Origin: a virus
Length of the DNA: 33,609 nt
IMG/VR virus record: IMGVR_UViG_3300042401_000466
Location: 1-33,609 of that record
Reading direction: 5' to 3' (one strand)
Of the stretch, positions 1 through 33,609 are shown piece after piece (the first letter of the stretch is position 1; each line of letters opens with the position of its first letter). The position numbers and the translations under genes were made by a program. The notes under the pieces are model-generated. The model worked only from the letters and a program-made list of their open reading frames with translations. It did not search any database and was not told where the DNA came from.

Positions 1-127
1 ATGTTAGCTCAACAAGACATGATATTGTACTTGGAGCGATGGAACAAGATGTATTAATCGACGACTTAAATATTAATTGGGATTCAATCGAATACGATTT
101 AGAAATGACAATCTTTAAGAAAAACAA
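1..127. repeat. Terminal direct repeat, left copy
   Basis: Bases 1-127 are identical to 33483-33609. A gene reads through the joined ends without a frame break. I infer that the molecule is circular or circularly permuted and that one copy is an assembly overlap. 127 is a common maximum k-mer size for de Bruijn assemblers, which favours an assembly overlap over a biological terminal repeat. Confidence 0.97.
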
Positions 128-149
128 TATTAAACTAATTGTATCATGA
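1..149 (+). CDS. Hypothetical protein, 3' part of a gene split by the linearisation
   Basis: This is the C-terminal portion of a 70-residue protein that starts at 33419 and continues here after the 127-base overlap is collapsed. The first complete codon is at base 3 and the TGA stop is at 147-149. The whole product starts MKTNLRKLALILRKVDASKF and ends KKNNIKLIVS; it is small and acidic in the middle (EQDVLIDDLNINWDSIEYD). I do not recognise a family. Its stop overlaps the ERF start in an ATGA, so it is probably co-translated with the recombination genes. Confidence 0.85.
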   Translation, partial: VSSTRHDIVLGAMEQDVLIDDLNINWDSIEYDLEMTIFKKNNIKLIVS

Positions 150-649
150 AAAATTTATACAAAGCATTGGCAAACTTTCAACAGGAAGTCCCAACAATAC
201 ACAAAGGCACACAAGGTTTTGGCTACTCATATGCAGACCTTACAGCAATCTACAAAGTCATTAATCCATTAATGAAAAAGAACGGATTAGGTTTCACACA
301 ATTGCTTCAAGAAAATCAAATGGTTACTATCATTTTTCACGTTGAAAGCGGTGAGTCAATTGAAAGTAAAACAGATATTCCAATGAACGTACAACTCAAA
401 GGGATGAACGACTTTCAGGTTATGGGTAGTGCGATAACTTACTTTAGAAGATACTGCCTTTCGTCAATGTTAGGACTTGTAACAGATAAAGACATCGATG
501 CAAGTGGCGAACAAACAGGAAAACGTAAAGAAACAATTTCAGACGATAGGTTAGCTGCTGCACTTGAAAAGATTAAGAAAGGTGAGTACACAATGGCGAA
601 GCTAAAAGAAAAGTTTGAATTAACATCTAAACAATTAGAGCTATGTTAG
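146..649 (+). CDS. erf: ERF-family single-strand annealing protein
   Basis: The 167-residue product matches the ERF superfamily of phage single-strand annealing recombinases, which bind ssDNA and anneal complementary strands during recombination-dependent replication. Visible features are the N-terminal YSYADLTAIYKVINPLMKK block (residues 28-45), a LGFTQ segment near 48, and the signature GSAITYFRRYCLSSMLGL at 94-111, followed by a short charged tail. The start overlaps the upstream stop (ATGA). A YqaJ/lambda-exonuclease-like protein two genes downstream is the expected partner, since annealing proteins and 5'-3' exonucleases work as pairs. The family call is firm; the strand-annealing mechanism is taken from the family. 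Confidence 0.92.
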   Translation: MKNLYKALANFQQEVPTIHKGTQGFGYSYADLTAIYKVINPLMKKNGLGFTQLLQENQMVTIIFHVESGESIESKTDIPMNVQLKGMNDFQVMGSAITYFRRYCLSSMLGLVTDKDIDASGEQTGKRKETISDDRLAAALEKIKKGEYTMAKLKEKFELTSKQLELC

Positions 650-930
650 TAAATTATGAATTATACGACAAAGAGGGCGAAGCATTAATGTCGTTACAAG
701 GAAAAGAATATATTGCGCCTGTTGGGTCGGATGTTTGTTTTCATGACGATGAAATTTCTTTAAAAGAAAAAGATCAAGTAGCTCTTTTATTTAACAGTAA
801 AGTAACGTCTCACGTTTATTATATTGATGAAGATACTCTTTGGGTAAATTGTGAAGTTATAGAAGACCTAACAGAAAAAGACGAATCAGATTTATTAAAA
901 TATCATAAATTTAAATATGAAAAACAATGA
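643..930 (+). CDS. Hypothetical protein between annealing protein and exonuclease
   Basis: This 95-residue acidic protein has no family I recognise. It starts MLVNYELYDKEGEALMSLQG and is rich in Asp/Glu with alternating hydrophobic residues, suggesting a small beta-rich fold. It overlaps the ERF gene by 7 bases and the exonuclease gene by 4 bases, so it is translated with them. The position suggests a role in recombination, but nothing in its sequence proves that. Confidence 0.8.
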   Translation: MLVNYELYDKEGEALMSLQGKEYIAPVGSDVCFHDDEISLKEKDQVALLFNSKVTSHVYYIDEDTLWVNCEVIEDLTEKDESDLLKYHKFKYEKQ

Positions 931-1553
931 AAATACGTTGCAGTTCACTACCGAAAATTATGGTTAGCTCCCGTTCAAAAGACGGGGGTTTATCCGAAAC
1001 AGCAAAGTCATACATTAAGTCAATTGCTAAACAAGACTACTTCGGTTACACTACTGAGTTAAACAATAAGTACGTAACCAAAGGGATACAATGCGAAGAG
1101 CAATCGATTGAACTACTAAACGATGTTCTATTCACTAACTACGAAAAGAACACGGAACGTAAAACAACCGAGATATTAACAGGAGAATGCGACATCTACA
1201 CACCTGATTTAATAATCGACATTAAAACATCGTGGTCCTTTGATACATTTCCCGCAACACCGAGTGATATTAATATCAAAGATTATGAGTATCAGTTAAG
1301 GGGGTACATGCATCTTTACGGAGTAGAACGTGCTGCACTTGCATACTGCATGGTCAACACACCAAGCGACTTAATCGGTTACGAAAGCGAAGACCTACAC
1401 AGAGTGCGAGATACACCAATTCAAAGCCTTGTAACAATGTTAACCATTGAACGTGACTTAGAACTTGAAAAGGAAATGTTAGAGCGTTCAGCGGCAGCAA
1501 TTGAATATTATCAACAATACATAAATCAAATACATGAAAAGAAGTATAATTGA
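927..1553 (+). CDS. YqaJ/lambda-exonuclease-like PD-(D/E)XK nuclease
   Basis: The 208-residue product has the layout of phage 5'-3' exonucleases that resect dsDNA to give the ssDNA used by the annealing protein. The acidic residue of motif I is probably E57 or E58 (KGIQCEEQ). The core is GECDIYTPDLIIDIKTSW with D94/D98 and K100 as the D...(D/E)xK elements. A conserved Gln follows in YQLRGYMHL (Q123). These match the YqaJ-like viral recombinase family. The gene overlaps its upstream neighbour (ATGA) and forms an ERF/exonuclease module. I cannot tell lambda-type from Cas4-type exonuclease, but no cluster of four cysteines is present, which argues against Cas4. Confidence 0.85.
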   Translation: MKIRCSSLPKIMVSSRSKDGGLSETAKSYIKSIAKQDYFGYTTELNNKYVTKGIQCEEQSIELLNDVLFTNYEKNTERKTTEILTGECDIYTPDLIIDIKTSWSFDTFPATPSDINIKDYEYQLRGYMHLYGVERAALAYCMVNTPSDLIGYESEDLHRVRDTPIQSLVTMLTIERDLELEKEMLERSAAAIEYYQQYINQIHEKKYN

Positions 1554-1695
1554 CTTTAGTGACATACCTATCGATGAGATACGGATGAGGCTTAAGTACC
1601 AGAAGAAAAAGTATAGTGTAACGGAATGCGTAAAGGAAGCGTTTAGAATAGCAAATAATAAAATAAAAGAAGATGAAAAACGAAATGAAATTTAA
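1534..1695 (+). CDS. Small basic protein, 53 aa
   Basis: A 53-codon frame begins at ATG 1534 inside the 3' end of the exonuclease gene and ends with TAA at 1693-1695 inside the next gene. The product starts MKRSIIDFSDIPIDEIRMRL and continues with a lysine-rich segment and a helix (VTECVKEAFRIANNK). The beta strand followed by two helices is loosely like a ribbon-helix-helix DNA-binding protein, but that is only a resemblance. It fills an otherwise uncoded gap of about 120 bases, and its overlaps are typical of this genome. Confidence 0.6.
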   Translation: MKRSIIDFSDIPIDEIRMRLKYQKKKYSVTECVKEAFRIANNKIKEDEKRNEI

Positions 1696-1969
1696 CGGAA
1701 AAATCACAAACATTTTAGAAGTTATTGAAGTAGGAGCAAACAAAAAAGTAGAGTTTGTAGTAACAGAAACAAGTGGAGAGTACCCTCAAGCGGTTAAGTT
1801 CGGTATCTTTGGAACGGAGAAAGTGGATAAGTTCTTGCAGTACAACAATGTTGACCAAGAAGTTGAGGTGTTATTTAACTTTAAGACCAACGAGTGGCAA
1901 GGTAAGTATTTCACGTCTATTGATGCGTGGAGAGTTAATAAAGTACAAACAGAAGAAACACCATTTTAG
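1673..1969 (+). CDS. DUF3127-like OB-fold (SSB-like) protein
   Basis: The 98-residue product resembles DUF3127, a short OB-fold family common in Bacteroidota and their phages and thought to relate to ssDNA-binding proteins. Visible are an opening strand (KFNGKITNILEVIEVG), a KKVEFVVTE strand, the QAVKFGIFGTEKVDKF segment, the VEVLFNFKTNEWQGKYFTSI hairpin and the final DAWRV. A second ATG at 1685 (MKFNG) is also a possible start. Placement just after the annealing protein and exonuclease suggests it coats ssDNA during replication and recombination. DNA binding is inferred, not shown. Confidence 0.75.
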   Translation: MKNEMKFNGKITNILEVIEVGANKKVEFVVTETSGEYPQAVKFGIFGTEKVDKFLQYNNVDQEVEVLFNFKTNEWQGKYFTSIDAWRVNKVQTEETPF

Positions 1970-1971
1970 TT

Positions 1972-2166
1972 ATGTTTAAAGTAGGAGATAGAGTATATCA
2001 CATCAAATATGGATGGGGTATTATTGAGGAAAAACAAGATGATGATATATTGTCAGTATTTGACGAGTATGCAGTATGGAATAATTCAAACAATAATTTG
2101 CTGTCATTCACAGAATACACCTTCCAAGGGTTTAGTCAAGAAAGACCAAATGAAACGAAAGATTAA
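1972..2166 (+). CDS. Small hypothetical protein, SH3-like beta fold
   Basis: A 64-residue acidic product with the N-terminal pattern MFKVGDRVYHIKYGWGIIEE, which resembles short SH3/KOW-like barrels seen in many phage orphan proteins. No catalytic residues are evident. It begins 2 bases after the DUF3127 stop. The function is unknown. Confidence 0.7.
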   Translation: MFKVGDRVYHIKYGWGIIEEKQDDDILSVFDEYAVWNNSNNNLLSFTEYTFQGFSQERPNETKD

Positions 2167-2167
2167 T

Positions 2168-2476
2168 ATGAAAAAGAAAGCAACAAGCCTTAGTGATTTG
2201 ACTGAGGCTAAACGTCAACAGGCGATAGAATACTATCAACACGTAGCAAGAGCTATGATGCTTTGCCAATCTGCACTACACTCCTTAGATGATGTAAGCG
2301 ATAATATGTTTCACAAACACGAAATTAAACGTACTATCAACCAGTTCATCAATGGAGTTGAAAGGTTTGCGAATACGTTTGTAGAGAATAACAACAAGAC
2401 AATGGCTCAGACTTATAGCAACATAATCAAACAGATTGACGAATTCAAAGAAAACATTAAAGTACAGATACAATGA
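2168..2476 (+). CDS. Hypothetical helical protein
   Basis: A 102-residue, mostly helical product (KKKATSLSDLTEAKRQQAIE at the start), rich in Asn, Gln and Lys, with no recognised domain. I chose ATG 2168, immediately after the upstream stop. An in-frame ATG at 2150 (MKRKIN...) would add 6 residues and overlap the upstream gene. The frame is open further upstream to 2009, but that stretch runs opposite a better gene and is not believed. The stop overlaps the next ATG (ATGA at 2473). Confidence 0.65.
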   Translation: MKKKATSLSDLTEAKRQQAIEYYQHVARAMMLCQSALHSLDDVSDNMFHKHEIKRTINQFINGVERFANTFVENNNKTMAQTYSNIIKQIDEFKENIKVQIQ

Positions 2477-2628
2477 TTTCAAGAAACAACAAGAACAGGA
2501 ATCGCTGGATGATAGCAATAGAGTTTGATATTTGCCGATGGAAGTTCAGAGAGAACCGTGTCGGCGTTATTAACGTAGGTAGATTAATTAGAAAAGCATA
2601 TTATAATAAATATAACGATGGAAATTAA
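2473..2628 (+). CDS. Small basic hypothetical protein, 51 aa
   Basis: This frame runs from ATG 2473 (ATGA overlap with the previous stop) to TAA at 2626-2628. The product is Arg/Asn-rich at the N-terminus (MISRNNKNRNRWMIAIEFDI) and ends RKAYYNKYNDGN. It has no recognisable domain. The support is the coupled start, the lack of another gene in this gap and the overlap with the next start at 2618. Confidence 0.55.
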   Translation: MISRNNKNRNRWMIAIEFDICRWKFRENRVGVINVGRLIRKAYYNKYNDGN

Positions 2629-2791
2629 AGAAGAAATAGAGCAATTAAAAGCATTGTTAACAGGTGATTTATTTGCCGATGGGGACATCCAACAGAAAAT
2701 CTACGACTTGAAAAAGCGGTTAAACCCTGAGATAGTAGATAATCCTGAATTAGATGAAGATTTTGGCGAATGTGAAGCATGTGGAAGTTAA
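2618..2791 (+). CDS. Small acidic hypothetical protein with CxxC tail
   Basis: A 57-residue product beginning MEIKEEIEQLKALLTGDLFA and ending in ECEACGS. The first part looks like a short coiled coil, and the tail carries a single CxxC pair. It is the last gene before the promoter at 2800 and overlaps the preceding gene by 11 bases. The function is unknown. Confidence 0.6.
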   Translation: MEIKEEIEQLKALLTGDLFADGDIQQKIYDLKKRLNPEIVDNPELDEDFGECEACGS

Positions 2792-2799
2792 ATAATTTG

Positions 2800-2807
2800 T
2801 ATATTTG
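2800..2807 (+). promoter_or_regulatory. Bacteroidota-type -7 promoter box
   Basis: TATATTTG matches the Bacteroidota -7 consensus TAnnTTTG and sits in the first intergenic gap of the window. The same octamer occurs at 26137, 29037 and 33204, each in front of a gene block. A clear TTG about 19-21 bases upstream is missing here, so the -33 element is weak. Confidence 0.6.
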
Positions 2808-2809
2808 TA

Positions 2810-2896
2810 AAGCGGGATAGGTTAGAGGTAATTAGCTAACTGAAAAGCGAAGTGTTTACGTCTTCCCGTTTTCTTTTAAACACGTTATTAAACACT
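2810..2896 (+). ncRNA. Structured 5' leader with interleaved pairing
   Basis: Between the -7 box and the HNH start lies a leader with several complementary segments. AAGCGGGA (2810-2817) pairs with TCCCGTTT (2864-2871) with one G-U. An inner hairpin joins GTTAG (2821-2825) to CTAAC (2836-2840). AGTGTTTA (2851-2858), which lies inside the first loop, pairs with TAAACACT (2889-2896), or one base shorter with TAAACAC (2877-2883). The A-B-A'-B' order means a pseudoknot or two mutually exclusive folds. Function is inferred from position only. Confidence 0.4.
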
Positions 2897-2903
2897 AAAA
2901 AAA

Positions 2904-3410
2904 ATGGAAGAAATTTGGAAAGATGTAATTGGATACGAGGGATTGTATCAGGTATCTAATTTAGGTAATGTAAAAAGTTTGCCTAAAGAATGGGTATGTG
3001 GAAAAGGTCAAACACTAAAACATAATGGTAAAATATTAAAAGTTTTTAAGAATAATTGTGGATATTACATTGTAGGATTAAATAAAGACAATAAAAGAAA
3101 ACCGTTTTCTGTGCATAGTATTGTAGCAAAATCTTTTTTTAATTATAATAACTCATTAGTTGTAGATCATAAAAATGATATCAAAACAGATAATAGAGTT
3201 GAAAATTTACAATTGATTACTCAACGCGAAAATTCACGAAAAACACAAGGTAGTTACTCAAGTAAATACAGGGGGGTTAGTTGGGCTAAAATGAATAATA
3301 AATGGAGAGCTCAAATAGTAATAGATAGAAAAAAAATAATGTTAGGTTATTTCAATTGTGAATTAGCAGCAAGTTTAGCATATCAAAATAAATTAAAAGA
3401 AATAATATGA
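2904..3410 (+). CDS. HNH homing endonuclease with NUMOD4 and AP2-like domains
   Basis: A 168-residue protein in three parts: a NUMOD4 DNA-binding motif (IWKDVIGYEGLYQVSNLGN, residues 4-22), an HNH nuclease core (VVDHKNDIKTDNRVENLQLI) and a C-terminal AP2/ERF-like DNA-binding domain (SKYRGVSWAKMNNKWRAQIV ... LGYFNCELAASLAY). This is a standard free-standing phage homing endonuclease, which nicks or cuts alleles lacking it and spreads by recombination. It ends in ATGA overlap with thyX, a classic target for mobile endonucleases. A close paralog lies at 29380-29889, also fused by ATGA to an essential gene. Confidence 0.92.
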   Translation: MEEIWKDVIGYEGLYQVSNLGNVKSLPKEWVCGKGQTLKHNGKILKVFKNNCGYYIVGLNKDNKRKPFSVHSIVAKSFFNYNNSLVVDHKNDIKTDNRVENLQLITQRENSRKTQGSYSSKYRGVSWAKMNNKWRAQIVIDRKKIMLGYFNCELAASLAYQNKLKEII

Positions 3411-4048
3411 AAGTAGAGTTGTTGAGTACATGGGGAGATGATTTATCGGTTTGTGATATTGCAAGGGTATCATTCGACAAGAAAGCAGATAATTATTCAT
3501 CAGAACAAAATTTAAGGCTATTAAGCTATTTAGCGAGACATAATCATTGGAGCTGTTTCGCTCACGCAAAAGTGCAGTTTAGACTACAAATCCCCGTATA
3601 TGTTGAACGTCAATTAGTTAAGACTCAGGCAGGTGTCGAATATAACTCGATAAGTGGTCGGTATTGTGATTTTTCCGATACTTATAGCTTAATCAGTGAG
3701 TGGCGAACACAATCTAAAGACAGTAAGCAAGGTAGTGCAGAACCTTTAGATGTTTATGGACAGGAGGCTTGTAATGTTATCGAGTATGAAGTCAAAGAGT
3801 TTTGTCAAAATGCTTATAAGAAACTAATTGATTTAGGAGTAAGTAAAGAACAGGCAAGAACTATACTACCGTTAAATCTTAACACGACTATGATTTGGAC
3901 AGGCAGTTTATATTCATTCATTCGATTATGTAAGCAACGTTTAAAGTCAGACGCACAACAAGAAACACGTGAAGTTGTTTCCGAAATGTTACGACTATTA
4001 AAAGAAAACGGTAACTTTGCAGAATCATTAAAAGCGTTTGAATTATGA
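3407..4048 (+). CDS. thyX: Flavin-dependent thymidylate synthase
   Basis: The 213-residue product fits ThyX, which makes dTMP from dUMP with FAD and methylene-tetrahydrofolate. Supporting blocks are HWSCFAHAKVQF (47-58), RQLVKTQAGVEYNSISGRY (68-86) at the place of the ThyX motif, ARTILPLNLNT (150-160) and the C-terminal FIRLCKQRLKSDAQQETRE (171-189), matching the family's R...AQxEIR element. The usual RHRxxSxNExSxRY signature is altered: RHR is replaced by KTQ, while the final SxRY is kept. Length is normal for phage ThyX. It would supply thymidine nucleotides for phage DNA synthesis, next to a MazG-like enzyme. Confidence 0.88.
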   Translation: MKVELLSTWGDDLSVCDIARVSFDKKADNYSSEQNLRLLSYLARHNHWSCFAHAKVQFRLQIPVYVERQLVKTQAGVEYNSISGRYCDFSDTYSLISEWRTQSKDSKQGSAEPLDVYGQEACNVIEYEVKEFCQNAYKKLIDLGVSKEQARTILPLNLNTTMIWTGSLYSFIRLCKQRLKSDAQQETREVVSEMLRLLKENGNFAESLKAFEL

Positions 4049-4407
4049 AAATTAAAGTTAGTACACGAGTAGTATTCATATTCAAACACCACGTTGTTAA
4101 AGTACCCATAAGTTTACGGGGCTACTTGCAATGCCTTCAGGAACGCAACCTTTGGTATAAATACAAAGACCTCGGAATATTAGGTGAACTTTATAGTTAC
4201 AAACGTGGGATAATAAAAATGAAACGATACAACCCTATCGCCTCAGTTGACTATACAGATGTTGATTTAGTCAAAGGATTGATTGAAGAGCTTAATATTA
4301 ACAACTGCGACCTATACAATAAAGCTAATTGGGGACAACTAAACGGTAGGAGATACCTAATTGATTACGGTATTAACGAAGAGATATCAAAAATGTATAA
4401 TTTATGA
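4045..4407 (+). CDS. Very small kinase-like protein
   Basis: A 120-residue protein I cannot assign firmly. Its C-terminal half (CDLYNKANWGQLNGRRYLID then YG, residues 88-109) resembles the catalytic loop and DFG region of protein-kinase-like folds: D89, N95 and D107-Y108-G109 would be the catalytic Asp, metal-binding Asn and DFG-equivalent. The N-terminal half has FKHHVVKVPISLRGYLQCLQ, which could be a shortened N-lobe with K19 as the ATP-binding lysine. Canonical kinases are more than twice this length, so it may be a pseudokinase or only a distant look-alike. It overlaps thyX and the next gene by ATGA. Confidence 0.6.
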   Translation: MKIKVSTRVVFIFKHHVVKVPISLRGYLQCLQERNLWYKYKDLGILGELYSYKRGIIKMKRYNPIASVDYTDVDLVKGLIEELNINNCDLYNKANWGQLNGRRYLIDYGINEEISKMYNL

Positions 4408-4751
4408 AGTTAAGATGTATTGAAAAACACTTTGCTAATGTTACTTTTGGTAAGGTGTACGATGTGATTAAAAAAGATAATAGCTATATTTGGATTATGA
4501 ATGATAAAGGCCAAGAACATCAGTTTGACACTATAGAAAACTACTTTGAAGTAGTGACCGACAACGCACCAAGCTATTATAATAATGAGAAAGGTAGCCT
4601 TTACAAGTTTGCAGAAGACCATGACTTAAACGCATACGAATTTGACTTAGTCAAACGCCTTGTAAGATGCAGAAAGAAAGGTAACTTTGTACAGGATTTA
4701 GAGAAGACAAAGTTTTTAATTGACTTATATTTAAAAGAATGGAAGCAGTAA
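4404..4751 (+). CDS. DUF3310-like protein with N-terminal SH3-like segment
   Basis: A 115-residue product in two parts. Residues 1-55 look like a small beta barrel (VTFGKVYDVIKKDNSYIWIM). Residues 65-115 (YKFAEDHDLNAYEFDLVKRL then RCRKKGNFVQDLEKTKFLID) match DUF3310, a phage family often annotated loosely as nucleotide-kinase-like on weak grounds. The DLEK motif and preceding arginine/lysine patch are typical of it. ATGA coupling to the upstream gene and proximity to ThyX and MazG fit a nucleotide-metabolism cluster. The biochemical role is unproven. Confidence 0.7.
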   Translation: MKLRCIEKHFANVTFGKVYDVIKKDNSYIWIMNDKGQEHQFDTIENYFEVVTDNAPSYYNNEKGSLYKFAEDHDLNAYEFDLVKRLVRCRKKGNFVQDLEKTKFLIDLYLKEWKQ

Positions 4752-4942
4752 TAATAAGCTTAGTTTATGTAGCTAACGTATTTTTAAATAGGTGGTTAAA
4801 TAAAAAATTGTATAAAATAGATAAATTTAATGGAATAAACCCGATGCTTTGGTTTTTCCCTATTGTTACTACTGTTGTCTTTGGTTTAGAACTTATAAAT
4901 GAACAAAGTCGTAAAAATAAATTTACAGGTAAAAATTGGTAA
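4739..4942 (+). CDS. Small membrane protein
   Basis: A 67-residue product with two hydrophobic stretches (VIISLVYVANVFLNRWL near residues 4-20, and MLWFFPIVTTVVFGLELI near 36-53), joined by a lysine-rich loop, and a basic C-terminus. It is probably a two-pass inner-membrane protein. It overlaps the DUF3310 gene by 13 bases. No family was recognised; roles in superinfection exclusion or host membrane modification are possible guesses. Confidence 0.7.
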   Translation: MEAVIISLVYVANVFLNRWLNKKLYKIDKFNGINPMLWFFPIVTTVVFGLELINEQSRKNKFTGKNW

Positions 4943-4943
4943 T

Positions 4944-5228
4944 ATGGAAAGAGAAATAATTAATTGGGCGAAGGCTCGAAAGTTAGACAACCCCGACAAC
5001 AAGTTCCAACAACTCGCAAAGGTTGTAGAGGAAGTCGGAGAATTATCTTCAGCAATACTAAAGAAAGACATCGCAGAAACAATAGACGCGCTTGGAGATA
5101 GTTACATCACACTTGTTATATTAGCTAATCAAATGGGTTACTCACTTGAAGATTGTGCAAAACGTGCCTTCAAAGTTATTGAGTATAGAAAAGGTAAAAC
5201 CGAAAACGGAACATTTATCAAAGAATAG
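4944..5228 (+). CDS. MazG-like nucleotide pyrophosphohydrolase
   Basis: The 94-residue product (from ATG 4944) has the compact all-helical MazG/dUTPase-like layout that hydrolyses (d)NTPs to (d)NMPs and pyrophosphate. The metal-binding pattern is visible as EEVGE (29-33) followed by ETIDALGD (45-52). I preferred ATG 4944 because the 15 extra codons back to ATG 4899 overlap the upstream gene and do not belong to the family. It is the last gene before the terminator at 5234. Phage versions are thought to adjust dNTP pools or lower (p)ppGpp; which applies here is not visible. Confidence 0.85.
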   Translation: MEREIINWAKARKLDNPDNKFQQLAKVVEEVGELSSAILKKDIAETIDALGDSYITLVILANQMGYSLEDCAKRAFKVIEYRKGKTENGTFIKE

Positions 5229-5233
5229 TTTAC

Positions 5234-5266
5234 TACCCTTGCATCAATTGGTGTAAGGGTATTTTT
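5234..5266 (+). terminator. Strong intrinsic terminator closing the early/middle operon
   Basis: Twelve bases (5234-5245, TACCCTTGCATC) pair with 5250-5261 (GGTGTAAGGGTA) with two G-U pairs around an AATT loop, followed by five T's. It begins 6 bases after the MazG-like stop. The T-tract also forms part of a TAnnTTTG box (5260-5267). Confidence 0.85.
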
Positions 5267-5267
5267 G
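5239..5267 (+). promoter_or_regulatory. Possible late promoter overlapping the terminator
   Basis: TTG at 5239-5241, 18 bases, then TATTTTTG at 5260-5267 fits the Bacteroidota pattern TTG-N17-23-TAnnTTTG. The -7 box is made from the last stem bases and T-tract of the terminator, so the match could be accidental. If real, the start site would fall about 5272-5276 and the mRNA for the gene at 5277 would be almost leaderless. Confidence 0.4.
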
Positions 5268-5276
5268 TTTATACAC

Positions 5277-5759
5277 ATGGATTTAAAAGAAGTAGCGCAG
5301 TACCACGATGAATGGGTAAGAATAGTAAAAAGATTCGGAGCAAAGACCGAAGCTGAGGACATAGTACAGGATATGTATATTCGTTTTCACAAATACGGTA
5401 AAGGTCAAGTAATAACAAAGTCATTCATTTGGATAATGCTGCGTAACATCTTCTTTGACTATTGCAAGCGTGAAATATCAATGGTCGATATTGACCTCAT
5501 GGTTGACCTATCAGAAGACGAAAACAACAAAACATATGAAATTGAGTTATACTATCAGAGTGTCGAAAATGAAATAAAAAAATGGGAGTGGTTCGACCAA
5601 CAATTATTCTTACTATATTTGCGAAGCGGAAAAAGTATGCGTGAACTTGAAAAAGAAACTAAAATTAGTCTCACCTCGATTTTTCACACGATTAAAAAAT
5701 GTAAAAGAAAATTAAAGTTATGGCAAAAAGAGTATCAAAGGGGTTTGGCGATACAGTAG
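5277..5759 (+). CDS. RNA polymerase sigma-70-like factor
   Basis: The 160-residue product has the ECF-like two-domain sigma layout. A region-2-like helix set (EAEDIVQDMYIRFHKY, about 25-40, then FIWIMLRNIFFDYCKRE) is followed by an acidic linker and a region-4-like helix-turn-helix (SGKSMRELEKETKISLTSIF, about 116-135, then IKKCKRKLKLW). I chose ATG 5277 over the TTG at 5265, which lies in the terminator T-tract. It is the first gene of the long structural block, so it may redirect host polymerase to late promoters. Some phages use similar HTH proteins as packaging factors, which is the main alternative. Confidence 0.7.
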   Translation: MDLKEVAQYHDEWVRIVKRFGAKTEAEDIVQDMYIRFHKYGKGQVITKSFIWIMLRNIFFDYCKREISMVDIDLMVDLSEDENNKTYEIELYYQSVENEIKKWEWFDQQLFLLYLRSGKSMRELEKETKISLTSIFHTIKKCKRKLKLWQKEYQRGLAIQ

Positions 5760-6115
5760 CTAAATTCACCGAAGCAACAGGGATTGACAAAGCGGTTAAA
5801 TTTATTGCAGGAGAAGATTGTGGATGTGACAAACGTAAAGAAGTACTTAACAAGCTATTTCCTTACAAAACACCTGAATGCTTAACAGAACCTGAATACA
5901 AGCTATTGGAAGAACTATTGCCTCAAATTTCAGTTAAGATTAAACCATCACAACAAATTGCATTTTTAAAGGTTTACAACAGAGTATTCAAAACAAACGA
6001 GAGACCTACTTCATGCGCTTCGTGTTTAAATGATATGTTGCGCAAAACAAGAATAGTTTTTAATGAGTATAACAAAGAGTCATTTCCTAATGACCAAGGA
6101 GCGTTTTTAGGATAA
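5720..6115 (+). CDS. Conserved phage protein with cysteine pairs, near terminase
   Basis: A 131-residue product starting MAKRVSKGFGDTVAKFTEAT and carrying GEDCGCDKRKEVLNKLFPY and, later, SCASCLND. The CxC and CxxC pairs could bind one metal ion. I recognise the type as common beside the terminase genes of Bacteroidota phages, without known function. It overlaps the sigma-like gene by 40 bases in another frame. A role in packaging or head assembly is inferred only from position. Confidence 0.75.
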   Translation: MAKRVSKGFGDTVAKFTEATGIDKAVKFIAGEDCGCDKRKEVLNKLFPYKTPECLTEPEYKLLEELLPQISVKIKPSQQIAFLKVYNRVFKTNERPTSCASCLNDMLRKTRIVFNEYNKESFPNDQGAFLG

Positions 6116-6140
6116 TTGATTAACCAAGATTTTTTTCAAG

Positions 6141-6422
6141 ATGGCAAACGGACACGGTGGAGCGAGACCAAACTCAGGAAACAAACCAAAGCAAGACTTT
6201 GAAAAGACAAATAATATATTCTTAACTGCAATAAAACAAGTTAAGGATGTTAATACAGACGATGAAGCAAGAATAGAATTAGCTAAAGATTTATTAACGT
6301 TTGAAAGAGGTAAGATATTTATCTCTGAACATGTATTTGGTAAAGCTAAAGAAAGAGTTGAATCTGACATTAACATTAACGCAACAACACTAAAAGATTT
6401 GATTAACTTTGGTGAAAAATAA
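6141..6422 (+). CDS. terS: Probable terminase small subunit
   Basis: The 93-residue product begins MANGHGGARPNSGNKPKQDF. This GGARPxSGxKP arm is typical of many small terminase-like proteins, where it probably contacts DNA. The rest is predicted helical (DDEARIELAKDLLTFERGK, then HVFGKAKERVESD), consistent with an oligomerising domain. It lies just upstream of the large terminase, with one tiny membrane-protein gene between. It would select viral DNA for packaging. The call rests on the arm motif, size and position. Confidence 0.65.
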   Translation: MANGHGGARPNSGNKPKQDFEKTNNIFLTAIKQVKDVNTDDEARIELAKDLLTFERGKIFISEHVFGKAKERVESDININATTLKDLINFGEK

Positions 6423-6424
6423 TT

Positions 6425-6550
6425 ATGAGAGGTTTAATAGCATTACTAATTAGTTTTATATTTATATTTAGTTGGTCAATAAGTATGTGGTTTATTTTAT
6501 TAACTCCAATATTTGTAATATCATTAGCTTTATTAATTGAAGATAATTAA
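6425..6550 (+). CDS. Very small hydrophobic protein, 41 aa
   Basis: ATG 6425 starts 2 bases after the upstream stop, and TAA ends at 6550, directly before the TTG start of the large terminase. The product (MRGLIALLISFIFIFSWSIS, then MWFILLTPIFVISLALLIEDN) is almost entirely hydrophobic, suggesting one or two membrane passes. It fills the gap between the terminase genes exactly. A membrane peptide inside the packaging module is odd, and its function is unknown. Confidence 0.55.
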   Translation: MRGLIALLISFIFIFSWSISMWFILLTPIFVISLALLIEDN

Positions 6551-7750
6551 TTGGTAACTTTAAACCCGAAATATAAAGCATTTGCAAATGACAGTAGATA
6601 TTTCATTGTTACAGGTGGTCGGGGTAGTGGTAAGTCATATTCTATTAATTTACTTCTACTGCTTCTTACCTACGAATCAAACCATGTTATATTATTTACA
6701 CGTTATACCCTTACTTCTGCTCACGTCTCTATTATACCTGAGTTTATTGATAAGGTTGATTTATTAGGTAAAAACTCTGATTTCCATATTACCAAAGACG
6801 AAATAATTAATCTAAGAACAGGAAGTAAGATTCTCTTCAAAGGTATTAAGACATCGAGTGGAACCCAAACAGCTAACCTAAAATCATTGGCAGGTGTAAC
6901 TACATGGGTACTTGATGAAGCTGAAGAGTTAACGGATGAAGATGTATTCGATAAGATTGATTACTCGATAAGACATAAGGAAAAACAAAATAGGGTTATA
7001 CTTATACTTAATCCAGCTACAAAAGAGCATTTTATCTATCAAAAGTTTTTTGAATCAAAAGGAGTAGAGGCCGGAGTAAACACAATTAAAGGCGATACAA
7101 CGTATATTCACACAACATATAAGGATAACATATCAAACCTATCTGAAAGTTTCTTAAATCAAATAAAAACGATAAAAGAACGTAGACCTGAGAAGTATAA
7201 ACATACAATACTTGGAGGTTGGTTAGACAAAGCGGAGGGTGTTATATATAACAATTGGAAGATAGGAACGTTCAATAATGATAACGGGTCAGTGTTTGGT
7301 CAAGATTACGGATTCAGTAACGACCCGACAACACTTATTGAAACGTCAATAGATAAAACTCATAAGATTATTTATTGTAAACTGCATATTTATCAAACTA
7401 ATTTAGTAACGTCAGAGTTAGCAAGGTTAAACAATCACTTCGCAAAAGGTGGTTTAATCATTGGGGACAATGCAGAGCCAAGGCTTATAACAGAATTAAA
7501 GCATCAAGGAAATAACGTAGTCCCGTGTGTTAAACATAAAATAACGGAAGGGATTGAAATGATTAGAGATTATGAACTAATTATTGACGAAAACTCCGTA
7601 GATTTGATAAAAGAATTAAACAACTATTGCTGGTTAGAACGTAAGAGTGAGACACCAATAGATAAGTATAACCACGCGTTAGATGCGTTACGTTATGCAG
7701 TTAGTTATCAATTAAGTAACCCAAACAAAGGTAAATATGGAATTAGGTAA
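6551..7750 (+). CDS. terL: Terminase large subunit
   Basis: The 399-residue motor/nuclease packages DNA into proheads. The ATPase half has Walker A GGRGSGKS (22-29), Walker B TTWVLDEAEEL with D122/E123, and the coupling segment LNPATKEH (153-160). The nuclease half has the three acidic sites QDYGFSNDP (D252), IIGDNAEP (D306) and HALDALRYAV (D378). I use TTG 6551 as start because it follows the previous stop directly and no in-frame ATG lies upstream of Walker A. The length is normal, if compact, for a TerL of this kind. Confidence 0.95.
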   Translation: MVTLNPKYKAFANDSRYFIVTGGRGSGKSYSINLLLLLLTYESNHVILFTRYTLTSAHVSIIPEFIDKVDLLGKNSDFHITKDEIINLRTGSKILFKGIKTSSGTQTANLKSLAGVTTWVLDEAEELTDEDVFDKIDYSIRHKEKQNRVILILNPATKEHFIYQKFFESKGVEAGVNTIKGDTTYIHTTYKDNISNLSESFLNQIKTIKERRPEKYKHTILGGWLDKAEGVIYNNWKIGTFNNDNGSVFGQDYGFSNDPTTLIETSIDKTHKIIYCKLHIYQTNLVTSELARLNNHFAKGGLIIGDNAEPRLITELKHQGNNVVPCVKHKITEGIEMIRDYELIIDENSVDLIKELNNYCWLERKSETPIDKYNHALDALRYAVSYQLSNPNKGKYGIR

Positions 7751-7928
7751 AAGTTTGAGACAAATGATTAATGAAAGTAGTATTAAAGTTGTAGACGCTT
7801 ACAAAGATGAGTACGGAGACAACTGGAAATTCCAATGCGTTGAATCAATCGACAATGAAGTAGCGAAAGCTGAAGCATCATTGAAGTATTGGAAAGGTGT
7901 AAGAGCTAAAGTAATGGTGGCAAAATGA
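7737..7928 (+). CDS. Small hypothetical protein
   Basis: A 63-residue product, mainly helical (MELGKSLRQMINESSIKVVD at the start), with a conserved-looking YGDNWKFQC patch. It overlaps terL by 14 bases in another frame and ends in ATGA with the next gene. No family was recognised. Confidence 0.65.
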   Translation: MELGKSLRQMINESSIKVVDAYKDEYGDNWKFQCVESIDNEVAKAEASLKYWKGVRAKVMVAK

Positions 7929-8290
7929 AAGCAAGTGAGTTAAGGATAGGTAACTGGTTTAAAGAAGACACTTTAGAGCCAAAGTATGCTCAAATTACAG
8001 CAGAACAAATATTGGATTTATATGACGACCCTTTGGATGACTTTTACCAACCAATACCATTAACAGAAAAATGGTTGTTGAAGTTTGGATTTGAAAATTT
8101 ATTTGGTGAAAACTATGTAGTGCAAAACAAAGATGGACATTATAACTCTATAAAAAAAGATGATGGTGAGTGGTGTTACAATAATGATATTTCAGATGCG
8201 TCTTGTTATTTTGTAAAAGAGGTAAAATATATTCACCAATTACAGAATTTGTATTACGCATTAAATGAGGAGGAATTAATATGCAAGTAG
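7925..8290 (+). CDS. Conserved hypothetical protein (ELRIGNW type)
   Basis: A 121-residue acidic protein with N-terminal ASELRIGNWFKEDT and a C-terminal KYIHQLQNLYYALNEEEL. This N- and C-terminal pair is a pattern I know from many Bacteroidota phage and prophage proteins, whose function is undescribed. Between them is a WLLKFGFENL segment, also typical. It has no signal peptide or membrane segment. It sits in the late operon but probably does not form part of the virion. Confidence 0.75.
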   Translation: MKASELRIGNWFKEDTLEPKYAQITAEQILDLYDDPLDDFYQPIPLTEKWLLKFGFENLFGENYVVQNKDGHYNSIKKDDGEWCYNNDISDASCYFVKEVKYIHQLQNLYYALNEEELICK

Positions 8291-8958
8291 AAATTGAAAT
8301 ACCTTCCAACCTATCCGAAATCAGTTTAGATAGGTATCAAAAGTATATGCTTACTTTGAACAACTCAGATGATAAAGAGTTTGTATTTCAAAAAATGATT
8401 GAAATATTCTGTGGTCTTGAATTAAAGGAAGTTGTTAAGATGAAAGCGTCAACCGTTATTGAGTTGGTTCAACACTTTAATAAAATCTTTAACGAGAAAA
8501 CTGCCTTCAAACATAGGTTTAAATTAAATGATGTTGAGTTTGGATTTATACCTGATCTTGAAGAAATAAGTTGGGGAGAGTACATCGACATCGAGGCAAA
8601 CATTGGTGACTTTCAAAACATACACAAAGCACTTGCGGTAATGTATAGGCCGATTGTAAAGGACGTTAAGGGTAAATATGAAATAGAACCTTACCGTGGT
8701 GATTTAAGTTACTCAGAGGTATTAAAATACGCACCGTTAGATGTTGTGCTACCCGCTTCGGTTTTTTTTTGGACTTTAGGAATAGAATTAATAAGCAGTA
8801 CGCTGTCCTCTTTGGAGAAAATGAAGAACAAAACCCATATTCAGAAAATGTTCAATTCTCAAAACAATGGGGTTGGTATAGCTCAATCTATCACGTCGCT
8901 CAAGGAGATATTAGAAGATTTGACGAAGTTACAGCGCTGGGACTTCATCAATGCCTAA
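8281..8958 (+). CDS. Tail assembly chaperone, short (gpG-like) frame
   Basis: The 225-residue product lies between terminase and tail genes, where lambda-like siphoviruses carry gpG/gpGT chaperones that coat the tape measure during tail assembly. The N-terminal two thirds (EISLDRYQKYMLTLNNSDDK, then MIEIFCGLELKEVVKMKA) resemble Bacteroidota-phage chaperone-like proteins. A run of nine T's at 8762-8770 lies in codons 161-164. After it, the -1 frame encodes a second conserved domain. Unlike the usual case the zero frame continues for another 62 residues past the slip site, so 8769-8958 is read in two frames. Confidence 0.75.
   Translation: MQVEIEIPSNLSEISLDRYQKYMLTLNNSDDKEFVFQKMIEIFCGLELKEVVKMKASTVIELVQHFNKIFNEKTAFKHRFKLNDVEFGFIPDLEEISWGEYIDIEANIGDFQNIHKALAVMYRPIVKDVKGKYEIEPYRGDLSYSEVLKYAPLDVVLPASVFFWTLGIELISSTLSSLEKMKNKTHIQKMFNSQNNGVGIAQSITSLKEILEDLTKLQRWDFINA
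8763..8769 (+). promoter_or_regulatory. Candidate -1 ribosomal frameshift site (poly-T)
   Basis: The heptamer T TTT TTT sits in a nine-T run (8762-8770) in the chaperone gene. Zero-frame codons are GTT TTT TTT TGG. Slipping back one base gives TTG GAC TTT AGG and opens the downstream domain to 9035. The -1 frame is open from 8703. This is the position and direction used by gpG/gpGT systems. Transcriptional slippage on T9 would give the same product. Confidence 0.75.
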
Positions 8959-9035
8959 CATTTTTAACGTTCGAACAACAAAAAAGTAGAATCGAGGTTA
9001 AACAATTAAAGAAGTCGCATGAAAAACTATTATAA
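8769..9035 (+). CDS. Tail assembly chaperone, -1 frame T domain (gpGT-like)
   Basis: The -1 frame encodes 88 residues from the slip site, including QWGWYSSIYHVAQGDIRRFD then EVTALGLHQCLTFLTFEQQK. This GW-x-ASLYxLAxGDIxxFDEVT...LxFE pattern is what I expect from the T domain of phage tail chaperones, which binds the tape measure. It has no good start codon of its own beyond TTG at the slip site, so it is probably made only as a 251-residue fusion with residues 1-163 of the 8281 gene. It overlaps the next gene by 17 bases. Confidence 0.75.
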   Translation: MDFRNRINKQYAVLFGENEEQNPYSENVQFSKQWGWYSSIYHVAQGDIRRFDEVTALGLHQCLTFLTFEQQKSRIEVKQLKKSHEKLL

Positions 9036-9477
9036 CCTATCAACTTTACTACATGATTCTATACTTGCAGACCCTTTAGTGAATAGAGTAACGAAAGGAA
9101 GTTTGGATAAGATTACCAATGCAAAGCAAGATATGTATCCACTTTGTCATATTATATTTAACGATGTAGCATTTAGAGGCAATACAACGGTATATAACAT
9201 ATCTTTGGTTATGATGTCGATAGTTGATATTAGCAAAGACGATGTAGTAGATATATTCAAGGGCAACGATAATGAGGACGATGTGTTAAACACAACGTTA
9301 AGCATACTTAACAGAATTTTTGAGAGAGTAAGAAGAGGTGACATTAACGATGCTGGGTATGAAGTGTTAGACGATACAGCAAGTTGCGAGCCTTTTGTGG
9401 ATAGGTTTACAGATGCGGTTGCAGGTTGGACAATGACCTTTGACATATTAGCACCAAATGAAATGACAATATGTTAG
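9019..9477 (+). CDS. Tail terminator/tail completion-like protein
   Basis: A 152-residue product with an alpha/beta layout and ending GWTMTFDILAPNEMTIC, a finish common in a group of Bacteroidota phage tail proteins. The size, position after the chaperone and position before a HK97-gp10-like gene fit a tail terminator or completion protein, which caps the tail tube or joins it to the head. No sharp motif fixes the role, so the call is positional. Confidence 0.55.
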   Translation: MKNYYNLSTLLHDSILADPLVNRVTKGSLDKITNAKQDMYPLCHIIFNDVAFRGNTTVYNISLVMMSIVDISKDDVVDIFKGNDNEDDVLNTTLSILNRIFERVRRGDINDAGYEVLDDTASCEPFVDRFTDAVAGWTMTFDILAPNEMTIC

Positions 9478-10013
9478 CAGATTTAAGGGAGTCAGGCTTA
9501 CAAGCTGCATTGGATAAGTTCAAAGCCTCGGTAATTAAACAAGCTCGTACTAACTTAACGAAGGGTGATAGGAATGTATCAAGAAAATTATACAACTCTT
9601 TAAAAGGACAAGCGAAAGTTTACGCTAAAGGGTATTCGTTAAGCTTTGAAATGGAAGAGTACGGGAACTATCAAGACAAAGGTGTTAAGGGTAAGAAGTC
9701 AAGCGCGAAAGCTCCTAACTCACCTTATAAGTTTGGGAGCGGTAAAGGTAAAAAAGGAGGGTTAACCGATGGTATAAACAGATGGGTTAAGGCACGTAAG
9801 TTTCAGTTCAAAGATAAGAAGGGGAAGTTCATGAGTTACGATTCAACTGCGTGGTTAATCACACGTTCAATCTATGCGAAAGGATTACGACCAACTTTGT
9901 TTTTCACCAAACCTTTTGAAGCGGCTTACAAACGTTTACCTCAAGAATTAGTGAACGACTTGAAAATAGATTTAGAGAAAATATTTAACTACTCAATTAA
10001 ACAACCGAAATGA
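9471..10013 (+). CDS. Tail completion/neck protein, HK97 gp10-like
   Basis: A 180-residue basic protein with the pattern EEYGNYQDKGVKG, then NSPYKFGSGKGK, WLITRSIYAKGLRP and FFTKPFEAAYKRL. The YG.yqDKGVkG and FFtkPF elements recur in Bacteroidota phage proteins related to HK97-gp10/neck proteins, which link the connector to the tail. The lysine-rich middle (GKKSSAKAPN) could contact DNA or the tube. It overlaps the neighbours by 7 and 4 bases. Family membership is likely; the exact role is less sure. Confidence 0.6.
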   Translation: MLADLRESGLQAALDKFKASVIKQARTNLTKGDRNVSRKLYNSLKGQAKVYAKGYSLSFEMEEYGNYQDKGVKGKKSSAKAPNSPYKFGSGKGKKGGLTDGINRWVKARKFQFKDKKGKFMSYDSTAWLITRSIYAKGLRPTLFFTKPFEAAYKRLPQELVNDLKIDLEKIFNYSIKQPK

Positions 10014-11044
10014 TTAGAGCAAGGTCACCGTATATTATTAGTATCAATGAGGCAAGTCAAGTTAGTACACGAATAGAATTGTTTATAAGCTTCGGTTCTT
10101 TAGGTGCTACACCAACTTTAAATTATACACTTAGTAAGGCAATCCCTGCATCGAATGCACCGACAACTTATTATGATATTTCACCATACATACGTGAATT
10201 TTTTGACCATACGGCTTATAGTAACGTTACAAGTTTGACGGCTGCTGTTAGTTACACGTGTATAGATAAACTAAATGTAAGGGTAAAAAGATATAAGACC
10301 GTAGGAGCAACTGAGTCATTGATTGATACAACCGACTACATTGCAACGGATGGTTATAGTGAGTTTGCAAATGGTGTGAACTATAACGGTGGGAATTACT
10401 TGTTAGACCAAAAGAATTACTACTATCATAGTGGCTCGAATGCTGGGTTTATTATGCTTTACGCAACGGCAACAGACCAGATAAGATGGACAAATGTTAC
10501 CGATAGTATTGTTTATTTAAGTGCGTCTTTAGGTACTGGATTTTATTACGTGCCACGCTGCTATAATTCTGAGTTTACAAAAGAGTACAAAGTTGAGTTG
10601 TTAAACAGTTCAAATGTAGTTCAAGCATCATGGACATTCAAACCTGTTGAGGAATGTTTATATACACCTGTTAAAGTTGACTTCATAAATAAACATGGAT
10701 CGTTTCAACGTGAATTTTTCTTTAAAGCTTCGAGCGATAATATCGAGGTGACAAATAAGGATTACAACTTAATGCAACCGTATGATTATAGTTTGACGGG
10801 TGGTCAACGTACTACGTACAATCAAAACGGTATGCAAAGTATTAAAGTAAATAGCGGTTGGGTTGAAGAGGATTTTAAAGACAATTTAAAACAATTGATG
10901 CTTAGTGAAAAGGTGTTAGTAGATGAAAAGCCTGCTATTCTAAAAACTAAATCAATCGAGCTTAACAAGTCTATAAATACAAAACAGATTAATTATAGTT
11001 TAGATTTTGAATTTGCGTACGATTTAATTAATAGTGTTGTATAA
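10010..11044 (+). CDS. Virion structural protein, probable tail tip/baseplate
   Basis: A 344-residue beta-rich, Ser/Thr/Asn-rich protein beginning MIRARSPYIISINEASQVST. The (R)SPYIIxINE opening is familiar from Flavobacterium-type phage tail proteins placed just before a large baseplate-like protein. It has no enzyme motif, signal or coiled coil. Its stop and the next start overlap as TAATG. It is probably a distal tail or tail-tip component, inferred from type and position. Confidence 0.6.
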   Translation: MIRARSPYIISINEASQVSTRIELFISFGSLGATPTLNYTLSKAIPASNAPTTYYDISPYIREFFDHTAYSNVTSLTAAVSYTCIDKLNVRVKRYKTVGATESLIDTTDYIATDGYSEFANGVNYNGGNYLLDQKNYYYHSGSNAGFIMLYATATDQIRWTNVTDSIVYLSASLGTGFYYVPRCYNSEFTKEYKVELLNSSNVVQASWTFKPVEECLYTPVKVDFINKHGSFQREFFFKASSDNIEVTNKDYNLMQPYDYSLTGGQRTTYNQNGMQSIKVNSGWVEEDFKDNLKQLMLSEKVLVDEKPAILKTKSIELNKSINTKQINYSLDFEFAYDLINSVV

Positions 11045-13269
11045 TGAGAAAGGTTGATATATATATTGAAGTTACTACCGATAACTATGAAAAGTTAGAG
11101 TTATTTAACGATGAGGAAATACAGATTAATAGTTCAATTCAAAATGTTCAAGATATTGCAAAAGTTTACACTGATTTCACTCAGTCGTTTACCATTCCTG
11201 CCTCACCACGTAACAACAGACTGTTTAATCATTTTTATCAGACTGATGTAGACGTTGATGCGGAAAACAACCCTAACATTAAGCGCAACGCATTTATCGA
11301 AATAGGTACAATACCATTTCGCAGTGGGAAAATATCAATCGAGAGTTCAAACGTAGTTAAAGGACGTGTAGAAAGCTATTCTATTACGTTTTACGGTGAT
11401 TTAACAAGCTTAAAAGATAAGTTTGGGGATGATAGTCTTAAAGATTTAGATTTAAGTGTATATAGCCAACCATATAACGGTACAACAGTACGTACAAGAT
11501 TAGTAAATGCAAGTGATTCAGATATTCGTTACCCTTTAATTTCATCAAGTAGGCTATGGAGTTATAATCTTGGCGCAAATACAGACATAAGTAATGAAAA
11601 TTACCCTATTGTTTACACTGAATTATTCCCTGCATTACGTGTAAAAAAGATATTTGAAGCTATACAAACAAAGTATAACGTATCTTTTAACTCTAATTTC
11701 TTTAATCAAAAGTTATTTACAGAATTGTTTCTATGGTTAAAGAATGCGAAAACGATGCAAGCCTTAACTGAAACGTTGCAATTTACTGTTGATGACTTGC
11801 AAGTAAATGATGACAGTAGAGTAAATGTGACTACTGACACTGCTGATTTAAGTAATACTGAAGGTGTTTTTGTGTACGCACAAGGAAGCGCAAATGTACC
11901 GACAGCAAAATTATATTTAGACGTTTACGTAAACAATAGTTTAATAAATACATTTGAGCTAAAAAGCACAGGTGTTTACAGAGATAACCAAATTATACCA
12001 CGGACGACATATAATGGGACAAATATAATGAGTTTCAAAATTAGAGCTTCGGTTCCGTGTACAGCGACAGTTGTGGGTATAAGAATAGAGTATAAAAACA
12101 TAGGGGCTGGCAATTTTAATTCACTAAAAGCACTGCAATTTAGATGTTTAAACAAAACATTTGTAGAAGCAACAGTTGATCCTACTGTTTACGTTCCTAA
12201 TATGAAGATTAGTGACTTTGTTAGTGGTGTATTTAAAATGTTTAATCTTACTTGCTATGCTACTTCAGTAGACAACTTTCAAGTAGAGCCATTAGACGAT
12301 TGGTATACACGTGGAGCAGTTATAGACATTACAGAACATGTTGATGCGGATGAAATAACAATTGAAAGACACAAACTATACAAAGAAATATCTTTTGATT
12401 ATGAAAAGTCAGAAAGTTTTTTAAATCAAGAGTATTTTGATTCTCAAAAAAACACACCTAAAGAGTTTGGAAGCTATAAAGAAACAAATTCAAATTACGA
12501 TGGTGGCGAATATACAATTGATATTCCATTTGAAAACATTAGATTCTCGAAAGAATTAACAAGTAATACAGTTGAGCCTCCTGTTGCTTTTATACTTAAC
12601 GAAAAGACATCAAATGAGGCTTATGATAACAAACCTATATTATTGTATTTAGACGCGTTAAAAACAGGTGTATCGTTTTATTTTGATAATGGTAGTACAG
12701 TAAGCCAAGTTACTCAGTATATGCCTTTGACAAATCAGTTAACATACAACAACGTATTATATTCTAATCATTTTGCAGTAGAGGGAAGTCCATTTGATGC
12801 AACTTACATTACAAACACTTTATACTCACAATACTACGATAGCTATCTAAAGAATCTATACAATCAAAAGAACAGATTAACAAACGTTAAAGCACTATTT
12901 CCTATATCATTACTTACATCTTTAAAGTTAAACGACAGGTTAATTATTCGTGACAAACGTTACATAATTAATGAGATGAAAGTAAACCTAACAACGGGGG
13001 AAGTTGATTTGTCATTAATAAATGATTTTAGAGCTATCGCAAACGTTAATTTACCTATTCAACAAGCTGCAACAACAACGGTTGAAGTGCCTGTATTCAT
13101 CGAGAATGGTCAAACATCAACAGAGATATGCGTGGGTGCTACTTGTACAACGTATACATCGGAGCAATTAATATCAATTACTTTACCAACTAACACGTCG
13201 GGTGTGCCTGTTGAAACATCGTTAACACGTGACGGAATACCATACACAACAATTTACCAAGATGCTTAA
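11044..13269 (+). CDS. Large tail protein, probable baseplate hub
   Basis: The largest product here, 741 residues. Its N-terminus (SSIQNVQDIAKVYTDFTQSF, then TIPASPRNNRLFNHFY) matches a Bacteroidota phage tail family in which this stretch is strongly conserved. The rest is beta-rich with an ITEHVDADEITIERHKLYKE segment, and the C-terminal part (LNDRLIIRDKRYIINEMKVN, LTTGEVDLSLINDF) resembles the end of phage tail-hub domains. It probably forms the baseplate hub or tail-associated protein next to the tape measure. No peptidoglycan hydrolase motif is seen. Confidence 0.6.
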   Translation: MRKVDIYIEVTTDNYEKLELFNDEEIQINSSIQNVQDIAKVYTDFTQSFTIPASPRNNRLFNHFYQTDVDVDAENNPNIKRNAFIEIGTIPFRSGKISIESSNVVKGRVESYSITFYGDLTSLKDKFGDDSLKDLDLSVYSQPYNGTTVRTRLVNASDSDIRYPLISSSRLWSYNLGANTDISNENYPIVYTELFPALRVKKIFEAIQTKYNVSFNSNFFNQKLFTELFLWLKNAKTMQALTETLQFTVDDLQVNDDSRVNVTTDTADLSNTEGVFVYAQGSANVPTAKLYLDVYVNNSLINTFELKSTGVYRDNQIIPRTTYNGTNIMSFKIRASVPCTATVVGIRIEYKNIGAGNFNSLKALQFRCLNKTFVEATVDPTVYVPNMKISDFVSGVFKMFNLTCYATSVDNFQVEPLDDWYTRGAVIDITEHVDADEITIERHKLYKEISFDYEKSESFLNQEYFDSQKNTPKEFGSYKETNSNYDGGEYTIDIPFENIRFSKELTSNTVEPPVAFILNEKTSNEAYDNKPILLYLDALKTGVSFYFDNGSTVSQVTQYMPLTNQLTYNNVLYSNHFAVEGSPFDATYITNTLYSQYYDSYLKNLYNQKNRLTNVKALFPISLLTSLKLNDRLIIRDKRYIINEMKVNLTTGEVDLSLINDFRAIANVNLPIQQAATTTVEVPVFIENGQTSTEICVGATCTTYTSEQLISITLPTNTSGVPVETSLTRDGIPYTTIYQDA

Positions 13270-13438
13270 TACAATTATACAATTATTGAAGTCGGGTGAC
13301 TTCTACGGGCAAAGCGAGATAATAGACATCGCAAAAGGAAAATATAAACTTACTAATTCCGTGCGCGAAAGCTACAAACAAGCGAAAAGAGAGTTATTAT
13401 TAAAACAAGCTACAAATGGCAGAAAAGAAAATAATTGA
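13262..13438 (+). CDS. Small basic protein between tail hub and tape measure
   Basis: A 58-residue product (MLNTIIQLLKSGDFYGQSEI, then ...REELLLKQ-like basic tail) starting at ATG 13262 inside the end of the hub gene and overlapping the tape measure start by 23 bases. An in-frame start at 13229 is possible but would deepen the overlap. It is helical and lysine-rich. No family was recognised. Confidence 0.6.
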   Translation: MLNTIIQLLKSGDFYGQSEIIDIAKGKYKLTNSVRESYKQAKRELLLKQATNGRKENN

Positions 13439-15128
13439 ATTAGAGGTAAAGAATAATTTAGGTTCGCTTAAATCACAATTAAGAGAAGCACAAGCTGAAG
13501 TTGCGAAGTTATCAGAGCAGTTCGGTGTAACGTCTAAAGAGGCGGCTAATGCAGCGAAAAGAGCAGCGGAACTAAAAGACCAAATAGGTGATGCGAAAGA
13601 TTTAACAGATGCCTTTAACCCTGATGCTAAATTCAAAGCTATTGGTGCTGCTTTGGGAGGTGTTGCAAGTGGATTCGCTGCTTACCAAGGAGCTTTAGGC
13701 TTAGTTGGTGTTGAAAGTAAGAAAGTAGAAGAGCAACTTTTGAAGGTTCAGAGCGCAATGGCTTTAGCTGAGGGTATAAACGGTATAACTTCAAGCATTG
13801 ATTCATTTAAAAATTTAGGTTCGGTAATAAAAAACAACGTTGTTAGTGCGTTTGGTTCGTTAAGAGCTGCATTAATTTCAACAGGAATAGGAGCTTTAGC
13901 CGTTATTTTAGGAAGTATTATAGCTAATTGGAAGGAGTTTAGCAAAGCAATTACAGATACATTCCCGGGATTCTCGAAAGTAACCGACTTTTTTAAGAAC
14001 TTTTCACAGGTTGCAAGCGGTACAATTAATAGTGTTGTGGCTGGATTTAAGACTATTGGACAGGTGTTAGGTAATATATTTAGCGGTGACTTTTCAAAAG
14101 CTTACAACAACGCAAAAAAGTTAGGTGAAAACATGGCTACAGCTTACAATCAAGGATATGATAAGAAAGATAAAGAGCTAAAAACAAAGCAATCAATCGA
14201 TAATCAGAAGTTTGAAATTGACTTGATGAAAGCCAAAGGTAAAAACGTATTAAACGCACAACTTGAATTGCAACGTAAAGAATTGTCATTATTACAAAAA
14301 GGAAGTGATGAATACAAAGCGAAGTTAATAGAGATTGAAGAAAGCAAAACAGCAATAAGGGAAAAAGCAGAGCAAGACAGAGAGGCACGTATTGCCAAAG
14401 CTAAAGAGTTAGCAGAAAAACGAGCGCAAGAACTACAAAAGAAAAAAGACGAATTTGCAAAGAAACAAGCGCAAGATTTAGAGGACTCTGAAAAGATGAG
14501 ATTAAAACCTTTATCATTAGGAGACACTGCAAAAGAGGCACGAGAGAAAGGAGATAAACAACTAAGGGAAGATTATAAAACAAGCCAAGAGAAAGCAAAG
14601 TTAGACAAAGAAAATGCGGAACGTGAAAAGAAATTAGCAGAAGAAGTTAAAAACAAAAAAATACAAATGGGGCAACAAGCCTTTAGTATATTGTCAGACC
14701 TATCAAGTTTATTTGCAGACGGTAACGAAGCAGACCAACGAAAAGCATTTCAATTAAACAAGGCTGCTAATTTAGGACTTGCAATTATGAATACAGCGCA
14801 AGCAGTAACGGGAGCATTAACAGCAGGTGGTAATCCTTTAAAACTTGCTACTGGAGCGCAATTCTTAGAAGCAGGAATAGCGGCTACAACTGGAGGTATA
14901 AACATCGCAAGAATAGCAGCTACACAATTTCAAGGCACAGGCGGTGCAGAAACAGCAACAGCTACACCAACAGCACCACGTACACCAAGCTTTGACATTA
15001 TACAAGCACAACCACAAATGCAGTTAGGAGCATTACAACAACAACCCGTGAAAGCATATGTAGTAAGTGGTGAAGTGTCAACAGCTCAAGCATTAGACCG
15101 TAATAGAGTAAGAAATGCAACATTTTAA
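13416..15128 (+). CDS. Tail tape measure protein
   Basis: A 570-residue protein with the usual tape-measure features. A charged, Ala-rich coiled coil opens it (LKSQLREAQAEVAKLSEQFG). Two hydrophobic stretches follow (FKAIGAALGGVASGFAAYQG at about 65-90, and LISTGIGALAVILGSIIANW at about 148-170). A long Lys/Glu/Gln-rich helix spans roughly 250-410, and an Ala/Thr-rich C-terminus follows. Tape measures set siphovirus tail length, at about 1.5 angstroms per residue, so 570 residues predicts a fairly short tail near 85 nm. It is preceded by tail genes rather than by a chaperone directly. Confidence 0.85.
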   Translation: MAEKKIIELEVKNNLGSLKSQLREAQAEVAKLSEQFGVTSKEAANAAKRAAELKDQIGDAKDLTDAFNPDAKFKAIGAALGGVASGFAAYQGALGLVGVESKKVEEQLLKVQSAMALAEGINGITSSIDSFKNLGSVIKNNVVSAFGSLRAALISTGIGALAVILGSIIANWKEFSKAITDTFPGFSKVTDFFKNFSQVASGTINSVVAGFKTIGQVLGNIFSGDFSKAYNNAKKLGENMATAYNQGYDKKDKELKTKQSIDNQKFEIDLMKAKGKNVLNAQLELQRKELSLLQKGSDEYKAKLIEIEESKTAIREKAEQDREARIAKAKELAEKRAQELQKKKDEFAKKQAQDLEDSEKMRLKPLSLGDTAKEAREKGDKQLREDYKTSQEKAKLDKENAEREKKLAEEVKNKKIQMGQQAFSILSDLSSLFADGNEADQRKAFQLNKAANLGLAIMNTAQAVTGALTAGGNPLKLATGAQFLEAGIAATTGGINIARIAATQFQGTGGAETATATPTAPRTPSFDIIQAQPQMQLGALQQQPVKAYVVSGEVSTAQALDRNRVRNATF

Positions 15129-15149
15129 TTAAAATTAAGTTATAAAAGT

Positions 15150-15716
15150 ATGCAGAACATAGAGCTAACAATTAAAGACGATGAACAGGGGGTTTTCGCA
15201 ATTTCTTTAGTAGATAAACCCGCAATAGAGGAAGATTTTATTTTCTTAAGTGAGATTAGCGTTGAGTTACAAGTTACCAACGATGAAAAACGGGAAGTTG
15301 TTGGACTTGCTTTAGTGCCTAATAAACAGATATTAAGACGTATTAAAGATAAAGAGTTTACTATTTCATTTAGTGAAGAAACAATCGCCAAAGTACAAGA
15401 ACTCTACCTTAAAAAGAATTACAATAACAACGTAACGGTTGACCACGATCATAATGTTGATGGTGTTAGCTTAATCGAAAGTTGGATTGTTGAAGATGAG
15501 AAATACGATAAATCTAACCTTTACAATTTGAATGCTGTTAAAGGTAGTTGGGTTGTTAAGATGAAAGTTTACAATGAAGAAGTTTGGCAACAAATCAAAG
15601 ACGGTAAATTCAAAGGGTTTAGTATCGAAGGGAAGTTTGACGGGTTAGACCAATTGGAAGCTGAAAGCCACGAGGATATAATAAACGAAATTAAGGAACT
15701 TTTAAAATCAATATAA
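15150..15716 (+). CDS. XkdF-like prohead protease
   Basis: The 188-residue product matches the XkdF-type phage serine protease family. Characteristic pieces are LVDKPAIEEDFIFLS (20-34), KREVVGLALVPNKQILR (47-63), the NNNVTVDHDHNVDGVSLIES block with candidate catalytic His, SWIVEDEKYDKSN, and KGFSIEGKFDG with a candidate catalytic Ser. Such proteases cleave the scaffold and capsid N-terminus during head maturation. It lies several genes before scaffold and capsid, with adhesin-like genes between, which is unusual. Family is well supported; the catalytic assignment is by position of conserved residues. Confidence 0.8.
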   Translation: MQNIELTIKDDEQGVFAISLVDKPAIEEDFIFLSEISVELQVTNDEKREVVGLALVPNKQILRRIKDKEFTISFSEETIAKVQELYLKKNYNNNVTVDHDHNVDGVSLIESWIVEDEKYDKSNLYNLNAVKGSWVVKMKVYNEEVWQQIKDGKFKGFSIEGKFDGLDQLEAESHEDIINEIKELLKSI

Positions 15717-15718
15717 TT

Positions 15719-16447
15719 ATGCCAGTTACACAAATTGACAATACACAAACTATTAGCAACTCTACATGGAGGGTGCAACCTGATGTTATCACATCTGAAA
15801 GCGGAATAGTAAAAGAAAACGGAACTATCCATTACATTGATGGCAAGTTAAAATACCATTCTGAGGGTGTGGTTAAAGAGTTAGGATTAGGTACAGACCC
15901 AAGCATTCCAATTATTGCAGTTACAGCAACGCAACCATTTCCAACATCTATAGAAGGAGACAGATATTTATTTTATTCAGTATCAGAAGGAGTAATTGAA
16001 ACTGTTGTTTTATATGAATATAATGGTACTTCTTACGTAGGTACAACTCCACCTCTAGGACAATTATTTGAGGAGTTATCAACGGGGAAGACAATTCGTT
16101 GGACGGGTACGGGTTTGGATGATTACGGATTACAAAAGAGCTTACAAGATTTAACTTTATCACGTAAAACAAATGACTATACATTAGTAGCTGCTGACAA
16201 CGGAAAAGTAGTTGAAATGAACAAAGCAACTGCTAACACTTTAACCGTGCCAAATGGTGTGTTTTCAGCAGGTCAACAAGTATTAATCACACAATATGGA
16301 TCAGGTCAAACGACAATTGCAGCGGGTGCTGGTGTAACATTAAGAAGTTCGGGAGGTAAATTGAAGCTAACTAACCAATATGCAACAGCTACATTAATCT
16401 TTATTAGTGCGAGTGAGGCTTATGTTTCGGGTAATTTAACAGCATAA
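15719..16447 (+). CDS. Virion protein with DUF2793-like middle and fibre-like end
   Basis: A 242-residue protein. The middle (PFPTSIEGDRYLFYSVSEGV ... GQLFEELSTGKTIRWTGTG) resembles DUF2793-like phage tail domains. The C-terminal 90 residues (SRKTNDYTLVAADNGKVVEM, then ANTLTVPNGVFSAGQQVLIT, then GQTTIAAGAGVTLRSSGGKL) are a repeat module seen at the ends of many phage fibre and structural proteins. It may decorate tail or head and bind the host surface. It has no signal sequence. It begins 2 bases after the protease stop. Confidence 0.65.
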   Translation: MPVTQIDNTQTISNSTWRVQPDVITSESGIVKENGTIHYIDGKLKYHSEGVVKELGLGTDPSIPIIAVTATQPFPTSIEGDRYLFYSVSEGVIETVVLYEYNGTSYVGTTPPLGQLFEELSTGKTIRWTGTGLDDYGLQKSLQDLTLSRKTNDYTLVAADNGKVVEMNKATANTLTVPNGVFSAGQQVLITQYGSGQTTIAAGAGVTLRSSGGKLKLTNQYATATLIFISASEAYVSGNLTA

Positions 16448-16448
16448 C

Positions 16449-16706
16449 ATGACTGAGTTTAATAACAAAATAACTCCTTCATTCATAAGATTTAAAGCAG
16501 TCACTACCGTAACAGATAGTGACTCTTTATTTTTACAACCTATTGACAGCGAAATACCGAATAGAATAGCAATGCTACAATTCAAAAACTATTTAGGTGA
16601 TGAAGATAACGGGATTCTATTTGGTGGCACGGGAACAGACGAAGACGTTTACAAGGTTATAGGCGGTGTTGGCACGAGTATTAATTCAGACATATACAAT
16701 TTATGA
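16449..16706 (+). CDS. Small virion-associated hypothetical protein
   Basis: An 85-residue product (MTEFNNKITPSFIRFKAVTT ... GGTGTDEDVYKVIGGVGTSI). The content is polar and Gly-rich towards the end, compatible with a fibre or accessory virion protein. It is ATGA-coupled to the adhesin-like gene that follows. No family was recognised. Confidence 0.6.
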   Translation: MTEFNNKITPSFIRFKAVTTVTDSDSLFLQPIDSEIPNRIAMLQFKNYLGDEDNGILFGGTGTDEDVYKVIGGVGTSINSDIYNL

Positions 16707-17734
16707 GTGATATAACAAAGAGAATAATAATTAAAAAAGGTAGTGGTATTGCAACCGTACCAAGTAGCTCAGACCATAGGGATGGCACGTGGTTAGCTAC
16801 GGACATTTACATGGGTGAATTCTATATGAACACTGTTAACGGTAAGATATACACACGTACAGCAAGTGGGATTGAAGAAATAATTTATGATGTAGCAGAC
16901 TTTGAAGTTTTAGCAAATAAAGCGACAAATTTTAGTGTAATTAATAATACTAAATACCCAACTACTCAGGCAGTAGAAAATCAAATTGATGCTAAATTAT
17001 TAGCTGAAAACTATTGGGTTGTTGGAAGTGCAGAAATTGCAAGGGGTTACAGAGCGCAACACAACTCAACAACCGTATTAGCTGAAAATATTGCAACAGG
17101 AACACTACAAGGTACAGCAACAGCGGTGGCGGTGTCTAACACTTCTATACTAACTAAAAAAACAAGGTTGAAAATTGGTGTTTCAACACCTGCATTAAAC
17201 GGTATTTGTGGTTATAGGTCAACAAGTGCATTTAACATCGTGGGTACAGGATGGAAATTTTGTGTAGGTTTTGGTGTAAGTGACACTGGTTTTAACACAA
17301 ATGCGCGTCAATTTTATGGAATGACAGCAACAACTGCATCTTTAGGAATTTCCTCTACTGTTACGGTTGAAAGTTTAACTAATATTATTGGTATTGGGTC
17401 GGATGCTTCTGATACTAATTTACAAGTATTTCATAACGATGGGTCAGGTACTGCTACAAAAATAGACTTAGGCTCAAATTTTCCTGCAAATAGAACAAGT
17501 GGTGCAGTTGCTTCTGATTTTTTTGTCTTTGAAATGTACAACCCTTTTGATTCTATGAATGTATATTACAAAGTTTCATCTTTAGAAAACAACGTGACAG
17601 TTGAGGGTACAATCACAACTAATTTACCAAGTGATACTACACCGATAACAATGCAAGCGGTTAGAACTTCGGGAGCATCTTCAAACGCTTGTAGTTTTGA
17701 TATTAGTCAATTAACTTTAAATTGTTTGTCATGA
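16703..17734 (+). CDS. Tail fibre/adhesin-like protein
   Basis: A 343-residue protein with an N-terminal attachment-type module (RIIIKKGSGIATVPSSSDHR, then GTWLATDIYMGEFYMNTVNG, then KIYTRTASGIEEI, residues about 7-62). This kind of YMGEF(Y)xNTxxGKIYTR motif is typical of Bacteroidota phage fibres. The remaining beta-rich, Thr/Ser/Asn-rich part looks like a lectin-like receptor-binding domain. It is a good candidate for host recognition. No enzymatic motif is seen. Confidence 0.65.
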   Translation: MSDITKRIIIKKGSGIATVPSSSDHRDGTWLATDIYMGEFYMNTVNGKIYTRTASGIEEIIYDVADFEVLANKATNFSVINNTKYPTTQAVENQIDAKLLAENYWVVGSAEIARGYRAQHNSTTVLAENIATGTLQGTATAVAVSNTSILTKKTRLKIGVSTPALNGICGYRSTSAFNIVGTGWKFCVGFGVSDTGFNTNARQFYGMTATTASLGISSTVTVESLTNIIGIGSDASDTNLQVFHNDGSGTATKIDLGSNFPANRTSGAVASDFFVFEMYNPFDSMNVYYKVSSLENNVTVEGTITTNLPSDTTPITMQAVRTSGASSNACSFDISQLTLNCLS

Positions 17735-17880
17735 TAACAGTGTTTCAAGAAGTAAGGGGAGCTTACACTTATGTAGAAAGCACCTACTTAAATATAATCA
17801 AAGTTGGCAATGAAGTTTTGAATGCTGATGTAACAACCGAAATAACAGCACAGGAAACTATCATAAACGATTACATCTAA
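17731..17880 (+). CDS. Small hypothetical protein, 49 aa
   Basis: ATG 17731 overlaps the adhesin stop (ATGA), and TAA ends at 17880. The product (MITVFQEVRGAYTYVESTYL, then NIIKVGNEVLNADVTTEITA) is beta-rich and acidic, possibly a fibre accessory or chaperone. It fills the gap before the GAF-like gene. No family was recognised. Confidence 0.55.
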   Translation: MITVFQEVRGAYTYVESTYLNIIKVGNEVLNADVTTEITAQETIINDYI

Positions 17881-17916
17881 TTTACAACAACACTCATAAA
17901 TCAAGGTTATATAATT

Positions 17917-18531
17917 ATGAATGAAGTCAAGTACATTTTAGAGCAAATCAGAAAAACGAAAACAACAGTGCTAATCATAATCTTACTTGCCTTCATTCTT
18001 TTTTATTACAAGTCATTGGTCACTCAAGTAGTAGTTAAAAAAATTGAAACTGTTGACGAGGTGAAAAAAGACATCAACAACAATGTTTTGATTCAACAGA
18101 TGCTTAATGAATTGATGTTAAAATATAATGCTGATAGGGCTTATATCTTTCAGTTTCACAACACAATTAAGTACTACGATGGAACGCATAGAAACCATCA
18201 ATCAATGACATTTGAAGTTTGCAACAATGGTATTAGCTCTGAAGCGCATAATTTACAGAATATTCCCGTTAGTTTGTACCCGATGTTCTTACAGCAAATA
18301 ATGTTAGAAAGAATGAACTATTGCGACGTGAATAGTATTAAAGAGCAAACAACAAAAGCATCGTTATTAAGGCAAGGAATACAATCTATATGTATAGCGC
18401 CGTATTTTAAAAAAGGCAATTTTGTGGCTTACATTGGTTTAGACTTTGTAAAAGAAAACAAGTGTACAGAAATTGATTTTAAGGAATTTAAACAATTTAC
18501 AAATGAAATAGGTAATATATTAATGTTATGA
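17917..18531 (+). CDS. Membrane-anchored GAF-like domain protein
   Basis: A 204-residue protein with one N-terminal membrane helix (VLIIILLAFILFYYKSLVTQ, about 18-37) and a short linker, followed by a GAF-like ligand-binding fold. The block ADRAYIFQFHNTIKYYDGTH (71-90) and the later SLLRQGIQSICIAPYFKKGN, FVAYIGLDFV resemble GAF domains that begin with R-x-YxFxFHN. GAF domains bind small molecules in sensors, but no output domain follows. It lies between adhesin and scaffold genes. Placing it in the virion or the host membrane cannot be settled from sequence. Confidence 0.7.
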   Translation: MNEVKYILEQIRKTKTTVLIIILLAFILFYYKSLVTQVVVKKIETVDEVKKDINNNVLIQQMLNELMLKYNADRAYIFQFHNTIKYYDGTHRNHQSMTFEVCNNGISSEAHNLQNIPVSLYPMFLQQIMLERMNYCDVNSIKEQTTKASLLRQGIQSICIAPYFKKGNFVAYIGLDFVKENKCTEIDFKEFKQFTNEIGNILML

Positions 18532-18689
18532 GAAAAGGAGGAAAAAAAGGATGCCAATGCAAAGATGGCACGTATTCAAAAGAATGTTGTGATGGTCAAT
18601 CTCAAGGGATTGGAAGTACACAACAACAGTCAATTGCGATAGTAAACCATACTATTGAAGTGAGACAAATTACAACAGAAAGAGGTTAA
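18528..18689 (+). CDS. Small cysteine-rich protein, 53 aa
   Basis: ATG 18528 overlaps the upstream stop (ATGA). The product begins MRKGGKKGCQCKDGTYSKEC with a second Cys after it (CxC ... CC), which could bind a metal, and ends with a beta-like tail. I know similar tiny CxCxDGTxSxxCC proteins from Bacteroidota phage structural regions, without known function. Confidence 0.6.
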   Translation: MRKGGKKGCQCKDGTYSKECCDGQSQGIGSTQQQSIAIVNHTIEVRQITTERG

Positions 18690-18713
18690 ATAAGTTATTA
18701 AAGAAAAACGTTT

Positions 18714-19295
18714 ATGAATAAAGAAATAAAAGATGCGTTGAGAACTATCAAGACATTTTTAGGAATGGAAGTTAAGTTGGAGCAAATGAAGTTAGTCGAT
18801 GGTAACACGGTAATCGAAGCAGATTCTTTTGAAGCTGGAGCGAGTGTTATGATTTTAGTACCTGATAGCGAAGCGGTGCCTTTGGAAGTTGGTAAATACG
18901 AGCTTGAAGACGGTCGTTTACTTATCGTTGAAGAAAAAGGAATGATTGCAGCGATTGAAGAGATGCCAAAAGAAGCTGAAGATGAGGAAATGCCTGTTGA
19001 GGCGGATGTAACTCCTGAAGTTGAAGTTAAGCAACCTAAAAAAGTTGTATCAATCACTGAGCAACATTTTTCAGAAATGAAAGCAAAGATTGAAGAGCTT
19101 GAAACTAAGTTAGCATCATTGGAAGTAAAAGAGGAAGAGCAACCAACTGACATCGTTGAGTTCAAAGCTGAAGAACCTAAACCAATTCAATTCAATCCTG
19201 AGAATGTTAACCCAATTGAGCATATGGATTTAGCGACAAACACAGGTAAATCAACAAGAGATAAGATTTTAGAAGAAGTATATAATAACAAATAA
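18714..19295 (+). CDS. Probable scaffold/head assembly protein
   Basis: A 193-residue, strongly acidic protein immediately before the major capsid gene. The N-terminal half has beta strands with a conserved feel (MNKEIKDALRTIKTFLGMEV, then LEDGRLLIVEEKGMIAAIEE). A long Glu/Pro stretch and a coiled coil (SEMKAKIEELETKLASLEVK) follow. Position, acidity and coiled coil are those of scaffolding proteins, which fill proheads and are removed before packaging. The XkdF-like protease upstream would be the matching protease. Confidence 0.65.
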   Translation: MNKEIKDALRTIKTFLGMEVKLEQMKLVDGNTVIEADSFEAGASVMILVPDSEAVPLEVGKYELEDGRLLIVEEKGMIAAIEEMPKEAEDEEMPVEADVTPEVEVKQPKKVVSITEQHFSEMKAKIEELETKLASLEVKEEEQPTDIVEFKAEEPKPIQFNPENVNPIEHMDLATNTGKSTRDKILEEVYNNK

Positions 19296-19306
19296 ACAAA
19301 TAAAAA

Positions 19307-20266
19307 ATGGCTACAACGGCAAACATTACTACATCATATGCTGGACAAGATTCCAAACTATGGGTAAAAGCTGCTTTATTAAGCGGTAACACATTAGCAA
19401 ATGGAGGTATGACAATCATTCCTAACATTGCTTACAAAACAACAATGTTTAAAATCGGAACGGACGATCTTTTAAAGAATGCAACGTGTGATTTTGATGC
19501 TACATCTACTGTAACACTTTCTGAAAGAAACTTGACATTAGAGCAGTTTCAAGTTAACTTGCAATTGTGTAAAAAAGACTTTTTACCAACGTTTCAAGCT
19601 GAAGAAATGGGCTTCAGTGCAAACAAAGTTTTAGCAAAATCATTTGTTGATTACTTGTTAGCTTACATCACTGATAAAGTTGCTTCATCTGTAGAGGTTT
19701 CTATTTGGAGAGGTACAAACGCAACAGCGGGTCAAATTGATGGTATTTCTACTTTGTTAGCTGCTGACGCTGCTTTACCAACTGCGAACGAGGTTGCTGG
19801 TTCTTCTGCTATTTCTGCTGCATCTACGGTAATTGCTGAATTAGGTAAAATTGTTGACGCTATTCCTGCTGCGTTATACGGTTCACCTGACTTGAAAATC
19901 TACGTGCCTCAGGGTGTTATGAAGGCTTACATTAGAGCGTTGGGTGGTTTTTCAGTAGCTGCTACTTCTAACTCTGGTACAGATGCTAAGGGAACACAAT
20001 GGTACAATGGTGGTGCTTTAACTTTTGATGGTATTCCATTATTTGTAGCAAACGGATTAGCTGCTAACACTGCTATCGCTGCTGAAACTTCAAACTTGTT
20101 CTTCGGCTGCGGTTTATTAAATGATACAAATGAAATTGCGCTTTTGGACATGGCACCGATTGACGGGTCGCAAAATGTACGTTTTGTATTACGTGCAGGA
20201 ATGGCTGTAAATTACCATTCTGTATCTGACATCGTAACTTACAACATCCCGAATTCAGCTAACTAA
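19307..20266 (+). CDS. Major capsid protein
   Basis: A 319-residue product with the size, position after a scaffold and composition of an HK97-fold major capsid protein. It is Ala-rich, and it begins MATTANITTSYAGQDSKLWV. Supporting features are the E-loop-like region around FQAEEMGFSANKVLAKSFVD, the spine-helix region, and a strand-rich end (NVRFVLRAGMAVNYHSVSDI). Codon choice favours GCT, GGT and ACT more than neighbouring genes, as expected for the most expressed phage gene. A strong terminator follows at once. HK97 folds cannot be proved by eye. Confidence 0.8.
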   Translation: MATTANITTSYAGQDSKLWVKAALLSGNTLANGGMTIIPNIAYKTTMFKIGTDDLLKNATCDFDATSTVTLSERNLTLEQFQVNLQLCKKDFLPTFQAEEMGFSANKVLAKSFVDYLLAYITDKVASSVEVSIWRGTNATAGQIDGISTLLAADAALPTANEVAGSSAISAASTVIAELGKIVDAIPAALYGSPDLKIYVPQGVMKAYIRALGGFSVAATSNSGTDAKGTQWYNGGALTFDGIPLFVANGLAANTAIAAETSNLFFGCGLLNDTNEIALLDMAPIDGSQNVRFVLRAGMAVNYHSVSDIVTYNIPNSAN

Positions 20267-20287
20267 TAATTAGCAAAACAATAACGT

Positions 20288-20322
20288 GGGGAGGAGCTTA
20301 AAGTCCCTCCCCTTTTTTTTTT
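20288..20322 (+). terminator. Intrinsic terminator after the capsid gene
   Basis: GGGGAGG (20288-20294) pairs with CCTCCCC (20306-20312), followed by ten T's. The loop contains GCTTAAAG. It ends the high-expression capsid transcript, or trims it. A similar loop occurs in the terminator at 21500. Confidence 0.85.
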
Positions 20323-20343
20323 AAACTTTAAAATATTAAACAG

Positions 20344-20886
20344 GTGGCTTGTAACTTAACCATAGGACGCGCGGAGGCGTGCAAAGAGGCAATCGGAGGA
20401 CTGAAGGCCGTGTACTTTATTAATTTTCAGATAGTTCCATCTGATGTGACTTTCTCGAATGACTTAATCACAGCAGTAACAAACGTTGACAACTTATTTA
20501 AATATGAGTTAAAGTCAAACGAAAACGTATTTGACCAAGAAATAGTATCAAGCCGTGAAGCGGGTACAACATTTTTCCGTCAAACGTTAACAATTAAGTT
20601 GAAAAAACAAGATGCAACGACTCACAAAGAGGTCAAACTTTTGGCTTATAGTCGACCTCACGTCCTTGTAGAAAGTAACAACGGTCAATTCTTTTTGATG
20701 GGATTGTACAGAGGTGCTGATTTAACAGCAGGTTCTATTAACAATGGTGGAGCTTTAGGCGATTTCAACGGGTACAGTTTGACTTTTACCGCTGAAGAGG
20801 CTTTACCGGCACCATTCACGGACATCACAAGCGCTGCGACTATCGTTTCTGACTGTTTCACAGGTGCTACAATTGTAACTGCTTAA
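20344..20886 (+). CDS. Tail tube-like structural protein, copy 1
   Basis: The 180-residue product starts at GTG 20344 (MACNLTIGRAEACKEAIGGL) and is paralogous to the next gene: FKYELKSNENVFDQEIVSSR, TTFFRQTLTIKLKKQD and GDFNGYSLTFTAEEALP are nearly shared. In Bacteroidota phages this type is placed as a major tail or virion protein. The pattern of a Gly/Thr-rich beta protein in a capsid-portal block supports a structural role. No ATG fits upstream, and GTG sits 21 bases after the terminator T-tract. Confidence 0.65.
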   Translation: MACNLTIGRAEACKEAIGGLKAVYFINFQIVPSDVTFSNDLITAVTNVDNLFKYELKSNENVFDQEIVSSREAGTTFFRQTLTIKLKKQDATTHKEVKLLAYSRPHVLVESNNGQFFLMGLYRGADLTAGSINNGGALGDFNGYSLTFTAEEALPAPFTDITSAATIVSDCFTGATIVTA

Positions 20887-20888
20887 CC

Positions 20889-21494
20889 ATGCCTTGCGCT
20901 ATAACAGCAGGTCGTTCAGAGCCTTGTAAGGATTCACTTGCAGGGCTTAAAAACGTTTACTTTATCAATGAGGATATAACGTCTAATTATATCTATAAAG
21001 AGAATACACCAATGGTTAGTCAGTGGGACTATATTCTTGATACTGATTTTAATGAGTCTATTGATTATTTTAACGCTATCCCTTATTTATATAAATTTGA
21101 ATTGAAATCTAACGAAAATGTTTACGACCAAGAAATAGTAAGTTCACGTGAAAATGGCACTACTTTTTTCCGTCAAACATTGACTATAAAACTAAAAAAA
21201 CAGGACATTGCTACGCACAACGCTGTAAAAACTTTAGCATACGCAAAGCCACGGATTTTAGTTGAAAACAACGAAGGACAATTTTTCTTAGTTGGACTAT
21301 TGAGAGGTTGTGACGTAACAAGTGGAAATATTAATAATGGAGCATTGGTCGGTGATTTTAGCGGATATTCCTTAACCTTCCAAGCGGAGGAGCTTTTACC
21401 ATCGCAATTTGTACCTTTAGGTACTGCTGCATTTTACAATAATCTAATTAACGATGATTTTCCGAAAACATTAAGTACAATTGTAACAAGTTAA
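20889..21494 (+). CDS. Tail tube-like structural protein, copy 2
   Basis: A 201-residue paralog of the preceding protein. The N-terminus MPCAITAGRSEPCKDSLAGL, the core FELKSNENVYDQEIVSSREN and the TTFFRQTLTIKLKKQDIATH block match copy 1. It has an insertion of about 20-25 residues before the core (around residues 40-65) and a different C-terminus. Tandem duplication, followed by divergence, explains the pair. One may be the tube protein and the other a decoration or initiator, but the sequence does not say which. Confidence 0.65.
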   Translation: MPCAITAGRSEPCKDSLAGLKNVYFINEDITSNYIYKENTPMVSQWDYILDTDFNESIDYFNAIPYLYKFELKSNENVYDQEIVSSRENGTTFFRQTLTIKLKKQDIATHNAVKTLAYAKPRILVENNEGQFFLVGLLRGCDVTSGNINNGALVGDFSGYSLTFQAEELLPSQFVPLGTAAFYNNLINDDFPKTLSTIVTS

Positions 21495-21499
21495 TTTAC

Positions 21500-21532
21500 G
21501 GGGGGGGGCTTAAAACACCCCTCTTTTTTTTT
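21500..21532 (+). terminator. Intrinsic terminator with nine-G run
   Basis: A run of nine G's (21500-21508) pairs with ACCCCTC (21518-21523 region), with the loop containing CTTAAAAC, and is followed by nine T's. It closes the tail tube gene pair. The G run allows several pairing registers. The loop resembles that of the terminator at 20288. Confidence 0.8.
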
Positions 21533-21566
21533 GCAACAAAAACACTCTTTTTTAGTTATACTATTA

Positions 21567-21884
21567 ATGATAGTATTAACGACATCCACATCACCGCAAA
21601 CGGTTTATTTTATCCCACGTGAAGGTACTGGGAACTCAGATAAGATATTTCTAACAGACGAACAAACAAACGTCACTACAACGATTAATATCACTACATA
21701 TGCAACAGGTGATTATTACCATACAGCGACCGCTACATTTGCGTTAATTGAAGGACATACGTATATTTGCAAGATTGGAAAAACAAACGATATACGATTC
21801 TACGGACGTGTATTCTGTACGGATAATCCAAGCTCGAACTTTACTCAAACGGTAACAACAAACGAATTTATAATTTATGAATAA
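21567..21884 (+). CDS. Virion-associated hypothetical protein
   Basis: A 105-residue, Thr-rich beta protein (MIVLTTSTSPQTVYFIPREG then ...TNVTTTINITTYATGDYYHT). Such MIxLxxSxxxxVYFxPRE proteins are common beside portal genes in Bacteroidota phages, with unknown role. I chose ATG 21567. A TTG at 21531 would add a hydrophobic leader resembling a signal peptide, but it lies in the terminator T-tract and is unlikely to be used. Confidence 0.6.
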   Translation: MIVLTTSTSPQTVYFIPREGTGNSDKIFLTDEQTNVTTTINITTYATGDYYHTATATFALIEGHTYICKIGKTNDIRFYGRVFCTDNPSSNFTQTVTTNEFIIYE

Positions 21885-23601
21885 TAACATTATACAACTA
21901 TCTTCCTATACAGCGCCTGTAATTGTTGAGAATAACAAAAACGAGTGGGTTGAATATGGTGAAGACAACAACTACTATCAATTTTTAATAGACCGTTACA
22001 GCAATTCAGCAACAAACAACGCTGTAATTAATAACATTTGTAGACTAATATACGGTCAAGGCTTAACAGCTACGGATAGCGCAATGAAACCAAATGAATG
22101 GGCGCAACTATTATCTATATTAAAGGAAGACGATTTAAGACGTATAATCTTTGATTTGTACGCGCTAGGACAGTGTGCCTTACAGATTCATTACGACAAA
22201 GGACATAAAGCGATTACAAGGGCTTTTCACACACCTATACAATTATTAAGACCTGAGAAATGCAATAAGGATGGGGACATTGTAGGGTATTTCTATTCTG
22301 ACAATTGGACAGACCCAAAGAAGTACGTGCCTAAAAGATTTGACGCGTTTGGAACGTCTAAGAAAGAAGTTGAAATTTTATATTTAGCTCCTTATAGTGC
22401 TGGTATGAAATACTTTTCAAATGTAGATTATCAAGGGGGTATTGATTACGCATTGTTAGAGGAAAAAATTGCTGAATACCTTATTAATGAAGTTAGTAAC
22501 TCTTTTGCTCCCACCACGATCGTAAATTTTAACAATGGTACCCCAACGGACGAGATGAAAGATGAAATTTCAGCTCAAGTAATTGGTAAGTTAACAGGGT
22601 CAAAAGGTAAAAAAGTTGTAATATCATTTAACGAAAATGAAAACACAAAAACAACTGTTGACACTATACCATTGAACGACGCACCAAGCCACTACAATTA
22701 CTTAAGTGAAGAGGCTACATTTAAAATATTACGTTCACACAATGTTACTACTCCATTATTATTCGGTGTATCGGTTGCAACAGGATTCAGCTCAAATGCA
22801 GACGAAATGAAAACGGGTGCGATATTGTTTGAAAACATGGTTATAAAGCCAAAGCAACAAATGATAGTTGAAATGGTTAAAAAGATACTTTCGTTTAATG
22901 GTGTATCACTTAACCTTAAGTTTAAAACTTTGAATCCTTTACAAGGGGATGAACTACAAACGGTGCAAATGAGTTCAGATAAATCAGAGCTTGAATTGTT
23001 ATTAGATGAGTTTGGTGAAGATATTGACGAAAACTATGTATTAATTGATGAGAGGGATGCTGATTATGATAATGAAGAATCATTAAACGAATATTTAAAC
23101 GACCTTGAAAATACTACTACAAAACTTTCTTTAATTGATAAAGTATTAAATTTTGTATCAACAGGAACAGCAAGACCTACGGCAGTATCTTCACAGGATA
23201 AACAAGTAAAAGGAAGAATGTTTAAGGTTCGATATAAATACACAGGTAACCCTAATCCTGAAAGAGCTTTTTGTAAAGCAATGATGAGTGCTAATAAAGT
23301 GTATAGAAAAGAGGATATTGACAGGATGAGTGAAAGTGTTGTTAATAGAGGATTTGGAGAATTTGGAGCGGATAAATACGATATTTTTAGGTTCCATGGT
23401 GGGCCTCGATGCCATCACAAATGGTCACGATTAACTTATATGTTAAACGATAAAGATATGTTTGAAAAGGTAGGTACAAGAGCAGCAGAGATAAGAGGGT
23501 ATAAAGTAACTAACCCATCAGAAGTTTCTGTTTATCCTAATAACTTACCATTAAAAGGATATAGTCCAAGAAATAAAAATTTACCCTCAGACGTGAAATA
23601 A
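21877..23601 (+). CDS. Portal protein with C-terminal extension
   Basis: The 574-residue product has a portal-like layout: early strands (VENNKNEWVEYGEDNNYYQF), a NAVINNICRLIYGQGL helix, the LYALGQCALQIHYD segment, and the long helix/loop region at FKILRSHNVTTPLLFGVSVA. This is the portal type used by Bacteroidota siphoviruses. The last 120 residues are unusual: FKVRYKYTGNPNPERAFCKA, then MSANKVYRKEDIDRM, then GGPRCHHKWSRLTYM. They resemble the C-terminal part of phage minor head (MuF-like) proteins, with a CHH motif that could bind metal. The portal forms the DNA-packaging vertex; the extension's role is unknown. Confidence 0.8.
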   Translation: MNNNIIQLSSYTAPVIVENNKNEWVEYGEDNNYYQFLIDRYSNSATNNAVINNICRLIYGQGLTATDSAMKPNEWAQLLSILKEDDLRRIIFDLYALGQCALQIHYDKGHKAITRAFHTPIQLLRPEKCNKDGDIVGYFYSDNWTDPKKYVPKRFDAFGTSKKEVEILYLAPYSAGMKYFSNVDYQGGIDYALLEEKIAEYLINEVSNSFAPTTIVNFNNGTPTDEMKDEISAQVIGKLTGSKGKKVVISFNENENTKTTVDTIPLNDAPSHYNYLSEEATFKILRSHNVTTPLLFGVSVATGFSSNADEMKTGAILFENMVIKPKQQMIVEMVKKILSFNGVSLNLKFKTLNPLQGDELQTVQMSSDKSELELLLDEFGEDIDENYVLIDERDADYDNEESLNEYLNDLENTTTKLSLIDKVLNFVSTGTARPTAVSSQDKQVKGRMFKVRYKYTGNPNPERAFCKAMMSANKVYRKEDIDRMSESVVNRGFGEFGADKYDIFRFHGGPRCHHKWSRLTYMLNDKDMFEKVGTRAAEIRGYKVTNPSEVSVYPNNLPLKGYSPRNKNLPSDVK

Positions 23602-23602
23602 G

Positions 23603-24103
23603 ATGGCAGAAGCACTATTAATATCAAAAAAAGACCTACAAGAATATACTTCTTTGAACGCAAATACAGACGTTGACAAAGTGATTCAATTTGTATTGGT
23701 TGCTCAAAACATTTGGATTCAGCAATACACGGGCAGTAAGCTATTGGATAAGATAAAAACAGATATTACCAACAATACTTTATCAGGCAACTACATAACG
23801 CTTGTAAGGTCGTATTTAAAGCCTATGTTGATTCATTTTACTATGGTGGAATATTTGCCTTTCTGCGCTTACACAATTTCAAATAAAGGTATTTATAAGC
23901 ACCAATCTGAGAATAGTGAAATTGTATCTAAGGAGGAAGTTGACTACCTAATAGAGAAAGAAAAACGTATTGCAGAATCGTATTCTCAAAGGTTTTTAGA
24001 CTATATTTGTAAAAACAATAGTTTATTCCCTGAGTACACAGCGAATCAAAACGGTGATGTATATCCGCAGCATAATAACTATTTAACTAATTGGTATTTA
24101 TGA
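23603..24103 (+). CDS. Head-tail connector-like protein
   Basis: A 166-residue protein (LISKKDLQEYTSLNANTDVD then VAQNIWIQQYTGSKLLDKIK) with the all-helical layout typical of head-completion/connector proteins downstream of Bacteroidota phage portals. The pattern KDL..Yt.ln.n.D.dk....i..AQ...iq...G..ll..l is typical. It would form the adaptor ring between portal and tail. Starts 2 bases after the portal stop. Confidence 0.65.
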   Translation: MAEALLISKKDLQEYTSLNANTDVDKVIQFVLVAQNIWIQQYTGSKLLDKIKTDITNNTLSGNYITLVRSYLKPMLIHFTMVEYLPFCAYTISNKGIYKHQSENSEIVSKEEVDYLIEKEKRIAESYSQRFLDYICKNNSLFPEYTANQNGDVYPQHNNYLTNWYL

Positions 24104-24198
24104 AGAAAAAAAAAGAGTACAAACCAAAGGAAGAAAATATAATTAAACTAAAACAATACTTAAATGATATTAGCAAGTCACGGAATAATAGCAAGTAG
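24100..24198 (+). CDS. Tiny lysine-rich protein, 32 aa
   Basis: ATG 24100 is ATGA-coupled to the connector stop, and TAG lies at 24196-24198, inside the next gene. The product (MKKKKEYKPKEENIIKLKQY ...) is very basic. It fills the gap before 24164, but it is so short that chance cannot be excluded. Confidence 0.4.
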   Translation: MKKKKEYKPKEENIIKLKQYLNDISKSRNNSK

Positions 24199-24973
24199 TG
24201 GGGGTATAACGTTTGATACGGATGCACTTTCATTTATTACAGCTGCTTCAATTACAGACTCAACGCAACAAACAGCTATTAATACTCTTGTAACTGATTT
24301 AAAAAGTTATAACATTTGGTCTAAAATGAAAGCTATTTATCCATTTGTTGGAGGTACTGCAACGAGTCATAGATTTAATTTAAAAACACCAACAACAAAC
24401 TCAAGTGATTTTTATTTAACACCTTACGGTGGTATCAATCACGCTTCTACTGGTGTTAAATTTAACGGTACAACTGGTTATTTTGACACACAATTAAATC
24501 AAAATAGTCATTTAACTAAAACTTCGTATGCATTGGGTGTTTATTCGCGTTTGAACCTTACAGATACAGGTTTTATAATAGATGCTTTTGATGCCAACAC
24601 AGGGGGCAATGGTATATACGGGAGGTATTCAGTTGATGGTAATGCTTATTATGCCATGAATGTAAACGGTCAGAGTATAATTCATACTGAAAATGATACA
24701 AGAGGGCTTTATACTATTTCACGCACATCGTCTGTACTTGCTACTGCCTATAAAAATGAAATTTCAAAAGCAACTAATACAAATGCACAATCAGGAAATG
24801 CTACAACATCAAGTTTTTTTATAGGTTGTAGAAATGATGCAGGTACACCATCTTTATACACTACTACTGAATTAGCATTTGCGTACATATCAGATGGATT
24901 GAATTCTACTGAAGCATCTAATTTATACACAGCAGTTCAATTATATCAAACTACTTTATCTCGTAACGTATAA
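24164..24973 (+). CDS. LamG-like virion adhesin protein
   Basis: A 269-residue protein starting MILASHGIIASSGGITFDTD, then ALSFITAASITDSTQQTAIN and IWSKMKAIYPFVGGTATSHR. This opening is highly characteristic of a Bacteroidota phage and prophage family. The middle and end (Thr/Ser/Asn-rich, strands such as FDANTGGNGIYGRYSVDGNA) resemble a concanavalin/LamG-like sugar-binding jelly roll. It is a candidate receptor-binding or decoration protein. It overlaps the next gene's start as TAATG. Confidence 0.7.
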   Translation: MILASHGIIASSGGITFDTDALSFITAASITDSTQQTAINTLVTDLKSYNIWSKMKAIYPFVGGTATSHRFNLKTPTTNSSDFYLTPYGGINHASTGVKFNGTTGYFDTQLNQNSHLTKTSYALGVYSRLNLTDTGFIIDAFDANTGGNGIYGRYSVDGNAYYAMNVNGQSIIHTENDTRGLYTISRTSSVLATAYKNEISKATNTNAQSGNATTSSFFIGCRNDAGTPSLYTTTELAFAYISDGLNSTEASNLYTAVQLYQTTLSRNV

Positions 24974-25182
24974 TGAAAGTAAGACAATTAACAACAGAAC
25001 AAAAAAACCAATTATTAGGGCAAACATACGATGGTGTTCAATATTTCAACCCTACATTAGATGCTGATGGTGTGTGGTTTATTTCAAATGAGGAGTATTT
25101 CAATTGTACAACTGACATTTTATTTGGTTGGAAATTACCCGAAATAGACTACAACCCAGTAATAACAGAATTTCCTTTATGA
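24973..25182 (+). CDS. Small hypothetical protein paired with the LamG-like gene
   Basis: A 69-residue product (MKVRQLTTEQKNQLLGQTYD, then QYFNPTLDADGVWFISNEEY). The (Q)YFNPxxDADGxWFISxEE motif is familiar from small genes after adhesin genes in Bacteroidota phages. It may be a fibre accessory. ATGA overlap with the following gene. Confidence 0.65.
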   Translation: MKVRQLTTEQKNQLLGQTYDGVQYFNPTLDADGVWFISNEEYFNCTTDILFGWKLPEIDYNPVITEFPL

Positions 25183-25301
25183 AACGTAAGTTCTACGAGG
25201 GGCAAATAATTAACAATAAGGTCGTTCAAACGGTTTGGAGCGACTCAGGTAATCACATGATATTATATACAGATGGAAGTTTTGAAGTCATTAAAAAATA
25301 G
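25179..25301 (+). CDS. Small hypothetical protein, 40 aa
   Basis: ATG 25179 overlaps the upstream stop (ATGA), and TAG lies at 25299-25301. The product begins MKRKFYEGQIINNKVVQTVW. A beta-rich small barrel is possible. It overlaps the holin-like start by 29 bases. The function is unknown. Confidence 0.5.
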   Translation: MKRKFYEGQIINNKVVQTVWSDSGNHMILYTDGSFEVIKK

Positions 25302-25479
25302 ATGGAACGCACCGACACCAAACTTTTGGAAAAAAGTGCAAAGTGTAGGAATAGCAATAGGAGGAATAGGAGCGGTATTAATCGCTCCACCATTTAGTTT
25401 GGCAATAGCACCTTATATGGTTGCAGTTGGTTCAGTAGCAGGAGTATTATCACAACTTACAGTCGATGAACAACGTTAA
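25273..25479 (+). CDS. Holin-like small membrane protein
   Basis: A 68-residue product with a basic N-terminus containing APTPNFWKKVQ, then two hydrophobic segments (VGIAIGGIGAVLIAPPF and APYMVAVGSVAGVLSQL) and a charged tail. Small proteins with this PTPxFWKK start and two membrane passes are found beside lysin genes in Bacteroidota phages and are usually annotated as holins. The adjacent gene is a candidate endolysin with 14 bases of overlap. Pore formation is inferred from context. Confidence 0.65.
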   Translation: MEVLKSLKNRWNAPTPNFWKKVQSVGIAIGGIGAVLIAPPFSLAIAPYMVAVGSVAGVLSQLTVDEQR

Positions 25480-26050
25480 GAATTATACAGATACGGAATT
25501 ATTAAACCATGCGAAAACAATCAATGGTTTTAAAGGGTTTCCTAAAAACAAATGGATTTACAGTGTTAGATCAAGCGAGGATGCTGAAAACACTCCTGAT
25601 GATAAACACTATATTTTTGAAGATGAGAGATTCATCACTATGTTAACAGGATCAACTAATCCTGGAGCTCCTGTTTTAAAAGGTGGCTTTCTTAAATATA
25701 ACAAGGTAGGTGCAGCGGTTGTTAAAGCTGATGAATGGTATCATGACGTGTGGCAATACGGACTACATATGGGACGTATGAGAGCATTAAGGCAGGTTAA
25801 CCCTATCATTGTATTCAGAGATGGAGATAGAGATGGTAAAAGCGAAGAAATTGGAAAACCTATCAAAGGTTTATTCGGAATCAACTTCCATGGGATGGAC
25901 TATAATATGTTATCAAAAGTTACAAAAACACAAATAGGTGAGTGGAGCGCGGGTTGCTTCATCTGTAATAACATGGAAAAGTATTATCAAACAATAGGAA
26001 GTTTTGAAAAAAATGGACTCACAACGTTACTTTGTGTAAAAGAATTTTAG
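25466..26050 (+). CDS. Candidate endolysin, L,D-transpeptidase-like SAGC motif
   Basis: A 194-residue protein without a signal peptide. The C-terminal half has GINFHGMDYNM (H142) then IGEWSAGCFICNNMEKY (residues 157-173, C164), matching the H...(S/T)xGC pattern of YkuD-type L,D-transpeptidase-fold cysteine enzymes, which act on peptidoglycan. In phages, proteins with the xWSAGC motif occur near holins and are thought to cleave the wall. The gene is overlapped with the holin-like gene and is followed by a terminator. An enzyme of that fold is well supported; its bond specificity is not. Confidence 0.65.
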   Translation: MNNVKNYTDTELLNHAKTINGFKGFPKNKWIYSVRSSEDAENTPDDKHYIFEDERFITMLTGSTNPGAPVLKGGFLKYNKVGAAVVKADEWYHDVWQYGLHMGRMRALRQVNPIIVFRDGDRDGKSEEIGKPIKGLFGINFHGMDYNMLSKVTKTQIGEWSAGCFICNNMEKYYQTIGSFEKNGLTTLLCVKEF

Positions 26051-26074
26051 TACCTTTACTATTGTGTGTTTTAG

Positions 26075-26103
26075 GCGGTTAAGAAATTAATCGCTTTTTT
26101 TTT
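26075..26103 (+). terminator. Intrinsic terminator closing the late/lysis operon
   Basis: GCGGTTAA (26075-26082) pairs with TTAATCGC (26087-26094), with one G-U pair and a GAAA tetraloop, followed by nine T's. It begins 25 bases after the candidate endolysin stop. Confidence 0.85.
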
Positions 26104-26112
26104 GCTCTAAAG

Positions 26113-26144
26113 TTTGGTGTATTAATAATTAATATATATATTTG
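26113..26144 (+). promoter_or_regulatory. Bacteroidota-type promoter for the small-gene operon
   Basis: TTTG (26113-26116), 20 bases, then TATATTTG (26137-26144) is a full match to the Bacteroidota TTTG/TAnnTTTG pattern. It lies between a terminator and the gene at 26170. The expected start is about 26150-26152, giving a short leader of about 20 bases. It has the strongest -33 element of the four TATATTTG sites. Confidence 0.8.
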
Positions 26145-26169
26145 CTACATAATTAAAAACATAAACACA

Positions 26170-26376
26170 ATGAACGTTATCAGAAAAGCACACGAAATCG
26201 CAGCAAAACATTTAAGAAATGCAAAATTTGAAGCGAGATTATTCAAAAACTATGATATGCCTCACCAACCATTTGAGGTTAGAGTTAAAGGAATAACAAA
26301 AGAAGTCGCTATGGAATTACAATCTATGATGTGTAACATAGTAAAATGTGATAGTATTAATATAATCGAATGTTAA
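26170..26376 (+). CDS. Small hypothetical protein
   Basis: A 68-residue product (MNVIRKAHEIAAKHLRNAKF, later EVAMELQSMMCNIVKCDSIN) that is the first gene after the promoter at 26137. It looks like a small alpha/beta fold. It was not recognised. Confidence 0.7.
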   Translation: MNVIRKAHEIAAKHLRNAKFEARLFKNYDMPHQPFEVRVKGITKEVAMELQSMMCNIVKCDSINIIEC

Positions 26377-26378
26377 TT

Positions 26379-26621
26379 ATGGAAGAGTTAGAAAAAGAAA
26401 TGGTGGACAAATTGTTTGCCATTTTAAATGAATTTATTAATGATGCGCCAGTAGAGCTACATTGCAATAAAGACTATACTTATTTATTTATCCCTTTAAA
26501 TTTAATATCATTATCAAGAATAGGAACTTTTCGAGGTTATAGGGTATGCCCTTCACCTTATAGTAACAAAATAATTTTATCAGATTTAATGATGTATTAC
26601 GCAATTGAAAAAACCATTTAA
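26379..26621 (+). CDS. Small hypothetical protein
   Basis: An 80-residue acidic product from ATG 26379 (MEELEKEMVDKLFAILNEFI), placed by the recurring TAATTATGG junction 2 bases after the previous stop. An ATG at 26370 in the same frame would add 3 residues and overlap the upstream gene. No family was recognised. Confidence 0.65.
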   Translation: MEELEKEMVDKLFAILNEFINDAPVELHCNKDYTYLFIPLNLISLSRIGTFRGYRVCPSPYSNKIILSDLMMYYAIEKTI

Positions 26622-26623
26622 TT

Positions 26624-26797
26624 ATGACAGAAAAACAAAAAGTATTACAATTAATACAAGAAGAAATAAAAAGATACGAAAAAATAAAAGAATCATTTTT
26701 TATAAAATATTTCACAACAAAAGGAGATAAAAGATGGTTTAGCGGTGCGAAATCAGCGCTTGAAAATTTAGAATGTTTAATTGAAAACAAATTATGA
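26624..26797 (+). CDS. Small helical hypothetical protein, 57 aa
   Basis: ATG 26624 follows the previous stop by 2 bases, and TGA lies at 26795-26797. The product starts MTEKQKVLQLIQEEIKRYEK and looks like a short coiled coil followed by a second helix. It is ATGA-coupled to the next gene. Confidence 0.6.
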   Translation: MTEKQKVLQLIQEEIKRYEKIKESFFIKYFTTKGDKRWFSGAKSALENLECLIENKL

Positions 26798-26967
26798 AAA
26801 CAGCAGATTTAATTGAAAGCCAAATTTCAGAAATACGTGAGAACGTTGGCTATGGTAACAGATTCGACAAAGTAAAATTTTCGGAAGAGTTAGTAACCGA
26901 AGCGCAAAAAGTTGCGGGTGAAAACTATGAATTCATCTTAAAAATAATGGGACATGAAAAACGCTAA
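26794..26967 (+). CDS. Small hypothetical protein, 57 aa
   Basis: ATG 26794 (ATGA overlap) to TAA 26965-26967. The product begins MKTADLIESQISEIRENVGY and ends KIMGHEKR. It is helical and charged. No family was recognised. It overlaps the next start by 14 bases. Confidence 0.6.
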   Translation: MKTADLIESQISEIRENVGYGNRFDKVKFSEELVTEAQKVAGENYEFILKIMGHEKR

Positions 26968-27109
26968 AAAATTAATATACGCATTGCTTTGCATTATCAT
27001 TATAGGTTTTGTAAATCAGTATTGGAATGCATCCACAGCTTTTTGGATTGGATTTGGGTTATTAGGTTGGACTTTAACAGGGCTTAGTTATGAAAAAGAT
27101 AATAAATAA
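26954..27109 (+). CDS. Small membrane protein, 51 aa
   Basis: ATG 26954 to TAA 27107-27109. Two hydrophobic stretches (LIYALLCIIIIGFVNQYW and TAFWIGFGLLGWTLTGL) suggest a hairpin inserted in the inner membrane. A holin-like or anti-host role is possible since a lysin gene lies 450 bases downstream, but this is a guess. Confidence 0.6.
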   Translation: MKNAKKLIYALLCIIIIGFVNQYWNASTAFWIGFGLLGWTLTGLSYEKDNK

Positions 27110-27419
27110 AATATTTAACGTTGACACGTTAATCATGCCTTCAGACGTTGAATTCATGAAGATTGATAGCGATAGTGTATGGGCAACGTTTGAAGACCTT
27201 AGAGAACGTTTATACATACAAGACGGGATTGTATACAACGAAGAGGGAGACCGTATTTGTACTACAATGGAGTTAGAACAATTTGATGAATTTGCGGAAC
27301 TAAACAAATGTACTACATGCGGTGGATCAGGTGAATACATGGTAACAGATTACGACCAAGACGCACCATTCCAAAACATTTTAATAAATTGCTATTGTGA
27401 GAAGCCCTTCGAACTATAA
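27090..27419 (+). CDS. Hypothetical protein with zinc-ribbon-like cysteines
   Basis: A 109-residue acidic product. The C-terminal part has NKCTTCGGSGEY and INCYCEKPFEL, that is CxxC...CxC, a likely zinc knuckle. The N-terminal part is MKKIINKIFNVDTLIMPSDV; an inner ATG at 27135 (MPSDVEF) is another possible start. It overlaps its neighbours at both ends in other frames. Confidence 0.65.
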   Translation: MKKIINKIFNVDTLIMPSDVEFMKIDSDSVWATFEDLRERLYIQDGIVYNEEGDRICTTMELEQFDEFAELNKCTTCGGSGEYMVTDYDQDAPFQNILINCYCEKPFEL

Positions 27420-27696
27420 CTACATATACGATAGAGTTCGCAACATGCTCGAAGCTGGATGGATTCAGCTGGATATCGCAAAACATTTAAACGTACCCGT
27501 TGCGACCGTAGGTCATGCGATCGCAACGTACGAAGGAAAAAAGTATATAACAAGCCTATATTTTGGGCATAAAACCGAAGCATACAATGAAGAAGATTAC
27601 ATTTATCAAACCCCTACTTTTGACGAGCTTTCTGATAGCGAGCAAGCTATCTATCGGTCAATTGAGTTTACAGCAAATCAAGGACAAGGGTATTAA
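27397..27696 (+). CDS. Helix-turn-helix protein
   Basis: A 99-residue product with a helix-turn-helix (RVRNMLEAGWIQLDIAKHLN, then VPVATVGHAIATYEGKK, about 13-50) like those of small phage regulators. The start is probably GTG 27397; an ATG at 27445 (MLEAGW) would cut the first helix. The C-terminal third (TPTFDELSDSEQAIYRSIEF) overlaps the signal-peptide end of the lysin gene (27587-27696) in another frame. It could regulate early or middle transcription. Its target is unknown. Confidence 0.6.
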   Translation: MRSPSNYNYIYDRVRNMLEAGWIQLDIAKHLNVPVATVGHAIATYEGKKYITSLYFGHKTEAYNEEDYIYQTPTFDELSDSEQAIYRSIEFTANQGQGY

Positions 27697-27955
27697 ACAT
27701 CCTGAGATTGTTTACGCACAATACAGACTTGAAACAGGTAATGGAAAGAGTAGAGCATTTAGAGAGTATAACAATGCGTTCGGATTCATCTATAAGCGCA
27801 AATTAATGCGATTTAAGAGTGTTGAGGAGTGCGTAGAGTATTACAAGACGTGGCAGGCGAAAAGATACGTTACAGGCGATTATTTTGAGTTCCTTAAAAA
27901 GATAGGCTACGCAGAGGAAGAGGGTTATATTGAACTATTAAAAAAGATGTTATGA
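27587..27955 (+). CDS. Secreted glucosaminidase-like (GH73-type) lysin
   Basis: A 122-residue protein with a clear Sec signal (MKKITFIKPLLLTSFLIASK, cleavage likely after SIGQ), then a compact lysozyme-like domain. GIKHPEIVYAQYRLETGNGK (35-54, candidate catalytic E49), the YNNAFGF block (61-67), FKSVEECVEYYKTWQ and DYFEFLKKIGYAEEEGYIEL match the short Bacteroidota type of N-acetylglucosaminidase. Such exported proteins cut the glycan of peptidoglycan in the periplasm. ATG 27587 is used because the TTG at 27563 adds residues before the signal. It overlaps the HTH gene by 110 bases. Confidence 0.75.
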   Translation: MKKITFIKPLLLTSFLIASKLSIGQLSLQQIKDKGIKHPEIVYAQYRLETGNGKSRAFREYNNAFGFIYKRKLMRFKSVEECVEYYKTWQAKRYVTGDYFEFLKKIGYAEEEGYIELLKKML

Positions 27956-27958
27956 AAA
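27935..27958 (+). repeat. 24-bp direct repeat at a gene junction, copy 1
   Basis: A 24-base sequence, identical at 28153-28176, covers the last codons (LLKKML, stop) of the lysin gene and the first two codons (ATG AAA) of the next. Both genes therefore end in the same residues. The repeat may reflect a past duplication or a recombination junction. Confidence 0.8.
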
Positions 27959-28173
27959 TAGGTGGATGTGGTTATTTATACCAAAAAACAGAAGGTAAAC
28001 ATACGTTAATAGCTGACCCAAAAGATAAAGGTTGGTTTGAAGATTTAAAAGGAAAGCCAATTTTTGAAGCGCAAGACACAGGAAATGGAATTGAATTTAA
28101 CCAAAGGAATAAAAATCGATTAGATTACGATGAAGCTCAAGAATTGTTTTATCTATTAAAAAAGATGTTATGA
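27952..28173 (+). CDS. Small hypothetical protein
   Basis: A 73-residue product (MKIGGCGYLYQKTEGKHTLI, later GIEFNQRNKNRLDYDEAQEL) that ends LKKML, like the lysin before it. It is ATGA-coupled at both ends. It looks like a small beta fold with a helical tail. The N-terminal GCG is too early for a lipobox. Function unknown. Confidence 0.6.
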   Translation: MKIGGCGYLYQKTEGKHTLIADPKDKGWFEDLKGKPIFEAQDTGNGIEFNQRNKNRLDYDEAQELFYLLKKML

Positions 28174-28176
28174 AAA
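28153..28176 (+). repeat. 24-bp direct repeat at a gene junction, copy 2
   Basis: Identical to 27935-27958 and placed the same way, over the end of one gene and the start codon of the next (28170). The spacing between copies is 218 bases. Confidence 0.8.
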
Positions 28177-28421
28177 AACTAATAATTGCAGCAGCATTGC
28201 TAATGGTAGGATGCCAAAAAGAAGAAGTGAAAACGTGCGATTGCCTTCGCATAACGGACATTAAACATGATTCGTTGGTATTTTACGAGAACACCGTATA
28301 CACCGCAGAAATAACAACTATAAGCGATTGTACGTTTCTGCAAACAAAACGGATGTTTCATAGTGAAATAGAACCCTATAAACAAAACAAAGTCGGTGAA
28401 TGCTGGCAACCTCCATTTTAA
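28170..28421 (+). CDS. Small lipoprotein
   Basis: An 83-residue product with a lipoprotein signal (MKKLIIAAALLMVGCQKEEV; lipobox LMVGC, cysteine 15), then a short Cys-rich beta domain (TCDCLR, ISDCTF, GECWQPPF). It would be anchored in the inner or outer membrane. Candidate roles are superinfection exclusion or an Rz1-like spanin part, given the lysin gene two genes upstream. The mature part is longer and more Cys-rich than typical Rz1. The terminator follows at once. Confidence 0.7.
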   Translation: MKKLIIAAALLMVGCQKEEVKTCDCLRITDIKHDSLVFYENTVYTAEITTISDCTFLQTKRMFHSEIEPYKQNKVGECWQPPF

Positions 28422-28425
28422 ATTT

Positions 28426-28456
28426 AAGCCCAATCTTTAACGGTTGGGTTTTTTTG
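28426..28456 (+). terminator. Intrinsic terminator after the lipoprotein gene
   Basis: AAGCCCAATC (28426-28435) pairs with GGTTGGGTTT (28442-28451) with two G-U pairs, loop TTTAAC, followed by T's to 28455. It closes the operon that began at 26137 and is the left border of the long non-coding block. Confidence 0.8.
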
Positions 28457-28700
28457 TGTGTAAAAATAGAAAAATTACATAAATAATTATTTCGCTTGTT
28501 TTCCTTTCATTATCAATGAGTTGAAAAAAGAAATAAAAAATCAAAGTTATATCGCCCTTAGTACATAGTATAAAACATTTATTTTTTTTTCTGAAAAAAA
28601 GTTGACATTTTTACGTTTTGCATTTAACGTTTTATTTTACAATTAGTTACAACCGAAAAAAACCGAAAAATGACATCAAAAAATATTTACGTTTTTTACT

Positions 28701-28794
28701 ACATCTCTACAAGTCTACACATCTCTACATACAACTCTACACTCAAAACACCAATAAACACAGGGCTTAAGAGCATTTTGTAGAGATGTAGAGG
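28701..28794. repeat. Repeat unit 1 of the CTCTACA/TGTAGAG array
   Basis: The left arm has ACATCTCTACAAGTCTACA (28701-28719), CATCTCTACA (28720-28729) and CTCTACA (28735-28741). The centre has AAACACCAATAAACA (28746-28760) and GGGCTTAAGAGC. The right arm has TGTAGAGATG (28779-28788) and TGTAGAG (28787-28793). The unit is thus an interrupted inverted repeat. Confidence 0.85.
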
Positions 28795-28853
28795 TAAAAT
28801 AGCAATCTTTTATATATAAAAGGGGATTGGAAAAAATAAAAAAATATTGAAAA

Positions 28854-28952
28854 ACATCTCTACAAGTCTACAAAAACAACTAAACACCAATAAACATAAG
28901 GCTTAAAGCCTGTAGAGATAGTGTAGAGATAGTGTAGTAATGCGTAGAGATG
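28854..28952. repeat. Repeat unit 2 of the CTCTACA/TGTAGAG array
   Basis: The left arm repeats the 19 bases ACATCTCTACAAGTCTACA (28854-28872). The centre repeats AAACACCAATAAACA (28882-28896) and has AGGCTTAAAGCCT, a near-palindrome. The right arm has TGTAGAGATA at 28911 and 28922, TGTAG at 28933 and CGTAGAGATG at 28943. The overall order is the same as unit 1. Confidence 0.85.
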
Positions 28953-29036
28953 TACAAAAACACTTGATTATTATTTAGAATTGTTATAAATTACAATTAT
29001 TTTAAAATAAATAGAATCTAATTAGAAAACACTTTG

Positions 29037-29044
29037 TATATTTG
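29037..29044 (+). promoter_or_regulatory. Bacteroidota-type -7 promoter box for the replication operon
   Basis: TATATTTG, in the longer context TTTGTATATTTG shared with the site at 2800. It precedes a structured leader and the replication operon. No good TTG lies 19-21 bases upstream, so the -33 element is weak or replaced by activator binding. Confidence 0.65.
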
Positions 29045-29056
29045 CAGATATATATC

Positions 29057-29133
29057 GGTCCAGGATATAAAGAGACATTAGTAAACCTATTATTTTTAGC
29101 AACTGGACCTTGTTAAATTTGATAGGTTTTTTT
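29057..29133 (+). ncRNA. Attenuator-like leader with two interleaved stems
   Basis: GGTCCAG (29057-29063) pairs with CTGGACC (29103-29109). AAACCTAT (29083-29090) pairs with ATAGGTTT (29122-29129), which is followed by TTTTATTTTA and so looks like a terminator. The two stems cross (A-B-A'-B'), so they form either a pseudoknot or two alternative folds. In the second case the first stem would block the terminator. The first gene starts at 29153. A regulatory role is inferred; no ligand is suggested by the sequence. Confidence 0.55.
29083..29133 (+). terminator. Possible leader terminator (attenuator)
   Basis: AAACCTAT / ATAGGTTT with a 31-base loop, followed by a T-rich tract. The long loop makes it weaker than the other terminators, consistent with conditional use in front of the replication genes. 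Confidence 0.45.
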
Positions 29134-29152
29134 ATTTTATAAACTTTTTATT

Positions 29153-29377
29153 ATGAAAAAAGGAATTTTAATTTTTAGCATTGCTTTGACAATGTTAAGT
29201 TGCTCAAAAGAACCATCAACATGTGGTAGAATTGTAAGTGATAATGTACATGATTATTCTGTTACAATTAGAAATTCAAATACTAACAACTTGAAAACAT
29301 TTTACCTTACAGAAGGCGATTGGATGAATGCACACCCTGGAGATAATTATTGTATCTATAACACAACACAATGGTAA
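29153..29377 (+). CDS. Small lipoprotein, second in the genome
   Basis: A 74-residue product with a lipoprotein signal (MKKGILIFSIALTMLSCSKE; lipobox TMLSC, cysteine 17) and a short mature part (CGRIVSDNVHDYSVTIRNSN ... GDNYCIYNTTQW). It is the first gene behind the leader, so it would be made early. Early surface lipoproteins of phages often prevent superinfection. Family not recognised. It resembles the lipoprotein at 28170 in size, with little other identity. Confidence 0.7.
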   Translation: MKKGILIFSIALTMLSCSKEPSTCGRIVSDNVHDYSVTIRNSNTNNLKTFYLTEGDWMNAHPGDNYCIYNTTQW

Positions 29378-29379
29378 TT

Positions 29380-29889
29380 ATGGAAGAGTTTAAAGATGTA
29401 ATTGGATATGAAGGTCTTTACATGGTTAGTAATTTAGGAAATGTTAAGAGCTTATCTAAAAAAGTTTGTAACCATAGAGGATGTTACATTACTAAAGATA
29501 TAATCTTAAAGACTGCATACAATAAGAAAATGTATCTACAAGTAAAACTTTACAAGAATGGTGAATCAAAAACAAGGTCTGTTCATCAGTTAGTAGCAGA
29601 ATCTTTTTTAAACCATGTTAGATGTGGAATGAATTTAGTTGTAGATCATGTTAATTCAATAAGAGATGACAACAGAGTTGAAAACTTAAGAGTAGTTACC
29701 AATAGAGAAAACTCATATAGAGCACAAGGAAATTACACAAGTAAATACAAAGGAGTTAGTTGGTTTGTTAGGGATAGTAAATGGAAAGCAATGATTTACT
29801 TTAATGGTAAAAGAAAACATTTAGGGTATTTTACATGTGAATTAGCAGCAGCGTTGGCATATCAAAACAAATTAAAAGAATTAGCATGA
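29380..29889 (+). CDS. HNH homing endonuclease with NUMOD4 and AP2-like domains, second copy
   Basis: A 169-residue paralog of the endonuclease at 2904. It shares the NUMOD4 motif (KDVIGYEGLYMVSNLGNVKS), the HNH core (LVVDHVNSIRDDNRVENLRV) and the AP2-like end (SKYKGVSWFVRDSKWKAMIY ... LGYFTCELAAALAYQNKL). I chose ATG 29380 by analogy with the first copy; ATG 29371 adds 3 residues. It overlaps the primase-helicase start by ATGA, as the first copy does with thyX. It is probably a mobile element at a replication-gene locus. Confidence 0.9.
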   Translation: MEEFKDVIGYEGLYMVSNLGNVKSLSKKVCNHRGCYITKDIILKTAYNKKMYLQVKLYKNGESKTRSVHQLVAESFLNHVRCGMNLVVDHVNSIRDDNRVENLRVVTNRENSYRAQGNYTSKYKGVSWFVRDSKWKAMIYFNGKRKHLGYFTCELAAALAYQNKLKELA

Positions 29890-31376
29890 GCGATATAAAT
29901 ATAAATCCTGAGGAGAAATTTTGGTCAGTAAACCAAGATGGTAAGGTTTCATTAAACAATTATAAGTTTAAGAGATTTTTAGAAATGAATCATTTTTTTA
30001 AGAACAGACCAAATCCAAATAGTACTTTTAACATAATCAAAAAGAACGGTATATTCTTAGAGATTGTAGATGAAGTAGAGGTGAAAGATTTTGTTCTTAA
30101 TCACATCTTAAAGGAACGTTTAAGCGAAGATGTGTATAATCTTATGACTTCAAATATTAAGTTCTTTAAACGTGATTATTTAAGCATGATTGAAAGCAAG
30201 GAAATAAAAGTTCTAAAAGACACTAAAGACATTGCTTATTTGTTTTATGAAAATGGAGTGTTAGAAGTTACAAAAGACAAATCAGAACTTAAAGACTACA
30301 AAGATTTTAATCTTAATATTTGGGAAAATCAAGTTATAAAAAGAAAGTATGTAAGTTCAGACCATCATGACTCTGAGTTTAGAAAGTTTGTTTGGAAAAT
30401 ATCAGGAGGTATTGATATAAACGACAACTCATCAGTAGAAGATAAAAACAAATACGATACTGCAGTAGATAGATATAATTCTTTTCAAACTGCAATAGGC
30501 TATTTAATACATTCTTATAAGACATCAGGAAATAATAAAGCAATTATTCTTAATGATGAGATGATAAGTGACTCACCAAATGGTAGGTCGGGTAAAGGTG
30601 TGTTTTGGAATAGTTTAAAGCACATGAAAAAACTACAGTCAATAGATGGTAAACAGTTTAAGTTTGGAGGTGATTTTCCTTATCAATCAGTAAAAACAGA
30701 CTGTCAAATATTAGTGTTTGATGACGTAAAAAAGAACTTCCAATTTGAGAATTTGTTTAGTGTTATTACAGAGGGTATTGATATAACCTATAAAGGAAAA
30801 GATACCATTAAACTTCCTGTAGAAGATTCTCCAAAGATTGTAATTTCTACAAACTACGTGTTAAAAGGAAATGGAGATTCACACGATGCGAGAAAATTTG
30901 AACTTGAACTATCTACTTTCTTTAACGCTAACAATACACCTTATGAGTTCTTTGGACATTATTTATTTACAGATTGGGATAAATTAGAATGGGCTCGTTT
31001 TGATTGTTACATGATTGAATGTTTAAAGAAATACCTTAATAATGGATTGGTATCTTACAAATCAATATCTTTACCACTTAAGAAATTAGAGGCTAATTTA
31101 GGCAAGGAATTATTTGAGTTTTGTTTAGAGCTTCCAAAAAATGAATGGTTATCAGGACAGGAAACTTATGACAAATATAAGTTCAGTATTTCAAAATCAT
31201 TCATGGCAAAATCAAAAAAGGAAGTAACACAATCCATAAAAAAGTTTTGCGATTTCTTTGGCTATGAATACGAAACAAGAACTCCAGGAGGTTTATTAAA
31301 ATTCATGATAACAGAAAGGTCTATTACACCAAAAGAAGTAACAGAAAGCGACCTTGATATTTGGGACACGATATGA
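29886..31376 (+). CDS. SF3 replicative helicase/primase-type protein
   Basis: The 496-residue product has D5/SF3-like helicase motifs: Walker A PNGRSGKGVF (G233-G238), Walker B ILVFDD (275-280), motif C PKIVISTN (316-323) and an arginine-finger candidate in DSHDARKFEL (R336). The N-terminal 200 residues lack a clear primase motif, so a primase function is possible but not shown. Members of this family load at the phage origin and unwind it. It follows the candidate origin, lipoprotein and HNH genes. Confidence 0.85.
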   Translation: MSDININPEEKFWSVNQDGKVSLNNYKFKRFLEMNHFFKNRPNPNSTFNIIKKNGIFLEIVDEVEVKDFVLNHILKERLSEDVYNLMTSNIKFFKRDYLSMIESKEIKVLKDTKDIAYLFYENGVLEVTKDKSELKDYKDFNLNIWENQVIKRKYVSSDHHDSEFRKFVWKISGGIDINDNSSVEDKNKYDTAVDRYNSFQTAIGYLIHSYKTSGNNKAIILNDEMISDSPNGRSGKGVFWNSLKHMKKLQSIDGKQFKFGGDFPYQSVKTDCQILVFDDVKKNFQFENLFSVITEGIDITYKGKDTIKLPVEDSPKIVISTNYVLKGNGDSHDARKFELELSTFFNANNTPYEFFGHYLFTDWDKLEWARFDCYMIECLKKYLNNGLVSYKSISLPLKKLEANLGKELFEFCLELPKNEWLSGQETYDKYKFSISKSFMAKSKKEVTQSIKKFCDFFGYEYETRTPGGLLKFMITERSITPKEVTESDLDIWDTI

Positions 31377-31579
31377 CAATAGATAGTTTATTAGCATTTA
31401 GGGAACTTGATTTTATAATTGACTCATATAAAGATTCAATAGAGTTTATAAAAGAAAAACACCCGAGTAGATTAGATTTAATTGTTTCATTAGAACAATC
31501 TATTAAAAACCTTAGATATATCAAAGACGATATATTTTTAATTGAATCAAACAACGAGTATAAAAGATGGATAAAATGA
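31373..31579 (+). CDS. Small helical hypothetical protein
   Basis: A 68-residue product from ATG 31373, ATGA-coupled to the helicase (an extension to TTG 31361 is possible). It starts MTIDSLLAFRELDFIIDSYK and is helical, with coiled-coil character. No family was recognised. Confidence 0.65.
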   Translation: MTIDSLLAFRELDFIIDSYKDSIEFIKEKHPSRLDLIVSLEQSIKNLRYIKDDIFLIESNNEYKRWIK

Positions 31580-31734
31580 TGACTAACTTACTAATTAAAG
31601 GTGAGATTGATAAGTTAAAAGGTTCTATGAATGTTATTATCGAGAATACACCTGAGAAATTAGATATGATTGAAAAGTACGAGGACATGATAAAAAGATT
31701 AGAGTTAGTTAAGTTATATTTAAAGAGGATATGA
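31576..31734 (+). CDS. Small helical hypothetical protein, 52 aa
   Basis: ATG 31576 overlaps the previous stop (ATGA), with TGA at 31732-31734. An in-frame ATG at 31567 would add 3 residues. The product starts MMTNLLIKGEIDKLKGSMNV and is Lys/Glu-rich and helical. It ends in ATGA overlap with the SF2 helicase. Confidence 0.6.
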   Translation: MMTNLLIKGEIDKLKGSMNVIIENTPEKLDMIEKYEDMIKRLELVKLYLKRI

Positions 31735-32951
31735 AAGAACTTAGAGATTACCAAGTTGACCTATCTAAAAAAGCGGTCGATATATTAAAAGAAAAGAAAA
31801 TAGTTTACCTTCAGTTCAGCGTACGCGTTGGAAAAACAGCAACAGCACTTGAAACATGTAGACTATACGGAGCTAAAAAAGTGCTATTCTTAACAAAGAA
31901 AAAAGCTATTGGCTCGATTGAAAGTGATTACAAAGATTTTGGCTTTACATTCGATTTAACGGTAATAAATAACGAGTCACTCCAAAAGGTAACAGACAAT
32001 GATTTTGATATCGTTATACAAGACGAGGCGCATTCTATGGGTGCGTTTCCTAAACCAAGTAATAGAACGAAAGATTTTAAGTTACGTTTTTCACGTGTGC
32101 CTATGATATTACTTTCGGGTACACCTTCAGCAGAATCGTACTCGCAATGGTATCACCAATTTTGGCTTAGTGCATACAACCCATTTGCACAATATAAAAA
32201 CTTTTATCAATGGTCAAAGACTTTTGTAAATGTTAAGCAAAGGCAGTTAGGTCATGGATTGATTAACGACTACTCAGATGCAAAGATTGACTTAATAGAT
32301 GCAGTTATACAGCCTTATATATTGAAGTTCACACAGGAAGAAAGCGGTTTTGAATCAAAGGTAAATGAACACGTAATATATTACCCTACTTTATGCAGAA
32401 ACTTAATCGAGCGATTGGAAAAAGATTTAATCATTGAGGGCAAAGAAAATGTAATATTAGCAGACACGGGAGCAAAGTTAATGCAGAAGGTTCATCAGCT
32501 TGAGTCGGGAACAATAAAGTTTGAATGTGGTAAATCAATGATATTAAACACTCGCAAAGCTGAATTTATTAGAGACTACTTTGAAGGCAAGAAACTTGCA
32601 ATACTTTACTACTTTGTTGAGGAGTTTGAATTGTTAAAACTTGTATTTCCTAACTTTACAACCGACTTAGATGAATTTAATAGAACAGATAAACATTACA
32701 TTGGACAACAATACGCAAGTAGCATGGGTATTAATCTAAGTGCTGCGCATTCACTGGTTTTTTACTCGTTTGGATATAGTGGCACACACTTTTTGCAAGC
32801 TATCGACAGACTTACTACTAAAGAAAGAAAGAAAAACGATGTTTATTTTGTGTTTGGTAAAGGTTCTTTGTCGGAACGTATTTATAAAGTTGTGTCTAAA
32901 AAGAAAAACTTTACATTAAAGATGTATGAGCGAACAAAGGATTCAAAGTAG
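31731..32951 (+). CDS. SF2 DEAH-type helicase
   Basis: A 406-residue DNA helicase or translocase. The start RDYQ (Q8) is like the phage SF2 Q-motif, Walker A is FSVRVGKTATA (29-39), Walker B is IVIQDEAHSMG (94-104) with DEAH at 98-101, motif III is LSGTPSA (128-134), and motif VI is FLQAIDRLTTKER. It belongs to the phage replicative SF2 group that often precedes a VRR-NUC protein. Motif VI lacks the usual QxxGRxxR pattern. It would act in replication restart or recombination. Confidence 0.85.
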   Translation: MKELRDYQVDLSKKAVDILKEKKIVYLQFSVRVGKTATALETCRLYGAKKVLFLTKKKAIGSIESDYKDFGFTFDLTVINNESLQKVTDNDFDIVIQDEAHSMGAFPKPSNRTKDFKLRFSRVPMILLSGTPSAESYSQWYHQFWLSAYNPFAQYKNFYQWSKTFVNVKQRQLGHGLINDYSDAKIDLIDAVIQPYILKFTQEESGFESKVNEHVIYYPTLCRNLIERLEKDLIIEGKENVILADTGAKLMQKVHQLESGTIKFECGKSMILNTRKAEFIRDYFEGKKLAILYYFVEEFELLKLVFPNFTTDLDEFNRTDKHYIGQQYASSMGINLSAAHSLVFYSFGYSGTHFLQAIDRLTTKERKKNDVYFVFGKGSLSERIYKVVSKKKNFTLKMYERTKDSK

Positions 32952-33192
32952 TTGTATAAAACATGCTAAGGCAAAAGGCTGGATTTGTTGTAAGATAATT
33001 AAATGTTCGATTAATGGCTGGCCTGACCTTTGTATGTACAAAGACGGTAAAACAATATTTGTTGAGTTTAAATCGTTGATTGGCAAACAATCAGAGCTTC
33101 AGAAATACCAACAGAAACAACTTGAAGCGCAAGGTTTCAAGTATTATTTGATAAATAATTTAAAAAACTTTCAAGAAATAGTTGCAGATTAA
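32926..33192 (+). CDS. VRR-NUC domain nuclease
   Basis: The 88-residue product consists of a VRR-NUC domain: an opening helix (SEQRIQSSCIKHAKAKG), GWPDLCMYKDGKTIFVEFKS with the GxPD...(E)xK core, GKQSELQKYQQKQLEAQGF and a last strand. These are PD-(D/E)XK-like nucleases that cut branched or ssDNA ends. It overlaps the SF2 helicase by 26 bases; this pair recurs in many phages. Its job is probably processing of replication or recombination intermediates. Confidence 0.88.
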   Translation: MSEQRIQSSCIKHAKAKGWICCKIIKCSINGWPDLCMYKDGKTIFVEFKSLIGKQSELQKYQQKQLEAQGFKYYLINNLKNFQEIVAD

Positions 33193-33211
33193 TAATTAAT
33201 GTGTATATTTG
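33182..33211 (+). promoter_or_regulatory. Bacteroidota-type promoter before the recombination operon
   Basis: TTG (33182-33184), 19 bases, then TATATTTG (33204-33211) is a complete match. It overlaps the end of the VRR-NUC gene (stop 33190-33192). A small hairpin, AACAAG (33239-33244) with CTTGTT (33258-33263), lies in the leader. Confidence 0.8.
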
Positions 33212-33286
33212 TTGTATAATTCTTTGACGTACTAATAAAACAAGTTGAGCCTTTGGGCTTGTTACTAACTATAAAACACATAAACA

Positions 33287-33397
33287 ATGGCAGGATGTTA
33301 CGGAAGTGATCCCTATGATAGATACTGGGAGGCACAATTAGACAAATACCTTGATCAAGATGATGATCAAGATGAGAATGAAGAAGAAGAAGAGTAA
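33287..33397 (+). CDS. Small acidic protein, 36 aa
   Basis: ATG 33287 to TAA 33395-33397, in the common A-rich start context (AAACAATGG). The product is MAGCYGSDPYDRYWEAQLDK then an Asp/Glu-rich tail. I recall similar tiny MAGCYG... proteins in Bacteroidota phages. An acidic tail suggests binding to a basic partner, or DNA mimicry, but that is speculation. Confidence 0.6.
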   Translation: MAGCYGSDPYDRYWEAQLDKYLDQDDDQDENEEEEE

Positions 33398-33418
33398 ATA
33401 ACTAAAACAAAACACACA

Positions 33419-33609
33419 ATGAAAACAAACCTCAGAAAATTAGCATTGATACTTAGAAAGGTAGATGCTTCAAAGTTCTTGTATGTTAGCTCAACAAGAC
33501 ATGATATTGTACTTGGAGCGATGGAACAAGATGTATTAATCGACGACTTAAATATTAATTGGGATTCAATCGAATACGATTTAGAAATGACAATCTTTAA
33601 GAAAAACAA
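33419..33609 (+). CDS. Hypothetical protein, 5' part of a gene split by the linearisation
   Basis: The N-terminal part of the 70-residue protein that ends at base 149 once the 127-base overlap is collapsed. It starts MKTNLRKLALILRKVDASKF in the context AACACACAATG. The start context supports this ATG. No family was recognised. Confidence 0.85.
   Translation, partial: MKTNLRKLALILRKVDASKFLYVSSTRHDIVLGAMEQDVLIDDLNINWDSIEYDLEMTIFKKN
33483..33609. repeat. Terminal direct repeat, right copy
   Basis: Identical to bases 1-127. It lies inside the split gene and has no structural features typical of a packaging site. Confidence 0.97.

Follow-up and report, generated by a model that had tools for sequence, protein, structure and literature searches.

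A gene-free array of two mirror-image repeat units next to an SF3 helicase operon as candidate replication origin of an uncultured phage

Genomic context of the locus

The window, i.e. the whole stretch of 33,609 nt that was analysed (IMG/VR virus record IMGVR_UViG_3300042401_000466), has identical ends over 127 bp (1-127 and 33483-33609) and is therefore taken to represent a complete circular map with a length of 33,482 bp, although the record is classed as linear. It encodes a terminase, a portal, and a tape measure protein as well as an ERF annealing protein, an exonuclease, an SSB-like protein, ThyX, and MazG. Among the listed families of the window ORFs, in case of PHROG the best 25 of 87, neither a DNA polymerase nor a primase was found. 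One ORF (alignment A3) matches Sigma70_r2 with an E-value of 2e-4 and possibly represents a phage sigma factor. Genome G001 is collinear with the window over almost the full length, and a scan of genome contigs for relatives returned none. With respect to the portal protein, the Nonlabens phages P12024S/L come closest among the phage records (34% identity). Due to this match and the promoter-like box described below, we infer a host in the Bacteroidetes.

In the region of interest, two repeat units separated by an AT-rich spacer are followed by a promoter-like box, a predicted leader RNA, and the replication operon (Table 1). A preliminary description of this DNA had placed the repeats in a block without genes, and indeed no credible gene was found there, the sole overlapping ORF of at least 50 aa being a 50-aa TTG ORF (28618-28770). 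As likewise described there, the block precedes the SF3 helicase operon, with a lipoprotein-like small ORF and the HNH gene intervening before the helicase gene in the window.

Table 1. Position of the repeat units and of the adjoining features and genes in the window
Feature	Position	Strand	Remarks
Array unit 1	28701..28793	.	forward CTCTACA at 28705, 28713 (GTCTACA), 28723, 28735; reverse TGTAGAG at 28779, 28787
Unit 1 core (AAACACCAATAAACACAGGGCTTAA)	28746..28770	.	repeat family D6, 92% identical to unit 2 core
AT-rich spacer (CAATCTTTTATATATAAAA...GAAAAAATAAAAAAATATTGAAAA)	28794..28853	.	candidate DNA-unwinding element; kept in 9/9 aligned arrays
Array unit 2	28854..28950	.	forward copies at 28858, 28866 (GTCTACA); reverse copies at 28911, 28922, 28943 (CGTAGAG)
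Unit 2 core (AAACACCAATAAACATAAGGCTTAA)	28882..28906	.	repeat family D6
Promoter-like box TATATTTG	29037..29044	+	fits Bacteroidetes -7 consensus TAnnTTTG
Leader RNA, predicted H-type pseudoknot	29057..29129	+	stem 1 GGTCCAG/CTGGACC; stem 2 AAACCTATTA/TGATAGGTTT; then T-run
NUMOD4/HNH/AP2-type endonuclease	29371..29889	+	between array and helicase
SF3 (D5-like) helicase, proposed initiator	29886..31376	+	496 aa; predicted C-terminal winged helix at about residues 395-476
Second helicase (ResIII/SNF2-like)	31731..32951	+	replication operon; its similarity does not track the iterons

Layout of the repeat array

Both units follow one order of forward copies, core, and reverse copies, and every part named in the preliminary description was located: ACATCTCTACAAGTCTACA occurs at 28701-28719 and 28854-28872, AAACACCAATAAACA at 28746-28760 and 28882-28896, and GCTTAA at 28765-28770 and 28901-28906. 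The core comprises 25 bp in both units, reaching from AAACACCAATAAACA to GGCTTAA. The "about eleven" copies of CTCTACA/TGTAGAG reported earlier were counted as eight exact copies and three with one mismatch, with start positions from 28705 to 28943, and the AT-rich spacer between the units was found with a length of 60 bp. The copies are arranged in tandem with a spacing of approximately 8-12 bp. In case of unit 2, the reverse copies are spaced by approximately 11 bp and an additional degenerate TGTAG is present at 28933.

The array is far above chance and unique within its genome. In 100 dinucleotide shuffles of the whole window, the highest count per 260 bp of any 7-mer with at least 3 G/C was 3 (97 shuffles), 2 (two shuffles), or 4 (one shuffle), compared to 8 copies observed. 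Outside the array, the highest 7-mer count per 260 bp of the window is 3, and matches to the 7-mer with one mismatch occur at 0.86 per 270 bp.

The SF3 helicase and its C-terminal domain

The SF3 helicase contains Walker A and B motifs and the conserved helicase columns. Pfam and NCBIfam gave no family name for it, and PDB searches by sequence, with the helicase or a helicase profile, returned nothing. The relationship to known structures came from fold comparison only. The AlphaFold model has a mean pLDDT of 77, with low confidence in some regions of the ATPase core; its best PDB match is 7om0, the primase-helicase of SaPI5 (E 5.6e-8, sequence identity 14%), followed by poxvirus D5/E5, and its best matches in a viral library are phage primase/polymerases. 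At the C-terminal end of the model (residues 395-476), the secondary structure shows helices and strands in winged-helix order, and a winged-helix DNA-binding domain is predicted for this part.

A primase domain is absent from the window helicase, and a primase encoded with the helicase is likewise absent from the listed families of the window. In distant relatives, the N-terminal domain is a Prim-Pol domain (L044) or a BT4734-like domain with PriCT_1 (L048, L049, and L054), and DUF5906 marks the helicase domain in L048, L049, and MW202828. Thus, the window clade possesses a helicase without its primase part. Single in-frame stops were observed in otherwise conserved ORFs, namely in the helicase of L040 and in the G005 and G006 homologs of the ORF at 27397.

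Occurrence of the array in related phages

Relatives were found via the helicase among viral contigs. The search for the array in related phages, as suggested in the preliminary description, recovered array and spacer in eight relatives. In the alignment of these eight arrays and that of the window, the spacer and most of the iteron positions do not vary, and the cores fall into two types. Relatives at 85-96% helicase identity with sufficient upstream DNA contain the CTCTACA array, which in L007, L010, and L011 is partly altered to CTCTCCA-like copies. L003, with a helicase 96% identical to that of the window, lacks an extra upstream TTGACA stretch, yet its array is intact. The TTGACA/TTTACGTTTT region upstream of the array (28600-28695) had been considered as part of the origin and was rejected, being missing from L003 and L008; the DNA between the upstream gene and the array is thus dispensable.

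An AT-rich non-coding block is situated before the helicase operon in most loci with readable upstream sequence. These blocks are mostly iteron-bearing, many of them above shuffles, and the iteron differs by lineage: CGTAAAAAGT occurs in L019, L025, L036, L039, and L041, ACTTTCTACA in L028, L032, and L033, AGTGGACTTT in L020, AAGTTCAATA in L021, AATGTGTACT in L048, and ATGTGTTGCG in L050. No clear iteron emerged from the k-mer test for L038 and L049 due to degenerate repeats, and results for L018, L024, and L035 were weak or negative because the automatic window fell elsewhere.

Arrays of CTCTACA/TGTAGAG with mirror-image layout and an AT-rich stretch were also observed in L086, L091, L109, and L185, which belong to an unrelated phage group. 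They are located near structural-type genes, and no helicase relative was detectable in the fetched DNA.

Joint change of iterons and helicase C-terminus

Typical relatives at 60-65% identity are approximately 77% identical to the window in the helicase core and approximately 37% in the C-terminal domain. Across all pairs, iteron similarity correlates with C-terminal identity when core identity is controlled (r 0.22, p 0.001). The correlation amounts to r 0.34 (p 0.0015) at core identities of 70-93% and to r 0.33 (p 0.0007) at core identities below 97%, compared to r 0.006 for the neighbouring helicase gene in the latter test; all of these statistics ignore kinship and the relatives are not independent. 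In a subset of 22 loci with core identities of 70-95%, r is 0.22 (p 0.04) and with further controls 0.15 (p 0.12), and the N-terminal signal is about equal to the C-terminal one. The C-terminus, although encoded at the far end of the gene relative to the array, still tracks the iterons.

Single pairs illustrate the relation. L018 and L036 are 97% identical in the core and 41% in the C-terminus, and their iterons differ. In case of L017 and L020, the flanks on both sides are 85-98% identical, whereas the array in between is not alignable, and the C-termini of their helicases are 54% identical compared to 90% for the core. Contrary pairs exist as well, in which C-termini of approximately 90% identity accompany different iterons, e.g., L019 and L028 (94%). 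Taken together, the sequence comparisons show, with a moderate signal, that the iterons change together with the C-terminal domain of the helicase across relatives.

Promoter-like box and pseudoknot leader

TAnnTTTG is the -7 promoter consensus of the Bacteroidetes. By itself this consensus is not enriched in the window; most relatives possess a box similar to that of the window in the DNA that separates array and leader. The leader lies between the box and the first gene and contains AAAGAGACATTA in its loop. Its pseudoknot architecture was observed in 26 tested loci with 18 different first and 20 different second stems, and relatives with such a leader include L003, L008, L012, L016, L019, L036, and L041. 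Stems swapped between loci pair poorly, at 47% and 53% of positions, and of the 294 control intervals none was accepted by the pseudoknot search. Own stems pair to 100% because the search requires it; the evidence lies in the recurring place, the AAGAnATTA loop motif, and the control.

Taken alone, the pseudoknot of the window (score 39.5) does not exceed shuffled sequences (44.5 for the best of 20) and is thus convincing only by comparison among relatives. In a strict whole-genome scan, the leader is the only match of the window, and in most long relatives the only or best match is located at the leader position. Exceptions are G009, G015, and G003 with an additional match, G010 and G018 with matches only elsewhere, and G016 with none. 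For L032 and L035, the unanchored best-scoring structures were in other registers, and a search anchored at the loop gave the common architecture. The leader has no match in Rfam; as covariance models leave pseudoknots out of account, weak matches could be missed.

The first gene after the leader varies and encodes a lipoprotein-like ORF, an HNH protein, the SF3 helicase, another helicase, or a PrimPol-like protein (L192 and L229). Due to this variation, the leader seems to be tied to the origin and the promoter rather than to a single gene. The helicase gene directly follows the leader in L019 and L033, and the endonuclease gene of the window is therefore placed outside the origin. L192, L229, and L189 possess a pseudoknot leader and iteron-like blocks, e.g., with GTGTAAAGT-type repeats, before other replication genes. 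In L229, a PrimPol-like protein of 749 aa follows the leader and a relative of the window helicase is not detectable; phage records searched for this leader gave no match.

The leader represents an undescribed pseudoknot whose stems change with the pairing kept. It is tempting to speculate, as a rather unlikely extension, that origin and leader form one unit: a pseudoknotted RNA transcribed from a promoter within the origin block would join initiation or its control, acting as a primer, an initiator-binding RNA, or an attenuator, and iterons and winged helix would co-diversify and bar related phages from each other's origin.

Comparison with known replication systems

SaPI Rep helicases recognise iteron origins via their C-terminal domain, and the related helicase Cch2 of SCCmec binds AAGTG repeats via residues 400-538, possibly in the form of two hexamers (PMC7581432). 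The SaPI5-type replicon and the window have in common a D5/SF3-type helicase with a C-terminal DNA-binding domain, which is a predicted one in the window, and multiple copies of short iterons in an adjoining block. However, the SaPI origin is located directly downstream of the helicase gene, whereas the block is situated upstream in the window as well as in the relatives examined. Furthermore, SaPI Rep has the primase domain that the window helicase lacks, and the window units are, unlike the SaPI origin, each a mirror-image pair around a core. Considering the upstream position, the double mirror-image layout, and the missing primase, the block may work in the manner of a SaPI-type origin without being a member of that family.

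Cch2 is, like the window helicase, of the SaPI5-Rep kind and binds direct repeats of 5 nt (PMC7581432). The three AAGTG iterons of its putative origin are located downstream of its gene, compared to eleven CTCTACA-type copies upstream in the window, and SCCmec possesses a separate primase-polymerase pair, unlike the window. The replication module of Nitratiruptor phage NrS-1 comprises a PrimPol and an SF3 helicase (PMC7102993), and the helicase and nuclease genes that come next resemble those of the window. NrS-1 primes at TTTGGTTA, an 8-mer with two copies in its genome; the window contains four scattered copies, which corresponds to chance level, and none in the array.

Iteron plasmid origins of the RepA/DnaA type likewise have tandem repeats that are spaced by approximately one helical turn and adjoin an AT-rich stretch, with a RepA-type initiator instead of the SF3 helicase. 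The DnaA box TTATNCACA, which covers the E. coli-type consensus only, does not occur in the block, and its frequency in the window corresponds to chance. In satellite phage P4, the alpha protein is the helicase initiator, and ori and crr are two repeated iteron-bearing elements. The window resembles this layout in a proposed helicase initiator combined with two iteron-bearing elements, except for the primase that is carried by the alpha protein and missing from the window helicase.

The block as candidate origin and alternative explanations

The earlier proposal of a candidate replication origin is supported, in that the block is conserved, unique, and gene-free, contains an AT-rich spacer, and adjoins the SF3 helicase operon. 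An origin of the phage at 28701-28950 is very probable and the best-supported reading of the sequence data, and it is probable that the 7-bp repeats serve as binding sites (iterons) for the SF3 helicase. Both initiation and binding at the block are deduced from sequence comparison. The cumulative GC skew named as a check in the preliminary description lends no support, being weak and inconsistent among maps: neither GC nor AT skew has a consistent turning point in six maps, only some of which are proven circular by end repeats. Since nearly all genes run one way, GC skew is uninformative here.

By analogy with the SaPI/SCC initiators, the C-terminal winged helix would bind the CTCTACA copies in both mirror-image units, and the helicase would assemble at each unit, perhaps in two hexamers. 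Opening of the intervening AT-rich spacer would follow, and the helicases would load on the strands. Due to the missing primase domain, priming would have to be provided by the host or another phage protein. In this way, origins are predicted for a group of uncultured phages that probably infect Bacteroidetes. Their many natural helicase-origin pairs, with altered recognition sequences and nearly identical helicase cores, could allow the code between winged helix and iterons to be read and tested.

It is unlikely that the array consists of repressor-type sites for transcription control of the downstream promoter. The promoter-like TATATTTG is indeed located 87 bp 3' of the array, and in some relatives, e.g., L036, the last iteron is approximately 25 bp from the promoter box. 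However, the array of the window is situated at a considerable distance upstream of the promoter, a repressor would not need two units with a conserved AT-rich stretch between them, and the helix-turn-helix (HTH) protein encoded at 27397 is not conserved alongside the iterons. Autoregulation by the initiator would be compatible with an origin at the block.

It is improbable as well that the iterons of the origin are bound by some other protein, which would then load the SF3 helicase. Such a binder would agree with the moderate covariation and with the differing iterons of L019 and L028 despite their nearly identical C-termini. The HTH protein, which had been suggested as a binder, is a poor candidate: clades with the same iterons lack a convincing ortholog, as seen in the L015 and L010 genomes. 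Furthermore, the neighbouring helicase, the one further candidate tested besides the HTH protein, does not track the iterons, whereas the putative DNA-binding part of the SF3 helicase changes along with them.

It is very unlikely that the repeats function through folding, with hairpins or cruciforms formed by the mirror-image units in DNA or RNA. Each unit represents an imperfect inverted repeat, including a perfect 14-bp pair (28699-28712/28778-28791), and the variant repeats of L011 occur on both sides, but the tandem spacing is as expected of protein sites. In addition, the aligned arrays conserve the repeat sequence itself and show few compensating changes, in contrast to the downstream pseudoknot. 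A packaging (pac/cos) or partition site is hardly probable: despite the gene-free cluster of repeats and the CTCTACA arrays near structural-type genes in the unrelated L086, L091, L109, and L185, the large terminase gene is approximately 11 kb distant on the circular map, no partition gene was recognised among the listed families, and the block remains beside replication genes in relatives.

Long tandem arrays of CTGTAGAGATGG-type repeats were observed in L095, L112, L118, L126, and L134. Due to their different layout and occurrence without the helicase, they are probably unrelated to the array of the window.
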